Source: Stenotrophomonas maltophilia (GTDB lineage Bacteria; Pseudomonadota; Gammaproteobacteria; Xanthomonadales; Xanthomonadaceae). From it: DNA of 64,000 nucleotides. The notes beneath the pieces are model-generated. The model was not told the DNA's origin. It ran no database searches and worked only from the letters and a program-made list of their open reading frames with translations. Shown piece by piece: positions 1-64,000 of this stretch. Numbering within the stretch: position 1 is the stretch's first letter; the number at the start of each line of letters is the position of its first letter. Made by a program: the position numbers and the translations under genes. The stretch lies in assembly GCF_006974125.1 (NCBI RefSeq), contig NZ_CP037858.1, positions 1,736,001-1,800,000 on the forward strand. The letters run 5' to 3'.

Positions 1-165
1 TCGGACCGAAGGGCGGCCATCGCCAGCCGTCGCGGGCTGCTGCAGCAGGCCACCGCCAACGGCTGGTGGGTGGCCGGTGCGCATCTGCCGTTCCCCGGCC
101 TGGGCCATGTGCGTGGCGAGGGCAAGGCCTATGCGTGGGTACCGGCAGAGTATTCGCCGTTGTGA
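1..165 (+). CDS. MBL-fold metallo-hydrolase, C-terminal end (partial)
   Basis: The open frame enters at base 1 and stops at TGA 163-165, leaving 54 residues. The tail contains VAGAHLPFPGLGHVR and ends near WVPAEYSPL. This H-x-PFPGxGH pattern followed by a W-x-P-x-x-Y close is typical of the end of periplasmic or secreted metallo-beta-lactamase-fold hydrolases in proteobacteria; the histidine is usually the last metal ligand. The N-terminal HxHxDH motif lies outside the window, so the family call rests on the tail alone and the substrate cannot be told. A hairpin and a GTAG repeat follow the stop directly. Confidence 0.6.
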   Translation, partial: SDRRAAIASRRGLLQQATANGWWVAGAHLPFPGLGHVRGEGKAYAWVPAEYSPL

Positions 166-170
166 GGGTG

Positions 171-230
171 TGCCGACCAAGGTCGGCACCCACCCGATTG
201 GGTCGGTAGCGCCCGGCTGCCAGCCGGGCG
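171..230. repeat. Short inverted repeat plus SMAG (GTAG) stem-loop
   Basis: Two hairpins sit between the MBL gene and engB. TGCCGACC-AA-GGTCGGCA (171-188) is a perfect 8-bp stem with a 2-base loop. GTAG at 206-209 heads a second stem, CGCCCGGCTG/CAGCCGGGCG (210-230). GTAG-headed stem-loops are the SMAG repeats described from S. maltophilia. The two genes converge here, so either hairpin could also stop transcripts. Confidence 0.75.
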
Positions 231-242
231 ACCGGAAACGCC

Positions 243-845
243 TTACGCCAGGCCCAGCCAGCCGCCGATCACGCCGCGGGCTTCGTCCACGCCGGTGCGG
301 TCCTCGCCGGAGAACACCTGCACGCTGACGCTGTCGCCATAGGCCGAATGCAGTTCCTTGCGTACCTTCTGCAGGGTCTGCATCTGCTGGCTGCGGCTGA
401 GCTTGTCGGCCTTGGTCAGCAGGGCGTGCGCCGGCATGCCGCGCTGTACGGCATAGGACAGCATCTGCCGGTCGTAGTCCTTCAGCGGGTGGCGGATGTC
501 CATCACCACCACCAGCCCCTTCAGGGCCTCGCGGGTACGGAAATACCGGTCGATGAAGGCCTGCCAGTGCGCCTGCAGGTCCAGCGGCACCTTGGCGTAG
601 CCGTAACCGGGCAGGTCGACCAGATGGGCTTCCGGGGTGATCTGGAAGAACACCAGCTGCTGGGTGCGGCCGGGCGTCTTGGAGACACGGGCCAGCGCGT
701 TCTGGCGGGTCAGCGCGTTGAGCGCACTGGACTTGCCGGCGTTGGAGCGGCCGGCAAAGGCCACTTCGGCCCCTTCATCGGGCGGCAGCTGCCGCACGTT
801 GTGGGCCGAAAGGTGGTAACGGGCGCGTTCGATGAGCAATGACAT
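243..845 (-). CDS. engB: Ribosome biogenesis GTP-binding protein EngB (YihA/YsxC)
   Basis: The 200-residue product is the usual EngB length. It has a P-loop GRSNAGKSS at about 32-40, a switch region with TPGRTQ, the G3 motif DLPGYGYA and the G4 motif TKAD. EngB is an essential GTPase acting late in 50S subunit assembly in the cytoplasm. The open frame runs far upstream, but ATG at 845 begins MSLLIERARYHLSAHN, which is where the family starts, so longer starts were not used. It is divergent from the cytochrome c4 gene, and in many gamma-proteobacteria the two are also neighbours. Confidence 0.95.
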   Translation of the reverse strand: MSLLIERARYHLSAHNVRQLPPDEGAEVAFAGRSNAGKSSALNALTRQNALARVSKTPGRTQQLVFFQITPEAHLVDLPGYGYAKVPLDLQAHWQAFIDRYFRTREALKGLVVVMDIRHPLKDYDRQMLSYAVQRGMPAHALLTKADKLSRSQQMQTLQKVRKELHSAYGDSVSVQVFSGEDRTGVDEARGVIGGWLGLA

Positions 846-1001
846 GTGCCTAGGATCGCATGTTGCGGCGCCGCGCGCCCGTGCCGGCGGCCGTTGCGGG
901 CATTTTGCTGCACTGCTGCGTTGACCGTGCGCGGAAACGCCGTTGATAATCCGGGCGATGCCGGCGGCCACCGCCCGGCCCGGTCCATACGGAGCTTTAG
1001 C

Positions 1002-1802
1002 ATGCGCCACGCTCGCGTTCTTGCCGTATCCGCCCTTGCCACTGCCGTAGTCGTTGCCGCTGCTGCGTTCGCGCAGACCACGTTGACCCCGCTGCCCGAC
1101 AACGGGCCGATCAACACCGCCTCGCTGGAGGTGGACTTCAGCAAGACCCATTGGGGCGATGCCAAGGCCGGCCAGACCAAGGCTTCGGCCTGTGCGGCCT
1201 GCCACGGCGCCGACGGCAATTCCACGGTCGAGATGTATCCGTCCATCGCCGGCCAGAGCGAACGCTACGTGGCCCAGCAGATGGCCCTGATCGCCAACGG
1301 CCAGCGCAGTTCCGGCGCGGCGGTGGCGATGGTGCCGTTCGTGCAGAACCTCACGCCGCAGGACATGCGCGATATCGGCGCGTTCTTCGCCACGCAGAAG
1401 GCCACCGCCGGTATCGCCGACGACACGGCGGTCACGGACGGCCCGTACAAGGGCATGAAGTTCTACGAGATCGGCCAGCAGTTGTACCGCGGCGGCGACG
1501 CCAAGCGCGGCCTGCCGGCCTGCATGGCCTGCCACGGCCCCAGCGGTGCCGGCAATCCGGGCCCGGCCTATCCGCACATCGGCGGTCAGCACGCGAGCTA
1601 TGTCGCGCGCCGCCTGCAGGAGTACCAGGCCGGGCAGACCAACGAGACCGACAAGGCCCACTTCCAGATCATGGCGACGGTCGCGCAGAAGCTGAGCGAG
1701 CAGGAGGTGCAGGCGCTGTCGAGCTACCTGCAGGGCCTGCACAACAAGGCCGACGATGTGGCCACTACCACACCGTCGGCACAACCGGCTGCCGCCCCCT
1801 GA
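1002..1802 (+). CDS. Cytochrome c4, dihaem, periplasmic
   Basis: The 266-residue protein has a Sec signal peptide (MRHARVLAVSALATAVVVAA, cleavage near AFAQ) and two CXXCH haem-binding motifs, CAACH in the first half and CMACH in the second, each within a class I cytochrome c fold. Paired domains of this kind define cytochrome c4, a periplasmic carrier passing electrons from the bc1 complex to terminal oxidases. ATG 1002 is preceded by GGAG at 991-994. The C-terminus carries a low-complexity Ala/Pro tail. A strong terminator follows, so it is probably monocistronic. Confidence 0.92.
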   Translation: MRHARVLAVSALATAVVVAAAAFAQTTLTPLPDNGPINTASLEVDFSKTHWGDAKAGQTKASACAACHGADGNSTVEMYPSIAGQSERYVAQQMALIANGQRSSGAAVAMVPFVQNLTPQDMRDIGAFFATQKATAGIADDTAVTDGPYKGMKFYEIGQQLYRGGDAKRGLPACMACHGPSGAGNPGPAYPHIGGQHASYVARRLQEYQAGQTNETDKAHFQIMATVAQKLSEQEVQALSSYLQGLHNKADDVATTTPSAQPAAAP

Positions 1803-1859
1803 CCGCCACTGGTCGGCCCGGGCCGCCACCACGGCCCGCGCCTGCGGTATGTTTCCTTC

Positions 1860-1890
1860 ACGCCGGCGACCGCGCCGGCGTTGCTTTTTT
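1860..1890 (+). terminator. Rho-independent terminator after cytochrome c4
   Basis: ACGCCGGCG (1860-1868) pairs with CGCCGGCGT (1873-1881) across a 4-base loop, and TTGCTTTTTT follows. It lies just upstream of the dsbA start at 1909 and probably separates the two transcripts. Confidence 0.8.
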
Positions 1891-1908
1891 CAACGGAGAT
1901 GCGTGTCG

Positions 1909-2559
1909 ATGAGGTTGATTTTCCGCCTGCTGTTGTCCGTGCTGGTGCTGCTGCCGCTGGCAGCCTGCGCCGCTACCCCCGCCAATGCCCCGCTGGTCGA
2001 GGGCAAAGACTACGAGCGCATCGCCCAACCGGGCCCGTTCCAGCCGCTGGCCGGCAAGATCGAGGTGGTCGAGGTCTTCGGCTACACCTGCCCGCACTGC
2101 GCCCACTTCGAGCCACAGCTGGCGGCGTGGGCGGCCAAGCTGCCGGCCGACGTGCGCTTCACCCCGGTCCCGGCCGCCTTCGGTGGTGCATGGGACGCCT
2201 GGGCACTGGCGTACTACGCCGCCGACGAAGTCGGCGTGGCCAAGCGCAGCCACGCGGCGGTCTTCAAGGCACTGCACCAGGATGGCTCGCTGCCGATGCA
2301 GAACGTCTCGGCCGATGAGCTCGCCACCTTCTACAAGGCCTATGGCGTGACCCCGGACCGCTATCTGCAGGCCCTGCGCGGCGACGCCGTGCAGAAGAAG
2401 GTCGATGCCGCCCGCGCCTTTGCCCAGCGCACCAAGGTGCCGGGTACCCCGGCCATCATCATCAATGGCCAGTACCTGGTGCGCGGCAACAGCTTCGACG
2501 ACCAGCTGCGCATCGCCTCGGCGCTGATCGCCCAGGCCCGCGCAGCGCGCGGCCGCTGA
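1909..2559 (+). CDS. dsbA: Thiol:disulfide interchange protein DsbA (first of a tandem pair)
   Basis: The 216-residue product begins with a lipoprotein-type signal ending LPLAACAA, so it is probably lipidated rather than freely soluble. The thioredoxin-fold active site is CPHC in GYTCPHCAHFEP, the classical DsbA dipeptide, and the cis-proline loop appears as VPGTPAIIING. It oxidises cysteine pairs in exported proteins. ATG 1909 is in frame with the lipoprotein signal, and GGAG at 1895-1898 lies upstream; ATG 1899 is out of frame. The next gene is a paralogue about 106 bp downstream. Membrane-anchored DsbA pairs are known in xanthomonads. Confidence 0.9.
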   Translation: MRLIFRLLLSVLVLLPLAACAATPANAPLVEGKDYERIAQPGPFQPLAGKIEVVEVFGYTCPHCAHFEPQLAAWAAKLPADVRFTPVPAAFGGAWDAWALAYYAADEVGVAKRSHAAVFKALHQDGSLPMQNVSADELATFYKAYGVTPDRYLQALRGDAVQKKVDAARAFAQRTKVPGTPAIIINGQYLVRGNSFDDQLRIASALIAQARAARGR

Positions 2560-2665
2560 ACCAACACCCACCACCGACACGGCGCTGTCGCCGCCGCGTG
2601 TCATCATTTCCCCTTGGCCGGCGCCTGACGCCGGCCCCACCTTTCCAGATGCTGGAGACGTTTCC

Positions 2666-3499
2666 ATGAAGATCCGTTACGCCCTCGCCCTCGCAGCGCT
2701 GCTGCCGATCCTGGCCGCCTGCAAGGCCGACGACGGCAGCACCAACACCACCGCTGCCCCGGCTGAACCGGCGGCAGCTCCGGCAACCACCGAGCCGGCC
2801 GCTCCGGCCGCGGGTACCGAAGGCACCGCTCCGGCGGCTGCCGAAGGCGAGAAGGCCCCGGCCGAAGCGGCGCCGGCTGCCGCCGCACCGGCTCCGACCA
2901 CCGCCGCGCTGACCGGCCCGGCCCCGGTGGAAGGCGCCGACTACCAGGTGATCCCGAACGGGCAGCCGTTCCAGCCGGCCGCCGGCAAGATCGAAGTGAC
3001 CGAGATCTTCGGCTACGTCTGCCCGGCCTGCGCCGCGTTCCAGCCGCTGGTTGGCCCGTGGAAGGCCGGCCTGCCGAGCGATGTGAACTTCGTCTACGTG
3101 CCGGCCATGTTCGGCGGCACCTGGGATGACTACGCCCGTGCTTTCTACGCCGCACAGACGCTCGGCGTGCAGGAGAAGACCCACGAAGCGCTCTACGCCG
3201 CCATCCACTCGCAGAAGACCCTGAAGGGCGAGCGTGGCCGTGACTCGGTGGACGACATCGCCAAGTTCTACGGTGCCTACGGCGTGGATCCGAAGCAGTT
3301 CGCCGCCACCATGGGCAGCTTCGCGGTGAATGCCAAGACCAACTCGGCCAAGCAGTTCGCGCAGCGCAGCCAGATCAGCGGCACCCCGTCGATCATCGTC
3401 AACGGCAAGTACCTGGTGAAGGGCAAGAGCTTCCCGGACATGCTGCGCATCGCCGACCACCTGATCGCCCGCGAACGCGGTGCGGCCCAGGCCCACTGA
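2666..3499 (+). CDS. dsbA: DsbA-family thiol:disulfide interchange lipoprotein (second of pair)
   Basis: This 277-residue paralogue has a lipobox (ILAAC at about 15-19), then about 65 residues rich in Ala, Pro, Glu and Thr forming a flexible tether, then a DsbA domain. The active site is CPAC in GYVCPACAAFQP, unlike the CPHC of its neighbour, so its redox potential and partners may differ. The cis-proline loop is ISGTPSIIVNG. The long linker suggests a domain reaching away from the membrane. The pair probably arose by duplication followed by specialisation. The start has a weak GGAGACG signal ahead of ATG. Confidence 0.9.
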   Translation: MKIRYALALAALLPILAACKADDGSTNTTAAPAEPAAAPATTEPAAPAAGTEGTAPAAAEGEKAPAEAAPAAAAPAPTTAALTGPAPVEGADYQVIPNGQPFQPAAGKIEVTEIFGYVCPACAAFQPLVGPWKAGLPSDVNFVYVPAMFGGTWDDYARAFYAAQTLGVQEKTHEALYAAIHSQKTLKGERGRDSVDDIAKFYGAYGVDPKQFAATMGSFAVNAKTNSAKQFAQRSQISGTPSIIVNGKYLVKGKSFPDMLRIADHLIARERGAAQAH

Positions 3500-3522
3500 T
3501 CCAAGAGAAGCGTTTCCCGGCC

Positions 3523-4290
3523 GTGAATTCCCCCCGTACACGGACCCTGCGCTTGCTGACGGCCAACATCCAGGCTGGCTCAAGTACCCGCCGCTACAGC
3601 GACTATGTGACCCGCAGCTGGTCACATGCGCTGCCGGCGGGTCGCAAGCGCAGCAGCCTGGACGCGATCGCCACCCTGGCGCGCGAACATGACATCGTCG
3701 GCCTGCAGGAGGCCGACCCCGGCAGCCTGCGCTCGGGCTTCACCAACCAGACCCACTACCTGGCCCAGCGCGCCGGCTTCAATTACTGGAGCCACCAGCC
3801 GAACCGGCGCATGGGCGGGGTCGCCTCCAGCGCCAACGGGCTGCTGAGCAAGCTGGAACCGGTGGAAGTGCAGGACCACGCCCTGCCCGGCCGCATCGGC
3901 GGGCGCGGCGTGCTGCTGGCCAAGTTCGGCGATGGTGCTGATGGTCTGGCGGTGGCAGTGGCGCATCTGTCGCTGGGCGCGGGCTCGCGGATGTCGCAGC
4001 TGGGCTTCATCGCCGAGCTGTTGTCCGACCACCCCAACGCGGTGCTGATGGGCGACTTCAACTGCCTGGCCGAGCGCCCGGAAATGCAGGTGCTGTACCA
4101 GAAGACACGGCTGCAGCCGCCCGGTTGCATCGTGCCGACCTTCCCCAGCTGGCGCCCGGACCGCGCCATCGACCACATCCTGGTCAGCAGCGGGCTGCAG
4201 ACCCGCACTGTGGAAGCCGTACCGGCCGCGTTCTCCGATCACCTCGCCCTGGCGATGCAGATCGACGTCCCGGCCGACGCCCTGCGCTGA
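3523..4290 (+). CDS. Endonuclease/exonuclease/phosphatase family protein
   Basis: The product has 255 residues with no signal peptide. It shows the EEP-fold landmarks: an early TANIQAG strand, the metal-binding glutamate in VGLQEADPGS, the MGDFNC motif (Asp and Asn ligands) and the closing SDHLA catalytic His. Substrates in this superfamily range from DNA abasic sites to phospholipids and inositol phosphates, so the exact reaction cannot be named. The start is GTG, placed after AAGAGAAG at 3503-3510. It follows dsbA by 23 bp and may share its transcript. A perfect 64-bp palindrome lies after the stop. Confidence 0.8.
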   Translation: MNSPRTRTLRLLTANIQAGSSTRRYSDYVTRSWSHALPAGRKRSSLDAIATLAREHDIVGLQEADPGSLRSGFTNQTHYLAQRAGFNYWSHQPNRRMGGVASSANGLLSKLEPVEVQDHALPGRIGGRGVLLAKFGDGADGLAVAVAHLSLGAGSRMSQLGFIAELLSDHPNAVLMGDFNCLAERPEMQVLYQKTRLQPPGCIVPTFPSWRPDRAIDHILVSSGLQTRTVEAVPAAFSDHLALAMQIDVPADALR

Positions 4291-4294
4291 ACCC

Positions 4295-4358
4295 AAAAGG
4301 GGACGGAGGGGATTAAGTCGTTTATGCATAAACGACTTAATCCCCTCCGTCCCCTTTT
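4295..4358. repeat. Perfect 64-bp palindrome (GGGGACGGAGGGGATTAAGTCG family)
   Basis: Bases 4295-4326 are the exact reverse complement of 4327-4358, with no spacer; the centre is TTTATG/CATAAA. The arm begins AAAAGGGGACGGAGGGG. A single arm recurs at 48256-48284, which marks it as a dispersed repeat rather than a simple terminator. It fills nearly all the space between two converging genes and would give a strong hairpin with a terminal U run on either strand, so it may also terminate both transcripts. Confidence 0.85.
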
Positions 4359-5228
4359 TCAGGCGGCGGCCGGTACCTTCAACCGCCTTGCCGTCATCGT
4401 GCTGCCCACCGAGGCCAGCACCGTGCAGCCGATCGCCAGCCACTGCAGCCCGTGCAGGTGTTCGTGCAGCAGCAGCATCGCCCACAGCGCGGCCACCGCC
4501 GGTTCCATGCTGATCAGGATGCCGAAGGTCTCCTTCGGCAGGCGCTTGAGCGCCATCATCTCCAGTGACATCGGGATCGCGCTGGACACCAGCGCCACCA
4601 GCAGCCCGGCGGCCAGGATCTTCGGGTCGAGCAGCGCGGCACCGGCATGCACCACGCCCACCGGCACCACCGCCAGTGACGCCGCCAGCAACCCCAGCGA
4701 GACCGAGTGCCCGGCATGCAGATGACCGGCACGCTTGCCGAACACGATGTACAGGCCCCAGCAGGCCGCCGCGCCCATCGCGTACAGCACACCGGCCGGG
4801 TCCAGTGCCGGCCCGCCGCCGATCGGCAGCAGCAACAGCAGCCCCACCGCCGCGCAGCCCACCCAGAGGAAATCGATCGGACGTCGTGATGACAGCATCG
4901 CCACCGTCAGCGGCCCGGTGAACTCGATGGCCACCGCGATGCCGAAGGGAATCGTGCGCAGGGCCATGTAGAACAGCAGGTTCATCAGGCCCAGGGTGAG
5001 CCCGTAGCGCAGGATGGTGATGGCATCCACGCGGCTGGTCTTCCAGCGCCATGGCCGCCAGAACAGCAGCAGCAACAGCGCTGAAAAGCCCACGCGCAGC
5101 GCACTGGTGCCCTGGGCGCCGATCAGTGGGAACAGGTGTTTTGCGTAGGAGGTGCCGATGGCCAGCGAGGTGACCGAGCCGAGCACCGCCAGCGCTGGCA
5201 ACATCGGCGCGAGTCGTGAGGTCTGCAT
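4359..5228 (-). CDS. rhtA: EamA-family exporter, RhtA-like (threonine/homoserine efflux)
   Basis: The 289-residue product has about ten hydrophobic segments arranged as two EamA repeats. IPFGIAVAIEFTGPL in the first half and ISMEPAVAALWAMLLLHE in the second are characteristic of the RhtA branch of the drug/metabolite transporter superfamily, inner-membrane exporters of threonine, homoserine and related compounds. It is divergent from an Lrp/AsnC regulator 72 bp away, a common pairing for amino-acid exporters, which suggests local control by that regulator. Substrate specificity is inferred from family only. Confidence 0.82.
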   Translation of the reverse strand: MQTSRLAPMLPALAVLGSVTSLAIGTSYAKHLFPLIGAQGTSALRVGFSALLLLLFWRPWRWKTSRVDAITILRYGLTLGLMNLLFYMALRTIPFGIAVAIEFTGPLTVAMLSSRRPIDFLWVGCAAVGLLLLLPIGGGPALDPAGVLYAMGAAACWGLYIVFGKRAGHLHAGHSVSLGLLAASLAVVPVGVVHAGAALLDPKILAAGLLVALVSSAIPMSLEMMALKRLPKETFGILISMEPAVAALWAMLLLHEHLHGLQWLAIGCTVLASVGSTMTARRLKVPAAA

Positions 5229-5300
5229 ATGCGAAGTCTATTGCGCCGGCGCCGAGCACTTGGCTCAATTGACAGCCTGTTCGTGCAACTTCTGCTCGCC

Positions 5301-5783
5301 ATGGCCACCGCCCCCGTGCTCGACAGCTTCGACCGCGCCATCCTCGACCTGCTGCAGCGGGACAACACCCTGCCGCAGCGCGAAATCGCCGAGGCCGTGC
5401 ACTTGTCCACCCCGGCCGTGCAACGCCGCATCAAGCGACTGCAGGACAGCGGCGTAATCGCGGCCAATGTGGCAGTGGTCGCCGCCGCCAAGGTCGGGCG
5501 ACCGCTGACCATCATCGTCGAGGTGCGCGTGGTCAGCGAGCAGCGCGAACGCGTTGCGCCGTTCAAGCGCCGCGTGCAGGAGGACCCCGCCGTGCAGCAG
5601 TGCTACTCGATCACCGGCGATGGCGATTTCCTGCTGCTGCTTTCGGCCGCGTCGATGGATGAGTACGAGGCGATCACCGAGCGCTTGTTCGGTGGCGATG
5701 ACAACATCGAGCGCTTCCGCACATCGGTGGCACTGGGGACGTTGAAGCGGAGTTTCGAGGTGCCGCTGCTGCCGGTGCTGTAG
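5301..5783 (+). CDS. Lrp/AsnC-family transcriptional regulator
   Basis: The 160-residue protein starts FDRAILDLLQRDNTLPQREIAEAVHLS, the winged helix-turn-helix of the family, with ruggedly typical TPAVQRRIKRLQDSGVI recognition helix. The second half (IVEVRVVSEQ to GDGDFLLLL) is the RAM ligand-binding and oligomerisation domain. ATG 5301 was chosen because the family N-terminus begins just before the DxxDxxIL-like helix; the frame could open at 5229, inside the divergent rhtA start region. It probably controls rhtA and itself in response to an amino acid. The TAG stop is part of a GTAG repeat. Confidence 0.88.
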   Translation: MATAPVLDSFDRAILDLLQRDNTLPQREIAEAVHLSTPAVQRRIKRLQDSGVIAANVAVVAAAKVGRPLTIIVEVRVVSEQRERVAPFKRRVQEDPAVQQCYSITGDGDFLLLLSAASMDEYEAITERLFGGDDNIERFRTSVALGTLKRSFEVPLLPVL

Positions 5784-5849
5784 CGTCGAGCCATGCTCGA
5801 CGGCTGTGGGACCGCAAGGCGACAGCAGTCGAGCATGGCTCGACCCTAC
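5780..5849. repeat. SMAG repeat dimer in inverted arrangement
   Basis: GTAG at 5780-5783 heads the stem GTCGAGC-CAT-GCTCGAC. A reverse-oriented copy, GTCGAGCATGGCTCGAC followed by CCTAC, ends at 5849. The first GTAG includes the stop codon of the Lrp-type gene, so the repeat sits flush against the coding end. Confidence 0.85.
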
Positions 5850-5860
5850 AATCGAAAACC

Positions 5861-6412
5861 ATGAGCACAACGCCGTCCCCCGCCCACCGCCTGCGCCGCT
5901 GGATGCTGCGCGGCCTGTGGCTGGCCATTGCCCTCGTTGCGGCGATGACGCTGTGGAACAGCCCGTGGGTGGCCGCACCGAAGATGCTGTGGGCACTCTC
6001 GCGGATGCCGCCGGCCACCGAGCTGCCGGTGCCGGTGGAAGGCATCAGGCCCAGGCAGATCGCCGATACCTTCGGCGCACCACGCGGCCGTGACCGCTCG
6101 CACGCTGGCATCGACATCTTCGCCAGGCGTGGCACGCCGGTGCGCAGCGCCACGGCCGGTGTCATCGCGGATGTCAGCGAACGCGGGCTCGGCGGGCGCC
6201 AGGTCTGGGTGATCGGGCCCTCCCGCGAACGCTACTACTACGCCCACCTGGACGACTGGGCCGAGGGCCTGGCGCGTGGCCAGGTGGTCCAGGCTGGCGA
6301 CCTTCTCGGCCACGTCGGCGACAGCGGCAACGCCAAGGGCACGCCGCCGCACCTGCACTGGGGCATCTACGGCACCGACGGCGCGCGCGATCCACTCCCG
6401 CTGCTGCGCTGA
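5861..6412 (+). CDS. M23-family metallopeptidase (LytM domain), membrane anchored
   Basis: The product has 183 residues. A single hydrophobic segment at about 17-33 anchors it with the rest outside the membrane. The M23 domain shows SHAGIDIF (first His and Asp zinc ligands) and HLHWGIY (catalytic HxH), both intact, so it should be an active peptidoglycan endopeptidase rather than an EnvC/NlpD-type degenerate activator. It is shorter than most M23 proteins and has no LysM or coiled-coil. It sits alone between a SMAG dimer and the Fur-like site of the following receptor gene. Confidence 0.85.
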   Translation: MSTTPSPAHRLRRWMLRGLWLAIALVAAMTLWNSPWVAAPKMLWALSRMPPATELPVPVEGIRPRQIADTFGAPRGRDRSHAGIDIFARRGTPVRSATAGVIADVSERGLGGRQVWVIGPSRERYYYAHLDDWAEGLARGQVVQAGDLLGHVGDSGNAKGTPPHLHWGIYGTDGARDPLPLLR

Positions 6413-6458
6413 CCCAACCCGCAGCCGGATCACCGGGTCGATTCGTTCATGATTTGTA

Positions 6459-6477
6459 AATAGGAATAGTTCGTATT
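6459..6477 (+). promoter_or_regulatory. Fur-box-like operator upstream of siderophore receptor
   Basis: The 19-mer AATAGGAATAGTTCGTATT lies 111 bp before the receptor start. It keeps the AAT...GAAT-n-xTTC...ATT skeleton of proteobacterial Fur boxes, matching most positions of a 9-1-9 palindrome. It suggests iron repression of the receptor at 6589; no other gene lies in reach on this strand. Confidence 0.6.
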
Positions 6478-6588
6478 ACCATTTCTTTCGTTTCCGGTAG
6501 CGCCAGGACGGCCTGCCCGCCCTCTCCCTACCCGTAGCGCCTCGCCTCCTGGATGCCGGCTGATCGCGCGTGCTCGCCCAGGACCCCC

Positions 6589-8727
6589 ATGACCCGTTCC
6601 GCCGTCCGTACCCCGCAGCCGCAACGGCTGTCCGTTGCCGTGCTCGCCGTTCTCTGCGCCGTGGCCCCGGCCGCCTTCGCCGAAACCGCCGCCGATCCGA
6701 CCACCCTCGACAAGGTGGTGGTGAAGGGTGAACGCGCCGAAGGCTATTCGGTGCGCCGCACCTCGGCCGGTACCCGCTTCGACCTGGCCCCGCGCGAGAT
6801 CCCGCAGTCGATCAGCATCATCAGCCACCAGCGCATCGAAGATCAGAACCTGGACGACATCATCGACGTGCTGGCCAACACCACCGGCGTGACCAGCACC
6901 CAGTCCGACAGCGAGCGCACGGAGTTCTACGCGCGCGGCTTCTACATCGATGCCTACCAGTTCGATGGCCTGCCCACGCAGATGGTGCAGAACTGGAGCT
7001 ATGGTGATTCCGGCCTGGACCTGGCGCTGTACGACCGCGTGGAAGTGGTGCGTGGTGCCACCGGCCTGCTCAGTGGTGCCGGCAATCCGTCCGCATCGGT
7101 GAACCTGATCCGCAAGCATGCCGACAGTGCCGAACTGGCGGGCAGCGTGTCGGTGAACGTCGGCAGCTGGGGCCGTACCCGCACCACCGTTGACGTGGGC
7201 AGCGCGCTGAACGCCAGCGGCACCGTGCGCGGCCGCGTGATCGGCAGCTACCTGGACACCGACGGCCAGATGGACCGCTACAACCAGCGCAAGACGCTGG
7301 GCTATGCGGTCATCGACGCCGACCTGACCCCGGACACCCAGTTGAGCGTGGGCTACGACTACCAGCAGAAGCGCGCCAATGGTGCGACCTGGGGTGGATT
7401 CCCGATGTGGTACGCCGATGGCAGCCCGACGAATTACCCGACCTCGTTCAATCCGTCGCCGGACTGGACCTACTGGGACACCACCAGCAAGCGTGCGTTC
7501 GCCACCCTGCAGCATGCCTTCAGCAACGGCTGGAAGTTCAGGATCGGCGCCACCCATGACCGCACCAAGGCCGACGACAAGCTGTTCTATCCGTCCTACA
7601 CCGCGTTCGACAAGGCCACGGGCACCGGCGTCACGCCGATGGCCGGCTTCTACAACACCGAGCGCAAGGTCGATGGCATCGATGGCTACGTCGACGGCCC
7701 GTTCCAGCTGTTCGGCCGCGAGCACCAGTTCATGGCCGGCCTGAGCTACAACAAGCGCGAATTCGCCAACTACGGTGATTTCCAGATGGGCGGCCCCGGC
7801 ACCGGCTGGAATCCCTTCAGCTCCTATCTCGACTGGACCGGCAACATTGCCCAGCCGAACTGGAACCCGCTGGCGCTGGCCAGCCAGGGCACCATCACCC
7901 AGAAGGCCGGCTATGCCGCCACCCGTCTGTCGCTGGCTGATCCGCTGAAGCTGATCCTCGGTGCGCGCTACACCAACTGGAAGAGCGAAGGCGAGAACGA
8001 CGACCGCGAACACAAGGTGACCACCCCATACGCCGGCCTGGTGTATGACATCAACGACACCTACTCCGCGTACGCCAGCTACACCGAGATCTTCCAGCCG
8101 CAGACCGCCCGTGACCGCAACGACCGTTATCTCGACCCGGTCGACGGCAAGAGCTACGAGGTGGGCGTCAAGGGTGCCTGGTTCGACAACCGACTGAACG
8201 CCTCGCTGGCGGTGTTCCGCATCGAGCAGGACAACGTCGCGCAGGTCACCAGCGAGCCGATCATCGGCCGTCCGGGTGAGTTCGCCTCGATCGCCGCACG
8301 CGGCACCGTCAGCCGTGGCTTCGAATTCGAAGTGAACGGCGAACTGGCACCGGGCTGGAACGCGACCTTCGGTGCTTCGCGCTATGTGGCCAAGGACATC
8401 AACGGCGCCGACATCAACACCAACCTGCCGCAGACCGCATTGAAGCTGTTCACCAGCTACACCCCGCAGTCGCTGCAGGAACTGACTGTCGGTGGCGGTG
8501 CCAACTGGCAGAACCGCATCTATTACGCCGCACCGGTAGTCGGCCGCTTCGAGCAGGAAGGTTACGCACTGGTCAGCGCCTTCGTGCGCTACCGCATCTC
8601 GCCGGAGTTCAGCGTGCAAGCCAACCTCAACAACCTGCTGGACAAGAAGTACTACTCGCAGATCACCGGCTACGGTGCGTACGGCGATGGCCGCAACGGC
8701 TCGCTGACGTTCACCTGGGCGTTCTGA
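6589..8727 (+). CDS. TonB-dependent siderophore receptor (FpvA/FhuE type)
   Basis: The 712-residue protein has a signal peptide (cleavage near AFAETA), a TonB-box-like stretch at LDKVVVKGE, a plug domain with IPQSISIISHQRI and GFYIDAYQFDGLP, and a beta-barrel ending in the aromatic LTFTWAF. The plug pattern VEVVRGATGLLSGAGNPSAS is typical of ferric hydroxamate and pyoverdine-type receptors. It imports a ferric siderophore across the outer membrane using TonB-ExbB-ExbD energy. ATG 6589 has AGGA five bases upstream. The ligand is unknown; no siderophore biosynthesis genes are nearby, so a foreign siderophore is possible. Confidence 0.9.
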   Translation: MTRSAVRTPQPQRLSVAVLAVLCAVAPAAFAETAADPTTLDKVVVKGERAEGYSVRRTSAGTRFDLAPREIPQSISIISHQRIEDQNLDDIIDVLANTTGVTSTQSDSERTEFYARGFYIDAYQFDGLPTQMVQNWSYGDSGLDLALYDRVEVVRGATGLLSGAGNPSASVNLIRKHADSAELAGSVSVNVGSWGRTRTTVDVGSALNASGTVRGRVIGSYLDTDGQMDRYNQRKTLGYAVIDADLTPDTQLSVGYDYQQKRANGATWGGFPMWYADGSPTNYPTSFNPSPDWTYWDTTSKRAFATLQHAFSNGWKFRIGATHDRTKADDKLFYPSYTAFDKATGTGVTPMAGFYNTERKVDGIDGYVDGPFQLFGREHQFMAGLSYNKREFANYGDFQMGGPGTGWNPFSSYLDWTGNIAQPNWNPLALASQGTITQKAGYAATRLSLADPLKLILGARYTNWKSEGENDDREHKVTTPYAGLVYDINDTYSAYASYTEIFQPQTARDRNDRYLDPVDGKSYEVGVKGAWFDNRLNASLAVFRIEQDNVAQVTSEPIIGRPGEFASIAARGTVSRGFEFEVNGELAPGWNATFGASRYVAKDINGADINTNLPQTALKLFTSYTPQSLQELTVGGGANWQNRIYYAAPVVGRFEQEGYALVSAFVRYRISPEFSVQANLNNLLDKKYYSQITGYGAYGDGRNGSLTFTWAF

Positions 8728-8746
8728 TGTAACCGGCTTCTGTGGA

Positions 8747-8791
8747 GTCGAGCACGGCTCGAGGCTACAACGGGGGCGCTCGGCGCCCCCG
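8747..8791. repeat. SMAG-like stem followed by GC-rich hairpin
   Basis: GTCGAGCACGGCTCGAGGCTAC (8747-8768) ends in a reverse-oriented GTAG. It is followed by CGGGGGCGC-TCG-GCGCCCCCG (8771-8791), a perfect 9-bp stem. Lacking a clear U-tract, the second hairpin is only a possible terminator for the receptor gene. Confidence 0.7.
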
Positions 8792-8866
8792 TTGCCGCGC
8801 TGCCCTTGCAGGTGTAGCGTCGCGCACACGGATACCTCGCGCCTTCCCCCTCAAGGACGACCGGCC

Positions 8867-9301
8867 ATGCGCACCCGCACGAAACTCGGTCTCTCGCTCG
8901 TGGCCCTGTTCTCTTCGCTGCCGTTGATGGTCGCCACCGGCAATGGCTACTTCATCCTGCTTCTGCTGATCGGCCTGCCCGCAGCGATCCTGTTCTGGTT
9001 CGATCTGGGCCGGGAACTGCGTGCCATCCCCGCCCCCACCCGCACCGAGCGCGCGCTGGGCCTGGCAATGGGCGTTCCACAGGTGCTGTTCGGACTGTTG
9101 TGCGCGGGGATCGGCCTGCTGCTGGTTGCCTGGATCCTGTACAACCTGCTGATCGAGCGCCAGTCGCAGTTCCGCATCCCGTCACTGCCCGCCTTCGCGG
9201 TCGGGCCGATGATGATCGTGGTCGGGCTGGGTTGGGCGCGCACGGCCTTCCGCCACGCGGCCCTTGAGCAGGACGATCCGGAACAGGACACTCCTGATTG
9301 A
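8867..9301 (+). CDS. Uncharacterised small integral membrane protein
   Basis: The product has 144 residues and three hydrophobic blocks: about 8-43 (probably two passes with GNGYF between), about 61-92, and about 107-126. The remainder is a short soluble loop containing LGRELRAIPAPTR and an acidic tail ending EQDDPEQDTPD. I do not recognise a family. ATG 8867 follows an AAGGACGA element (8853-8860) at good spacing, and codon use resembles its neighbours, so it is very likely expressed. A 14-bp perfect stem separates it from the convergent receptor gene. Confidence 0.7.
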   Translation: MRTRTKLGLSLVALFSSLPLMVATGNGYFILLLLIGLPAAILFWFDLGRELRAIPAPTRTERALGLAMGVPQVLFGLLCAGIGLLLVAWILYNLLIERQSQFRIPSLPAFAVGPMMIVVGLGWARTAFRHAALEQDDPEQDTPD

Positions 9302-9309
9302 TCCCTGAT

Positions 9310-9340
9310 GGCCGGTGCCGGGACATTCCCGGCACCGGCC
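9310..9340. terminator. Hairpin between convergent genes
   Basis: GGCCGGTGCCGGGA (9310-9323) pairs perfectly with TCCCGGCACCGGCC (9327-9340) around CAT. It lies between the stop of the small membrane protein and the stop of the receptor on the other strand, so it may terminate both, although no long U-tract follows on either side. Confidence 0.6.
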
Positions 9341-9345
9341 CTTCA

Positions 9346-12207
9346 TCAGAAGCGCAGGTCCGCGCGCAGGTACCAGTAACGGCCACGCGGGATGTCGTAG
9401 GTCGAAGCGTCGTAGCCGTTCAACGAGCACGACAGGCAGATCGGCGGATCCTTGTCGAACACGTTGTTCAGGCCGGCCGTCAGCTGCAGCCCCTTCATCC
9501 AGTCGATCTTGTAGCCCACCTGCATGTCATGGAAGGTGGTGGCCGACAGCGTGTTGGTGCCCGCAGCCTGGTTGCTGCACACCGGGAAGGCCGCGGCATC
9601 GCCGCAGTTCTCGGTCAGCTCGGAGATATGCCGCACCGTCCAGTTGGCGCTCCAGCGGTCCAGCGTCCAGCCGATGCTGGCGTTGCTGGTCCACTCCGGA
9701 ATCGAGCTGTCGGCCACTTCCACGCCCGGCTTCTGCGGCTGCTTCTGCCCGGCCGCACCCGTAGCCTCGTAACGGCCGACGAAGGTGTTCTTCCACGCCA
9801 GCTTGAACTGGCCGATGGAGGTCTGCGGCAACGTCCAGAACAGATCCACGTCCCAGCCATCGGTCTTGATCGAGCCCAGGTTGGTCAGCCGGTTGTTGAA
9901 ACTGCTGACCGCACCGGTGCTGGCGCGGGTGATGCCGTTGCAGTAGATCGGGTCCAGCGTATCCACGCACAGGTCCAGCTGGGTCTGTGCATTGATCGCC
10001 TGGATCGCACCGTCGATGGCGTGGCGGTAGAAGGTCACTTCCACATCGAAGCGCTCCGACCATGAGGCGTTGTTGCCGAACCACGGGCTCCACACGAAGC
10101 CAGCACTGAAGCTGCGCGAACGTTCCGGGTCCAGCTCGCGGTTGCCGCCGGTGGTCACCGAGATCTGCGAGTTGGCCTGCTGGAAGCCGGCCGGCACGCC
10201 CAGCGCGGCACAGTTGGCGGCGCTGCCACGTGGCGGCGTACCACCCAGACCCACCGAGCACGGATCGAACAGCTGCAGGTCGGCACGTGCGGCCGAGCCG
10301 TACAGTTCACCGATCGACGGTGCACGGAAGCCCTCGGCGTAGGTGGTGCGCAGCACGAAGTCATCGGTCACCTGCCAGCGCAGGCCGTACTTGGGCGTGA
10401 ACTCGCCACCGAAGGTGGAGTAGTCCGAATAACGACCGGCCAGGCTCAGGTCCAGTTTCTTGCCGAACGAGGAGTCGGCGAAGATCGGCACGCTCAACTC
10501 CAGGTAGGCCTCGTTGACGTCGTAGGAACCGGAGGTGGGCTGTGACGGCACGCCGTTGTAGTGGCCGATCACCGTCAACGGATCGGGCTGGTAGGAGCCC
10601 TTGTACTTGCGGTACTCGAAGCCGGTGGCGAAGGACACCGGGCCGGCCGGCAGCGAGAACAGCTCGCTGGACAGGTTGGCGGTGAACAGGCTCAGCTCGT
10701 TCTGGCTGCGATCGCGCACCACCGGCTGGATCCACTTCAGCATGTCCGGGGTGATCGAACCGACGCCACCGAAGATGTTCAATGGCACGCAGCCGGCCGT
10801 GGCGGCGCACACCGCCGGATCGCCCAGCGCCATGTTCACCTTGTAGATGTCATAGCTGCCGTAGTTGGTCTGTTCGGCCTTGTTCTTGCTGTACATGCCG
10901 TTGACGTCCCAGTACCAGCTGCGGTCGGCGGCATGGAAGTCACCAACCAGGCCGGTGGCGAAGTAGGTGGTGTCCACTTCCTGCTTGAACACGCGCGCAC
11001 CGCCTTCCACCGGACGCCGGCCGATCAGGCTCATGTTGCCGCCGGAGACCAGATCGAAGCCGAACGGGTTGTAGGGGTTCAGGCGCGAGACCACGATGTT
11101 GTCGGCCAGCGGATTGCCGGTGGCGCCATCGGGGCCGAAGAACAGCGGCTCGGGGCCGGCCTGGTTGGTCGACTCGCGGCGGTTGCCCAGCGCCTTGATG
11201 TACCACTGCACGTTGTCGGTGATGTCGAAGCGGAACTGGCCGAACAGGCCTTTGCGCTCCGACGGCGTCAGCACCATGTTGTATTCGGCGAAGTTGAAGC
11301 GATCGGCGGTGGTGAAGCAGTGGTAATCATCCGTGCGGTTGCAGCCGGCACTGCCGTCGTAGCGCGGATTGCTCACGCCGGTGTTGGGCACGATGTTCTG
11401 CGACGCGCCGGTGTTCGGGTCGACGAAGGCGAAGCGGCCCTGCGGAATGCCACCGCTGCCAAACGCCAGGCCGGTACCGGGAATCGGGAAGCGCGACTGC
11501 TCGCGGTCCTTGGCGAACACCGGGTCCTGCTTGGTCCAGCTGGCGCCCAGGAACAGGCTGAAGCGATCGCCGCTCTTGCCCCAGGCCAGGTCCACGCCCT
11601 TCTGCGTGCCGTCGCCCTTGCTGTACTCACCGTAGTTCAGCGTCACCTGGCCGCCATCGAAATCGCGGCGGGTGATGATGTTGACCACACCGGCGATGGC
11701 ATCGGAGCCGTACAGCGACGACGCGCCGTCCTCCAGTACCTCGATGCGCTCGACGATGGCCAGCGGAATGGTGTTGAGGTCGGTAGCCGAGCCCACGCCA
11801 GACGCCGATGACTCATTGACCCAGCGGATGCCATCGACCAGCACCAGCACGCGCTTGGCACCCAGGTGGCGCAGATCGACCTGCGCCGAGCCGGCGCCCA
11901 CGCCGCTGCCATCGGGCGGGAAACCGAAGTTGCCGGACGAGTTGAACTTGGCGTTGAGCGCGGAGCCGGAACCGGTGAGCTGCTGCAGCACCTCGCCGAT
12001 CGAGGTCAGGCCAGTGCGCTCGATGTCACCACGGGTCAGTGTCTGGATCGGCACCTGGCCTTCGACTTCAGCGCGCTTGATGCGGGTACCGGTGACTTCC
12101 ACCGCATCGAGGTTGGTGGTGGATTGCGCAGCGGCACCCAACGGTGCCAGGGCCGTCACGCACAGCGCGACGGCAACCGCCAACGGGCGGTGATGCAGGT
12201 GAATCAT
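9346..12207 (-). CDS. TonB-dependent outer-membrane receptor, substrate unknown
   Basis: The 953-residue protein has a signal peptide ending GAAAQ, the TonB-box-like [11 protein letters not shown], a plug with [20 protein letters not shown] and a barrel ending [10 protein letters not shown] with the C-terminal aromatic. The plug style ([20 protein letters not shown]) belongs to the large receptors of xanthomonads and caulobacters that take up varied organic ligands. No binding-protein or enzyme gene is adjacent to suggest the substrate. ATG 12207 was chosen over the longer frame because GGAGAGAGAG lies just upstream and the signal peptide begins there. Upstream is a TGACGCA/TGCGTCA inverted repeat. 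Confidence 0.88.
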
Positions 12208-12334
12208 TCGCTCTCTCTCCAAAGGAATGTCGGGACATGGACTGCCGCGCTCCCCCCTGCATGGCGGCAGCGTCTCCTTTGTAAACAAACAGTAAAAACC
12301 ACGGCGTGATGATCGACACTCTTTCACGCGGATT

Positions 12335-12361
12335 TGACGCAGTTGACGACTGATTGCGTCA
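12335..12361. promoter_or_regulatory. Possible operator upstream of the 953-residue receptor
   Basis: TGACGCA (12335-12341) and TGCGTCA (12355-12361) form an inverted repeat with a 13-base gap, about 130-150 bp ahead of the receptor start. It sits in a 247-bp gap that otherwise shows no gene. No regulator can be assigned. Confidence 0.3.
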
Positions 12362-12454
12362 GATAACGGAATATTCAGACCGGACGGTACTGTTCGAAAC
12401 CATGCGCACCATGGTGACTACGACAGCGCTCGCCGAATGCCAGAGAGGATCCAG

Positions 12455-12874
12455 TTACCGCGGCGGGTCGTTCAGCGCAACCACACGCAGGCCGTGCTGA
12501 TTGACAATCCGCAGCACCCGGATCAGGTCGCCGTAATCGGTGCCATCGGCGGTAACCAGGCGCACCGACGGTTGCCGCGCCTCAGGCAGCTGCCGGGCCC
12601 GGGCAAGCACCTGCCGCAGGGCTGCATCATCCAGTGGCCGATCGCTCCAGAACAGGCCACCGACGGCGTCGATACGCAGATCAATCGGGACGGGCGTCGA
12701 CTGTCCCAGGCCGGGTGGGCAGGCGGTACGTTGCTGGAACGGCTGTATGACAGCCGTGCTGGCCATCGGCAGCGTGATGATCACCAGCGCCAGCAGCACC
12801 AGCAGTACATCCACCAACGGTGCCAGGTTGATGTTGGCGATCAGCACATTCGCCGGACTGGATTCGTATCGCAT
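12455..12874 (-). CDS. ExbD/TolR-family biopolymer transport protein (orphan)
   Basis: The 139-residue product has the family layout: a short cytoplasmic start, one transmembrane helix with the essential Asp (NINLAPLVDVLLVLLALVII) and a periplasmic domain beginning near MASTAVIQPF. ExbD subunits work with ExbB and TonB to use the proton gradient at the outer membrane. No exbB or tonB gene adjoins it here. ATG 12874 was preferred to ATG 12886 because GGAG lies six bases ahead. Its position behind the receptor gene, same strand and 247 bp upstream of it, suggests but does not prove a dedicated energising role. Confidence 0.82.
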   Translation of the reverse strand: MRYESSPANVLIANINLAPLVDVLLVLLALVIITLPMASTAVIQPFQQRTACPPGLGQSTPVPIDLRIDAVGGLFWSDRPLDDAALRQVLARARQLPEARQPSVRLVTADGTDYGDLIRVLRIVNQHGLRVVALNDPPR

Positions 12875-13065
12875 ACCGCGCTCCATCGCAGGAAGAGCGG
12901 CCCGTCAGTGGCAGCCCGCACATTGCCGGGATCATCGCACGAACGTCGTGCGGGCCTGGTATCGCTGCCCCGCCCGGACCACGTCGATCAGGCACGCCAA
13001 TGCCACCCCAGGGCGTGCACACAATGCGAAACTGAATTCAGCCAGCCCCCGCTATGCTGATCGCC

Positions 13066-15039
13066 ATGACCCGACGCACTCCCACTGCCCTGTCCCTGCT
13101 GCCCTTGGCCACCACGCTGCTGATCGGCTGCGCCAACGCCCAGTCCCTCGACGCCCAGAACGCGCAGCTGAAAGCCGCGATCGCTGCTGCCGAACGCGGC
13201 CAGTTCGATCCCGGCCAGGCTGGTGCGCTCAGTCGCCACCCGGCCTATGGCTGGCTGGAGTACGCCAACCTGCGCCGCAACATCGACACGGTCGATACCG
13301 CGCAGGCCCAGGCCTTCCTCAAGCGCTACGACGGCCAGGCCGTGGCCACCACCTTCCGCAGCGTGTGGCTGCCTTCGGTTGCGCGCCGCCAGGACTGGCC
13401 GACCCTGCTGGCCAACTGGGCCCCCACCGACAACGTCGGGCTGCGCTGTGCGCAGTTGACCGCACGCCAGGTCACCGGCAAGGTCGATCCGCAGTGGATC
13501 AGCGAAGCACAGGACCTGTGGCGCAAGAACGGCAAGTCGCTGCCGGACGGCTGCGACGCGGTGTTCGCCGTGCTGCAGGCACAGGGCGGCCTGAGCGATG
13601 CGCTGCGCTGGGAGCGCATCGATGCCGCCGCCGACGCACAGCAGCCGGCGGTGATGCGCAGCGCTGCACGCGGCCTGCCCGCCGCGGACCTGGCGCAGGC
13701 CAACAGTTACGCCGCCTTCGTCGACAAGCCCAACACCGGCGCATTGAACTGGCCACGCAACGAGCGCAGCCGGCGCATCGCCACCGATGGCCTGGAAAAA
13801 CTGGCCAAAGCCGATCCGGGCGCCACCGAACAACAGCTGCCGCAGTACGCACAGGCCCTCGGCCTGAGCGCCGCCCAGCAGGGCCAGGTGCTGTACCAGA
13901 TCGCCCTGTGGACCGTGGCCTCCTACCTGCCGGATTCAGCGCGCCGTCTCAATGCGGTGCCCGAATCGGCCTATGACGAACGCCTGCACGAATGGCGTGT
14001 TCGCGAAGCAATGTCGCGCGGCGACTGGCCGGCGGCACTGACCGCGATCCGCAAGATGGGCAGCAAGCAGCGCAGCGATTCGCGCTGGGCCTATTTCGAA
14101 GGCCGCATGCTGGAGAAGACCGGTCAGGCATCGCAGGCACAGCCGTTGTTCCGCGACGCCGCGCGTGCGCCCACCTTCCACGGCTTCCTGGCCGCCGACA
14201 AACTGCAGCAGGGCTACACGCTGTGTCCGTGGAAGCCGAACGACAGTGCGCAGGCACAGGCGGTGATCGCGCGTGACCCGGCCATCCAGCGCGCGATGGC
14301 GCTTTACCAGATCGACCGCACCGGCTGGGCCGTGGCCGAATGGAACAGCGCGCTGTCGCGCTTCGATGACACCCAGCGCCGCCTCGCCGTGCGCGTGGCG
14401 CAGGACAACGGCTGGTTTGATCGCGCCGTGTTCGCACTGGGCAAGCAACCGCAGGAGCAACGCCTGTACGACCTGCGCTTCCCGCTGCACCACGACGCCA
14501 CCATCCGCCGTGAATCAGCACGCAATGCGATCGACCCGGCCTGGGTGGCCGCGGAGATCCGCGCTGAAAGCACCTTCACCCCGCGCGCGCGCTCGCCTGC
14601 CAATGCCATGGGTTTGATGCAGGTGCTGCCGGCCACCGGTGCCGGCGTTGCCAGGTCGATCGGCCTGACCGGCTACGGCGGCGCCGACAGCCTGTACGAC
14701 CCGGACACCAACATCGCCATCGGCACCGCCTACCTGCGCCAGCTGATGAACAAGTACGACGGCCTGCCGTACGTGACCATCGCCGCGTACAACGCCGGCC
14801 CGACCCCGACCGCGCGTTGGCAGGGCCAGCGCCCGGGCTTTGACCCGGACCTGTGGATCGAGACCATCAGCTACAAGGAAACCCGCGAGTACGTGGCCCG
14901 CGTGCTGGCCTTCAGCGTGATCTACGACTGGCGCCTCAATGGTGATGCCCTGCCGTTGAGCGACCGCCTGATGGGCCGCCTGGTCGACAAGCGCAAGAGC
15001 TTCAGCTGCGCCGCCAATGCCGACCAGGGCGGGGATTGA
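13066..15039 (+). CDS. slt: Soluble lytic murein transglycosylase, Slt70 type
   Basis: The 657-residue protein has a signal with a possible lipobox (LLIGC) followed by a long alpha-helical superhelix (U and L domains) and a C-terminal goose-lysozyme-like catalytic domain. The catalytic glutamate is in RAESTFTPRARSPANAMG-type context, followed by GLMQVLPATG and AYNAGP, all canonical for Slt. It cleaves glycan strands in the periplasm to give 1,6-anhydromuropeptides. ATG 13054 also opens the frame but adds only MLIA; neither has a clear ribosome site, and 13066 places the charged signal start best. The cca gene follows after a SMAG dimer. Confidence 0.9.
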   Translation: MTRRTPTALSLLPLATTLLIGCANAQSLDAQNAQLKAAIAAAERGQFDPGQAGALSRHPAYGWLEYANLRRNIDTVDTAQAQAFLKRYDGQAVATTFRSVWLPSVARRQDWPTLLANWAPTDNVGLRCAQLTARQVTGKVDPQWISEAQDLWRKNGKSLPDGCDAVFAVLQAQGGLSDALRWERIDAAADAQQPAVMRSAARGLPAADLAQANSYAAFVDKPNTGALNWPRNERSRRIATDGLEKLAKADPGATEQQLPQYAQALGLSAAQQGQVLYQIALWTVASYLPDSARRLNAVPESAYDERLHEWRVREAMSRGDWPAALTAIRKMGSKQRSDSRWAYFEGRMLEKTGQASQAQPLFRDAARAPTFHGFLAADKLQQGYTLCPWKPNDSAQAQAVIARDPAIQRAMALYQIDRTGWAVAEWNSALSRFDDTQRRLAVRVAQDNGWFDRAVFALGKQPQEQRLYDLRFPLHHDATIRRESARNAIDPAWVAAEIRAESTFTPRARSPANAMGLMQVLPATGAGVARSIGLTGYGGADSLYDPDTNIAIGTAYLRQLMNKYDGLPYVTIAAYNAGPTPTARWQGQRPGFDPDLWIETISYKETREYVARVLAFSVIYDWRLNGDALPLSDRLMGRLVDKRKSFSCAANADQGGD

Positions 15040-15049
15040 TCACACTGCG

Positions 15050-15114
15050 GTAGTGCCGGCCGCTGGCCGGCATCGGCCAATGTTCCGGGGTTGCCGGCCA
15101 GCGGCCGGCACTAC
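15050..15114. repeat. SMAG repeat dimer
   Basis: GTAGTGCCGGCCGCTGGCCG (from 15050) and its inverted partner ending CCGGCACTAC at 15114 face each other across about 15 bases. Both copies belong to the GTAGTGCCGGC subfamily, the commonest in this window. Confidence 0.88.
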
Positions 15115-15131
15115 CGTGCGATCATCCCCCC

Positions 15132-16352
15132 ATGAAGATCTATCTTGTTGGCGGCGCCGTGCGCGACCGCCTGCTGCAGCGCCCTGCCGGTGACCGCGAC
15201 TGGGTCGTGGTCGGCGCCACGCCCGCGCAGATGGAAGCGCTGGGCTACACCGCCGTGGGTCGTGATTTCCCGGTGTTCCTGCACCCGGAAACCGGTGAGG
15301 AATACGCACTGGCGCGCACCGAGCGCAAGTCCGGCCGCGGCTATCGTGGCTTCGTGGTCGATGCCGATCCGGCAGTAACGCTGGAAGACGACCTGCAGCG
15401 CCGCGACTTCACCATCAACGCCATTGCCTGCGACGAAGACACCGGCCATCTGGTGGACCCCTACGGCGGCGTGCGTGATCTTGAACAGCGTGTGCTGCGC
15501 CACGTCGGTCCCGCTTTCGTCGAAGACCCGCTGCGCGTGCTGCGCGCGGCCCGCTTCATGGCGCGCTTTGCGCCGCTGGGCTTCACCGTCGCGCCGGAAA
15601 CCATGGACCTGATGCGCGAGATCGCCGCCAGTGGCGAACTGGATGCACTGGTGCCGGAGCGGGTGTGGCAGGAACTGCGCAAGGTGCTGGCCAGTGCGCA
15701 ACCTTCGGCATTCCTGCGCACGCTGCATGATGCACAGGCACTGGGCCCGATCCTGCCCGAGCTGGAAGCGCTGTACGGCGTGCCGCAGCGCGCCGAGTTC
15801 CATCCGGAGATCGACACCGGCATCCATCAGGAAATGGTCAGCGACATCGCAGCGAAGCTCGCACCGGGCGATGACCTGGTCGGTTTCGCCGCGCTCACCC
15901 ACGATCTCGGCAAGGGCCTGACGCCGCCGGAAGAATGGCCGCGCCACATCATGCACGAGCAGCGTGGCGTGAAGCCGCTGAAGGCACTGTGCGCACGGCT
16001 GAAGGTTCCCACCGAGCACCAGCAGCTGGCCGAAGCGGTCTGTCGCGAGCACTTGAACGTGCATCGCATCGACGAACTGCGCGACACCACGGTGCTGGAA
16101 CTGCTTGGCCGCTGCGATGCGTTGCGCCGCCCCGAACGCGTGGCGCGTATCGCGCTTTGCTGCGAAGCTGACAAGCGTGGCCGCCTCGGCTTCGAGGACG
16201 CCGACTACCCGCAGGGCGAGACGCTCAAGCGCCTGCACCAGGCGGCACTGTCAGTACAGGCGCGGGATCTGGATACCACCCATCTGAAGGGCCCGGCCAT
16301 CGGCGAAGCCCTGGCCAAGGCACGGGTGAAGGCGATTGCCGCCGCCCGCTGA
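15132..16352 (+). CDS. cca: CCA-adding tRNA nucleotidyltransferase with HD domain
   Basis: The 406-residue protein opens with the nucleotidyltransferase motif [11 protein letters not shown] and the metal-binding DRDW, then [10 protein letters not shown], and a basic [15 protein letters not shown] segment for tRNA binding. The C-terminal half keeps THDLGKG, an HD-domain metal motif found in the gamma-proteobacterial class, which adds phosphatase/phosphodiesterase activity. It builds or repairs the 3'-CCA of tRNA in the cytoplasm without a nucleic-acid template. ATG 15132 begins with the conserved MKIYLVGG and is unambiguous. Confidence 0.96.
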
Positions 16353-16391
16353 TTCTCAACGGCCGTACCGGGCGCGCGTGGAGCGTCATGG

Positions 16392-16415
16392 GTAGTGCCG
16401 GCCGCTGGCCGGCAA
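16392..16415 (+). repeat. SMAG repeat, single copy
   Basis: GTAGTGCCGGCCGCTGGCCG heads a stem-loop between the convergent cca and lipoprotein genes. Confidence 0.8.
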
Positions 16416-16437
16416 CCCCAGGTTGCCGCCACAGGAG

Positions 16438-16845
16438 TCAGTTCTCACCCAACTCCTGGACTTCAATTGCCACAACATTGCATCCACCCAGCAGCACGGT
16501 CCCTCGGGATCGCAGGTCCCCGATCAGTTTCCCCCTGATGGTCGCGTAGGCACCAGAGCGTCGTTCAACCTGGTCAATCATGCGCTTGGGGATCAAAAGC
16601 GACACACAGCTTGCTTCACTGTTGTACCGGCGGTACTCCGCTTTGCTGTCCCAGATGCCACGATCCTCGAACTGTGCCACCAGGTAGCCGCGAAGCTCCA
16701 CCTGGGACCCATCCAGCTCCGCACTTCCCTTGATGGCCTTGCTTGGCAGCAGCGCCGCCGGGTTGGGGGAAGGTGCCTGCCCGGAAGTTGCACACCCGGC
16801 CACGGTTGCGAACAACAGGAAGACGCCAGGCAGGAACCACTTCAT
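16438..16845 (-). CDS. Small lipoprotein coupled to RHS-core protein (possible immunity protein)
   Basis: The 135-residue product carries a lipoprotein signal (FATVAGCATS, Cys about 18) and a compact domain with LDGSQVELRGYLVAQFEDRG and GTVLLGGCNVVAIEVQEL, which looks like a small all-beta (OB-like) fold. I recognise no family. Its ATG overlaps the stop of the upstream RHS-core gene by four bases (ATGA), so translation is probably coupled. A lipid-anchored periplasmic protein directly after a secreted RHS-type protein is the arrangement expected for an immunity gene, but nothing in the sequence proves that. Confidence 0.6.
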   Translation of the reverse strand: MKWFLPGVFLLFATVAGCATSGQAPSPNPAALLPSKAIKGSAELDGSQVELRGYLVAQFEDRGIWDSKAEYRRYNSEASCVSLLIPKRMIDQVERRSGAYATIRGKLIGDLRSRGTVLLGGCNVVAIEVQELGEN

Positions 16846-17774
16846 CGCCCACTTCCTGGCAGGTAGAACAGCTCCTGCTGCTTGGTGATGTTCTGCTGGA
16901 TGAGCCGCTGCTCGGTCGGCGTCATGCGGCCCTGAATCATCCGGAATTGCACCTTGCCGTCGACCAGCTCACGCACACCGACCCGCGAACCCGTGCTGTC
17001 CACCGTGATGTTGGGAACTCCCGGGCTCACGAGGGGACCGGAATCTCCTGGTGTCAGCCGATCCACCAGGCCACTCTGCTCCAGATGGCCGTGCATCACA
17101 GCCACGGTATCGGCGGTCGGCGTCAGTTCCGCATAGAACCCGGAAGCATCCGAGGACGTCGCCATTGATGGATCCACCCGGATCGACTCGGTACCGTTGC
17201 TGCTTGCCTCGATGGTGACAGCCTTCTCCCGGTTGCCACTACCGACTCTCACCGAATCGGTGTTGGCCAGAGCGGTCTTCTCCGTCTGCGCCGAAAGCTG
17301 GATGTCCAGGCCACTTGATCGGCTCTGGTCGAAACGCCTGGCATCGATGCACGTGGACCGGCCGGCCCCTTCCGGGCATCGTCCATCCGGATCCGTGAAC
17401 CGGTAGGGATTTCCGTTGGCGTAGTGGTAGCGGTTGAACTGCCCGACCGGCTGTCCATATGCCGTCACCGGGTCCACCGACAGGAATACTCCCAGCTGTG
17501 GGTCCATGTACCGCTGCTGCATGTAGCTCAACCCGGTGGCCGCGTCGCTTACATGCCCTGTATAGCCGGGACCATCGGCCACCCCTTCACCGATCGCGGC
17601 TCCGTAGGGTTCGTAGTCATAGCGTGTGATGACGGCGCCCGCCCCGTTGGTTTCAGCGACAACCGACCCGAGGGCGTCGGTATGGACGTAGGTGACGACC
17701 TGTGCGCCGGCAATGGCGCTGTACATCAGTGAAGTCGATGCGAACAACGCCAGCCGCAGCTTCGAAGCCACCAT
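16842..17774 (-). CDS. Short secreted RHS-core protein with JAMM-like C-terminal domain
   Basis: The 310-residue product has a Sec signal (about 1-24, ending AIAGA), then one RHS-associated core at about 29-131: YVHTDALGSVVAETN, YDYEPYGA, GLSYMQQRYMDPQLGVFLSV-type and NPYRFTDPDG. The long YD-repeat shell of true RHS proteins is absent. After the core, a variable domain contains H228-G-H230 and TPGD with D244, plus an upstream E216, which resembles the Glu, HxH and (S/T)xxD pattern of JAB/JAMM metalloproteases. ATG 17774 has GGAG six bases upstream; the earlier ATG 17795 does not. GC content is lower than its neighbours (35 of 60 at 17161-17220). Confidence 0.68.
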   Translation of the reverse strand: MVASKLRLALFASTSLMYSAIAGAQVVTYVHTDALGSVVAETNGAGAVITRYDYEPYGAAIGEGVADGPGYTGHVSDAATGLSYMQQRYMDPQLGVFLSVDPVTAYGQPVGQFNRYHYANGNPYRFTDPDGRCPEGAGRSTCIDARRFDQSRSSGLDIQLSAQTEKTALANTDSVRVGSGNREKAVTIEASSNGTESIRVDPSMATSSDASGFYAELTPTADTVAVMHGHLEQSGLVDRLTPGDSGPLVSPGVPNITVDSTGSRVGVRELVDGKVQFRMIQGRMTPTEQRLIQQNITKQQELFYLPGSGR

Positions 17775-17932
17775 TCCGTTCTCCAGCAGGTCCATCCTGA
17801 ACTGCCTCCCCCATGAGCGGGGGATGCCCCCTGGGTCCGCACGTGCCCACTTTCCCTGCCGCTCGCCTGCCCTGCCCGTTTCGTGCAGAGCATTGCAGCC
17901 TCATGCGCCCCTTGCCGAACGTGGTTCCTGGC

Positions 17933-18367
17933 TCAGTGCGCCATGCCGCGGGTGATCGCCGCCGCACGCTGCTTCAGCTGGGCCACGGCATCGGGAATCA
18001 TCTCCATGCCCACGTCCAGGCCCGGGTTCAGCACCAGGCCGACGCCGTCGCCGATACCGGCCAGCAGCGCGTGCACCGCGATCGGCATGGCATGGGCGAA
18101 CTGCGGCAGCTGCTCGTGCCACAGGCCGGCGCGCTCGGGCGCGGTGAACACCGCGAACATCGGCTCGCCGCTTTCGCTGGTCAGCACCAGCGGCGAGATG
18201 CTCTCGTCCCAGGCACCGTCTTCGCCGATGGCCTTGTCCAGCAGCACGAACGCCGTCGAGGTCAGCAGGCCGTCGAGGAACTGCGACGCGGTCAGCGTGC
18301 CGTCCTGTGCCTGCAGCAGGCGCACCTCGAGGTCGTTGAGGGGGTCGAACGGGGTGTCGTGGTCCAT
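17933..18367 (-). CDS. SseB-like protein
   Basis: The 144-residue product has no signal or membrane segment. The pattern TASQFLDGLLTSTAFVLLDK followed by PLVLTSESGEPMFAVFTAPERA is the SseB N-terminal-type domain (enhanced serine sensitivity family), cytoplasmic proteins of unclear function. The C-terminal part with NPGLDVGMEMIPDAVAQL also fits that family. It is the last gene of a same-strand group of three with the zinc-ribbon protein (49 bp away) and the S41 peptidase. Confidence 0.75.
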   Translation of the reverse strand: MDHDTPFDPLNDLEVRLLQAQDGTLTASQFLDGLLTSTAFVLLDKAIGEDGAWDESISPLVLTSESGEPMFAVFTAPERAGLWHEQLPQFAHAMPIAVHALLAGIGDGVGLVLNPGLDVGMEMIPDAVAQLKQRAAAITRGMAH

Positions 18368-18416
18368 GGTCGGTTCCGGTACGTGATTGCAGGGCAGACT
18401 TTAACAGGCCCAGTCC

Positions 18417-18752
18417 TCAACCGATGTATCCGTGCCGCCACATCCACCCGGCGGACGCCAGCCCCGCCACCCCCATCAGCATCAGCGGCAGGCCGAAGCG
18501 GTGCCGCCATGGAATCGGCACCCCACCCAGCTGCTGGTCCATGGACTCGGTGTCCAGCACCCAGCCGTGTTCGCATTGGGTGCAGGCCAGCTCGTAGCGG
18601 CGCTGGTGGGTGAAGCCGAACAGCAGGTCGATGCGCGCCATCTTGTAGCGCAGCTGGGGGGCGAAGTCGGTTTCCGTCTGGCAGTGCAGGCAGTGGTGGG
18701 CTTCGGCTGGGCCGACCACCACCACCCGCTCCTGCTGGCCGATCAGGATCAT
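18417..18752 (-). CDS. Zinc-ribbon membrane protein, uncharacterised
   Basis: The 111-residue product has two CXXC pairs, CLHC at about 21-24 and CTQC at about 57-60, forming a probable zinc ribbon, and one C-terminal hydrophobic helix (FGLPLMLMGVAGLASAGWMW). That layout suggests a cytoplasmic metal-binding knob tethered to the inner membrane. It starts three bases after the S41 peptidase stop, so the two are very probably co-translated. Function is unknown. Confidence 0.7.
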   Translation of the reverse strand: MILIGQQERVVVVGPAEAHHCLHCQTETDFAPQLRYKMARIDLLFGFTHQRRYELACTQCEHGWVLDTESMDQQLGGVPIPWRHRFGLPLMLMGVAGLASAGWMWRHGYIG

Positions 18753-18755
18753 GGA

Positions 18756-19793
18756 TCAGTTGCCCGTGCAGGCGGGTTGGGCCAGCAGCCAGGCTTGGGC
18801 GGCGGCCAAAGTGGCGGCATCGCCCTCGATGCGCTGGTCGGGCTCGATCTTCAACCCATCACCACGATCATTGCGGTCGCGCATCACGGTGGTGGTCAAC
18901 AACAGGCGGCTGCCATCGGCCAGTGTGCGCACGTTGTTGCCAGTCGAGACCCCTGCCGTCGGCTGGCCGAAGCTGCGCGTCTGCGCGCGGCCACGCCACG
19001 CCAGTGCCGAGGCCTCGCCCGAACTGCCGGTACGCGGTCCGAACAGCACCGCCACCGGCGCGCCAGGCTGCCGCAGCACATAGCCGGTCTGGCCGAAGTC
19101 CAGCACCGGCTTGCCTGCACGCTGCACGGCGGTCGCGGTCAACGTCCAGCGCTCCGGCCCCTGTGCGGTTTCGAACGACCCCACATCTTCGTTGTTCACC
19201 ACCGAGGTGCGCAGCAGCGGTGCCATGCCCAGCAGCATCGGCCACATGTTGCCACCGCTGTTGTCACGCAGGTCGACGATCCAGCCACAGCGCATGCCGT
19301 CGTCCTTGCCGCGGATGACCTGCTGCCACCGCGCGGCGCGCTGGATGTTCTGACGGAACGCTTCCTGTGGCGTCGCGCCGGGCGTGGAGGCATATCCCTC
19401 GATGACCAGCCAGCCGATGCGCGCATCCACCGCATCGGCGGCCTTGGCCTTTTCCACGGCAGCGGCGCCGACCTGCTGCGCGCGCGCAAGGGATTCGCTC
19501 TGGCGCTGGGTCGTCGTCCATACGCCATGATTGCCCGTGCTGACCGCAATGGCTTCGCGCAGCAACGCCAGCCGCTTCACGGGGTCACCCTGCACCGATT
19601 GCAGTCGTGTGCGGGTGCCAGGCCAGTCCACTTTGTCCCGATACAAGGCTTCATGCTCGAGCAGATCCAGGATCTGTACCTGCGCTTCCGGCGAAGGTAT
19701 TTCGGTGGTGGACGCGGTGGCGGCTGTTGCATTGGCTGCCAGAAGGGACAGCGTCAGCGCACCAATCCCACACACTCCCTTGCACATCCGCAT
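18756..19793 (-). CDS. S41-family peptidase, secreted
   Basis: The 345-residue protein has a signal peptide (MCKGVCGIGALTLSLLAANA, cleavage near ATA). Family S41 landmarks are GWIVDLRDNSGGNMWP and the nucleophile region GPRTGSSGEASALAW followed by FGQPTAGVSTGN. There is no PDZ domain visible, unlike Prc/CtpA, so it is nearer the retinol-binding/tricorn-core type. ATG 19793 has AGGAAA upstream; ATG 19787 is possible. It leads a three-gene same-strand group with the zinc-ribbon and SseB-like genes. A SMAG dimer lies upstream. Confidence 0.82.
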   Translation of the reverse strand: MRMCKGVCGIGALTLSLLAANATAATASTTEIPSPEAQVQILDLLEHEALYRDKVDWPGTRTRLQSVQGDPVKRLALLREAIAVSTGNHGVWTTTQRQSESLARAQQVGAAAVEKAKAADAVDARIGWLVIEGYASTPGATPQEAFRQNIQRAARWQQVIRGKDDGMRCGWIVDLRDNSGGNMWPMLLGMAPLLRTSVVNNEDVGSFETAQGPERWTLTATAVQRAGKPVLDFGQTGYVLRQPGAPVAVLFGPRTGSSGEASALAWRGRAQTRSFGQPTAGVSTGNNVRTLADGSRLLLTTTVMRDRNDRGDGLKIEPDQRIEGDAATLAAAQAWLLAQPACTGN

Positions 19794-19871
19794 GCGACGT
19801 TTCCTTGTCGTTGGGTCAGGTCCACAGCATAACCGTGGCGAATCATGCCCGCCATTGCGCGGATAGCCGTT

Positions 19872-19938
19872 GTAGAGCCGAGCCCATGCTCGGCTGCATG
19901 GGACACGATCAAAGCAGCCGAGCATGGCTCGGCTCTAC
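19872..19938. repeat. SMAG repeat dimer
   Basis: GTAGAGCCGAGC...GCTCGGCT (from 19872) faces AGCCGAGCATGGCTCGGCTC followed by TAC, ending at 19938. Just beyond, 19962-19980 holds a decayed GTGCCGACC-AA-GATCGACAC hairpin of a second family. Confidence 0.85.
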
Positions 19939-20016
19939 AGGGTCATGACCACGGGAAGATTCGTGCCGACCAAGATCGACACCCACCAGAGCGGGTCATG
20001 ACCCCCGTACCGCGCG

Positions 20017-23000
20017 CTACCAGTCCGCGCGCAGGCCGATGTTGCCTTCGATGATGCGTCGCTTCTCGTTGCGGTCGCTACCCAGTTCACGGGTGTAGTC
20101 AGCCACCGCGTACGCACTGATGGTGCGGTTGAAACGGCCGACCACACCCACACCGGCTTCCAGCGCGCGCGAACGCTGCGAATTGATGATCACGTCGTCG
20201 TCGAAACGGATGCGGTCTTCGCCGGAACGACCATGCCAGTAGTTGAGCTTGAAATACGGCTGCCAGCCGTTGTCGGCCAGCTGGTAATCACCGGCCAGAC
20301 GCAGGCCGATGCGGCCGGTCCAGGCGTTGTCATTGTCGAAGCGCACGCTCGAGACCTCATCGCGGCGGTCATCCAGCGAGGTGCGTTGCCAGATCACCTG
20401 CAGCTGCGGTTCCAGCCACCATGCGGACTGACCGAAGTGCAGCAGCGGCTTGCCGGCCTCCACCGACACACTGGTGCCGTCGCCGCTCACGCCGAAGCCG
20501 AGACCACGGGACGAGCTTACCCGGCCATCGTAGCGACTCTGCATCGCCACGGCGTCGATGTAGCCACCGCGGCTGTCGGTGAACGTCCAATACAGGCCCA
20601 CGTGCTTGTCATCCAGCCGGTTCTGGCCCACCTGCACGTTCTCCCAGCCCAGCGCCAGGCCCGTGGTCCTGCCCTGCGCGCGGGTGCGGCCGACGAATAC
20701 GCCGATCTGGTTGCGGTGGCTGTCGCTGGCCGCTGCCCACACATCCAGGCCAGCCTGCAGGCCCATCACATCGCCATCGAAGCCGGGCTGCGCATCCCCC
20801 TTCCAATGGATCTCGCTGCTCTGCCCCACCAGACGGCCCCAGGCGGTGCGGAACGCACCCTGGTTGTACAGCAGGCGCTGCTCGCCCTGCCGCTCGTGGA
20901 AGGTACCGAGGCTGGCCAGCGAGGTCTCGCGCAGCAACGGTGGCACCACAGCGTAGGCCGCGGTTTCCACGCGGTACAGCGGCACCACCGCGCCTTCGGC
21001 CGGACGCGCACCGGGTGTCGGCGGCGTGCCAGTGCCGGGCAGTGCGCCGCCGGCCACCGGCACGTCCGGCACGGCAGGGTCACTGGGCGGTGCCACCGGG
21101 GCGGGCTCCGGTGGAGGCGGCGGTGGCGCGGTCTCGCCGGCAGTCAGGTCTGGATCGGTGGCGCCTTCAGGCGGCGGCGGCGGTGCCGGGGTGATCGGCG
21201 GCGGCGGTGCGACGGGGGGCGTCGGCGGCGGCGGCGGCGGCACGCCATTGATACCGCTTCCGTTTGGCGCCGGCGTCGGTCCGGCCACAAGAGTCGAACG
21301 CAGGTACCAGTTCTCGCCGGTGCCGGCACTGACACCGCCCTTGAACAGGAAGTACTCGTAGGCGCCGGCTGCTACCGGCGCGAACAACGAGAACGCACCG
21401 GGTGCCGTACTCGCGCCGTTCAAGGCCTGCACCACCAGGATGCCGTCGGCCAGCGTGGCAGCACCGCTGCCGCCAGCATTGAGCACGCCGATGCCGGTGG
21501 TGCCGGTGGCGGTACCGCCATCGATCACCAGGCGGTCGCTGGTGGAATTATCCGCACCCAGAACGGTGCGCAGGTACAGGCCACCCCCGTCACCGCGGTA
21601 GTTGCCACGCACGGTGAACACGTCGCCGGCGCCGGTGCCGGTCAGATCGATGCGCCCGCCGTTGACCACCTCCACCAGTGCGACGCTGTTGAAAGGACGA
21701 ATCGCATGCCCACCGCTGCCTGCGTAGAGGGTACTGGTGTCATCCACGGTAAGCATGCCGGTGCCGGATGCGCTGTCACCCAGCACCAGATCGCCATCGA
21801 AGGTCAGCTCGGTGCTGTTGGCCAGGTTGATCGTTTCCCAGTTCTGGAAGCGGCTGACGCCAGCGGTTTTGACGTTGTTGAGATTGAGCTGGTCCACGCC
21901 GCTGCCACCGTCGAACAGCGGCACGGCACCGAGGTTGCCCTGGTTGAGGCTGCTGAGGTTGGCCACGTCGTTGTCCGGCCCCATGTCGATCGCGCCGTAG
22001 ACGATGCCGCCGCCACTCCAGTTGAATGTATCGTTGCCGGTACTGAGCAGTACCTGCCCGCGCACGGTGCCATCGGTGATGGTCACGCTGTCGCTGCCCC
22101 CCACTGACGCTGATGTTGCCGCCGATGTAGGCCGTGCCCGAGATGATGATGGTATCGGTGTCGAAGCCGGTCACCACGTTGCCGTCAACCGTACCACCGG
22201 ACTGGTCCCACAGATTCTTGTCCAGCTTCATGTTGACGCGGCCGATGCGGCCAGCGGTCATCCAGGCCTGGTCGCCATCCTCGAACGCGCCGATGATGCG
22301 GCCGCCACTCATGCGGAACGTATCGATGTTGTCGCCCTGCTGCAGCGCGCCGATCGTGCCGCCACTCATGACGAAATCATCGCGACCGCTGCCCTGCACC
22401 ACCACACCGGTGACGGTGCCGCCGGTGACGGTCATCTGGTCATCGCCGCCGCCCTGGTCGACACTGTCGATCGTGCCATCACTGAGCAGCAGTACATCGT
22501 TTCCATCGCCCTGCAATACGCCGCCGGAGATGCTGCCGGCCTGCATCTCCAGGCGATCATTGCCGGCACCGGACTGCACGCCGGTGCGCCCGCTGATCGT
22601 GCCGCGGTTGACCAGCACGCTGTCGCCCGCACCCACGAACTGCAGGGCGATGTTGTTGCCGGTACTGATGCTGCCGGTGTTCTCGACACGGCTGCCGCCA
22701 CCGAGCTGCACGGCCACGCCGCCGACCGAACTGATCGCTCCCAGGTTGGACAGCAGGTGCCCACCAGCACCGACCAGGGCGATGGCACCGGCGCCGCCGC
22801 TCTGCTGCAGCTGCGCGCCGCTGGCGACGTTGACGGTGATGCCGGCCGCACTCGTGGCGGTGATCGGCACCGTCTGAGGATTCGGCGCGTTGGCATCACA
22901 GGTGACCGTCTGGCCCGCAACGGGAGCGACGGTGTCACAGCCAGCCCAGGCCGCGCCGGCGGTCAGCAGCATGATGGACGGGACGGTCAGGGCCTGCAGC

Positions 23001-23053
23001 ACGGAAACGGCAAGGCGGCGCGGACGGAACGCACGCGGAACGGCACGGGACAT
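20017..23053 (-). pseudogene. Autotransporter (type Va secretion), interrupted by one frameshift
   Basis: Two overlapping frames on one strand make a single autotransporter. The first (23053 to about 22100) has a signal peptide ending AAWAG and a passenger rich in GGxIxGxxQGxGND-like repeats forming a beta-helix. The second (about 22100 to 20017) continues the passenger, then a Pro-rich linker (about 21240-21070) and a C-terminal beta-barrel ending IEGNIGLRADW. The join is six G in coding sense (C at 22097-22102): dropping one G restores SVSGGSDSVTITDG. The repaired product would be about 1011 residues. It may be a true mutation, phase-variable slippage or a sequencing error. Confidence 0.85.
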
Positions 23054-23365
23054 CGGGCACTCCTGGACGGGAAATCAGGAACTGCGTATGTGCGGCACTG
23101 CGCTTGCAGTCTGCCGTGTGGTGAACCGTTTCGATAGGTGAACTTGCGTGCGGGAAATCACAGTTCAGATGTGAAATCGCCCAGCCCTCACGCCGATGTG
23201 ATGTGGCTGAAATCGTTCATTTTTTCCGGTATTCGAGAATCACGCGCAAAGCATCCACGCATGGCGTGGATCTACTGATCCATCGCACCCCGCCCGATTG
23301 ATCCACGTCACGAGGCAATGAAGCGCATCACCAGTAGTTCCACGCCATGCGTGGATGAGGCGCCG
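23054..23365. other. Intergenic region upstream of autotransporter
   Basis: These 312 bases hold no gene. The part near the autotransporter start (23120-23235) is clearly more AT-rich than its surroundings and contains TTTTTTCC and TTCACATC stretches, fitting a promoter on the minus strand, though no good -35/-10 pair stands out. The far end contains the SMAG pair at 23253-23356. Confidence 0.5.
23253..23356. repeat. SMAG repeat pair (ATCCACGC subfamily), outward GTAG
   Basis: ATCCACGCATGGCGTGGATC then TAC (23253-23275) and GTAGTTCCACGCCATGCGTG then GAT (23334-23356) are inverted copies separated by 58 bases. Here the GTAG ends face inwards between the stems, the opposite of most dimers in this window. 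Confidence 0.8.
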
Positions 23366-24433
23366 TCAGATCTTCAGATAGATCTTCCGCCAATCCAGCC
23401 ACCACGCCACGCCCCACCACAGCGCGACGAACGCCAGCGCCTGCAGCATCGACGCCAGCTCCAGCGCCTGCGGCATCGCGGTGGCCAGCTGCTGCCAGAC
23501 CCACCCCCAAACACCGGTCGCCATCAGTACCACCGACATCACCGATGCCCCCAGGTACGCGGTGATCGCATTGACCCCGAAGCGCCTGCCGAGTGCCGGC
23601 CACCCCTTCTGGTCGATCAGCACGTGGCCCAGCCACAGCGCCAGCGCCGCAAGGCCGCCGGTCCACAGCACGTAACTGGGCGTCCACAGCTGCTTGTTCA
23701 ACGGCAGCACCACGGTCAACAGCAGGCCCAGCACAGCGGTCGCCACACCCAGCCCGGCCAGCGCCCCGGCACGTCCGCTGCGCAGCAGGCCACCGGCCAG
23801 CAGGCCAAGCACGGTGCTGGCCAGCGCACCCAGCGTGCTCAGCAGCCCTTCGGGATCATGGCCGAGCCCGGTATCGGCATGCCATTGATAGATCCACGGT
23901 GCGAACAGCGCGGTATCCAGACGGCTGGCCGGGTTGGTCCACGGCGCCAGCTCACCGATGCCCAGCAGCAGCACCGTGTACCCCACCAGCAACGTGACCA
24001 GCACGCCCGCCTGCACGCGCGGCCGCGCACACACCGCCAGAACACCCACCAGCGCCGCGCATACCGCAATCCGCTGCAGCACGCCCCAGATGCGGAAGTG
24101 ATGCGTATCCAGTGCCCACCAGATCAGCAGGTGCAGCAGCGCACCGGCCACCAGGATGCGCAGCGCGCGCTCCAGAACGCCGCGCGCCAGTGCAGGTCGC
24201 GCCGCCGCGTCCAGCGCGCGCGGCGCCACGCTGAAGGCCATCGACACGCCGACCAGGAACAGGAAGAACGGGAACACCAGATCGGTGGGCGTGCAGCCAT
24301 GCCAGTCCGAATGACGCAGCGGCGCGAACACCGCGCTCCAGTCGCCCGGATTGTTGACCAGCAGCATCGCCGCCACGGTGATGCCGCGCAGGGCATCGAT
24401 CGAGCCCAGCCGGCGTGGCGGCGAACTGTTCAT
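23366..24433 (-). CDS. nagX: NagX: transmembrane acetyltransferase-like protein of GlcNAc cluster
   Basis: The 355-residue product has about ten transmembrane helices and the N-terminal signature LGSIDALRGITVAAMLLVNN followed by WHGCTPTDLVFPFFLF. These define the family related to heparan-alpha-glucosaminide N-acetyltransferase (HGSNAT) that is found as nagX in bacterial GlcNAc operons. Its role is unsettled; acetylation of glucosamine or help in amino-sugar transport have been proposed. It is last in the nag operon, its ATG overlapping the nagA stop by one base. Confidence 0.85.
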   Translation of the reverse strand: MNSSPPRRLGSIDALRGITVAAMLLVNNPGDWSAVFAPLRHSDWHGCTPTDLVFPFFLFLVGVSMAFSVAPRALDAAARPALARGVLERALRILVAGALLHLLIWWALDTHHFRIWGVLQRIAVCAALVGVLAVCARPRVQAGVLVTLLVGYTVLLLGIGELAPWTNPASRLDTALFAPWIYQWHADTGLGHDPEGLLSTLGALASTVLGLLAGGLLRSGRAGALAGLGVATAVLGLLLTVVLPLNKQLWTPSYVLWTGGLAALALWLGHVLIDQKGWPALGRRFGVNAITAYLGASVMSVVLMATGVWGWVWQQLATAMPQALELASMLQALAFVALWWGVAWWLDWRKIYLKI

Positions 24434-25581
24434 CAGGCGGCCTCGTACTGCCCGGCAATCCAGGTGCCGCGCACCTGCAGGGCGTCATCCAGCAGCACCA
24501 GGTCTGCCTGGTAGCCCTCGGCGATGTGGCCCAGGCGATCATCGACGTTGAGGAACTGCGCCGGGTACGTCGATGCCATGCGCGCGGCTTCGGCCAGTGG
24601 CTGGCCAAGCAGCTGCACGGTGTTGCGCACCGCAGTGGCCATGTCCAGCGCCGAACCCGCCAGCGAACCGGCGGCATTGCGCACCACGCCGTCGATGGCG
24701 GTGATGGTTTCGCCATACAGCACGTAACTGGGATCGTCGGCGCCGACCGGCGGCATTGCGTCGGTCACCAGCAGCAGGCGGCCGCGCGGCTTGGCCGCCA
24801 ACGCCACGCGCAGGCTGGCCGGATGCACGTGCACGCCATCGACGATGATGCCGATCCAGCTGTCGCGGTCTTCCAGCGCGGCACCCACCGCGCCGGGCTC
24901 ACGCCCCTGCAGCGGCGACATCGCGTTGTACAGGTGGGTGAAGCCACGCACACCGGCATCCAGTCCGGCACGGATCTCTTCGTAGGTACCTGCGGTGTGC
25001 CCGGCAGCAACAATCACGCCACGCTCGACCAGCGCACGGATGGTCTCCAGCGGCACGCGTTCGGGCGCCAGCGTCAGCACGGTCACACCGTTGTCCAGCG
25101 ATGCCGCCAGCGCGATTTCTTCTTCATCCGGCACGCGGAACTTGCTGGCATCGTGCGTGCCCTTGCGCGCCGGCGCGATGTACGGGCCTTCCAGGTGGAT
25201 GCCGATCACGCCCGGTACACCCTGCGTGATCGCCTCGCGCATCGCCGCGATTGCGTCGCGCATCACTGCCAGGTCATCACTGATCAGGGTCGGCAGCATC
25301 GCCGTGGTGCCGAAACGGCGGTGGGCCTGCGCGATGGTGCGCAGTGCCGCTACGTCCGGCGTGTTGTTGAACAGTGCGCCACCACCACCATTGACCTGCA
25401 CGTCGATGAAGCCGGGCAGCAGCCAACCGCCTTCCAGGTCCACCTGCTGATCAGCCTGGCCAAGCCGCGGTGCAGCGTCGGGCAACAGGGCGGTGATCTG
25501 CCCGTTCTCGATCACCAGCGCCAGATCATCGCGGAAGTCGTCGCCCGCCAGGATGCGGGCATTGCGCAGCACGGTCGCCAT
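24433..25581 (-). CDS. nagA: N-acetylglucosamine-6-phosphate deacetylase
   Basis: The 382-residue protein begins NARILAGDDFRDDLALVIEN and has LPGFIDVQVNGGGG, the metal-binding HLEGPYI, the HLYNAMSPL motif and TDAMPPVGA with the catalytic Asp, as in all NagA enzymes of the amidohydrolase superfamily. It removes acetate from GlcNAc-6-P in the cytoplasm, feeding NagB-II. ATG 25581 overlaps the stop of nagB-II (TAATG), which fixes the start and indicates coupling; the longer open frame lies inside nagB-II. Confidence 0.95.
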   Translation of the reverse strand: MATVLRNARILAGDDFRDDLALVIENGQITALLPDAAPRLGQADQQVDLEGGWLLPGFIDVQVNGGGGALFNNTPDVAALRTIAQAHRRFGTTAMLPTLISDDLAVMRDAIAAMREAITQGVPGVIGIHLEGPYIAPARKGTHDASKFRVPDEEEIALAASLDNGVTVLTLAPERVPLETIRALVERGVIVAAGHTAGTYEEIRAGLDAGVRGFTHLYNAMSPLQGREPGAVGAALEDRDSWIGIIVDGVHVHPASLRVALAAKPRGRLLLVTDAMPPVGADDPSYVLYGETITAIDGVVRNAAGSLAGSALDMATAVRNTVQLLGQPLAEAARMASTYPAQFLNVDDRLGHIAEGYQADLVLLDDALQVRGTWIAGQYEAA

Positions 25582-26609
25582 TACACGGTCTCCGTCACCT
25601 TGTTCAGGTGCGGCGGCAGGTCCGGGTTGAAGCCACGACGCAGCGCCAGCGCGTTGATCGCACGGTAGAAACTCTGCACGGTCAGCAGCGGTGCGCACAG
25701 CGGGTGCGGCGCAGCAGCCACCGGCAGGTTGCCACCTGCACCGGCCAGCCAAACCTGCGCGCCACGCGAGGTGAATTCCTCCACCACCGCACGGGTGCCG
25801 GCGCCGGTCTCATCGGGCTGGGCAAAGGCCAGCACCGGGAAACCACGGTCAACCAGCGCCATCGGGCCGTGCTTCACTTCGGCCGAGCTGTAGGCCTCTG
25901 CATGCAGGCTGCAGGTTTCCTTGAACTTCAGCGCCGCTTCCTGCGCCGCACCCAGGCCCAGGCCACGGCCGAGCACGAACAGGTTGGTGGCCTCGACCAG
26001 GCCCTCGGTCACCGCGCTCCAGTCGCACTGCCACGCCTCACGCATGGCATCGGGCAGCAGGTCCAGGGCGCTGCGCAGGCTGCTGTCCTGCTTCCAGTAC
26101 GCAGCCAGCTGCAGCAGCGCAGCCAGCGAGGCCAGGTAGCTCTTGGTCGCTGCCACGCTCTTCTCGGCACCGGCATGCAGCGGGATGACCGTGTCGGCCA
26201 GCTGCGCCAGCGGTGAGTCCTCGACGTTGACCAGTGCGATCACGCGCGCACCGGCGGCCTTGGCCGCCTCGGCATTGCGCAGCAGGTCCGGGCTCTTGCC
26301 CGACTGCGAGATGACGATGAACAGTGCGCCGCGCAGCTGCAGTGGCGCGGCATAGACTGACCCCACCGACGGCGAGGCCGACGCGACCACCAGGCCCAGC
26401 TGGGTTTCCAGCAGGTACTTGCCGTAGGTAGCGGCGTGGTCCGAGCTGCCGCGTGCGCAGGTGACCACGAACGGCGGCGGCGCAGCACGCAGGCTGGCGG
26501 CCAGGGTTTCCATGGTGGCGTGGTTGCGCGAGAACTGGCGGGCAACCACGTCGGCCGCTTCAGCGGCCTCGGCGAACATCAGGGTGGCAGTGGGGTCTGA
26601 CAGCGACAT
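25581..26609 (-). CDS. nagB-II: Glucosamine-6-phosphate deaminase, SIS-domain type (NagB-II)
   Basis: The 342-residue protein has two SIS domains: VVTCARGSSDHAATYGKYLL with VISQSGKSPDLL in the first and LGRGLGLGAAQEAALKFKE with EVKHGPMALV in the second. This resembles the isomerase half of GlmS without the glutaminase domain. In Shewanella and xanthomonads this protein replaces the classical NagB hexamer, converting GlcN-6-P to fructose-6-P and ammonia. No ordinary NagB is in the cluster. ATG 26609 starts MSLSDPTATLMF; longer starts would run into nagR. Confidence 0.9.
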   Translation of the reverse strand: MSLSDPTATLMFAEAAEAADVVARQFSRNHATMETLAASLRAAPPPFVVTCARGSSDHAATYGKYLLETQLGLVVASASPSVGSVYAAPLQLRGALFIVISQSGKSPDLLRNAEAAKAAGARVIALVNVEDSPLAQLADTVIPLHAGAEKSVAATKSYLASLAALLQLAAYWKQDSSLRSALDLLPDAMREAWQCDWSAVTEGLVEATNLFVLGRGLGLGAAQEAALKFKETCSLHAEAYSSAEVKHGPMALVDRGFPVLAFAQPDETGAGTRAVVEEFTSRGAQVWLAGAGGNLPVAAAPHPLCAPLLTVQSFYRAINALALRRGFNPDLPPHLNKVTETV

Positions 26610-26616
26610 GGCAGGC

Positions 26617-27684
26617 TCAGGCAGGATCGGAAGGAAGGGGGCGTGCGCCGGCCGGGCGCATCGGCGCGGTCGAACCGCGCACCACCAGCTGCGGCACGAA
26701 GCCCTGGTTGTGCAGCGGTGCCGGCGCATCGTCGTAGGCGTCGCTGCGCAGCTGCGCGATCAGCAGGCGCGCGGCGTGGCGGGCGATGTCCTCGGTGGCC
26801 TGCTTGGCGGTGGTCAGCGGCGGCCACGACTGGCGCGAGAACGGGCTGTCCTCGAAACCGGCAATGGACAGGTCGTACGGCACGTTCATGCCGGCCGACT
26901 TGGCAGCGGCCAGTACGCCGGCAGCGATCTCGTCGTTGGAACCGAAGATGGCGGTGGGCGGCTCGCGCAGCGCCAGCAGGCGGCGCGCGCCGCGGAAACC
27001 ATCGTCGAAGGTGTAGTCGCCCTGCACTACCAGGTGCTTGTCCACGGTCATGCCGTAGCCCTTCAGCGCGGCTTCGTAACCGGCGTAGCGTTCACCCGAA
27101 GATCGGTGCGAGCTGCCGCCCCAGAGGAAGCCGATGCGCTGATGACCCAGCTGGATCAGGTGCTCGGTGATCTCGTAGGCGGCCTCGCGGTCGTCCACGA
27201 ACACGCAGGCACCGTCGGCCGGGTCTTCGGTGGCGGCGATGATGCGCACCAGCTTGATGCCGCGCGCGGTCAGCGCCTGGATCAGGTCGCGGCGTTCGGA
27301 CATCGGCGCGGTCAGCACCAGCCCGGCCAGACGCGAGCGCTGCACCCAGTCGGCCAGTTCATCGGCCAGCAGTGGCGAACTGGAATCGCAGGGATGGATC
27401 TGCAGGCCGAAACCCGTCTCGCGGCACGCAGCCAGCACGCCGTTCTGCACGCCGATGATGTGGTACGGGTTGGGGTTGTCGTAGACCAGCCCGATCACGA
27501 AAGTGGTGCCGCTGCGCAGGTTGCGCGCGGACGGATCGGGCTCGTAGTCGAGTTCGGCGATGGCACGCAGCACCCGCGCACGGGTGGCCTGCATCACCGA
27601 GGGCTCGTTGTTGATCACCCGCGAGACCGTCTTCAGCGAGACCTTGGCCTTCTCCGCAACGTCCTTGATGGTCGCTCTGCGCAT
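26617..27684 (-). CDS. nagR: LacI-family regulator NagR
   Basis: The 355-residue protein has a LacI helix-turn-helix (ATIKDVAEKAKVSLKTVSRV, with the VINNEPSV hinge lead) and a periplasmic-binding-like effector domain (GLVYDNPNPYHI to GFEDSPFSRQSWPPLTT). In nag clusters of this type NagR represses in the absence of GlcNAc-6-P or a related metabolite. ATG 27684 follows AGGGAAAA, better than ATG 27717. It lies within the operon between nagP and nagB-II, so it should be autoregulated. Candidate operators are at 29068-29081 and 29305-29318. Confidence 0.9.
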   Translation of the reverse strand: MRRATIKDVAEKAKVSLKTVSRVINNEPSVMQATRARVLRAIAELDYEPDPSARNLRSGTTFVIGLVYDNPNPYHIIGVQNGVLAACRETGFGLQIHPCDSSSPLLADELADWVQRSRLAGLVLTAPMSERRDLIQALTARGIKLVRIIAATEDPADGACVFVDDREAAYEITEHLIQLGHQRIGFLWGGSSHRSSGERYAGYEAALKGYGMTVDKHLVVQGDYTFDDGFRGARRLLALREPPTAIFGSNDEIAAGVLAAAKSAGMNVPYDLSIAGFEDSPFSRQSWPPLTTAKQATEDIARHAARLLIAQLRSDAYDDAPAPLHNQGFVPQLVVRGSTAPMRPAGARPLPSDPA

Positions 27685-27723
27685 GGGTTTTCCCTGGGGT
27701 TGGCTGCCGTCCATCATCGCCGA

Positions 27724-29013
27724 TCAGGCCTTGTCCTGCGGCAGGCCGGCGCGATGGCCGATCACCGAATAGAACAGGATGTACAGGTAGCAGGGCACCA
27801 TCAGCAGCACGAAGGTGAGCTGGAAATCGATGTGCTGCTTGAGCAGGGCGAACAGCTGCGGAATGATCGCGCCACCGGCAATACCCATCACCAGCAGGGC
27901 CGAACCGGTTTCGGTGAAGCGCCCCAGGCCGCGGATGGCCAGCGGGAAGATGGCCGGCCACATCATGGCGTTGGCAAAGCCCAGCAGGGCCACGAAGGCC
28001 ACCGACACATAGCCGTGCGTTGCCCACGCGCCCAGGCAGAACACCACGCCCAGCACCGCCGACAGGGTCAGGTAGCGCGACTGCGATACCACCCGCGGAA
28101 TCACCAGCAGGCCGACCACGTAACCGACCAGCATCGCGCCCAGGGTGAATGCGGTGAACATCTTGGTCTCGTCCAGCGGCAGGTTGAAGCCATGCCCATA
28201 GGTGCCGATGGCATCACCGGCCATCACTTCCACGCCCACGTACACGAACAGGCACAGCACGCCCAGCCACAGGTGCGGGAACTGGAAGATGCTGCGGCGC
28301 TCGACCGCACCGGCGGCCACCGGCGTGGCGTTGGCTTCGGACGATTTGATTTCCGGCAGCGGCGAGAACAGGATCGCCACCGCCAGCACCACCAGCAGCG
28401 CCGCCATGGCCAGGTACGGGGCGTGGATCTTGGCGGCGAACTGGTTCAGCAGCACGGCCTTGGTCGCGGCATCGGCCGCCTGCACCTGCACGTCCAGATC
28501 GCCAATGCCATGCAGCACCACCGTGCCGATCAGGATCGGCGCCAGGATGCCGGCGATCTTGTTGCAGATGCCCATCAGCGCGATGCGCCGCGCCGCCGTT
28601 TCGATCGGCCCCAGGATGGAGATGTACGGGTTGATGGCCGTCTGCAGCAGGGCCAGGCCGCTGCCGATCACGAACAGGCCGCCCAGTGCGCCGGGGTACC
28701 AGCGCTGGGTGGCGAATTCGCCGAACAACGCGGCACCCCCGGCCATCACCAGCAGGCTCAGGCTCAGGCCCTTCTTCATGCCGGTGCGGCGCAGGATCCA
28801 CGACGACGGCAGGGCCAGGAAGAAGTAGGACAGGTAGAACACCATCAGCACCAGGAAGGCACCAACCTCGCTGAGTTCGAAGGCGAGCTTGACGAAGGTG
28901 ATCAGCGGGCCGTTGAGCCAGGTGAAGAAGCCGATCAGGAAGAACAGCACGCCGACGATGGCGATGGAGGTGGCCACGTTCGGGCGCGCGCTTGCAGCGG
29001 AGACGGCGGACAT
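27724..29013 (-). CDS. nagP: N-acetylglucosamine permease NagP (MFS, FucP-like)
   Basis: The 429-residue product has about 12 membrane helices. FFLIGFFTWLNGPLITFVKLA near the N-terminus and LLQTAINPYISILGP are characteristic of the FucP/GluP/NagP branch of the major facilitator superfamily, which imports sugars with protons. It moves GlcNAc across the inner membrane unphosphorylated, so a kinase is needed; glk across the divergent promoter fits that. GGAG lies upstream of ATG 29013; ATG 29082 gives a non-membrane extension and was rejected. Confidence 0.9.
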   Translation of the reverse strand: MSAVSAASARPNVATSIAIVGVLFFLIGFFTWLNGPLITFVKLAFELSEVGAFLVLMVFYLSYFFLALPSSWILRRTGMKKGLSLSLLVMAGGAALFGEFATQRWYPGALGGLFVIGSGLALLQTAINPYISILGPIETAARRIALMGICNKIAGILAPILIGTVVLHGIGDLDVQVQAADAATKAVLLNQFAAKIHAPYLAMAALLVVLAVAILFSPLPEIKSSEANATPVAAGAVERRSIFQFPHLWLGVLCLFVYVGVEVMAGDAIGTYGHGFNLPLDETKMFTAFTLGAMLVGYVVGLLVIPRVVSQSRYLTLSAVLGVVFCLGAWATHGYVSVAFVALLGFANAMMWPAIFPLAIRGLGRFTETGSALLVMGIAGGAIIPQLFALLKQHIDFQLTFVLLMVPCYLYILFYSVIGHRAGLPQDKA

Positions 29014-29067
29014 CGGGAAGGGCTCCTGCGGCGACGGCCGCAGAACGCGGCGTCGGAGAGTGGCTGG

Positions 29068-29081
29068 GAACAACGTTGTCA
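29068..29081. promoter_or_regulatory. NagR-like operator upstream of nagP
   Basis: GAACAACGTTGTCA lies 55 bp before the nagP start. It fits a TGACA-n4-TGTCA palindrome, with two mismatches in the left arm and a CG-centred ACGT core, as described for NagR sites in proteobacteria. Confidence 0.6.
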
Positions 29082-29243
29082 CATTCTTTCGGTGGACAAC
29101 GGCGGTTTGTCAACTTCCATGCAAGGCCGCATGAGCCTCGTGCTGCACTGCGCAACCCGATCGCAACGCGTCGTGCTGAATGCGCCACAGCCCTTGAGCC
29201 CCGTGCAGCAACGGTTCCCGCGTGAAACCCATGCTCACGTCAT

Positions 29244-29255
29244 GTAAACGTTTAC
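29244..29255. promoter_or_regulatory. LacI-type palindrome in the nagP-glk divergent region
   Basis: GTAAACGTTTAC is a perfect 12-bp palindrome with a central CG, the general form of LacI/GalR-family operators. Its half-site differs from the two TGACA-type sites nearby, so it may be read by a different regulator. Confidence 0.45.
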
Positions 29256-29304
29256 TGCACGCCGCATTCGTTGCGACGCAGCAACGAAAGTGTCACGAAC
29301 TCGT

Positions 29305-29318
29305 TGACATCGTTGTCA
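29305..29318. promoter_or_regulatory. NagR-like operator upstream of glk
   Basis: TGACATCGTTGTCA has perfect outer arms TGACA/TGTCA around TCGT. It is 73 bp before the glk start and 291 bp before nagP, matching the site at 29068-29081. Together they suggest that NagR controls both directions. Confidence 0.65.
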
Positions 29319-29390
29319 GCGGGGTTACAGACTCCGCCCCAATCGCCGCCCCCGAACCCGGGGCCGGCCTCACCTGCAGCAGGAGCCCGC

Positions 29391-30410
29391 GTGACCGCCA
29401 GCCACCCCGCCCCGGCCCATGTCCTGTCCCGAGTCGCGCCGACATTCCTGGCCGCCGACGTCGGTGGCACCCATGTGCGCGTGGCCCGGGTCCAGGCCAG
29501 CGGTGATGCCGCCCATCCGGTGCAGGTGCTGGAATACCGCAAGTACCGCAACGCCGACCACGGCGGCCTCAGCGCGATCCTGTCCGACTTCCTGGGTGAA
29601 GGCCCGCGGCCCACGCATTGCGTGGTCGCAAGCGCCGGCTATGCCCGCGAGGACGGCACGGTGATCACCGCCAACCTGCCGTGGCCGCTGTCCGCGCGCC
29701 AGGTGGAAGCCGATGTCGGCCTGCAGCGGGTCTACATCGTCAACGATTTCGAGGCAGTGGCCTACGCCGCCGCACAGGTGGACGCCAGTGGCGTGCTGCA
29801 CCTGTGCGGGCCGGAGACCGCTGCGCGCGGCCCGACCCTGGTGGTAGGCCCCGGCACCGGCCTCGGTGCCGCGCTGTGGATCCCCACCGCGCACGGCCCG
29901 GTGGTACTGCCCACGGAAGCCGGCCAGCCGACCCTCGCCGCAAGCACCGAACTGGAAATGGCCATCGTCCGCCACATGCAGCGCGACCGCGCCCATGTGT
30001 CGATCGAGCATGCGATCTCCGGCCCCGGCCTGATGAACCTGTACCGCGCGGTGTGTGCGCTGCAGGGTCAGGTGCCGACGCTGGCCAGCCCCGATGCAGT
30101 CACCGCCGCGGCCATGGCAGATACCGATGCGCATGCGCGCCAGGCGCTGGATGTGTTCTGCGGGCTGCTCGGCAGCACCATCGGCGACATGGCCCTGTTC
30201 TATGGCGCCCATGGTGGCGTCTACCTGGCCGGCGGCATCCTGCCGCAGATCCGCGAATACCTGCACGCCAGCACCTTCGTCGAACGCTACCTGCAGAAGG
30301 GGCCGATGGGCGAAGCACTGGCACGCATCCCGGTGAAGGTCGTCGAACACGGCCAGCTGGGCGTGGTCGGCGCTGCCAGCTGGTACCTGCAGCAGCAGTC
30401 GGCCGCCTGA
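29391..30410 (+). CDS. glk: Glucokinase-family sugar kinase, probable GlcNAc kinase
   Basis: The 339-residue product has FLAADVGGTHVRVARVQ (phosphate 1 motif), YIVNDFEAVAYA (catalytic Asp), VVGPGTGLGAALW (phosphate 2) and GGVYLAGGILPQI (adenosine motif), the layout of bacterial Glk rather than the ROK family, as the ROK zinc cluster CxCGxxGC is missing. In this cluster no NagK of ROK type is present, so this kinase probably phosphorylates imported GlcNAc or glucose. GTG 29391 has AGGAG five bases ahead; the upstream ATG 29271 lies inside the operator region. Confidence 0.85.
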   Translation: MTASHPAPAHVLSRVAPTFLAADVGGTHVRVARVQASGDAAHPVQVLEYRKYRNADHGGLSAILSDFLGEGPRPTHCVVASAGYAREDGTVITANLPWPLSARQVEADVGLQRVYIVNDFEAVAYAAAQVDASGVLHLCGPETAARGPTLVVGPGTGLGAALWIPTAHGPVVLPTEAGQPTLAASTELEMAIVRHMQRDRAHVSIEHAISGPGLMNLYRAVCALQGQVPTLASPDAVTAAAMADTDAHARQALDVFCGLLGSTIGDMALFYGAHGGVYLAGGILPQIREYLHASTFVERYLQKGPMGEALARIPVKVVEHGQLGVVGAASWYLQQQSAA

Positions 30411-30553
30411 CACCGCAACAGGCTTCAACGCAATCGCAGCACGCAGTACGTGGCACGCCAACGCACGGGACTTCGCCGCCGCCCCGCGCATGTCTTCGCA
30501 ACCGTAACCGAACACCGCCGCCGGCATCCAATCGAGTGATGAGGAGAGACATC

Positions 30554-33262
30554 ATGAACACCCGCAAGACCCTGCTTTCGGCCGCCATCGTCAGCTGCAT
30601 CGCCTTCAGTGCGCATGCGCAGCAGGCCGCCCAGACCGCCACCGACCTGGATACCGTGCAGGTCACCGGCATCCGTGGGTCGATGGAAAAATCGCTGGAC
30701 ACCAAGCGCGAAGCCAATGCGCGCGTGGAAGTGGTCACCGCCGAAGACGTGGGCAAGCTGCCCGCGCACAACGTCGCCGACACCCTGCAGCGCCTGCCGG
30801 GCGTGAACATCAGCTCGTCCAGCGCCGACGAAGGCGGCTTCGACGAAGCCGACCGTGTCAGCCTGCGCGGTACCAGCCCGAGCCTGACCCAGACCCTGAT
30901 CAATGGCCACACCGTCGGCTCGGCCGACTGGTTCGTGCTCAGCCAGGGCAACAACGTCGGCCGCAGCGTCAGCTACTCGCTGCTGCCGTCGGAGCTGGTG
31001 CGCTCGGTGGAAGTGAACAAGTCCTCGCAGGCCAAGCTGCAGGACGGCGGCACCACCGGTACCGTCAACATCCTCACCCGCAAGCCGCTGGAGTTCTCCA
31101 AGCAGCTCACCGCGGAAGGCTCGATCGGCATGGTGCGTTCGGACCAGGCCAAGTCAAATGACCCGCAGCTGTCGGCCCTGTTCAACTACAAGAACGACGA
31201 AGGCAACTTCGGCGTGATGGTGCAGGCCTTCAGCCAGAAGCGCGAGCTGCGCCGCGAAGCGCAGGAAATCCCGGGCGGCTTCTTCCAGATCGATCCGAAT
31301 GGCACCGTGGCCAAGTCCAACCCGGACCTGGCCGGCGTGTACGCGCCGGGCCTGCTCGGCTCGACCCTGTTCGAACAGACCCGCGAGCGCAAGGGCGGCC
31401 TGGTGTCGCTGCAGTTCAAGCCGATGGACAACCTGACCCTGGGCCTGGAAGGCTTCAGCTCGGAACTGAAGGCGAACAACTACAACCGCAACTTCATGCT
31501 GTGGGGCGGCCGCATCCTCAACGACCGCACCGTTGAAGATGCCAATGGCAACAAGATCCTGATTCCGGGCCAGGCCCCGAATCCGGGTTACGTCGTCAAG
31601 GATGGCGTGCTGTCCAACGCCACCTTCGCCGGCCAGGCCGACCGCGACTACGCGGTGTACGACATGATCTACCGCGAGTCGAAGGCCAAGACCAACTACA
31701 TCACCTTCGATGCCGACTGGCAGATCAGCGACAACCTGGGCATGAAGTTCCAGGCTGGCAGCACCAAGGGCACCGGCGAAACGCCGCGCCAGTACATCGC
31801 CGAAGTCAACCTGGCCCGTGGTGGCGGCGCCACCTGGGCAACCCACGGCAACGGCTCGCCGATCGACTGGAACGTCGGTGGCAACATCGGCCCGAGCGGT
31901 GTGACCGACTTCGGCACCTGGGGCAACCAGCAGGTCACCGCGATCGACAAGGAAAAGTGGGCCACCCTCGATTTCAACCAGTACTTCGCCGACGCTGGCG
32001 TGCTGAACTCGATCGACTTCGGTGCCCGCTTCGGTGACCACAAGCGCGAGGCCCAGTCGCCGGAAGGCGCAACCCCGGGCGCGATCTGGGATGCGCTGAA
32101 GAACGGTGCGACCGCCAACTTCCCGGGCGGCTTCGCCAACGGCATCGGTGGCAGCTTCCCGCGCGACCTGTGGTACTTCACCCCGGGTGCACTGAAGGAT
32201 GCGGTGACCAACAACTCCACCTGGCTGGCCGGCAATGACGGCCCGACCGGCCGCCACAACTACGGCGCCGAGTGGAAGGTATCCGAGAAGAACTTCGCCG
32301 CCTACGTGCAGGGCAACTTCAGCGGTGATCGCTGGAGCGGCAACGTCGGCCTGCGCTATGTCAACATCAAGCAGGACATCGACACCTACGCGGCGGCCAT
32401 CGGCTCGACCGTGCCGGACGTGAAGAGCCTGTTCGGTGCCTGGACCCGCGAAGCCTTCGAGAACAAGCACAACCGCGTGCTGCCGAGCGCCAACTTCAAG
32501 TACGACCTGCGTGACGACCTGGTGCTGCGCCTGGCAGCCTCGCAGACCCAGACCCTGCCGGACTTCTCGGCGCTGGGCGCCTCCTCCTACGGTTCGGACC
32601 TGAACCGCACCGGTGGCGGCGGCAACCCGAAGCTGAAGCCGGTGGTGTCGACCAACTTCGACGCCAACCTGGAGTGGTACTTCATGCCGCGCGGCATGCT
32701 GTCGGTGGGTGCGTACTCGATGCGCCTGAAGGACTATGTGGCCTTCAGCACCGAGAAGCAGATGCTGTTCAGCGAGCTGACCAACCGCCTCGAGGAGTAC
32801 AACATCTCGCGTCCGAAGAATGCCGACGGCAAGGTGCGCGGCTTCGAAGTGGCGTATGAGCAGCCGATCGGCGAGTACTTCGGCGTCAACGCCAACTACA
32901 CCTACGCCGATGGCAGCACCTCGCACACCTGGGCCGACGGCACCGACAACCTGCTGGGCACCTCGAAGAACACCTACAACGTGGGTGCCTACTTCGAGAA
33001 CGACACCTTCGGTGCCCGCCTCAGCTACACCCGCCGCTCGTCGTTCCTGATCGGCCTGTCCGGTGCCAACCCGTACTACCAGGATGACTTCGGCACGCTG
33101 TCGGCGTCGCTGAGCTACAAGGCCACCGACTGGCTGAGCGTCAGCTTCGATGCGCTGAACCTCAACAACCCGACCTACAAGTACTACCAGACCGCGGCCA
33201 TCCCGACCTCGTTCTACAGCAACGGTCGCCAGTACTACCTCAACTTCCGCTTCAAGTACTGA
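30554..33262 (+). CDS. TonB-dependent receptor of the GlcNAc/chitin-oligomer regulon
   Basis: The 902-residue protein has a signal peptide ending AHAQQ, a TonB-box-like LDTVQVTGIRG and the plug motif MEKSLDTKREANARVEVVTA followed by VGKLPAHNVADTLQRLPGV. That plug type is shared by carbohydrate-utilisation receptors of xanthomonads and Caulobacter. The barrel ends YLNFRFKY with a terminal aromatic. It probably imports GlcNAc or chito-oligosaccharides across the outer membrane. ATG 30554 follows GAGGAG; ATG 30539 is possible. It lies between glk and the GH20 gene, likely one functional unit. Confidence 0.88.
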   Translation: MNTRKTLLSAAIVSCIAFSAHAQQAAQTATDLDTVQVTGIRGSMEKSLDTKREANARVEVVTAEDVGKLPAHNVADTLQRLPGVNISSSSADEGGFDEADRVSLRGTSPSLTQTLINGHTVGSADWFVLSQGNNVGRSVSYSLLPSELVRSVEVNKSSQAKLQDGGTTGTVNILTRKPLEFSKQLTAEGSIGMVRSDQAKSNDPQLSALFNYKNDEGNFGVMVQAFSQKRELRREAQEIPGGFFQIDPNGTVAKSNPDLAGVYAPGLLGSTLFEQTRERKGGLVSLQFKPMDNLTLGLEGFSSELKANNYNRNFMLWGGRILNDRTVEDANGNKILIPGQAPNPGYVVKDGVLSNATFAGQADRDYAVYDMIYRESKAKTNYITFDADWQISDNLGMKFQAGSTKGTGETPRQYIAEVNLARGGGATWATHGNGSPIDWNVGGNIGPSGVTDFGTWGNQQVTAIDKEKWATLDFNQYFADAGVLNSIDFGARFGDHKREAQSPEGATPGAIWDALKNGATANFPGGFANGIGGSFPRDLWYFTPGALKDAVTNNSTWLAGNDGPTGRHNYGAEWKVSEKNFAAYVQGNFSGDRWSGNVGLRYVNIKQDIDTYAAAIGSTVPDVKSLFGAWTREAFENKHNRVLPSANFKYDLRDDLVLRLAASQTQTLPDFSALGASSYGSDLNRTGGGGNPKLKPVVSTNFDANLEWYFMPRGMLSVGAYSMRLKDYVAFSTEKQMLFSELTNRLEEYNISRPKNADGKVRGFEVAYEQPIGEYFGVNANYTYADGSTSHTWADGTDNLLGTSKNTYNVGAYFENDTFGARLSYTRRSSFLIGLSGANPYYQDDFGTLSASLSYKATDWLSVSFDALNLNNPTYKYYQTAAIPTSFYSNGRQYYLNFRFKY

Positions 33263-33296
33263 TCCAGCGGCGGCAACATCGCCGAGTCGTGCACGC

Positions 33297-33332
33297 ACGC
33301 CGGGCCTGGGTCATTCCGGGCCCGGCGTTTTT
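33297..33332 (+). terminator. Rho-independent terminator after the receptor gene
   Basis: ACGCCGGGCC (33297-33306) pairs with GGCCCGGCGT (33319-33328), and TTTTTC follows. It lies 41 bases before the hexosaminidase start, so the enzyme gene may need its own promoter or read-through. Confidence 0.8.
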
Positions 33333-33373
33333 CATGTATAGCGTTCATCGCACCGTTCCAAGGAGTCGTACCG

Positions 33374-35731
33374 ATGGTCAAGCCTTCCCGCGCCCGGATG
33401 CGCAGCGCAGTGCTGCTGGGCAGCCTGCTCGCCCTGTTGCCGGTACTGCCGGCACTCGCCGCCGATCCCACTCCCGCCGCTGAAGCGCCCGGCCCGCAGC
33501 TGCGCGCCGGCAGCCTGATGCTGATTCCGGCCCCGGCCACCGTGCAGCGCGGCCAGGGCAGCGGCATCACCGTCCGCGCCGACACCGTGCTGTACGCAGA
33601 AGGCGAAGCAGCGCAGCGCGTCGCCAGCCAGTTCGCCGACCTGCTGGCCCGCAGCGGCGGGCCACGCCTGGCACTGGCCAAGGGCAAGGCCGCACCCAGG
33701 AGCGGCGGCATCCGTTTCGAGATCGTCCCGACCTTCCGCGACAGCGGTGAGGGCTACACGCTGGAAAGCACCGCGCAGGGCGTGGTGGTGCAGGCAGGCA
33801 ACGAAACCGGCCTGTTCTATGGCGCGACCACCCTCGCCCAGCTCGCCACCGGCGGCAGCAACGGCGTGCTGCCTGCGGTGCAGATCCAGGACGCACCGCG
33901 TTTCAGCTGGCGCGGCTTCATGCTCGACTCCGCCCGTCACTTCCAGAGCCTGGACGAGATCAAGCGCGTGCTCGATGCGATGGCTGCGCACAAGCTCAAC
34001 ACCTTCCATTGGCACCTGACCGATGACCAGGGCTGGCGCATGGAGATCAAGCGCTATCCGAAGCTGACCGAAGTGGGCAGCTGCCGCCTGCCTGCAGGTG
34101 ACGGCGGCATCGATCCGGTCAGTGGCCAGGAACATCCGTACTGCGGCTTCTACACGCAGGACCAGATCCGCGAGGTGATCGCCTACGCCGCCAAGCTGCA
34201 TATCCAGGTGATCCCGGAAATCGATGTGCCGGGCCATGCGACTGCCGCGATTGCTGCGTATCCGGAACTGGGCAGCATCGATACGCCGCTGAAGCCGATC
34301 AGCGAATGGGGCGTGTTCCCCAACCTGTTCAATGTGGAAGACAGCACCGTCACCTTCCTCGAGAACGTGCTGGAAGAAGTGATCGACCTGTTCCCGGCCA
34401 GGTACGTGCATGTCGGTGGCGACGAGGCGGTCAAGGACCAGTGGGAAGCCTCGAAGCAGGTGCAGCAGCGCATGCGTGTGCTGGGCATCAAGAATGAAAT
34501 GGCCATGCAGAGCCACATCATCAAGCGCCTGGAAACCTTCCTGGAGGAGCACGACCGGCGCCTGATCGGTTGGGACGAAATCCTCGAAGGGGGCCTGCCG
34601 CCGCAGGCCACGGTGATGTCCTGGCAGGGCACCGAAGGCGGCCTGGCTGCGGCCAGTGCCGGGCATGACGTGATCATGTCGCCGGTGGGTTACCTGTACC
34701 TGGACTACCTGCAGACCGCCTCGCCGAACGAGCCGCCGGGCCGTCCGACCCAGGTCAATCTCGGCAAGCTGTACAACTTCGAACCGGTGCCGGCCGAGCT
34801 GGCCGCCGACAAGCGTGGGCACATCCTCGGCCTGCAGGCCAACATGTTCACCGAGCACACGCGCAGCTATGCGCGCCTGCAGCACAACCTGTTCCCGCGC
34901 CTGGCCGCCGTGGCCGAGACCGGCTGGAGCACGACGGAACATCGTGACTTCCGCGATTTCCTCGCGCGCCTGCCGGCGCAGCTGCAGCGCTACCGTGCCT
35001 GGGGCCTGGCCTATGCGCAGACGCCGTTCGAAGTGGGCGTGGACTACACCGACAATCGCGCGGACAACACGGTGACGGTGTCGCTGGCCAATCCGCTGGG
35101 TTATGAAGTGCGCTACAGCACCGATGGCCAACCGGTGAGCGCGCAGTCGCCGCTGTACCAGCAGCCGCTGACCGGGCAACTGCCGACCACCGTGCAGGCC
35201 GCCGCGTTCTACCAGGGGCAGATGCTGGCCGCGAAGCCGACCATCGCCGCATTCACCGCGCAGTCGCTGCTGAGCCGCAGCAGCGATGAGCTGCTCAGCT
35301 GCGTGGGCAAGAAGGGCCTGGTGCTGCGCCTGGAAGACGATGGCCCACGCGAAGGCAACCGTGCGGTGTTCAACGTCGACATCTTCCAGCCGTGCTGGCG
35401 CTGGCCGCAGGCGCAGCTGGACGGCATCGGCAGTGTGGAAGTGCGTGCCGGCCGCATTCCATACTACTTCCAGCTGGCCCACGACGAACCCAAGCGTCGC
35501 TTCGAGAAGGCCAAGCGGGCGCACGGCGAGATGCTCGTGCGTCGTGGCGACTGCAGCGGCAAGGTGCTGGCGGAAGTGCCGTTGCCGGCCACGCCGGATG
35601 CCGATGGCTTCGTGACGCTGAAGGCCACGCTGCCGAAGGGCACGCAGGGCACCGGTGACCTGTGCATCAACTTTACCGGCGACACGCGTCCGGCGATGTG
35701 GGTGCTGGACGAGGTCACGCTGGGGAAATGA
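33374..35731 (+). CDS. Beta-N-acetylhexosaminidase, glycoside hydrolase family 20
   Basis: The 785-residue protein has a signal peptide (cleavage near ALAAD), a GH20 N-terminal alpha/beta domain to about 150, and the catalytic barrel with WRGFMLDSARHF, HWHLTDDQGWRMEIK-type motif and VHVGGDEAV, in which D350 and E351 are the substrate-assisted catalytic pair. A C-terminal extension after about 560 has beta-rich sequence ending PAMWVLDEVTLGK, possibly a carbohydrate-binding or chaperoning module. It releases GlcNAc from chito-oligomers or glycans in the periplasm or at the surface. AGGAG precedes ATG 33374. Expression probably follows the nag regulon. Confidence 0.93.
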   Translation: MVKPSRARMRSAVLLGSLLALLPVLPALAADPTPAAEAPGPQLRAGSLMLIPAPATVQRGQGSGITVRADTVLYAEGEAAQRVASQFADLLARSGGPRLALAKGKAAPRSGGIRFEIVPTFRDSGEGYTLESTAQGVVVQAGNETGLFYGATTLAQLATGGSNGVLPAVQIQDAPRFSWRGFMLDSARHFQSLDEIKRVLDAMAAHKLNTFHWHLTDDQGWRMEIKRYPKLTEVGSCRLPAGDGGIDPVSGQEHPYCGFYTQDQIREVIAYAAKLHIQVIPEIDVPGHATAAIAAYPELGSIDTPLKPISEWGVFPNLFNVEDSTVTFLENVLEEVIDLFPARYVHVGGDEAVKDQWEASKQVQQRMRVLGIKNEMAMQSHIIKRLETFLEEHDRRLIGWDEILEGGLPPQATVMSWQGTEGGLAAASAGHDVIMSPVGYLYLDYLQTASPNEPPGRPTQVNLGKLYNFEPVPAELAADKRGHILGLQANMFTEHTRSYARLQHNLFPRLAAVAETGWSTTEHRDFRDFLARLPAQLQRYRAWGLAYAQTPFEVGVDYTDNRADNTVTVSLANPLGYEVRYSTDGQPVSAQSPLYQQPLTGQLPTTVQAAAFYQGQMLAAKPTIAAFTAQSLLSRSSDELLSCVGKKGLVLRLEDDGPREGNRAVFNVDIFQPCWRWPQAQLDGIGSVEVRAGRIPYYFQLAHDEPKRRFEKAKRAHGEMLVRRGDCSGKVLAEVPLPATPDADGFVTLKATLPKGTQGTGDLCINFTGDTRPAMWVLDEVTLGK

Positions 35732-35750
35732 CCGCAGGTCTGTCCTGGTG

Positions 35751-35832
35751 GGTGCCGACCTTGGTCGGCACCTCGGGCAGTCCATCCACGCATGGCGTGG
35801 ATCTACGGGTGGGTGCCAACCTTGGTTGGCAC
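35751..35832. repeat. Three-hairpin repeat cluster with one SMAG unit
   Basis: GGTGCCGACC-TT-GGTCGGCACC (35751-35772), an ATCCACGC-subfamily SMAG unit (35784-35806) and GTGCCAACC-TT-GGTTGGCAC (35813-35832) lie in a row between converging genes. Both outer hairpins have the same TT loop, and their stems differ by compensating changes. Confidence 0.82.
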
Positions 35833-35836
35833 GCCT

Positions 35837-36229
35837 CTACCCGCGCCAGCGCAGCAGCAGGTCGCGCAACGGTGTCAGGGCCGTGGCCATGCCGGCCAGC
35901 ACGCCAATGGTGTTGGCAATCGCATCCATCGGGTCGGCGGTACGGTTGCTGGTCAACGCGCCCTGGGCGAATTCGATGCCAATGCCCATCAACACCAGCC
36001 CCACGCCCACCCACAGCAGCGGACGCCCGCGGCGGAACAGCTGCACTGCGCTGCCGGCCAGGATGAAATAGGCGAGGAAGTGCTCGCCCTTGTCGCTGTT
36101 TTCCGGCAGCGGAATCGGCGGCGGTGGAATCAGGCAGACCACGACCACCAGCAGCACCGCCAGCACCCACAGCACGGTCCACAGCCGCGGCCGCCGCAGC
36201 GGCTTGGTCAGCGGCAGCGCTCCACTCAC
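35837..36229 (-). CDS. VanZ-like membrane protein
   Basis: The 130-residue product has four hydrophobic segments, a conserved DKGEHFLAYF after the first helix and GIEFAQGALTSNRTADPMDAIANT-type motif in the third and fourth, as in the VanZ family. VanZ in enterococci affects teicoplanin resistance by an unknown mechanism; the function in Gram-negatives is not established. Its ATG overlaps the stop of the methyltransferase gene (ATGA), so the two are translated together. Confidence 0.82.
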   Translation of the reverse strand: MSGALPLTKPLRRPRLWTVLWVLAVLLVVVVCLIPPPPIPLPENSDKGEHFLAYFILAGSAVQLFRRGRPLLWVGVGLVLMGIGIEFAQGALTSNRTADPMDAIANTIGVLAGMATALTPLRDLLLRWRG

Positions 36230-37410
36230 AGGCGCCAGCTCAGGTCACCCAGCTCGAAGGCCGGCTCGAAGTCGACGCCACGTTGCAGCCCGATGGCCTG
36301 GAAGCGCTCACCCATTTCGGTCGGCAGGGTCAGCTTCTTCACCTGGTCGCGCAGCTGGATACGCCCCACTTCATCGGTGCGTTCCTCGGCCAGCAGCAGC
36401 ACCTGGTCCAGGCCGTTGCCGAGCAGGAAACTGGCCTGGCTGCAGTAACCGGCCAGCTCGAAACCACCGTGCATGCCCGCCTCGGCCATCGCGGTGAAAT
36501 CCACCGATGCGGTGATGTCCTGCAGGCCTGGCCAGCGATGCACGTCGTTGTGCACGTGGTGGCGGTAGAAGGCACGCACGGTACCGTCGTCGCGATCGTG
36601 CTGGTAGAACTCGCCGCGGTTGTAGCCGTAGTCGACGAACAGCATCGCGCCACGCTGCAGGCCACCGGCCACCGCCTGCAGCCAGTACGGCAGCTGCGGC
36701 AGCACTTCGGAACGGTAGCCCTCGGCGAAAGGTTTCTCCAGATAACGCTCGATGTGGCGCACCGCGCCATTGAGCAGGATGTCGGCCGGCTGCGCGCCGC
36801 GGATGAAATTGCCTTCGCCATCAAGCTCGACGGTTTCCTCGTAGACCTCGCCATCGCGGATCAGGAAGCGTGGAGTCGGCAGCGCGTCAATCACCTCGTT
36901 GGCAAACACCACGCCCTCCCAGTCCTCCTCGAACGGGCGATCGACCCAGTCCACGCGCGCCGCCAGCTCTGCTGGCAGGCTCTGCTGCAGGCGCTGCTGC
37001 TGGCGCTCGCGCAGGTCGGCACTGGGTTCAAGGATGGCGTAGCGCGACGGCAGCGCGTCCAGCTCGGCCAGGCGCAGCAGCACCGCCTCGGCGAAGGCGC
37101 CCGTGCCGCCGCCCAGCTCCAGCATCCGCGCCTGCGCACCCAGCTGGGCGAACACCGGTGCCAGCGCATTGGCCACGCTGCCGGCGAACAGGCTGCCGAG
37201 CTCGGGCGCGGTCGTGAAGTCGCCACTGCCACCGAACTTGCTGGCGCCGGCGCTGTAATAACCCCAGCCAGGGGTATACAGGCACAGCTCCATGAAGCGC
37301 GAGAAGGGCATCGCCCCGCCCTGCGCAAGGATTTCGGCGCGCAGGGCGGCGGCCAGCTGGTCGCTGTGGGCCAGGGCATCGGCTTCGGGCAGGGGGAAGG
37401 TGGGCTGCAT
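36226..37410 (-). CDS. SAM-dependent methyltransferase, MidA/NDUFAF7 family
   Basis: The 394-residue product has the family N-terminus MPFSRFMELCLYTPGWGYY, the SAM-binding MLELGGGTGAFAEAVL and the post-motif VVFANEVIDALPTPRF. Its mitochondrial relative NDUFAF7 methylates an arginine of NDUFS2 during complex I assembly; the bacterial substrate is not known. It overlaps the VanZ-like gene by four bases and is divergent from folM. ATG 37410 starts MQPTFPLPEADAL and is the only reasonable start. Confidence 0.85.
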   Translation of the reverse strand: MQPTFPLPEADALAHSDQLAAALRAEILAQGGAMPFSRFMELCLYTPGWGYYSAGASKFGGSGDFTTAPELGSLFAGSVANALAPVFAQLGAQARMLELGGGTGAFAEAVLLRLAELDALPSRYAILEPSADLRERQQQRLQQSLPAELAARVDWVDRPFEEDWEGVVFANEVIDALPTPRFLIRDGEVYEETVELDGEGNFIRGAQPADILLNGAVRHIERYLEKPFAEGYRSEVLPQLPYWLQAVAGGLQRGAMLFVDYGYNRGEFYQHDRDDGTVRAFYRHHVHNDVHRWPGLQDITASVDFTAMAEAGMHGGFELAGYCSQASFLLGNGLDQVLLLAEERTDEVGRIQLRDQVKKLTLPTEMGERFQAIGLQRGVDFEPAFELGDLSWRL

Positions 37411-37469
37411 GGCGTCTTCGAATGCGGTGACAATGGTGCACAGGATAGCCGAGCCTTGGAGGACCCTCG

Positions 37470-38207
37470 ATGAGCGATACCCACCCCGTGGTCCTGATCA
37501 CCGGCAGCGCGCGCCGGATCGGTGCGGCCATCGCCCGCCAGTTCCACGCCTGCGGCTGGTCGGTGGTGCTGCACGCCAACACCTCCAGCGCCGAGCTGCA
37601 GCAGGCCGCGTTCGATTTCGACAACGTGCGCCCCGGCAGCGTGCTGGCGCTGCAGGCCGACCTGCGTGACGCCGACGCCCTGTCCGACCTGGTGGAACAA
37701 GCGGTCACCCATTTCGGCCGCCTGGACGCGCTGGTCAACAACGCGTCCAACTTCTTCCCCACCCCGCTCGGCCAGGTCACCGCCGAGGCGATGGACGAGC
37801 TGTATGCGGTCAATGCGCGCGCGCCACTGCTGCTGTCACAGGCGGCGGCGCCCTACCTGCGCCGCCAGCAGGGCTGCATCGTCAACCTGACCGACCTGCA
37901 CGGCACCGATCCAATGCGCGACCACATCGCCTACACCATGGCCAAGGCCGCACTGGAGATGGCCACGCGCTCGCTGGCGCTGGAGCTGGCGCCGAAGGTG
38001 CGGGTCAATGCGGTGGCGCCGGGTGCGATCCTGTGGCCGGAACAGGGCAAGGACGATTTCGCCCGCGAGGCGCTGCTGGCGCGCACGCCGCTGGCGCGGA
38101 TCGGTACCGTGGAGGAAATCGCCGAAGCGGTGTATTGGCTGGTGGCCGAGGCCAGCTTCGTCACCGGCCACACATTGCGCGTGGATGGTGGACGCACGGT
38201 AAGTTGA
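37470..38207 (+). CDS. folM: Pteridine reductase, FolM-like short-chain dehydrogenase
   Basis: The 245-residue SDR protein has ITGSARRIGAAIAR; the ARR after TGS, rather than TGxxxG alone, marks pteridine reductases of the PTR1/FolM group and suits NADPH. LVNNASNFFPTPLG, the active-site Y-x-x-x-K in AYTMAKAALEMATRSLALEL-type context and NAVAPGAILWPE complete the fold. It reduces dihydrobiopterin, dihydromonapterin or dihydrofolate. The convergent gene is folK, another folate-pathway enzyme, so the neighbourhood supports a pterin role. Confidence 0.87.
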   Translation: MSDTHPVVLITGSARRIGAAIARQFHACGWSVVLHANTSSAELQQAAFDFDNVRPGSVLALQADLRDADALSDLVEQAVTHFGRLDALVNNASNFFPTPLGQVTAEAMDELYAVNARAPLLLSQAAAPYLRRQQGCIVNLTDLHGTDPMRDHIAYTMAKAALEMATRSLALELAPKVRVNAVAPGAILWPEQGKDDFAREALLARTPLARIGTVEEIAEAVYWLVAEASFVTGHTLRVDGGRTVS

Positions 38208-38208
38208 G

Positions 38209-38231
38209 GTAGTGCCGGCCGCTGGCCGGCA
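38209..38231 (+). repeat. SMAG repeat, single copy
   Basis: GTAGTGCCGGCCGCTGGCCG heads a stem-loop directly after the folM stop; folK ends on the other strand seven bases later. Confidence 0.8.
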
Positions 38232-38238
38232 ACCTCCC

Positions 38239-38724
38239 TCATGCCAGGTCCACCACCTCGAACGCCTCGCCAAACTGCTTGTGCGCGCGCCACAGCGTGG
38301 CCAGGTCCTGCCCACTGACCGGGTCGATGAAGTCCGGCGCGATGTCGGCCAGCGGCTTCAGCACGAAGGCATGCTTCAGTTCCGGGCGCGGGATGCGCAG
38401 GTGGCCGGGACCTTCCACCACCAGGTCGCCGTAGAACACCACGTCGATGTCCAGGGTCCGGTCGGAAAAGCGCGGCCCGCTGCGGTCGCGGCCGTGCGCG
38501 TCTTCCAGCGCATGCAGCCAGTCGTCCAGCTCCTGCAGCGGCAGGTCGGTCTCGATCGCTACCGCATTGTTGAGGAAGGCCGGGCCATCGAAGCCGACCG
38601 CGGCGGTACGGTAGGCGGGCGACACCTGCAGCGCGCCGAAGCGCTCGCGCAGGGCCGTCACCGCGGCGTGGAGGTAGCGGCGGGGCTGGACATTGCTGCC
38701 CAGGCTCAGGAGCACGGTCGTCAT
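38239..38724 (-). CDS. folK: 2-amino-4-hydroxy-6-hydroxymethyldihydropteridine pyrophosphokinase
   Basis: The 161-residue product has TVLLSLGSNVQPRRYL, FLNNAVAIETDL, and the HPPK signature RSGPRFSDRTLDIDVVFYGD, complete with the metal-binding DIDV aspartates, then IPRPELKHAFVLKPLADIAP. It transfers pyrophosphate from ATP to hydroxymethyldihydropterin in folate synthesis. ATG 38724 begins the standard N-terminus; a longer open frame extends into the divergent promoter and was rejected. It is divergent from the Anbu-like gene. Confidence 0.95.
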   Translation of the reverse strand: MTTVLLSLGSNVQPRRYLHAAVTALRERFGALQVSPAYRTAAVGFDGPAFLNNAVAIETDLPLQELDDWLHALEDAHGRDRSGPRFSDRTLDIDVVFYGDLVVEGPGHLRIPRPELKHAFVLKPLADIAPDFIDPVSGQDLATLWRAHKQFGEAFEVVDLA

Positions 38725-38813
38725 GCGGTTCAGGTGGCAGCGATGGGGGCGTGGACATGCCGTCGTCACGGCGGCCTGCCTACAATCCGGGACGCACATG
38801 ATAGGGCACCGAC

Positions 38814-39557
38814 ATGACCTATTGCGTTGGAATCGAGGTGGACGAAGGCCTGGTCTTCGCTGCCGACACCCGGACCAATGCCTCGCTGGACGATGTGCGC
38901 GTGCACCGCAAGCTGCACGTGTTCGAGTACCCCGGCCAGGCAGCCTACGTGCTGATGGCGGCCGGCAACCTGGCCACCACCCAGCTGCTGGTGTCACGCC
39001 TGGGGCGCGACGCCGGTGAACGGCGCACGCCCAACCTGCGCGACATGACCCACCTGTTCGAGGCCGCCGAGTATGTCGGCCAGCTGCTGGTGGACAGCCA
39101 GGTGCACAGCAGCCACAGCGAGCACGGCCATGACGGGGTCAACACCCAGGCCACGCTGATCTTCGGCGGGCAGATCGCCGGCGAGCGGCCGGGTCTGTAC
39201 ATGGTCTATCCACTCGGCAACGCCATCGCTGCTTCGCCGGAGACGCCCTATCTGCAGATCGGTGAGTCCAAGTACGGCAAGCCGATCCTCGACCGCATCC
39301 TCAGCCCGGCCACACGCCTGGAGGACGCGGCGCGGACGGCAATCGTGTCGCTGGATTCGACCATCCGCTCCAACCTGTCGGTAGGCCTGCCGATCGACCT
39401 GGCGCTGCTGCGCGATGGTGAACTGCGCATCGGCCAGCAGCTGCGGCTGGGTGCGGATTCAGCGCTGTATGCCGACATCCACCAGAACTGGTCGCGGCGG
39501 CTGGAACAGGCGGTGGACGCCCTGCCGCGGTTCCCCTGGGAAACCTTGGACCGGTAG
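38814..39557 (+). CDS. Proteasome-type peptidase, Anbu (ancestral beta subunit) family
   Basis: The 247-residue product starts MTYCVGIEVDEGLVFAADTR; after Met removal Thr2 becomes the N-terminal nucleophile, with D18 and a lysine (K32 region) as expected for Ntn-hydrolases of the proteasome superfamily. LMAAGNLATTQLLV and DGVNTQATLIFGGQ are typical of Anbu (also called BPH/COG3484), not HslV. Structures of Anbu show open helical rings; its physiological substrate is unclear. The partner genes usually found with Anbu (alpha-E, ATP-grasp, transglutaminase-like) are not adjacent. Confidence 0.85.
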   Translation: MTYCVGIEVDEGLVFAADTRTNASLDDVRVHRKLHVFEYPGQAAYVLMAAGNLATTQLLVSRLGRDAGERRTPNLRDMTHLFEAAEYVGQLLVDSQVHSSHSEHGHDGVNTQATLIFGGQIAGERPGLYMVYPLGNAIAASPETPYLQIGESKYGKPILDRILSPATRLEDAARTAIVSLDSTIRSNLSVGLPIDLALLRDGELRIGQQLRLGADSALYADIHQNWSRRLEQAVDALPRFPWETLDR

Positions 39558-39625
39558 TGCCGGCCGCTGGCCGGCAACCGCGTTGATTCCACCACACATG
39601 AATGCCGGCCAGCGGCCGGCACTAC
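39554..39625. repeat. SMAG repeat dimer
   Basis: GTAGTGCCGGCC... (from 39554) and its inverted partner ending GGCCGGCACTAC at 39625. The first GTAG contains the TAG stop of the Anbu gene. Confidence 0.88.
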
Positions 39626-39632
39626 CGGAACG

Positions 39633-41144
39633 TCAGCCCAGCGCTTCGGCCACCGCACGGAACACCTGCTGCATCTGCAGTGGCTTGTGCAGCACATGCA
39701 CCTCCACGCCGTCCGGGAATGCATCGGCCGCAACCGGCACTGCCGGATCCTCCAGCACCAGTGCCGGGCCGCGATAGCCCAGCGTGGCCATCTCGCCCAG
39801 CAGCTGGCTGGCCGGCAGCAGCTTTGAGCCTGCATCGGCGATCACCAGCGCAGGCATCGCCTCCTGCTGCATCCAGCGCAGCGCGGCCGGGCCGTCGGAC
39901 GCCAGCTGCAGCTGGTAGCCCTGGCTGGACAGCGCATTGCCCAGCAGCGACAGGCGCGTGGCTTCGCCATCGACCACCAGGATCGACTGGCCGCTGCCCA
40001 AGGCCACCAGCTGTTCGATCGGCTCGCTGCCATCGACGGCGTCGTGCATCGGCAGGCGCAGTTCGAAGCAGGTGCCCTGCCCCGGCTGGCTGCTGACGTG
40101 GATGCTGCCGCCGGCGCCTTCAACGATGCGCTTGCAGGAAATCAGCCCCAGGCCAGTGCCATCTGCCTTGGTGGTGAAGAACGGATTGAACAGATGCGAC
40201 AACGTATCCGCATCCATGCCGATGCCTTCGTCGGCCACGCGGATATGCATCCAGTCCACGCCATCGCGCTGGCCGGCATGGCTGGCGGTGAGGCTCAGGC
40301 GGCCGCCATTGGGCATCGCCTGGATCGCATTGAGCGCCAGGTTCAGCATCACCTGCTGGAGTTCGGTGTAGTTGGCATCGACCACCAGGCCTTCGTCCTG
40401 CACCTGCAGTTCCAGGCGCACGGCGTCGGGCACGTTGCTGCGCAACAGCAGCGCCACCGCATCGAACAGGCCATCGATCTCGATGCGCTCGCTCGGCTTG
40501 CGCGAACCGCGCACGAACGACAGCATCGATTCGGCCATCTCATGGCCACGGCGGCCGCACTCGGCGATGACATCGGCCAGATGATGCAGCTGCGGATCGT
40601 CGGTGCGCGCCTTCAGCAGGTCCGGCATGATCAGCAGCGGCTGCAGGATGTTGCGCAGGTCGTGGCTGAGGCCGGCAGCGAGCAGCGACAGGCTTTCCAG
40701 GCGCTGCGCGCGCATCAGTTCGGTTTCCACCCGTGCGCGCTCGATCGCGCTGCGTGCATCGCGGATCGCACGTGCCACCGCCGACGGCAGGCGCGCCGGC
40801 AGGTGCTTGATGATGTAATCGTTGGCGCCCTTCTGCAGCGCCGCCACCGCGTTCTCCTCACCCATGGTGCCGGAGACGAAGATGAAGGGCACCTCCGGTG
40901 AGGTCTCACGCACGATGCGCAGCGCGTCGTCACCGGAGAATCCCGGCATGCTCAGGTCGGACAGCACGATGTCCGGCTGGAACGCGACCAGTGCCTGGCG
41001 CAGTTCGGCCTCGCTTTCGACGCGCTCGAAACGGGCCTCCAGGCCCGCATCGAGCATCTGTTCGGACATCAGCTCGGCATCTTCCGGTGAGTCCTCCACC
41101 AGCAGGATGCGCAGCGCCCCCAGGGCGGGACCGGTCAGGGGCAT
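39633..41144 (-). CDS. Hybrid sensor kinase: receiver - histidine kinase - receiver
   Basis: The 503-residue protein has no membrane segment. An N-terminal receiver (VEDSPEDAEL, phospho-acceptor D63 in LSDLSMPG) precedes a kinase core with H161 in LSHDLRNILQPL, N-box NLALNAIQAMPNGG, and G-boxes DEGIGMD and GTGLGL. The C-terminal receiver starts ILVVDGEATRL and lacks one of the two usual acidic residues in the first loop, so it may be weak. The input is therefore another phosphotransfer protein, plausibly the adjacent single-domain regulator, whose stop lies four bases before this start. Confidence 0.87.
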   Translation of the reverse strand: MPLTGPALGALRILLVEDSPEDAELMSEQMLDAGLEARFERVESEAELRQALVAFQPDIVLSDLSMPGFSGDDALRIVRETSPEVPFIFVSGTMGEENAVAALQKGANDYIIKHLPARLPSAVARAIRDARSAIERARVETELMRAQRLESLSLLAAGLSHDLRNILQPLLIMPDLLKARTDDPQLHHLADVIAECGRRGHEMAESMLSFVRGSRKPSERIEIDGLFDAVALLLRSNVPDAVRLELQVQDEGLVVDANYTELQQVMLNLALNAIQAMPNGGRLSLTASHAGQRDGVDWMHIRVADEGIGMDADTLSHLFNPFFTTKADGTGLGLISCKRIVEGAGGSIHVSSQPGQGTCFELRLPMHDAVDGSEPIEQLVALGSGQSILVVDGEATRLSLLGNALSSQGYQLQLASDGPAALRWMQQEAMPALVIADAGSKLLPASQLLGEMATLGYRGPALVLEDPAVPVAADAFPDGVEVHVLHKPLQMQQVFRAVAEALG

Positions 41145-41148
41145 GGGC

Positions 41149-41589
41149 TCACTCGAGTTCCGGTGCCTGGTTGATCAACGCCCAGAACTTGCCCAGGGTC
41201 TGCACCGCGCCGAAGAACTGGTCCACGTCCACCGGCTTGACCACATAGGCGTTCACGCCCATGTCCCAGCTGCGGGCCAGGTCGCTTTCCTCCCGCGAGG
41301 ACGACAGGATCACCACCGGCAGGCGCTTGAGCTCTTCGTGCTCGCGGATCTGCCGCAGTACTTCCAGGCCATCCATGCGCGGCATCTTGATGTCCAGCAG
41401 CAGCACGGCCGGCAGGCCTTCCTCGCGGTTGGCGAAGGCACCACGGCGCAACAGGTAGTCCATCACTTCCACGCCATCCTCGACGTGCACGATGGGGTTG
41501 GCCAGACGCGCCTCTTCCAGGGCGTCGATCGCCATTTCGGCATCCGCCGGGCTGTCTTCGGCGAGAAGAATGGTGCGCAGAGTGGTCAT
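41149..41589 (-). CDS. Single-domain response regulator, Rcp1-like
   Basis: The 146-residue product is only a receiver: acidic pair EDSPADAEM, phospho-acceptor D66 in LLLDIKMPRMDGLEVL, Thr/Ser at ILSSSREESD, and K in YVVKPVDVDQFF. The insert DYLLRRGAFANREEGLPAVL is typical of the Rcp1 subfamily, the partners of phytochrome-type and related kinases. It has no output domain, so it probably acts as a phosphate shuttle. ATG 41589 overlaps the stop of the sensor kinase (ATGA). Confidence 0.9.
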   Translation of the reverse strand: MTTLRTILLAEDSPADAEMAIDALEEARLANPIVHVEDGVEVMDYLLRRGAFANREEGLPAVLLLDIKMPRMDGLEVLRQIREHEELKRLPVVILSSSREESDLARSWDMGVNAYVVKPVDVDQFFGAVQTLGKFWALINQAPELE

Positions 41590-43403
41590 GCAGAAGGCCC
41601 TTGTTTGTCCGCATCGATCGCGGGAGGCAGGTAGAAGTGGAAGGTGGCGCCAACGTCCGGCTCAGCCTCGGCCCAGATACGGCCGCCATGGCGGGTCAGC
41701 ACGCGGCGCACGCTGGCCAGGCCGATGCCGGTCCCCGGGTAGTCACTGGCCTTGTGCAGGCGCTGGAACACACCGAACAGCTTGCCGGCGTAGGCCATGT
41801 CAAAGCCTGCACCATTGTCGCTGACCGTGAACTGATGACCGCCGTCAGGCTGTGGCTGGTAGTCCACGCGGATCTTCGCCGGCTCGCGGTTGCCCGAATA
41901 CTTCACCGCATTGCCGAGCAGGTTCAGCCAGACCTGGCGGATCATGTTCTCGTCGCCGACCACGATCGGCAGCGGGGCGATGTTCCACTCCACCTGGTGC
42001 AGATGGCCGCTGTTCTCGGCCTCGGCCTGCAGGTTGGAATCGAGCATGGCGCGGGTATCAGCCACAAGTGACTGCATGTCCACCGCCTGCTGGCGCATCG
42101 CCACCCGGCCCAGCCGCGAGTAGACCAGCAGGTCGTCGATCAATGCCGCCATGCGCCGCGCTGAGCTGGAGATCACCTCCAGGTAGTGGCGGCTCTTGTC
42201 ATCGGCGGCGTCGCCCAGATGGCGCGACAGCTTGTCGGAGAATCCGGCCACGTGGCGCAGCGGCGCGCGCAGATCATGCGAGACCGAATAGCTGAAGGCT
42301 TCCAGTTCCCTGTTGACCTCGGATACCTGCGCGACCTTGCCCTCCAACTGGCGGTTCAGCTCTTCCACGCGCATCTGCACGGCACGCTGCACCGTGACAT
42401 CGCTGATGGTCAGAAGCACGACTTCGTCATCGGTATCCGGCAACGGCATGCGCCGCGCATTGAGCAGCATGTAACGCGCCATGCCATCGGCGGTGCGCTG
42501 TTCGTGCTCGAAATCCCACAGCTCGCGGCCACGCAGCAGCACGTCGGACAGGCGCTGGCGCACTACGGCGTCGTTCCAGGCGCCGTCGCCGACTGTTTCC
42601 AGCAGCAGGCCATCGGCACGTTCGTCCTGCAGCCCGTACAGCTCGGCGAAGGCCGGGTTGTGCAGCTGCACGCGCAGGTCGCGGTCGAGCAGCACGATGG
42701 GCTCGCGCACGGTCTGCAGCACCGAGGCCGCACGTGCGGCCGAACGCAGCGATTGTCGTTCGGCATGCAGGCGGCGGCCGATCTGTCGCTGCAGCAGCCA
42801 CAGCACCAGGCCAAGCAGCGCCAGCTGCACCACCAGCGAACTCCACGACACCAGCTCGGTCTGCCTGCGCTGGCGCGCAGCCTGGTCGGCTCGCAATGTC
42901 AGCAGTTTCTGCTCGCTGGCCTGCAGTTCTTCCACCAGGCCACGGATCGGATAGCGCGTGCTCAGATCCTGCACCAGCTCGCGCTGATCACTGTTGGGCT
43001 CGGATTTCGCGAGCTCACGGGCAAGTGCCATGCGGCCTTCCAGCATCGACTCGATACGACCGATGCGGATCAGCTGGTCAGGATTGTCGCGGGTCATCCG
43101 GCCCAGTTCGGCCAGGCGTCCAGGGATGTCGTTGGCCTTGGCCATGCGCTCGCGCAGCCCCGGCGCATCCACACCCTTGGACAGCGTCAGCGCCGCCGAC
43201 TCGACATCGCGTACGTCGGCCTGCAGCTGTTGCAGGGCCACACCCACGGCCTGGGTATGGTTGACCCAGGCCATCGCCTGTTCGTTGTCCTGCTGCAGTT
43301 TGCGCAGAGTCAACCACGGCACCACGATGATCGCGGCAGCGGCCAGCGCCAGGGCCGGCAACCGCCAACGGTCCCAGATGTCGTCACTGAAAACCAGCGC
43401 CAT
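41586..43403 (-). CDS. Membrane sensor histidine kinase with CHASE3-like input and PAS domain
   Basis: The 605-residue protein has two membrane helices (about 15-31 and 188-204) bracketing a helical periplasmic region of about 150 residues that resembles CHASE3. A PAS domain follows (about 225-335), then a coiled helix, HisKA with H376 in YSVSHDLRAPLRHV and the ATPase domain (LLGNAVKYSGNREP, DNGAGFDMAYAGKLFG, GTGIGLASV). HPDLRAPLRHV-type kinases of this kind pair with Rcp1-like regulators, as seen here. It leads the three-gene operon and is the only member with a sensor part. Confidence 0.88.
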   Translation of the reverse strand: MALVFSDDIWDRWRLPALALAAAAIIVVPWLTLRKLQQDNEQAMAWVNHTQAVGVALQQLQADVRDVESAALTLSKGVDAPGLRERMAKANDIPGRLAELGRMTRDNPDQLIRIGRIESMLEGRMALARELAKSEPNSDQRELVQDLSTRYPIRGLVEELQASEQKLLTLRADQAARQRRQTELVSWSSLVVQLALLGLVLWLLQRQIGRRLHAERQSLRSAARAASVLQTVREPIVLLDRDLRVQLHNPAFAELYGLQDERADGLLLETVGDGAWNDAVVRQRLSDVLLRGRELWDFEHEQRTADGMARYMLLNARRMPLPDTDDEVVLLTISDVTVQRAVQMRVEELNRQLEGKVAQVSEVNRELEAFSYSVSHDLRAPLRHVAGFSDKLSRHLGDAADDKSRHYLEVISSSARRMAALIDDLLVYSRLGRVAMRQQAVDMQSLVADTRAMLDSNLQAEAENSGHLHQVEWNIAPLPIVVGDENMIRQVWLNLLGNAVKYSGNREPAKIRVDYQPQPDGGHQFTVSDNGAGFDMAYAGKLFGVFQRLHKASDYPGTGIGLASVRRVLTRHGGRIWAEAEPDVGATFHFYLPPAIDADKQGPSA

Positions 43404-43537
43404 AGTTCCTCGTCAGCACGGCCGCGTAGCGTTGTCCGGGACGAGCCCGGCTGCGGCGGAACCGGCAATATAGCGCAGGCGGTCACAAGTCTGGGGTTTC
43501 AGACTGGTTGGCTGAACGGGTTACGGAAACCCCACTG

Positions 43538-43597
43538 CAGAGCCGAGCCCACGCTCGGCTGGTACCCAAAGTCAGCCGAGCATGCGCTCGGCTCTAC
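43538..43597. repeat. SMAG-like repeat dimer, left GTAG decayed to GCAG
   Basis: GCAGAGCCGAGCCCACGCTC (from 43538) faces CAGCCGAGCATGCGCTCGGC followed by TCTAC, ending at 43597. The right copy keeps the GTAG end; the left has GCAG. Confidence 0.75.
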
Positions 43598-43635
43598 ACG
43601 GCAGCGGGCGCCCCATGCCGGGGCGCCCACCGGGT

Positions 43636-44019
43636 TCAGCGCTTGGCCGCAGCGCTGACCTTCAATGCGGCAGCATCGACGCGGGTCACGCCCTTGATGC
43701 CCTTGGCGGTGGTGACCGCCTTGTCCTTCTCGGCCTGGGTGGCCACGGCACCGCTCAGGCTGACCACGCCGTTCACGGTTTCCACCTTGATCTCGGTACC
43801 CGGAACGTTGCTGCTGGCGAGCAGGTCGGCCTTCACCTTGGTGGTGATCCAGGTATCGGTCACCGGCTCGTTGGAATCGTGGCGATCAGCATGGGTCGCC
43901 GGATGCGCACTCGTCGGCGGGCTCTTCGCAGCCGGATCCTTGGCGAATGCGGCCGAGGAGGACAGCGCCAGGCCCAGCGTGAGGGCGGAGGCAATCAGCG
44001 TGCGGGTCGTATTGCTCAT
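43636..44019 (-). CDS. BON-domain periplasmic protein (OsmY-like)
   Basis: The 127-residue product has a signal peptide (cleavage near AFAKD), a short Pro/His-rich segment, and one BON domain: TDTWITTKVKADLLASSNVP, VETVNGVVSLSGAV and GVTRVDAAALKV. BON domains bind phospholipid membranes and the OsmY group responds to osmotic or envelope stress. AAGGAG lies upstream of ATG 44019. A repeat lies downstream and an ACCGTTCAGC motif is in the divergent upstream region. Confidence 0.88.
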   Translation of the reverse strand: MSNTTRTLIASALTLGLALSSSAAFAKDPAAKSPPTSAHPATHADRHDSNEPVTDTWITTKVKADLLASSNVPGTEIKVETVNGVVSLSGAVATQAEKDKAVTTAKGIKGVTRVDAAALKVSAAAKR

Positions 44020-44189
44020 CGTGTCGTACTCCTTCGGAATGTGCTGCCAGTCTGGACAGACCGACGTAGAGCAGGCGTGGCGTTGCGGTCATGCCGCTGT
44101 GAATCGGGGCATCTGCAACGACAACCGTTCAGCTTTGGCTCGTGACCCCGCGTCGTTTACCCTGCCCTTCCCACTGCCGGAGCTCTGTC

Positions 44190-45233
44190 ATGCGCCCCGA
44201 CCTGCAACTGGCCCTGATCGGCTACGGCCTCGCCGGCCGTGTCTTCCACGCACCGCTGATCCAGCACACACCCGGCCTGGCGCTGCACAGCATCGTCAGT
44301 TCGCAGCGCGACACGTTGCTGCGCGCGTTCAGCGACGTGCACGTGCGTGCCACGCCGCAGGAGGTGTTCGACGATCCGGCCGTGGATGCCGTAGTAATCG
44401 CCACGCCGAATGAACAGCATGCGCCGCTGGCAATCGCGGCACTGGCTGCGGGCAAGCATGTGCTGGTTGACAAGCCGTTCGCGCTGGACGTGGCCGAAGC
44501 GGAAACGGTATTGGCTGCGGCACGCGATGCCGGACGCATCGCCACCGTGTTCCAGAACCGGCGCTTCGATGCCGACTTCCTCACGCTGCAGGCGCTGCTT
44601 GCGGACGCGACGCTGGGTGACATTGCCGAGCGCCATGCGCACTTCGATCGCTACCGTCCACAGGTGCGCGACCGCTGGCGCGAACAGGACGGTCCCGGCA
44701 GTGGCCTGTGGTACGACCTGGGCCCGCACCTGCTGGACCAGATGCTGGTGCTGTTCGGCTGGCCCGAGGCGATCGATGCCGATCTGGCCGTGCAGCGCGA
44801 CGGCGGCAGCGGCATCGACTACTTCCACGCCGTGCTGCACTACCCACGGCATCGCGCGATCGTGCATTCCGGCTCCCTGGTGGCAGCGCCCACACCGCAC
44901 TTCAGCGTGCATGGCAGCAAGGCCAGCTGGATCAAACATGGCCTGGATGTGCAGGAAGCGCAGCTGCGCCGTGGTGCTGCACCCGGTGCGCCCGGCTGGG
45001 GCATCGACCCGCGGCATGGCGAGCTGGTGCGCTGTGATGCCGAGGACAACCTGCAGCGCAGCACCGTCGACAATCTGCCCGGTGACTACCGGCGGTTGTA
45101 TGCGCAGTTCGCAGCGGCCATGCATGGCGACGGCGAAGCCACGGTCAGTCCCGTGCAGGCACTGCAGCTGATGCGGCTGCTGCAGGCAGGCATGGACAGT
45201 GCCCGCGAGGGGCGGCGAGTGCAGTTGGGTTGA
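44190..45233 (+). CDS. Gfo/Idh/MocA-family NAD(P)-dependent oxidoreductase
   Basis: The 347-residue product has the Rossmann motif LIGYGLAGRVFHAPLI, then VDAVVIATPNEQHAPLA and the family's EKP-type loop here as VLVDKPFALD, followed by a C-terminal alpha/beta domain with GLWYDLGPHLLDQ (catalytic His). The FHAPLI and DLGPHLLDQ motifs match the YdgJ/YvaA-type branch, which act on inositols or sugars. GGAG lies ahead of ATG 44190. The substrate cannot be named. Confidence 0.88.
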   Translation: MRPDLQLALIGYGLAGRVFHAPLIQHTPGLALHSIVSSQRDTLLRAFSDVHVRATPQEVFDDPAVDAVVIATPNEQHAPLAIAALAAGKHVLVDKPFALDVAEAETVLAAARDAGRIATVFQNRRFDADFLTLQALLADATLGDIAERHAHFDRYRPQVRDRWREQDGPGSGLWYDLGPHLLDQMLVLFGWPEAIDADLAVQRDGGSGIDYFHAVLHYPRHRAIVHSGSLVAAPTPHFSVHGSKASWIKHGLDVQEAQLRRGAAPGAPGWGIDPRHGELVRCDAEDNLQRSTVDNLPGDYRRLYAQFAAAMHGDGEATVSPVQALQLMRLLQAGMDSAREGRRVQLG

Positions 45234-45260
45234 CCGGCAGGGCTGCGCCCTGCCCCCCCG

Positions 45261-45377
45261 GTAGTGCCGGCCGCTGGCCGGCAACAGCAAAAGCCGGCTA
45301 TCCGCGAGATGGCGGAGTGGGTCCTGGTGGGTGTCGACCTTGGTCGACACGTAGATCCACGCCATGCGTGGATCTAC
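45261..45377. repeat. Cluster of two SMAG units and one TT-loop hairpin
   Basis: A GTAGTGCCGGC-subfamily unit (45261-45284), then GTGTCGACC-TT-GGTCGACAC (45331-45350) joined directly to a perfect GTAG...CTAC palindrome of the ATCCACGC subfamily (45351-45377). All lie between convergent genes. Confidence 0.82.
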
Positions 45378-45389
45378 GCCAATCGGTGC

Positions 45390-46295
45390 TTACGACTTCT
45401 TGATCGCGTGGCCACCGAACTCGTTGCGCATCGCCGACAGCAGGCGGTCGGTGAACGAATTCGATTCGCGCGAACGCAGGCGTTCCAGCAGCGACAGGGT
45501 GATCACCGGTGCCGGCACATCGAGCGCGATCGCTTCGGCCACGGTCCAGCGGCCTTCGCCGGAATCCTCCACGTACGGGGCGATGCCATCCAGCGACGGA
45601 TTGCGCTTGAGCGCTTCGGTGCTCAGGTCCAGCAGCCACGAACGCACCACACTGCCGTGGCGCCAGACTTCGGCCACCTGGGCCAGGTCCAGTTCCATTT
45701 CCTGCTTGCGCTCCATCAGCGCGAAGCCTTCGGCGTAGGCCTGCATCATTCCGTACTCGATGCCGTTGTGGACCATCTTGGTGAAGTGGCCAGCGCCGGA
45801 CGGGCCGACACGCCCCCAGCCACGGTCTTCGGCCGGTGCCAGCGTGCGCAGCAGCGGTGCGATCTGCTCCACCACCGACGCTTCGCCACCGACCATCAGG
45901 CTGTAGCCTTCCTGCAGGCCCCACACGCCACCACTGGTGCCGCAGTCGACGTAGCCCAGGTCATCCTCGGCCAGCGCCTTGGCGCGGCGGATCGAGTCCT
46001 GGTAGTTGGAGTTGCCGCCGTCGATGACGATGTCACCTTCGGCCAGGTGCGGGGTCAGCTGGCCCAGGGTCTGGTCGACGGTTTCGCCGGCCGGCACCAT
46101 CAGCCACACCACGCGCGGCACCGGCAGCGCGGCAACTGCAGCGGCCAGCGAATCCACCACCTCCAGGCCGGCCTCGGCGGCGCGCTGGCGGGCACCTTCG
46201 CCCGGGTCGTAGCCGACCACGCGGTGGCCGCCGCGATGCAGGCGCTGGGCCATGTTGGCGCCCATGCGGCCGAGGCCGATCATTGCAATATCCAT
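45390..46295 (-). CDS. gnd: 6-phosphogluconate dehydrogenase, decarboxylating (short, YqeC/GntZ type)
   Basis: The 301-residue product has the cofactor motif IGLGRMGANMAQRL, IDGGNSNYQDSIRR for substrate phosphate, CGTSGGVWGLQEGYSLMVGG and the catalytic GAGHFTKMVHNGIEYGMMQA segment. It is much shorter than the 470-residue Gnd of enterobacteria; the short tetrameric type often prefers NAD. It converts 6-phosphogluconate to ribulose-5-phosphate and CO2. The gene upstream on the same strand ends 10 bases before it but is functionally unrelated. Confidence 0.92.
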   Translation of the reverse strand: MDIAMIGLGRMGANMAQRLHRGGHRVVGYDPGEGARQRAAEAGLEVVDSLAAAVAALPVPRVVWLMVPAGETVDQTLGQLTPHLAEGDIVIDGGNSNYQDSIRRAKALAEDDLGYVDCGTSGGVWGLQEGYSLMVGGEASVVEQIAPLLRTLAPAEDRGWGRVGPSGAGHFTKMVHNGIEYGMMQAYAEGFALMERKQEMELDLAQVAEVWRHGSVVRSWLLDLSTEALKRNPSLDGIAPYVEDSGEGRWTVAEAIALDVPAPVITLSLLERLRSRESNSFTDRLLSAMRNEFGGHAIKKS

Positions 46296-46305
46296 TGTTT
46301 CACCT

Positions 46306-47562
46306 TCAGTTGGGGTCTAGGGTCAGGCTGCCTGGCCTGCCGGTAGCCGCGCAGTGGCGCAGCTGCGCCTCGCGCCAACGCCGGTAGAGCGTGGTATGCA
46401 GATTGTGCACTGCCAGGTCGATCGAAAACGGGGTTCGCGGGTTGCGGTCGAGCAGGCGGGCGATGTGGTAGCCGATGGGACGTATACCGCGCGGGTGCAC
46501 ATAGATCACGAACTGCTGGTAGAACGGATCGTCCAGCAGCTGGTCCATGCGTGCCAGCGTGGCGTGGTAGCGCGGTTCCAGCCGCGCGCGCAGGTACGGG
46601 TCGCGTTCGAACAGCAGGCGCTCGAAGTAGCGCTGGCCAACACGCGGGATGTCCCGCGCAAGTTTCCACAGCTCGGCATTGCGCTGGTCATACCAGGCCA
46701 GGCCGCCGTGCAGCGCCAGGGCCTGCGCAGCGTCTCCGCCCACTGAAACCACGACGAAGTTCTCGGCCTGGTTGCTCAGATCATCCAGCGTGCTCTTGTC
46801 ATACACGTGCTCGATGAAGCCGGGCGCGCCAACGAAGGCCTGGCGCCCCATCGCCGACGTGCGCACTGCCTTGCCATCGGCAAGGAAATCACCTGCATGC
46901 GCGCCGAGCAGGATGCTGTCGGTAACGTGCAACGCAAGGAAGGTGCCGATCGACAGTTCGCCTGCGGCAAATTCAGCATCGAATGCCGTGTCGCCATACA
47001 GTTCGCGCTGGGTGGCCAATTGAGCGACCTGACGACCGACTCCGCATTCGGCGCGCACATTGCCGCTGTAGAACGCCTGCAGCGCCTGGCTGTTGCCCGC
47101 AGTGGGCACGAAACCGCGGCCGAAGCTTCGCGTGCGCTGCCAGCCTTGCGCCTGTGCGCCGTGCAGGCCGAAGCCGATCCAACCGAGCTGCAGGCCAGAG
47201 AAACGGAATCTTGGGTTGCCCTGCAGTGCAGTAGCGGCACGTTGCGTGGCTGCACCCAGCTCGAAGGCGTAGGCGCAGACGGTTGCCGGATCGTCCAGCA
47301 CCTGCTGCAGCAACGCCTTGCGCGCTGCAGCGGGCATGTCCGCTGGCCATTGCACGCGCAGATCGCCCGCCGCGTGCGCCCCGGCCAGCGACGCGCGCGT
47401 GCATACCGGGCCACCGTGCACCTGCGGTGCACCCATCGCACGCACTTCGAAGCGCCATCCCAACCGCTGCAGCAGGCCTTCCGTACAGTCCAGCGGCGCG
47501 GCAGTCACGCCCAGCGCGGGCAGCAGCAGGGCCACGCCCATCCATCTGCCGCGCACGATCAA
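46306..47562 (-). CDS. Uncharacterised secreted protein, distant transglutaminase-like features
   Basis: The 418-residue product has an N-terminal signal (about 8-22, ending VTAAP). I do not recognise a firm family. The segment FYSGNVRAECGVGRQVAQLA around C173, followed by an acidic, aromatic stretch and later VYDKSTLDDLSNQAENFVVV, is loosely like the Cys-centred core of bacterial protein-glutamine gamma-glutamyltransferases (Tgl), but this is weak. TTG 47562 overlaps the stop of the lipoprotein gene (TTGA); ATG 47541 is an alternative start. It looks co-translated with that lipoprotein. Confidence 0.5.
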   Translation of the reverse strand: MIVRGRWMGVALLLPALGVTAAPLDCTEGLLQRLGWRFEVRAMGAPQVHGGPVCTRASLAGAHAAGDLRVQWPADMPAAARKALLQQVLDDPATVCAYAFELGAATQRAATALQGNPRFRFSGLQLGWIGFGLHGAQAQGWQRTRSFGRGFVPTAGNSQALQAFYSGNVRAECGVGRQVAQLATQRELYGDTAFDAEFAAGELSIGTFLALHVTDSILLGAHAGDFLADGKAVRTSAMGRQAFVGAPGFIEHVYDKSTLDDLSNQAENFVVVSVGGDAAQALALHGGLAWYDQRNAELWKLARDIPRVGQRYFERLLFERDPYLRARLEPRYHATLARMDQLLDDPFYQQFVIYVHPRGIRPIGYHIARLLDRNPRTPFSIDLAVHNLHTTLYRRWREAQLRHCAATGRPGSLTLDPN

Positions 47563-48149
47563 CCCTGGTCCGTGCTGGCCGGTGCCGGCTCCGGGGGTGT
47601 GGCCGCGGGCGGCACGTGCTTGCCTGCCTCCGCCGGAAGGTACTGCTGCAGGCGCTGGAAGAAGCGACGATAGAACTCGGCGTCGGTGACCGTGCTGCTG
47701 GCCACTTTCACCAGCGAGTCGTCATTGCTGCCGAACGGCAGCGATACAGATCCGAGCGCGCCGACACCGACACTGGCCGAGGTCGGACTCTTCTTCAACG
47801 CATAGCGATCCTGCACGGCACTGACGAACACCAGTGTCTGGTTCCCCCGCGGTGCGCAGGAAATACGCAGCACCAGCTGCTCGTGATCGTCTTCACGCGG
47901 CTGGAAATTCTTGCTGCCTTCCACCTGCGCCGCGTCGGAACGGGCGATGGCATAGCCCTGGCTGAGCAGGGTGCGCCGCGCAGCCTCGCACGCATCCCCC
48001 GGGCGACCATCGACGGTGCGCGAGAAGGTATCGCCGGAATCGAAGGATTCGCGCAGCAGGGTACTGTCGGCGGCACGGCCACCACAGGCCGACAGGATCA
48101 GGGCGCCGGAGAGCGCCACGGCAACGCTAGAAAGACGGGAGGCCCGCAT
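47559..48149 (-). CDS. DUF2242-family lipoprotein
   Basis: The 196-residue product has a lipoprotein signal (ALILSACGG) and a domain running from LLRESFDSGDTFSRT through ACEAARRTLLSQGYAI and VSAVQDRYALKKSPTSASVG to a C-terminal Pro-rich tail. That arrangement is the DUF2242 family, outer-membrane-directed lipoproteins of unknown role in beta- and gamma-proteobacteria. AGGAG lies five bases before ATG 48149; the longer open frame at 48230 lacks this. It precedes the Tgl-like gene with overlapping ends. Confidence 0.75.
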   Translation of the reverse strand: MRASRLSSVAVALSGALILSACGGRAADSTLLRESFDSGDTFSRTVDGRPGDACEAARRTLLSQGYAIARSDAAQVEGSKNFQPREDDHEQLVLRISCAPRGNQTLVFVSAVQDRYALKKSPTSASVGVGALGSVSLPFGSNDDSLVKVASSTVTDAEFYRRFFQRLQQYLPAEAGKHVPPAATPPEPAPASTDQG

Positions 48150-48255
48150 GGGTACTCCTGCGAGGACGGTACCGGCAAGGGTAGTCCCGCAGTCGTGTGC
48201 GGCAGGTCGAAACCGGCATGACCGGGCCACCCCGTTGCTGCCGGTTCATGCACGT

Positions 48256-48284
48256 AAAAGGGGACGGAGGGGATTAAGTCGTTT
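48256..48284 (+). repeat. Single arm of the 64-bp palindrome family
   Basis: AAAAGGGGACGGAGGGGATT then AAGTCGTTT matches one arm of the palindrome at 4295-4358 but without the partner arm, so no hairpin forms. It shows that the arm can occur alone. Confidence 0.8.
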
Positions 48285-48297
48285 GTGGCACTTCGCT

Positions 48298-48320
48298 CGC
48301 CGGGCATGGCCCGGCGCTAC
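48298..48320. repeat. SMAG-like stem, reverse oriented
   Basis: CGCCGGGCATGGCCCGGCGC followed by TAC forms a stem-loop ending in reverse-strand GTAG, just after the orphan arm. Confidence 0.7.
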
Positions 48321-48339
48321 CGTGAACGAGGTCCCCAAA

Positions 48340-48366
48340 CAGAAAGGGGCCGGCAATGCCGGCCCC
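48340..48366 (-). terminator. Terminator of prc
   Basis: Read on the minus strand, GGGGCCGGC pairs perfectly with GCCGGCCCC around ATT and is followed by TTTCTGTTT. It lies 25 bases after the prc stop. Confidence 0.75.
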
Positions 48367-48390
48367 TCCGTTTCACATGTCGCTACCGGC

Positions 48391-50568
48391 TCAGTCCGCC
48401 CAGCGACCGGCGCCGGTCGACTGCGGCAGCACCTGCGCCGACAGCGGGCGGTCATTGGCCAGCAGGTTCACCGCATCGGCCAGGATCGAGGCCGACTCGC
48501 GCAGCAGCGGGTCAGGACGCTTCTCGGCAGCCTTCTCGCGGGCGGCATCCTTGACGATGTCGCGCTCGTTGCCGGTCAGGCCGTCGTCGTTGCTGTCATC
48601 GGCCAGCGGGTCCAGGGCCAGGCCAAGTTCCTTGCGCATCGCCTGGCGCTCCTTGCGCTGGGTGTCCTGGCGCTCACGCTCGGCGCGGCGGGTGGCCTCG
48701 TTCAGCGAGATGTACTTCTTCGCGGCCTCGGTGCGGAACTGCTCCACGTCCTCGTTCCACCACTGGAATTCCTTGTCGGCGGCAATCCGCGCGTCATGGC
48801 GGGTTTCCAGCTTCGGCAGCAGCGGCGCGAAGTTGCCGTACTGGGTGTGCGGTACGGCGGCGATGCGGGTCCACGGCAGTGCGTTGTCGTAGGTGCTTTC
48901 ACCGAATTCGGTGGCATCGACGCTGGCCGGGAAGGCCAGGTCCGGCACCACACCCTTGTGCTGGGTGCTGCTGCCGCTGATGCGGAAGAACTGGGCGATG
49001 GTCAGCTTGACCTGGCCGAAGCGCTGGGTCTCGCCACTCGGCCAACGGTCAAGGTCGACGATGTTCTGCACGGTGCCCTTGCCGAAGCTGGTCTCACCGA
49101 TCACCAGGCCACGACCGTAGTCCTGGATGGCACCGGCGAAGATTTCCGAAGCCGAAGCCGAACCGCGGTTGATCAGCACCGCCAGCGGGCCATCCCATGC
49201 CACGCCCTGGTTGCGGTCGCTGTTGACGGTGACGCGGCCACCGGACTCGCGCACCTGCACCACCGGGCCCTGCTCGATGAACAGGCCGGTCAATTCAATG
49301 GCTTCATCCAGCGAACCACCGCCGTTGTTGCGCAGATCCAGCACCACGCCGTCCAGCTTGTCGTTCTTGAAGCCAGCCAGCAGCTTGGCCACGTCGCGGG
49401 TGGCCGAAGCGTAGTCGGCCGCATTGCGGCGACGGCCTTCGAAGTCCTGGTAGAAAGTCGGCAGCTTGATCACGCCGACCTTGCGCGCCGGCTCACCATT
49501 GGCGGCCGGAATGGTCATGGTCTCGCCCTTGGCGGCCTGCTCGGCCAGGCGCACCTTCTGGCGGGTCAGCACCAGGGTGTGGTGCTTGCCGTCGGCACCT
49601 TCGGCAGCCGGAATGAATTCCAGCTTGACCTGGGTGTCCTTGGCGCCACGGATCTTGGCCACGACATCGTCGATACGCCAGCCGATCACATCCTCGACCA
49701 GGCCGGACTTGCCCTGGCCGACGCCGACGATACGGTCACCCGGCTTCAGCGTGCCGTCCACTGCGGCCGGACCACCGGCGATGATCTCGCGGATCACCAC
49801 CACGTCGTCCTGGCGCTGCAGCTGCGCGCCGATGCCTTCCAGCGACAGCGACATCGCCTGGTTGAAGTTCTCGGCAGTGCGCGGGGTGAAGTAGTCCGTG
49901 TGCGGATCGACGGCACTGGTGTACGAATTCATGAAGAACTGGAAGACGTCTTCGCCCTTCAGCTCGTTGACCGACTTCTCCAGCGTTGCATAGCGCTTGT
50001 CCAGCGTCTTGCGGATGTCGTCCGGCTTCTTGCCGGCCAGCTTCAGGCGCAGCCAGTCGTTCTTCACCGACTTGCGCCACAGCTCATCCAGTTCGGCGCT
50101 GCTGGCCGCCCACGGCACCTTCTTGCGGTCGTACTCGAAGCGCTCGTCGGTGGTGAAATCCGGCTCCTGCTTGAGCAGCTTGCGCGCATAGGCCACGCGC
50201 TCGCCGACGCGCTGCTTGTAGACGGCGAACACCTGGAACGCCGGCTCCAGCTCGCCGCCACGGATGGCCGAGGAGATGTTGGCCTCGAACGGTGCGAAGC
50301 GCGCCACGTCAGCCTGGGTGAAGTACTGCTTGCCGCCGTCCAGCGTTTCCAGATAGCGCTTGAACACATCCTTGGAGGTGGCCTCGTCCAGCGCGCGCGG
50401 GCGGTAGGCGTAGCGGCTGTCGGACAGCAGGCCGTAGACCAGCTTGGAGGTGGTCACCTGGTCGGCGGTGGCCGCCGCGGGCAATGCGGGCGAGTCGGCC
50501 TTGGCCGCCAACGCCAACGGCGCGACCAGCGCCAGGGCCATCAGGAATGCGGGGGCTTTGAATTTCAT
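48391..50568 (-). CDS. prc: Carboxy-terminal processing protease Prc (Tsp), S41
   Basis: The 725-residue protein has a signal peptide (cleavage near ALAAK), a long N-terminal helical domain, a PDZ domain near GIGAQLQRQDDVVVIREIIA with LKPGDRIVGVGQGK, and the S41 catalytic domain: VLDLRNNGGGSLDEAI, nucleophile Ser in INRGSASASEIFAG and Lys in ETSFGKGTVQ. A C-terminal DUF3340-like region follows. Prc trims proteins such as FtsI and degrades the MepS-type hydrolases in the periplasm. ATG 50568 begins the signal peptide; the longer frame covers a repeat region and was rejected. Confidence 0.94.
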   Translation of the reverse strand: MKFKAPAFLMALALVAPLALAAKADSPALPAAATADQVTTSKLVYGLLSDSRYAYRPRALDEATSKDVFKRYLETLDGGKQYFTQADVARFAPFEANISSAIRGGELEPAFQVFAVYKQRVGERVAYARKLLKQEPDFTTDERFEYDRKKVPWAASSAELDELWRKSVKNDWLRLKLAGKKPDDIRKTLDKRYATLEKSVNELKGEDVFQFFMNSYTSAVDPHTDYFTPRTAENFNQAMSLSLEGIGAQLQRQDDVVVIREIIAGGPAAVDGTLKPGDRIVGVGQGKSGLVEDVIGWRIDDVVAKIRGAKDTQVKLEFIPAAEGADGKHHTLVLTRQKVRLAEQAAKGETMTIPAANGEPARKVGVIKLPTFYQDFEGRRRNAADYASATRDVAKLLAGFKNDKLDGVVLDLRNNGGGSLDEAIELTGLFIEQGPVVQVRESGGRVTVNSDRNQGVAWDGPLAVLINRGSASASEIFAGAIQDYGRGLVIGETSFGKGTVQNIVDLDRWPSGETQRFGQVKLTIAQFFRISGSSTQHKGVVPDLAFPASVDATEFGESTYDNALPWTRIAAVPHTQYGNFAPLLPKLETRHDARIAADKEFQWWNEDVEQFRTEAAKKYISLNEATRRAERERQDTQRKERQAMRKELGLALDPLADDSNDDGLTGNERDIVKDAAREKAAEKRPDPLLRESASILADAVNLLANDRPLSAQVLPQSTGAGRWAD

Positions 50569-50722
50569 TGACGTGCTCGAAGGCGCCTTGCCAAGGGGGA
50601 GACTGCGGGGTGTTAAGACACCACGACAGTGCCGAAAGTTGCCGGGATTGTCACCCGGCCGCGCTCGGTGGAAAACCAGCCTAGCCGGGCCGGTGTAGCA
50701 AATTGTGAATGCAGGCGAAGGC

Positions 50723-50793
50723 GTGCGGACCAACGGTCCGCACCCACCATGCTGGTGGTGGCACCCATTGGCAGCGCCGGGCCGTGGCCCGGC
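50723..50793. repeat. TT-loop-type hairpin plus SMAG-like stem between lipA and prc
   Basis: GTGCGGACC-AAC-GGTCCGCAC (50723-50743) is followed by GCCGGGCCGTGGCCCGGC (50776-50793), which is preceded by GCAG instead of GTAG. Both could hinder read-through from lipA. Confidence 0.65.
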
Positions 50794-50802
50794 GGCAACC
50801 GC

Positions 50803-51813
50803 TTACCGGACGCCGGCGCCCTTGGCCTGCACGTCGGCGTGGTACGACGAGCGCACCATCGGGCCGGAGGCCACGTGGCTGAAGCCCAGCTCGTAGCCGT
50901 AGTCTTCCAGCGCCTTGTAGTCCTCGGGGGTCCAGTACTTCAGCACCGGGTGGTGGTGCGCGGTCGGCTGCAGGTACTGGCCGATGGTGATCATGTCCAC
51001 GTCGTGCGCGCGCAGGTCGCGCATGGTGGCCTTGATCTGTTCGAACTCTTCGCCCAGGCCCAGCATGATGCCGCTCTTGGTCGGCACGTCCGGGTGCTGT
51101 GCCTTGAAGTTCTTCAGCAGGTTCAGCGACCACTGGTAGTCCGCACCCGGGCGCACGTTGCGATACAGGTCCGGCACGGTCTCGATGTTGTGGTTGAACA
51201 CATCCGGCGGGTTCTGGGCCAGGATCTCCAGCGCGCGCTCCATGCGGCCCTTGCCACGGAAGTCCGGGGTCAGCACCTCGATGCGGGTGCCCGGCGATTT
51301 CTCGCGGATGGCAGTGATGCAGTCGACGAAGTGCTGGGCACCACCGTCGCGCAGGTCATCGCGGTCGACGCTGGTCACCACCACGTACTTAAGGCCCATG
51401 TCGGCCACGGTCTGGCCGAGGCTGGCCGGCTCGTTGGCATCCGGGGGCTTCGGGCGGCCGTGGGCCACGTCGCAGAACGAGCAGCGGCGGGTGCAGACCT
51501 CGCCCAGGATCATGAAGGTGGCGGTGCCGTGGCCGAAGCACTCGTGGATGTTCGGGCAGCTGGCTTCCTCGCACACGGTCACCAGGCGGTTTTCGCGCAG
51601 CTTGGCCTTCAGGTTCTGCACGGCATTGCCCGAAGGAATGCGCACGCGGATCCAGGACGGCTTGCGCAGCACCGGCGCGTCGGCGAACTGCACCGGCGAG
51701 CGGTTGATCTTGTCACCGCCCAGCTGCTTGACCCCGGCCTGCAACGGCGCGGCGGACGGAGAGTCGCCCTGCACGATCTGCAGGGGAATGGAACGGGCGG
51801 TGGTTTCAGTCAT
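50803..51813 (-). CDS. lipA: Lipoyl synthase
   Basis: The 336-residue radical-SAM protein carries both iron-sulfur motifs: the auxiliary cluster C81-x4-C86-x5-C92 ([12 protein letters not shown]) and the SAM cluster C107-x3-C111-x2-C114 (CTRRCSFC), plus the C-terminal SSY motif in MVRSSYHAD that also ligates the auxiliary cluster. It inserts two sulfurs into protein-bound octanoyl chains. It lies 19 bases after lipB in the same direction. Start ATG 51813 fits the usual length. Confidence 0.97.
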
Positions 51814-51832
51814 GGCAGTTCCGGGGGGGCGG

Positions 51833-52543
51833 TCAGGCGGCCGCAGAAAGATCAGGCAGTTCGGGCGTGGGCTGCAGCAGCAGGCCGAACTGGCGGGCCA
51901 GGTGGTCCAGCAGCACCGGCTTGACGGCCTCCATCCCGGAGGGCCCGCCCAAGTCTACTACCGAGGTCACCTGCAACCCCTGATAGCCACAGGGGTTGAT
52001 ACGGTGGAAAGGTTCCAGGTCCATGGCCACGTTGAAGGCCAGGCCATGGAAGGTACAGCCGCGGCGCACGCGGATGCCGAGCGCGGCGATCTTGGCGCCA
52101 CCGACGTAGACGCCCGGGGCGCCCTCGCGGCGTTCGGCGCCGATGTTCCACTCGGCCAGGGTATCGATGATGGCCTGCTCGATGCGGCACACGTAGTCGC
52201 GCACACCGATGCCCAGCCGTGGCAGGCGCAGCAGCGGATAGACCACCAGCTGGCCGGGGCCGTGATAGGTCACCTGGCCGCCACGGTCCACATGCAGCAC
52301 CGGGATATCGCCCGGCGCCAGCACATGCTCGTCCTTGCCGGCCTGGCCCAGGGTGAACACCGGGTCGTGCTCGACCACCCACAGTTCGTCGGCATCGGTG
52401 TCGCTGCGCTGGTCGGTGAAGCGCTGCATGGCGCGCCACACCGGCTCGTACGCCTGGCGGCCGAGGTCACGGACCACCGCCGGACGCGGGGCACGGTCTT
52501 CCGGGGCGGCGTCGGCCGGGCAGCTGTCGGCTACAGCGTCCAC
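51833..52543 (-). CDS. lipB: Octanoyl-(acyl-carrier-protein):protein N-octanoyltransferase
   Basis: The 236-residue product has the acyltransferase motif [17 protein letters not shown], then the catalytic lysine K151 in [11 protein letters not shown] and cysteine C185 in INPCGYQGL. It transfers octanoate from ACP to the lipoyl domains. The start is GTG 52543, overlapping the end of ybeD by 13 bases; later GTG or ATG codons would cut into the family N-terminus. It precedes lipA, giving ybeD-lipB-lipA. Confidence 0.95.
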
Positions 52544-52809
52544 TTCACTTCCGGGTGGTCGCGCAGCGCCTGATGCGCCAGGTCGTACTGTTCGCGGCTC
52601 TCGGCCTTGAACACGATGCGGACGGACACGTACTTGCCGTTGGAGGAATGCTTCCAGCTGATGCGTTCATTGACGACATCGATGCCGGCAGCCAGCAGCA
52701 GGCGGGGGAGCTCATGTTCCAGGCCGCGGTTGGCCGGGCCCATGGCGCTGAGCTCGAACTGGCCGGGGAACTGGAAGCCGTGGTCGGGGTTGTCGGACTT
52801 GATTTCCAT
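52531..52809 (-). CDS. ybeD: DUF493 family protein YbeD
   Basis: The 92-residue product is the usual YbeD length. The start [20 protein letters not shown] and the motif [20 protein letters not shown] are characteristic. YbeD has an ACT-like fold and is proposed to have a regulatory role near lipoate or peptidoglycan genes; it has no catalytic residues. It is first in ybeD-lipB-lipA. ATG 52809 was preferred over the earlier 52872 because the extra 21 residues are not found in the family. Confidence 0.9.
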
Positions 52810-52892
52810 GGACCCATTATCGGGCCGCAGGCCAACAAACCCAAGAGTATTCATCAACGTCAAACAGTGCACCGGTGAGTCGCTGCGTTGCA

Positions 52893-53010
52893 GCTGAACG
52901 ACCGTTCAGCATTGGCCGTTACCCCATGGGGCGCCGCAGGACAGTGCAGGATTGTCTTCACGAGACAATGTCGTTTTCGGAACAGACAAGTGATTCGAAC
53001 GCGCTCGTTC
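52893..53010. promoter_or_regulatory. Three inverted repeats in the lpxR upstream region
   Basis: GCTGAACG-AC-CGTTCAGC (52893-52910), ATTGTCT-TCACG-AGACAAT (52951-52969) and GAACG-CGCT-CGTTC (52997-53010) lie in the 262 bp between ybeD and lpxR. All are perfect in their arms. A TATAAC at 53043-53048 may be the -10 of an lpxR promoter; no clear -35 is visible, which would suit an activated promoter. Confidence 0.5.
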
Positions 53011-53071
53011 CATCACGTTCGCGCGAGTACCGTGTCGCAGCATATAACGACAGACAGAAAAAACTTCTCCC

Positions 53072-54145
53072 ATGAGCCCCCCCTCCCAACGCCGCCTTGC
53101 AGCCCTCGGGCTGTCCGGCCTGCTGGCTGCTGCCCTCCCCCTCGCCGTCCAGGCGGCCGAACAATGTGGCCCGGACGCGATGCGCGACCACCCGCCGCAG
53201 GTCAATTTCCGCGTCGACAATGACCTGTTCGGCGGCCGCCACCAGGACCAGGGCTACACCAATGGTGCACTGTTGACCCTGGTCTCGCCCAATCTGGTCG
53301 ATTACACCGACGACCCCTGCCTGCCACGCATGGCGCGCTGGGTGAACCAGTACCTGGAAGGGCTGCATCCGGGCAAGTTCGAACAGCAGAACATGATCTT
53401 CAGCATCGGCCAGGGCATCTTCACCCCGACCGATTTCAGCCGCAGGGACCTGATCGAGGACGACCGTCCTTACGCCGGCGTACTGATCGCAAACTTCGGT
53501 TTCAATGCGCGCAGCGGCGACCGCCTGCAGACCACCCAGCTGACGCTGGGCGTGGTTGGCCCGTGGGCACAGGGCAAGCAGGTGCAGAATGCCGTGCACG
53601 AAGTGCTGGGCGACGAGAAATTCAAGGGCTGGGACAACCAGCTGCACAACGAGCCCCTGTTCATGCTGACCCATGAGCGCATGCGCCGCTGGCCGGGCGA
53701 TGCCAGCGTCAATGCCGATGGCTGGGGTTGGGACGCGATCAGCCACTACGGTGGATCGATCGGCAACCTGGAAACCAAGGCCAACCTCGGCGGTGAAGTG
53801 CGCTTCGGCTGGAAGCTGCCGGACGACTTCGGCAGCACGCCGTTGCGCCCGGCCGGCGAAAACACTGCGCCGACCCGCGGCGGCCGTCCCAATGGCTGGT
53901 CCTGGCACCTGTTCGCGACCTCGGACGCTGCCTGGGTGATCCGCGACATCACGCTGGATGGCAACACGTTCCGCAACAGCCACAGCGTGGACAAGCGCCA
54001 TGTGGTGGCCTACGGCGGCTACGGCGTGGCCGTGATGTACGGACGCTGGAAGTTCGCCGCGGCGCGTTACCACAGCACGCGCGAGTTCAACGGCCAGCGC
54101 GAAGCACCCGTGTTCGGCAGCTTCACCATCAGCCGATCGCTGTAA
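53072..54145 (+). CDS. lpxR: LpxR-like outer-membrane lipid A deacylase (DUF2219)
   Basis: The 357-residue product has a signal peptide (cleavage near VQAAE) and the family signature FRVDNDLFGGRHQDQGYTNG, in which N, D and the following residues are the calcium-binding catalytic site in Salmonella LpxR, then LIEDDRPYAGVLIANFGF. A barrel with alternating aromatic strands ends SFTISRSL. LpxR removes the 3'-acyloxyacyl chain of lipid A. The gene stands alone, divergent to ybeD, and splits the otherwise conserved dacA-ybeD-lipB-lipA order. Confidence 0.83.
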   Translation: MSPPSQRRLAALGLSGLLAAALPLAVQAAEQCGPDAMRDHPPQVNFRVDNDLFGGRHQDQGYTNGALLTLVSPNLVDYTDDPCLPRMARWVNQYLEGLHPGKFEQQNMIFSIGQGIFTPTDFSRRDLIEDDRPYAGVLIANFGFNARSGDRLQTTQLTLGVVGPWAQGKQVQNAVHEVLGDEKFKGWDNQLHNEPLFMLTHERMRRWPGDASVNADGWGWDAISHYGGSIGNLETKANLGGEVRFGWKLPDDFGSTPLRPAGENTAPTRGGRPNGWSWHLFATSDAAWVIRDITLDGNTFRNSHSVDKRHVVAYGGYGVAVMYGRWKFAAARYHSTREFNGQREAPVFGSFTISRSL

Positions 54146-54168
54146 GCGAGGGGCTGAGGGTGAAACGG

Positions 54169-54245
54169 GTAGGTGCCGGCCGCTGGCCGGCTGTTGGCAC
54201 ATCCGGATGGGTTCATGAGGAGCCGGCCAGCGGCCGGCACCACCC
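54169..54245. repeat. SMAG repeat dimer
   Basis: GTAGGTGCCGGCCGCTGGCC (from 54169) and its inverted partner ending GGCCGGCACCACCC; the right copy has lost the exact CTAC end. Confidence 0.78.
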
Positions 54246-54287
54246 ACATCCGGCCGGGAATCATGCGGAGCCGGCATCCCGAAACGG

Positions 54288-54313
54288 AAAAGGCCGGCAT
54301 TTGCCGGCCTTTT
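54288..54313. terminator. Bidirectional terminator between lpxR and dacA
   Basis: AAAAGGCCGGCA-TT-TGCCGGCCTTTT is a perfect 12-bp stem with A and U ends on both strands, fitting termination of both converging genes. Confidence 0.85.
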
Positions 54314-54336
54314 CGTTCACCACGCCGGGGCGTGGA

Positions 54337-55557
54337 TCATTCCGATTCCCACCACATCCAGAAGCTGTCCCACAGGCGCTTGAAGAAGCCGGCCTGTTCA
54401 ACGGCAGCCACCGCCACCAGTGGTGCCTCGGCGATGACCTTGCCATCCAGGGTGACCTTCACGGTGCCGATCTGCTGGCCAGCGGTGAACGGTGCTTCCA
54501 GGGTCTTGGGCACATCGATGCTCGGCTTCAGGTCGTTGTAGCGGCCGCGCGGCACGCTCACCAGCATCGGCTGGGCCACGCCCAGCTGCACCTTGTCGGT
54601 GGTGCCCTTCCAGACCTTGTGCTCGGCCACGGCCTTGCCCGGCTCGTACAGGCGGTGGGTTTCGAAGAAGCGGAAACCCCAGTTCAGCAGGGCCAGGCTG
54701 TCATCGGCACGCTGCTTTTCCGACTGGCCGCCCAGCACCACGGCCACCAGACGCTGGTCACCACGCTGGGCCGAGCTCATCAGGCAGTAACCGGCTTCCG
54801 AGGTGTGACCGGTCTTGATGCCGTCCACGCTGCCATCGCGCCACAGCAGCAGGTTGCGGTTCGGCTGCTTGATGTTGCCGACCTGGAATTCCTTGATCTT
54901 GTTGTACGCGTAGGTTTCCGGGTAATCGCGCACCATCGCGCGGCCCAGCAGTGCCAGATCGTAGGCGCTGCTGTGGTGACCCGGAGCGGTCAGGCCATGG
55001 GCGTTGACGAAGTGCGAATTCTTCATGCCGATCTTGGCGGCATAGCTGTTCATCAGCGAAGCAAAGGCTTCCTCGCTGCCAGCCACGTGTTCGGCCAGGG
55101 CGATCGCGGCGTCATTGCCGGACTGGATCGCCATGCCCTTTTCCATGTCTTCCAGGCGCGCGGTCTGGTTGACCGGGAAGCCGCTGTAGCTGCCATCGGT
55201 ACCCGCGCCACCTTCGCGCCAGGCGCGCTCGCTCATCATCACCTGGTCATCCGCACGGACCTTGCCGTTCTTGACCTCAGCGGCGATCACGTAGGACGTC
55301 ATCACCTTGGTGATGCTGGCCGGAGCCAGCTGTTCGTTGATGTTTTCGCCGGCCAGCACCTGGCCGGTGGCGTAATCCATCAGCACCCAGGCCTTGGACA
55401 CGCTCGGCGCCGGGGCCGGCGGAGTGGCGACGGTGGCCGGGGCGGCAGCGGCGGCGGCGGGCGCCGGCGTGGCCGGAGTCGGCAGCGGCGTCTGGGCGGA
55501 AGCCAGGCCCACCACCAGGGTGGCGGCCAGGGCGGTGGCGGCGGAACGGAAATTCAT
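54337..55557 (-). CDS. dacA: D-alanyl-D-alanine carboxypeptidase (PBP5/6 type)
   Basis: The 406-residue protein has a signal peptide (cleavage near LASAQ), an Ala/Pro linker, and the three penicillin-binding motifs: S81-x-x-K84 in PASITKV, SGN in QSGNDAAIALAEH, and KTG in DGIKTGHTSEAGYC. The end FFKRLWDSFWMWWESE is an amphipathic membrane anchor as in PBP5. It trims pentapeptides on the outer face of the inner membrane. It follows rlpA and mltB in the same direction. ATG 55557 opens the signal peptide. Confidence 0.94.
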   Translation of the reverse strand: MNFRSAATALAATLVVGLASAQTPLPTPATPAPAAAAAAPATVATPPAPAPSVSKAWVLMDYATGQVLAGENINEQLAPASITKVMTSYVIAAEVKNGKVRADDQVMMSERAWREGGAGTDGSYSGFPVNQTARLEDMEKGMAIQSGNDAAIALAEHVAGSEEAFASLMNSYAAKIGMKNSHFVNAHGLTAPGHHSSAYDLALLGRAMVRDYPETYAYNKIKEFQVGNIKQPNRNLLLWRDGSVDGIKTGHTSEAGYCLMSSAQRGDQRLVAVVLGGQSEKQRADDSLALLNWGFRFFETHRLYEPGKAVAEHKVWKGTTDKVQLGVAQPMLVSVPRGRYNDLKPSIDVPKTLEAPFTAGQQIGTVKVTLDGKVIAEAPLVAVAAVEQAGFFKRLWDSFWMWWESE

Positions 55558-55657
55558 TGGACAGCAGGCTCCAGGGGACGGCCGGGAATGGAGGGTGGAA
55601 CGTAACGGCCATTGTAAGGCCGGGGGAGCATGGGCCGGCAGCACCGGCCCGGGCGGA

Positions 55658-56935
55658 TCAATCCTTGACGATCTGCGGCGAACCCAGGCCAAGACCGGCG
55701 ATGCGACCGACAAGTTCCGCAGCACTGGCATGGTCGCTGGCAGGAACGCGCAGGCGGAACAGGGTACGGCCACCGGCGGCGATGTCACTGATGGTCGCGC
55801 CGACGATGCCGGCGGCACTGAGCTGGCCCATCGCGCGGTTGGCGTTGTCGCGGTTGGAGAAGCTGGCGACCTGCACCATCACCGCGCCCACCACCTGCTG
55901 CGACAGGCTGGGTGCGGCCGGCGTGGTCGATGCGCTGCGCACCGGTGCCGGCGCCACCGCGCGCGGAGTGGTGCTGGCCAAGACAACCGGAGCGGGCACC
56001 GTGCTGCGCGCCGGCGGCGCGCTCGGTGGCAGGCTGCTGACCGCCACGTCCGGCAGCGTGCTGGCCACGCCCTGGGTGGTGGCCGGCTGGCCACGCGCAG
56101 GCATGCTGTCGCCCGGCAGGCGCTTGACCAGGCGATCGATGTCGCTGTCGGCGGTGGCGCGTGCGGCTGGCGTCGGGCGCGCACTGGCCACGGCTGCTGC
56201 GGCTGCTGCTTCGGCGGCACGGCGCTCGCGGCGCGACGGCTTCTGCGCCAGCAGGTTGCCCTCACCCGGCTGCAGCGCGCGTACTTCCACGTTGCCGGTG
56301 CCACGCTGGGTGATGCCCAGGCGCACAGCGGCGGCATAGCTGAGATCGACCACGCGGCCATCATGGAAGGGACCGCGATCGTTGACGCGCACGATCACCG
56401 ACTCGCCGTTGTCGAGGTTGGTCACGCGGGCGAAGCTGGGCAGCGGCAGCGTCTTGTGCGCAGCGGTGAACTGATACATGTCGTAGACCTCGCGGTTGGA
56501 GGTCAGGCGGCCATGGAACTTGGCGCCGTAGTACGACGCGGTGCCGCGCTCGACATAGTTGCGGGTGTCGTCAAGCACTTTGTACGACTTGCCCAGCACC
56601 ACGTACGGCGTCTTGTTGCCGATCGCCGAGCGTTCTTCGGCGGTCACTTCCGGTTCGGGGATGCAGGCCACGTTCGGAATGTAGTCTGGCGTGCTGTCAC
56701 GCACGCCCGGCTTGTACAGGCCACCGGCGGTGTAGTTGCCGCGGGTACTCAGGTCTTCCTTGGCCGCCGCGTAGGGCGAGCCTTCCGGACAGTGTGCCGG
56801 CCGCGAGCCGCGCCCCTGCACCAGGGTGCCGCCCGACTTGCCACCATGGCCGGCCGTGGCCGGCTTCTTCGGCGCGCTGCTGCAGGCAGCCAGCGCGAGG
56901 ACGATCAAGCCTGGGACCAGCCATCTGATGTTCAT
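55658..56935 (-). CDS. rlpA: Septal ring lytic transglycosylase RlpA
   Basis: The 425-residue lipoprotein (ALAACSS lipobox) has a double-psi beta-barrel with ASYYGAKFHGRLTSNREVYD, TLPLPSFARVTNLDNGESV and VNDRGPF, and, after a Pro/Ala-rich linker, a C-terminal SPOR domain (VMVQVASFSNRDNANRA) that binds denuded glycan at division sites. RlpA cleaves naked glycan in Pseudomonas. Its ATG overlaps the mltB stop by four bases; the dacA gene follows. Confidence 0.94.
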   Translation of the reverse strand: MNIRWLVPGLIVLALAACSSAPKKPATAGHGGKSGGTLVQGRGSRPAHCPEGSPYAAAKEDLSTRGNYTAGGLYKPGVRDSTPDYIPNVACIPEPEVTAEERSAIGNKTPYVVLGKSYKVLDDTRNYVERGTASYYGAKFHGRLTSNREVYDMYQFTAAHKTLPLPSFARVTNLDNGESVIVRVNDRGPFHDGRVVDLSYAAAVRLGITQRGTGNVEVRALQPGEGNLLAQKPSRRERRAAEAAAAAAVASARPTPAARATADSDIDRLVKRLPGDSMPARGQPATTQGVASTLPDVAVSSLPPSAPPARSTVPAPVVLASTTPRAVAPAPVRSASTTPAAPSLSQQVVGAVMVQVASFSNRDNANRAMGQLSAAGIVGATISDIAAGGRTLFRLRVPASDHASAAELVGRIAGLGLGSPQIVKD

Positions 56936-58077
56936 GCCGGGGGCAGCTCCTGTCCGGCGATGGCCTGGGACAACTGGAACACGGCCATCGCGTACATCTT
57001 CGAGAGGTTGTAGCGGGTGATCGCGTAGTAGTTCTGGAAGCCCAGCCAGTACTGCTTGCCGGTGCTGCCTTCAAGCGTGATCGGCGTAGCCGTGGCGCCC
57101 GGCTGCACTGCAGCGCTGGGCTGGTAGCCGCGCTGCGCCAGGTCGGCCAGCGACCAGGTCGGCATCCATTCGGTCGGATTGAATTCCTCGCGCCCCGGCG
57201 CCAGCGTGGCCGGCACCGCCACCTGTCCGCCGCGCACCCAGCCGCCCTTCTTCACGAAGTAGTTGGCGATGGACGAGAACACATCGTCGTAGCTGGTGAA
57301 CAGGTCGCGACGGCCATCGCCGTTGCCGTCCACCGCGTAATCAAGATAGCTGGACGGCATGAACTGGCCCATGCCCATCGCACCGGCATAACTGCCCTTG
57401 AGCGTGGTGATGTCCAGGTTTTCTTCGCGGCCCAGCTCGAACAGCTTGGCCAGTTCGTCGCGGAAGAACAGCTCGCGGCGCACTTCGCGTTCCAGCTTGG
57501 CCGGGTCGCCGCTGCGCGGGTAGTAGAACGCCAGCGTGTACAGCGCATCGAGCACGCGATGGCTGCCGGCATTCTTTCCGTAGCTGGTTTCCACGCCAAT
57601 GATCGCCACGATCACTTCGGCCGGCACGCCGGTGCGCTGCTGCACGCGATCCAGTTCGGCGCGATGCTGGGCCAGGAACGCGCGGCCGCCATCGATGCGG
57701 GCCTTGCTGATGAACATCGGCCGGTATTCGTTCCACGGCTTGACCCGTTCGGCCGGGCGCGACATCGCGGCGATGATCGGCTGGCGCACCTGCGCCTGGT
57801 CGAGCACGCTGCTGATCTGCTCCGGCTTCAGGCCATAGCGCTTGGCGGTATCGGCAATGAAGCGGGCCCGCGCGACCTCGAACGGCACCGGTGTGAGATC
57901 GACCGGCGGTGCGGTGGCAGCGGCGGCTTCGGGCGCGGCCTCGGCCGGGCCATGGGCCTTGGCGGCGGGCTGGCGCGGCGTACTGCTGGCCTGGGGCGAA
58001 GACGGTGGGGACTTCGGCTGGGTCGCGCAGGCGACCAGGCCGAGGGTGAGCATGCAGGCCAGAGTGCGTCGAATCAT
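56932..58077 (-). CDS. mltB: Lytic murein transglycosylase B
   Basis: The 381-residue lipoprotein (GLVACATQ) has a catalytic domain with VIVAIIGVETSYGKNAGSHR, where the glutamate is catalytic, and GAMGMGQFMPSSYLDYAVDG, the standard MltB markers. A Pro/Ala/Ser linker of about 40 residues follows the lipid anchor. It cleaves glycan chains at the outer membrane's inner face. It starts the mltB-rlpA-dacA group. A reasonable sigma-70 promoter lies upstream at 58105-58133. Confidence 0.94.
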   Translation of the reverse strand: MIRRTLACMLTLGLVACATQPKSPPSSPQASSTPRQPAAKAHGPAEAAPEAAAATAPPVDLTPVPFEVARARFIADTAKRYGLKPEQISSVLDQAQVRQPIIAAMSRPAERVKPWNEYRPMFISKARIDGGRAFLAQHRAELDRVQQRTGVPAEVIVAIIGVETSYGKNAGSHRVLDALYTLAFYYPRSGDPAKLEREVRRELFFRDELAKLFELGREENLDITTLKGSYAGAMGMGQFMPSSYLDYAVDGNGDGRRDLFTSYDDVFSSIANYFVKKGGWVRGGQVAVPATLAPGREEFNPTEWMPTWSLADLAQRGYQPSAAVQPGATATPITLEGSTGKQYWLGFQNYYAITRYNLSKMYAMAVFQLSQAIAGQELPPA

Positions 58078-58104
58078 CGTCGCAGGTTAGCAGGTCATGG
58101 ATGA

Positions 58105-58133
58105 ATTAAAACCCCTAACACCATGAATCACAA
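58105..58133 (-). promoter_or_regulatory. Sigma-70-like promoter of mltB-rlpA-dacA
   Basis: On the minus strand, TTGTGA (58133-58128) and TTTAAT (58110-58105) are separated by exactly 17 bases. The -10 is 27 bases before the mltB start. Confidence 0.5.
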
Positions 58134-58200
58134 CGATTTGCCCGCGTTCAGCGGGAAATGTGAAGACGTCGTGATCGCACTTCCCCATTCAGATAGAGGT

Positions 58201-58500
58201 TGCCGGTTGCGTCCCCATCCCCGCAGACGCAACCGGCGACCGGATCCGGTCGGTACCCGCGCGGCTGCCGCTCCCCAGTGGCAGTGCTCCGCGCTCCCTG
58301 TACCCGTTGGATCAGTACTGCTTCCCGCCCGACGCCCCCTCGCGCTGCAACGATTGACGGCGCGCCGTGCCGAACGGGCCGCCATTGTGCAGGCCGATTA
58401 CGACAAGTCCATTGATCAGGATCAACGCAGCGTAAAAGTGTGAACCGGATTACATTTTTTATGGACTTCGGTCAGTGGCAATGCAACTGCGGGCTGCTGT
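58201..58500. other. Non-coding stretch ahead of the inverted-repeat element
   Basis: No gene is visible here. GCCGGTTGCGTC and GACGCAACCGGC form a 12-bp stem around a 12-base loop at about 58203-58238. The sequence from about 58390 to 58500 is AT-richer (GTAAAAGTGTGAACCGGATT) and may hold another promoter or part of an untranslated RNA. Confidence 0.35.
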
Positions 58501-58540
58501 GAGAACGCTTTCACAAGGGACGTTGCGCAGAGTCAGGATA

Positions 58541-59067
58541 TTTCCAGCCAACGGCGCAGCCCCTCGTGGGTGGGGTCGGTCGCTGAAAGCAAAAGCTGCG
58601 AGTGGGTCGGTCGGGTCGGGTACGCGGGGGACGCCGTGAATCCGTCCCTGGAGGCTTGGCAGCCGCATCCATGCGGCCGACACCCCCGCGTACCCAACCC
58701 GACCGCCCTCTGACAGATTTCGGTGGCCTGCCACCCACGGAGAAGAAAAGAAGATCAAAAGCGGGTCGCGCGCTGCGCTTGCTCGTGAGCAGAGCACGGC
58801 TTGGCTCTACACAAGGCAATGAAGCGATCCGCCAGGCCGCTTTTGCTTTTGATCTTCTTTTTTCTTTTTCGTGGGTGGACGAACACGGAATCTGTCAGCG
58901 GCCGGGTGGGTGGGCAGTGCGGGGTGTCCGCCGCATGGATGCGGCGGCCAAGCCCCCATGGATGGGTTCACGGCGTCCCCGCACTGCCCACCCACCCGGC
59001 CAGCCCCCAGCAATCCGGCTTTCAGCGACCGACCCCACCCACGAGGGGCTGCGCCGTTGGCTGGAAA
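58541..59067. repeat. 527-bp nested inverted-repeat element
   Basis: The ends, 58541-58590 and 59018-59067, are perfect 50-bp inverted copies, with a 427-base centre. Inside lie two homologous hairpins in opposite orientation: 58609-58704 (22-bp stem, one mismatch) and 58900-59001 (25-bp perfect stem), each closing a smaller GCCGCAT-nn-ATGCGGC stem (58662-58677; 58930-58945). Between them GAAGATCAAAAGC and its inverse face each other. The right end stops one base from the rodA-like stop codon. Frames across it give low-complexity peptides, so it is most likely non-coding. Confidence 0.85.
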
Positions 59068-59068
59068 C

Positions 59069-60148
59069 CTATCCCCCGTGCACGGGCCGGTGCCCTCGTA
59101 CCGCCATCACCAGTCCGATGCCGGCCAACAGCGAGACCGCCGAGGTCCCGCCATAACTGATCAAGGGCATCGGAATGCCCACCACCGGCAGCAGGCCGGA
59201 AATCATTCCGCCATTGACCAGCACGTAGACGCAGAACGCCAACCCCAGACTGCCGGCCAGCAACCGCGCGTGCGTGTCCCGCGCATGCACCGCGATCCAC
59301 AGGCAGCGCCCGACCACGAACAGGTACAGCGCGAACACGCTGGCCACGCCGATCCAGCCGAACTCCTCAGCCAGCACTGAAAACGCGAAGTCCGTGGTGT
59401 ACTCGGGCAGGAAATCCAGCGTGGCCTGCGTCCCCTGCCCCCAGCCACGCCCGTCCCAGCCACCGGAGCCGATCGCGATGCGCGACTGCAGGATGTTCCA
59501 ACCGGTGCCGAGCGGATCCGCCGCCGGGTCGAGGAAGGTCAGCACGCGATCCTTCTGGTACTGCCGCAACAGGCCGAGCCAGGCCAGCGGCGCGGCCACT
59601 GCCAGGCCCGTCGCGCCGGTCGCCACCCAGCCCCAGTGCAGCCCGGCCAACAGCAGCGCGAACACGCCGCTGGCGGTGACCAGCGTGGCGGTACCGAGGT
59701 TGGGCTGCATCAGGATCAGCACCGCCGGTACGCCGATCAGCACGGCGGCGGTCAGTACGGTGCGCGGCGACGGTGGCAGCGGTTGCCGATGCAGGTACCA
59801 GGCCATCATCAGCGGCAGGCTGAGCTTGAGCAGCTCGGACGGCTGCAGGTAGAACACGCCGAGATTGAGCCAGCGCTGCCCGTACTTGCCGGTGCCGATC
59901 ACGTACACCGCCATCAGCGGCAGCATCGACAGCGCGTAGATCGCAGGGGTCCACGCGCGCAGTCGCAGCAGCGAAACGCGCGACAGCAGCCACATCGCCA
60001 CCAGGCCACAGGCAAAACGCGCCGCCTGCCCGGCCACCGGGCCGGACACGCTGTGCAGCACCGCCAGGCCCGCGCCCATCAGGATCAACAACGCGACGAG
60101 CAACGGCAGGTCGATCGTGCGCACCGCCTCACGGCAGCGGCCAAGCAT
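59069..60148 (-). CDS. RodA-like SEDS glycosyltransferase, second copy
   Basis: The 359-residue product has about ten membrane helices and keeps the SEDS markers PxYTTDFAFSVLAEEFG (with the catalytic Asp loop), GTGWNILQSRIAIGSGG and MPLISYGGTSAVSLLAGIGL. It is clearly homologous to the next gene upstream on the same strand, from which it is separated by 137 bases holding an inverted repeat. The start is uncertain: ATG 60148 has GGAAA ahead; GTG 60163 would add VEWKR. Whether both paralogues polymerise glycan strands cannot be told. Confidence 0.85.
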   Translation of the reverse strand: MLGRCREAVRTIDLPLLVALLILMGAGLAVLHSVSGPVAGQAARFACGLVAMWLLSRVSLLRLRAWTPAIYALSMLPLMAVYVIGTGKYGQRWLNLGVFYLQPSELLKLSLPLMMAWYLHRQPLPPSPRTVLTAAVLIGVPAVLILMQPNLGTATLVTASGVFALLLAGLHWGWVATGATGLAVAAPLAWLGLLRQYQKDRVLTFLDPAADPLGTGWNILQSRIAIGSGGWDGRGWGQGTQATLDFLPEYTTDFAFSVLAEEFGWIGVASVFALYLFVVGRCLWIAVHARDTHARLLAGSLGLAFCVYVLVNGGMISGLLPVVGIPMPLISYGGTSAVSLLAGIGLVMAVRGHRPVHGG

Positions 60149-60229
60149 TCGTTTCCATTCCACGCGCGCCACGGTAGCAACGGGCGCTTGCGTGAAGCTG
60201 TCAGGGTGCTTCTGCTCTCCGTAGCCGAG

Positions 60230-60279
60230 CTGTGGGGTCAGATCCTTTTTCCTGTGGGAAAAGGGATCTGACCCCACAG
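60230..60279. repeat. 50-bp inverted repeat (GGGGTCAGATCC family)
   Basis: CTGTGGGGTCAGATCC (60230-60245) and GGATCTGACCCCACAG (60264-60279) are perfect arms. The inner TTTTT and AAAA also pair imperfectly. It separates the two rodA genes and resembles the 64-bp palindrome at 4295 in layout (A/T-rich centre, GGGG ends). Confidence 0.8.
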
Positions 60280-60285
60280 CCGGAC

Positions 60286-61398
60286 TCACCCGTAGCCGCC
60301 GTGCACCGGGTTGTGACTGCGCACCGCCATCACCAGGCCGAAGCCGGCCAGCAGCGATACGGCCGAAGTGCCGCCGTAGCTGATCAGCGGCATGGGCACG
60401 CCCACCACCGGCAGCAGGCCGGAAATCATCCCGCCGTTCACCAGCACGTAGACGAAGAACGCCAGGCCGGTGGCGCCGGCCAGCAGGCGCGAGTACGAAT
60501 CACGCGACTGGCTGGCGATCCACAGGCAACGCCCGATCACCACCAGGTACAGCGCCAGCACGGTGGCCACGCCGATCCAGCCGAATTCCTCGCTCAGCAC
60601 CGAGAACGCGAAGTCGGTGGTCTGCTCGGGAATGAAGTTCAGGTGGGACTGCGAGCCCTCGCCCCAGCCCTTGCCATCGAAGCCGCCGGAACCGATCGCG
60701 ATCTTCGACTGGATGATGTTCCAGCCGGCCCCCAGCGCATCCATCTCCGGGTCCAGGAACATCATGATGCGGTCCTTCTGGTACGGCCGCAGCAGCCAGA
60801 ACCAGGCCACCGGCGCAACCGCGGCCACGCCGCCCACGCCCAGGCCGACCCACCACCACGGCAGGCCCGCCAGCAGCAGCACGAACACGCCGCTGGCGGC
60901 GATCAGCACGCCGGTACCGAAGTCCGGCTGCAGCATCACCAGGCCGGTCGGCACGCCGATGATGATCAAGGCCACCAGCACGGTGTTGAAGCGCGGCGGC
61001 AGCGGCATCTTGTGCAGGTACCAGGCCACCATCATCGGCAGGCTGACCTTCAACAACTCGGCCGGCTGCAGGTAGAAGAACTTCAGGTCCAGCCACTGCC
61101 GGCCATACTTGCCGGTGCCGAGCACGAACACCGCCAGCAGCGGGATCATCGAGATCGCATAGATCATCGGCGTGGCCGAGCGGATGCGCAGGATGGGCAC
61201 GCGCGAGATGCCCCACAGTGCGGCCATGCCCACCGCGAAACGCGCGCCCTGGGCCATCACCAGGCCATCGCCACCGGCACTCTTCAAGGTGGCCAGGCCA
61301 ATCACCATCAACGCGCCCAAAGCCAGGCACAACACCCAGTCCAGCGTGCTGAAGAAGCGGCGCAGCATGTCGCCGGCCCAACGCAGGAACACTCTCAT
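60286..61398 (-). CDS. mrdB: Rod-shape SEDS glycosyltransferase RodA
   Basis: The 370-residue product has ten predicted membrane helices and the SEDS motifs PEQTTDFAFSVLSEEFGW, GAGWNIIQSKIAIGSGG and ISYGGTSAVSLLAGFGL. RodA polymerises lipid II in side-wall synthesis with PBP2. Its ATG overlaps the mrdA stop by four bases, so it is the canonical partner of PBP2, in contrast to the second copy downstream. Confidence 0.94.
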   Translation of the reverse strand: MRVFLRWAGDMLRRFFSTLDWVLCLALGALMVIGLATLKSAGGDGLVMAQGARFAVGMAALWGISRVPILRIRSATPMIYAISMIPLLAVFVLGTGKYGRQWLDLKFFYLQPAELLKVSLPMMVAWYLHKMPLPPRFNTVLVALIIIGVPTGLVMLQPDFGTGVLIAASGVFVLLLAGLPWWWVGLGVGGVAAVAPVAWFWLLRPYQKDRIMMFLDPEMDALGAGWNIIQSKIAIGSGGFDGKGWGEGSQSHLNFIPEQTTDFAFSVLSEEFGWIGVATVLALYLVVIGRCLWIASQSRDSYSRLLAGATGLAFFVYVLVNGGMISGLLPVVGVPMPLISYGGTSAVSLLAGFGLVMAVRSHNPVHGGYG

Positions 61399-63476
61399 CG
61401 TGCGGGCTCCGCGGTGGTCGGACGCGGCATGGCCGGCAACGCGGCCGCAGCCGGCGTCCCCGGCTGTGGTGCGGGTGCAGGTGCCGGTTCCGGTGCGGGC
61501 ACGCCGACCAGCACCGGGTGTTCGCCCAACTGTGCCGCAGCAAGATCACCGGCCTGGCGTGCGCCCACATCTTCATTGTCGAATGCGGTCGCACCGATCG
61601 CGGTGGTACCGCGCTCGCTGTCCAGCGGCTGCATGCCTTCAGGCATCTTGCCCAGCAGATAGGCGTCGAACACCTTGCGTGCGATCGGCGCGGCCGCCGC
61701 ACCGCCGTAGCCGCCGCCCTCCACCGCGATCGCCAGCGCGATCACCGGCTGGTCGACCGGCGCGAAACCGACGAACAGCGCGCGGTGGCGCAGGTGCATC
61801 GGCAGGCTCTTCGGATTCACCGCAGCGGTGCCCTTGCGGCTGATGACCTGCGCGGTACCGGTCTTGCCGGCCATCGTGTACGGCGCGCCGGCCGCCATGC
61901 GTGCCGCACTGCCGCCAGGCAACATGGTGGCCATCATGCCTTCGCGCACCGCCTGCAGGTTGTTCGGGTTCGGACTGACCGGTTTGCTCTCACCCGGGTC
62001 GGTCGCCATCCAGTCATGGTCGAACCCCGCGCGCTGCTGGATCACCAGATGGGGCGTGCGCAGCTGCCCGTTGGCCAGCCCACTGACACCCCGTGCCAGC
62101 TGCAGCGGGGTGACCTTCCAGTCACCCTGGCCGATGCTGATGTTGACCGTATCGCCCGGGTACCAGGCTTCCTTGCGGCTCTTCCGCTTGTACGCCGGCG
62201 ACGGCAGGATGCCGCCGATCTCGCCGGTCAGGTCGATACCGGTCGGCTGACCAAAGCCGTAGTACTCCATGTAGTGGTCGAAGCGCTCGATGCCCAGGTC
62301 CAGCGCCAGCTTGTAGTAGTAGGTGTTGACCGACTGCGCGATGGATTTGCGCAGGTCGGTCCAGCCATGGCCGCCGCGGTGCGAGTCACCCCACCCACGC
62401 GAGGTGCCGGGCAGGTAGAACATGCCGGTGGACAACACCTTGTCTTCCGGGCGGCGCACGCCGGAATCCAGGCCGGCCAGGCCGATCAGCGGCTTCAACG
62501 TGGAACCGGGCGCGACGCCACCGAGTACCAGGCGGTTGAACTGCGGCCGCGACGGGTTCTCGTTCAGCGCCTTGAAGTCGGCATGGGAAATGCCGTTGAC
62601 GAACAGGTTGGGGTCGTAGGACGGCAGGCTGACCATCGCCAGCACTTCGCCAGTGCGCGGGTCCATCGCCACCGCCGAGCCTTCCTGGTCACCGAAGGCT
62701 GCCACCATGGCGCGCTGCAGGTCGGCGTCGATCGACAGCCGCAGGTCGGCACCGGACTGCGCGGCGACGCGGCCGATGGTGCGGATCGCACGGCCCTGCA
62801 CGTTGGTCTCGACCTGTTCGTAGCCGACCTTGCCGCGCAGCTGTTGCTCGTAATAGCGCTCCAGGCCGGACTTGCCGATGTGGGTCAGCGCGGCATTGCC
62901 CTCGCCCAGGATTTCCAGATCCTTGTCATCGACGCGGCCGACATAGCCGATGATGTGCGCGAACAGGTCGCCGTACGGATAACGCCGGGTCAGGTAAGGC
63001 TCCAGCTCGACGCCGGGGAAGCGCCAACGGTCGACGGCGAAGCGCGCCATCTCCTCGTCGCTCATGCGCAGCTTCAGCGTGACCGGCAGGAACTTGCGGC
63101 GCGCCTTGCGCGACTTGTTGAACGCTTCCAGCTCTTCCGGGCTGATGCTGATGATCTTCGCCAGCCCTTCCAGGGTGGCGTCCATGTCCTTGACCTTGTC
63201 CGGGGTCACATCCAGGCGGAAGGCTGGCACGTTCTCGGCCAGCAGGCGACCGTTGCGGTCGTAGATCATGCCGCGCCCGGGCACCACCGGCCGCGGCTTG
63301 ATACGGTTGGCTTCCGAACGCGTGGCGTAGACGTCGTGGTCCAGCACCTGCAGCTTGAAGTACCAGCCGCCCAGGCCCAGCAGGCAGACCAGCACGCCCA
63401 GGAAACCCAGCGCCGCACGGCGGCGGAACTGTTCGGCTTCGGCGTGCGGATTCTTGACCTGGCGGCGCGGGATCAT
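61395..63476 (-). CDS. mrdA: Penicillin-binding protein 2
   Basis: The 693-residue protein has one N-terminal membrane helix (about 22-40), a dimerisation domain and the transpeptidase domain with S325-x-x-K328 in GVAPGSTLKPL, SVN 382-384 and KTG 537-539. A Pro/Ala-rich tail after about 660 is not in E. coli PBP2. It cross-links side-wall peptidoglycan with RodA. The mreD stop is three bases before its start; the gene overlaps rodA by four bases. Confidence 0.96.
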   Translation of the reverse strand: MIPRRQVKNPHAEAEQFRRRAALGFLGVLVCLLGLGGWYFKLQVLDHDVYATRSEANRIKPRPVVPGRGMIYDRNGRLLAENVPAFRLDVTPDKVKDMDATLEGLAKIISISPEELEAFNKSRKARRKFLPVTLKLRMSDEEMARFAVDRWRFPGVELEPYLTRRYPYGDLFAHIIGYVGRVDDKDLEILGEGNAALTHIGKSGLERYYEQQLRGKVGYEQVETNVQGRAIRTIGRVAAQSGADLRLSIDADLQRAMVAAFGDQEGSAVAMDPRTGEVLAMVSLPSYDPNLFVNGISHADFKALNENPSRPQFNRLVLGGVAPGSTLKPLIGLAGLDSGVRRPEDKVLSTGMFYLPGTSRGWGDSHRGGHGWTDLRKSIAQSVNTYYYKLALDLGIERFDHYMEYYGFGQPTGIDLTGEIGGILPSPAYKRKSRKEAWYPGDTVNISIGQGDWKVTPLQLARGVSGLANGQLRTPHLVIQQRAGFDHDWMATDPGESKPVSPNPNNLQAVREGMMATMLPGGSAARMAAGAPYTMAGKTGTAQVISRKGTAAVNPKSLPMHLRHRALFVGFAPVDQPVIALAIAVEGGGYGGAAAAPIARKVFDAYLLGKMPEGMQPLDSERGTTAIGATAFDNEDVGARQAGDLAAAQLGEHPVLVGVPAPEPAPAPAPQPGTPAAAALPAMPRPTTAEPAR

Positions 63477-63479
63477 GGC

Positions 63480-63965
63480 TCAGCGCCCGCGCTTGCCGAA
63501 GCGCACCGCGTCCAGCAGCACGAACACCAGCGGCCACAGGCCCATGCCCAGCAGCGGCGCCCACCAGTACGACCACGGCAGGGTGGGTTCACCCACCAGG
63601 ATGTGCACCAGCGCGCTGACGATGCGATCGTTGAACAGCAGGCCGCCGATGGCCAGCATCTGCTGTGACATCGGGAAGAAGCGGATGCGCGCACGGAAGC
63701 GTTGCAGGATGAAGGCCAGCATCACCAGCCGCAGCGCCTGTTCGCCGAGCACGCCGCCGTACAGCAGGTCGGCGACCACGCCGCTGGCGAAAGCGATGCC
63801 CAGGCCGACGCGCTCGGGTGCTTCGATGACCCAGTACGCCAGTACCAGCGCCAGCCAATACGGTCGCAGCGGCTGCAGCAGCGTCGGCAACGGCAGCAGG
63901 CCCAGCAGCAGGGCCACCACCAGGCTGGCCGGCAATACCCACGGGTTGTCGCGCAGGCGGCTCAT
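63480..63965 (-). CDS. mreD: Rod shape-determining protein MreD
   Basis: The 161-residue product is mostly five or six membrane helices with the conserved GIAFASGVVADLLYGGVLGE between helices. MreD is an inner-membrane part of the elongasome linking MreC to MrdA/RodA. The ATG overlaps the mreC stop by four bases. Confidence 0.92.
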   Translation of the reverse strand: MSRLRDNPWVLPASLVVALLLGLLPLPTLLQPLRPYWLALVLAYWVIEAPERVGLGIAFASGVVADLLYGGVLGEQALRLVMLAFILQRFRARIRFFPMSQQMLAIGGLLFNDRIVSALVHILVGEPTLPWSYWWAPLLGMGLWPLVFVLLDAVRFGKRGR

Positions 63966-64000
63966 CGCTGGGCCTCCGGCGTGGTCGGTTGCCGGCCAGC
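63962..64000 (-). CDS. mreC: MreC, C-terminal end (partial)
   Basis: Only the last 12 residues (AGRQPTTPEAQR) before the TGA at 63962-63964 are in the window. The identification rests on position before mreD in the mreC-mreD-mrdA-mrdB operon and on the four-base overlap, as no domain is visible. Confidence 0.7.
   Translation of the reverse strand, partial: AGRQPTTPEAQR

Follow-up and report, generated by a model that had tools for sequence, protein, structure and literature searches.

The 527-bp inverted-repeat element at 58541-59067 of the window (the whole stretch of 64,000 nucleotides of Stenotrophomonas maltophilia DNA that was analysed) is, on a reading to which we give even chances, a (+,-) composite from a dispersed repeat family that undergoes turnover, and its transcript would present two putative sites for CsrA. 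The family has a defined structure, a covarying stem, a wide spread, a presence that differs between species and two CANGGANG loops on one strand. The two-hairpin core, the spread over the class and the match of one strand to the CsrA/RsmE consensus had been missed in an earlier note on this DNA.

Architecture of the element

The element, whose position is as first described, has the following features and neighbours:

56935-58077, - strand: left neighbour, SLT_2 transglycosylase gene, MltB-like
58541..58590, no strand: left outer arm, perfect inverted copy of 59018-59067
58604..58709, + strand: left hairpin unit, 26-bp stem and 54-nt core, GACGCCG... on the + strand
58620-58693: covariance-model match in the left unit, 97.2 bits
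58643..58650, - strand: loop octamer CAGGGACG (CANGGANG) of hairpin A, left unit, from sequence and column counts
58666..58673, - strand: loop octamer CATGGATG (CANGGANG) of hairpin B, left unit, from sequence and column counts
58746..58861, no strand: spacer, with a 17-bp perfect inverted repeat AAAAGAAGATCAAAAGC at its bounds
58898..59003, - strand: right hairpin unit, inverted relative to the left unit
58914-58987: covariance-model match in the right unit, 96.7 bits
58934..58941, + strand: loop octamer CATGGATG (CANGGANG) of hairpin B, right unit, from sequence
58957..58964, + strand: loop octamer CATGGATG (CANGGANG) of hairpin A, right unit, from sequence
59018..59067, no strand: right outer arm, inverted copy of the left arm
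59072-60289, - strand: right neighbour, FtsW/RodA-family gene

The outer 50 bp had been described as perfect inverted copies, and the arms 58541-58590 and 59018-59067 are complementary at 50/50 positions. Two homologous long-stem hairpins were also said to lie inside in opposite orientation; we found their arms to be 92% complementary in the left unit (58605-58630/58683-58708) and 100% in the right unit (58900-58924/58977-59001), and the claimed common order of sub-motifs, GACGCCGTGAA ... GCCGCATCCATGCGGC, is indeed read on opposite strands in the two units. In the right unit 20 nt separate the two GGAs. The predicted fold of the 527 nt has an energy of -409.5 kcal/mol; 100 dinucleotide shuffles average -233.8 (sd 6.9; z -25.5), and none of them was equally low. 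The proposal of a ~260-bp unit and its inverted copy keeps its inverted pairing and loses its repeat size: outer arm and spacer differ from copy to copy, and the most widely repeated part is the hairpin of ~106 bp. A comparison of 57500-60000 with Rfam gave six sub-threshold matches, none at gathering score. As both neighbouring genes run leftward, the site is tandem.

Other repeats were observed in the window. The FtsW/RodA-family genes 59072-60289 and 60293-61500 (- strand) adjoin and share 81% identity over 300 bases. A perfect 32-bp inverted repeat without gap lies at 4295-4358, and a third copy (97%) of one of its arms is found 44 kb off, at 48256-48287.

Copy number and spread of the family

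BLAST with the 527 bp gave at least 110 matches at about 40 places in the 4.55-Mb source genome (40 of 140 candidates scored), and a search of relatives found matches in 21 of 41 genomes, the source genome counted. From 21 units we derived a covariance model covering 74 positions, namely the core and 11 stem pairs. It identified at least 150 matches at E<=0.01 in the source genome (150 of 150 scored candidates), 138 of them at E<=1.1e-11; because 4700 candidates were seen and 150 scored, this number may be a lower bound. With these matches, and with stem changes that are mostly paired, the expectation of many copies with covarying stems is borne out.

The model matched 48 of the 276 genomes in a gammaproteobacterial sample, representing 43 of 215 genera, and 12 of the 48 have at least 17 scored matches each. 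A phylum-level sample gave matches in 35 of 348 genomes, all labelled as the same class or nearer, the number of genomes outside the class in this sample not being given. An exact-pattern scan of named genomes yielded at least 117 stretches; the 80 that were analysed (L213-L292) include, by their titles, Ectothiorhodospira, Thioalkalivibrio, Marinobacter, Halomonas, Haliea, Methylocucumis, Alteromonas, Saccharospirillum, Lysobacter and Stenotrophomonas. Three metagenome-assembled contigs titled Klebsiella pneumoniae (L258, L271, L282) also bear the core, and the title may be a misassignment. The 54-nt core had no match at E 0.1 in plasmid, phage and E. coli collections, from which near relatives of the window were possibly omitted. 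No description of these repeats was found in searches of the open-licence PMC literature.

Free stem sequence and conserved pairing

Stem sequences are variants of a few sequences in the source genus, are unrelated between copies of one genome in some other genomes, such as G260, G320 and Thioalkalivibrio, and are alike within the genome in others, such as G122, G250 and Methylocucumis. Stem length is 20-33 bp in 74 and 12-19 bp in 12 of the 86 units in named contigs, and at least 20 bp in 52/65 units from the class search. Among 21 diverse units, pair changes were two-sided in 105 cells and one-sided in 0. The 68 class-wide matches (64 distinct) have 466 two-sided against 10 one-sided changes, with 72/1600 cells unpaired and a covariation score reached by 0/500 shuffles; the model with which these rows were found rewards pairing at the first 11 pairs and does not extend to the outer stem. 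At one Thioalkalivibrio site, identified by the same gene, five assemblies carry a unit whose arms have changed and still match, and the core is flipped in one of the five; G327 has no unit there, and the contig of G324 ends before the right flank. At locus 2, the arms round the core differ between the source genome (G000) and G017 and are still paired by eye.

These substitutions bear on coding. Peptides predicted over the element had been taken for artefacts, a judgement that we share: the element is not coding, and its stems change by paired substitutions. That the region codes for small peptides is scarcely credible to us. One unit is read in frame, in a polymerase gene of G040 (below), but substitutions are paired across the stem, most units are intergenic and both orientations are present, and coding was rejected because of the paired substitutions and the mostly intergenic units.

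In one further stretch, L333 (G326:C74), the inverted repetition of a unit's arms extends, at a contig end, over 100 bp further into the adjacent gene. That the arms are inverted copies of the target was considered from this stretch and not retained: at a contig end the pattern could be an assembler fold-back, and the polymerase-gene site is undecisive, as it falls in a variable linker.

The core and the CsrA/RsmA consensus

The 54-nt core is predicted to fold as a three-way junction with two hairpins, A and B. Hairpin A in the source genus reads GCC-GTRAA-NNC-RTCCNT-GNN-GGC; the stem of hairpin B measures at most 8 bp and carries the cap CATCCNTG. On the reverse strand both core loops read C-A-N-G-G-A-N-G. 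Both CANGGANG sites are found on the reverse strand in 48 of 49 source-genome units; these units were found via a motif upstream of the loops, which makes this count cleaner than that of the wider set. The latter comprises 188 distinct cores no shorter than 50 nt (a single shorter core was dropped, and part of the set comes from a pattern that already requires most of the motif); of these, 186 fit at hairpin A, 179 at hairpin B and 177 at both, and the opposite strand has one site in 8/188. Of the 64 distinct class-wide rows, 63 or 64 share the same base at each of the six consensus columns of either loop, and the four N columns each take all four bases. The GGA-GGA spacing is 20 nt in all 64 of the 68 class-wide rows that have two sites; the other 4 rows have one.

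SELEX gave the consensus RUACARGGAUGU for CsrA, in which GGA lies in a hairpin loop that usually has six nt and an AC/GU closure; a single CsrA dimer bridges two sites at separations of 10-63 nt, with an optimum above 18 (PMC7652899). For RsmE the consensus reads A/U-CANGGANG-U/A (PMC6849547). When these properties were compared with the sequence, the GGA loop fitted CANGGANG and RUACARGGAUGU, and the two-site spacing of 20 lay within the 10-63 nt range. Hairpin A takes the form UAC-six-nt loop-GUA, close to the SELEX ligand, in 38 of the 64 class-wide rows. A diverged version of the repeat was found in six genomes of the f154 family (~6 Mb), with 49 matches at E<=1e-3; both CANGGANG loops are present in all 12 that were read of these 49, and the stem and hairpin A are unlike the model. 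Two other genera keep both loops in 3/3 matches. As the class-wide and f154 matches were picked by a model that scores the loops, their retention is support and not proof. CsrA was found in 47 of 48 element-bearing genomes and 195 of 228 others (Fisher p 0.015).

Part of this evidence counts against the CsrA reading. The core is conserved beyond CsrA's needs, in a UUCAC bulge and a GCUCG linker. Hairpin B reaches the 8 bp given above, and very stable hairpins may be unfavourable for CsrA sites, according to a review (PMC7652899). In G224, which has nine model matches, CsrA was not found.

Other small palindromes were observed inside the loops of hairpins A or B of some units (L067 1741-2000, L075 1937-2180, L054 1561-1720; also L073, L079 with units near 2273 and 2416 on the - strand, L411 at G005 locus 16 and L485 at G022 locus 2), as if a second repeat family targeted the loops, for which the DNA would need to be extruded or single-stranded.

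Placement, pairing and turnover

By a simple home-made gene finder, 40 source-genome sites comprise 20 convergent, 20 tandem and 0 divergent. This distribution would suit a DNA cruciform or RNA stem that serves as a bidirectional terminator, 3'-end stabiliser or insulator independently of CsrA, as would the high fold stability of single units (z -6.8 to -9.7) and the pairing that is kept while the stem sequence drifts. We nevertheless consider such a function improbable: no terminator-like site with a T run was found in 58080-59200, a stabiliser would need no two-hairpin core conserved class-wide, and one unit lies inside a coding gene. Moreover, the 86 units in named contigs divide into 30 tandem, 22 convergent, 7 within a predicted frame, 19 near a contig end and 8 that are near or between divergent genes.

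Neighbouring matches no more than 600 bp apart in the source genome were all (+,-) (49/49), with a spacing of 214-389 bp (median 265), and 52 of the 150 matches are solitary. An exception to the (+,-) pairs was observed in L374 (G485:C1), an array of six same-strand units ~227 bp apart (model matches at 1434, 1661, 1890, 2117, 2344 and 2570).

Twenty sites occupied in the source genome were looked up in seven congeners, and regions were obtained from six (all but G001). Units were detected at 15/20 of these sites in G005, 12/19 in G010, 12/20 in G008, 14/19 in G017, 8/10 in G022 and 0/10 in G004. Alignments at loci 7, 9 and 12 show the site empty in some congeners; some absences may be decayed units, for example at locus 16 of G005, where the core is interrupted. 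G040, a genome from a different family, has an in-frame unit in a gene for a 990-aa DNA polymerase III alpha-family protein, read as DnaE2-like, between the polymerase and finger domains. This unit is absent in the congeners G030, G043 and G044; G042 has an N-run there and G041 gave no match. Its outer stem has no match elsewhere in the genome at the sensitivity of BLAST, so a new copy need not carry the stem of its donor. Occupied and empty orthologous sites are thus both present, with the direction of gain or loss polarised for the in-frame copy alone, and from these sites and the in-frame copy it follows that the family moves or is copied. The earlier proposal of a mobile element agrees with the differences in presence between close species; a target-site duplication was not seen at locus 12, the only site read base by base.

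The main rival of the CsrA reading is that the family is purely a mobile non-autonomous DNA repeat. On this view the twin hairpins of single-stranded DNA are read by a dimeric enzyme whose gene lies elsewhere, for instance an HUH/Y1 transposase, and the resemblance to CsrA sites is a coincidence. We regard this as unlikely, at odds well above those of a terminator or insulator. It is consistent with the presence differences among congeners and the polymerase unit absent in three of them, with inverted pairs and intergenic placement, and with the strand asymmetry described below, which fits single-stranded DNA too. The source genome has three Y1_Tnp domain matches, and 41 of 48 element-bearing genomes have a Y1 transposase domain against 149 of 228 others (hand count), so a mobile repeat with an unknown enzyme stays the main rival. 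However, no Y1 domain was found in seven element-bearing genomes (G113 and G260 each with 16/17 scored matches), and a Y1 transposase is not supported as obligate partner. GTAG occurs in 7/49 source cores, and CGTC in 38/49 yet in 19/68 class-wide rows. The single site read for a target-site duplication and the unmatched outer stem of the in-frame copy also argue against a purely mobile repeat, which leaves unexplained the restriction of constant bases to C, A, GGA and G in both loops. The CsrA reading and the mobile-DNA reading can both be true at once.

Which strand folds

Stem mismatches are asymmetric. Read on the core strand in 212 unit rows, they comprise 161 A.C against 37 G.T, 65 C.T against 12 A.G and 35 C.C against 5 G.G. 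The rows are three sets, with stems of at least 15 bp in two and three arms shared between sets; since rows are related by descent, p values, including the binomial 1e-19 for mismatches, are nominal. On the reverse (GGA) strand these mismatches become the more stable G.U, G.A and G.G, which suggests that folding takes place on the GGA strand, as RNA or single-stranded DNA. The asymmetry could instead be strand-biased mutation.

The orientation of the units relative to genes is also among the evidence counted against the CsrA reading. Beside tandem genes of the named contigs no strand is preferred: the GGA strand is sense in 14 cases and not in 14 (hand count of 28/30 rows, the L222 pair excluded), and between convergent genes of the source genome the non-GGA strand faces the nearer gene in 12/12 (+,-) pairs and 7/8 solitary sites. 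Solitary tandem units of the source genome are GGA-sense in 4/5. Solitary units there were also seen to favour + below 2.4 Mb (15:6) and - above it (12:19; Fisher p 0.026).

Comparison with known repeats and RNAs

Short dispersed palindromes include NEMIS/Correia, ERIC and the Rickettsia palindromic elements, the last of which lie in frame in genes. REP/REPIN sequences are high-copy intergenic palindromes with inverted doublets and occasional insertion in genes (PMC3733652, PMC3116915). The present family resembles them (GTAG- and CGTC-tagged; SMAG in S. maltophilia) in copy number, intergenic palindromes, inverted doublets and mobility. It differs in its unit of ~106 bp against 20-40 bp, in a stem that varies round a constant loop, in the absence of a constant GTAG/CGTC tag (GTAG in 21/68 and CGTC in 19/68 class-wide rows) and, as REP/REPIN are RAYT-borne, in the 7/48 element-bearing genomes in which no Y1 domain was found.

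With CsrB/CsrC, RsmX/Y/Z, Aln1a-c and CsrR1/2 the unit shares GGA in hairpin loops, several sites per RNA and one-dimer spacing. Those CsrA-sequestering sRNAs are single loci, Aln1a-c lying within one 404-nt region (PMC5864184) and CsrR1/2 being likewise single-locus (PMC9788540), whereas here two putative sites per unit recur in ~150 matches chromosome-wide, have no Rfam match at gathering score and are known as DNA sequence.

The Coxiella elements QMITE1 and QMITE2 are MITE families of 50-80 copies, QMITE2 mainly in 3' UTRs and intergenic regions; some copies give sRNAs, and the elements host nested insertions (PMC5896051). By description they are alike in being multi-copy and intergenic with nested insertions, and unlike in their direct repeats at the ends and the GTAG REP in QMITE2; CsrA has 0 occurrences in that text (PMC5896051).

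Proposed role and significance

If the GGA strand is transcribed, the RNA would offer two high-affinity sites to one CsrA/RsmA dimer. Copies, mostly beside gene ends, would then provide 3'-end landing sites for CsrA, decorating 3' regions or read-through and antisense transcripts, and the dispersed copies together could act as a CsrA decoy pool. Stem pairing may be kept because the folded strand is the form in use, perhaps with help from template-switch correction between the arms. Judged from sequence, a doubled CsrA consensus that stays constant while its stem varies freely would be explained most simply by an RNA that holds one CsrA dimer. More tentatively, and at somewhat worse than even chances, class-wide mobile RNA modules may have seeded gammaproteobacterial genomes with up to >100 two-site CsrA/RsmA decoys at gene ends, chromosome-wide transcription and read-through setting free CsrA.

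The usual view of dispersed palindromic repeats is that they are selfish DNA or terminators. In this family, what stays constant class-wide is the RNA-site consensus of a global regulator, present twice at one-dimer spacing. Should the ligand be something other than CsrA, stems rewritten in concert around a constant loop are still an unusual form of repeat evolution, and the concerted change of the arms makes template-switch correction of palindromes measurable. If RNA is made, the repeat load would be tied to CsrA activity. The decoy pool, if real, would be a distributed counterpart of CsrB/RsmZ, notable for the Xanthomonadaceae in that Xanthomonas genomes are said to code no CsrB/CsrC homologs (PMC7286519); if RNA is made, it would also give a testable answer to what counteracts CsrA in this family.
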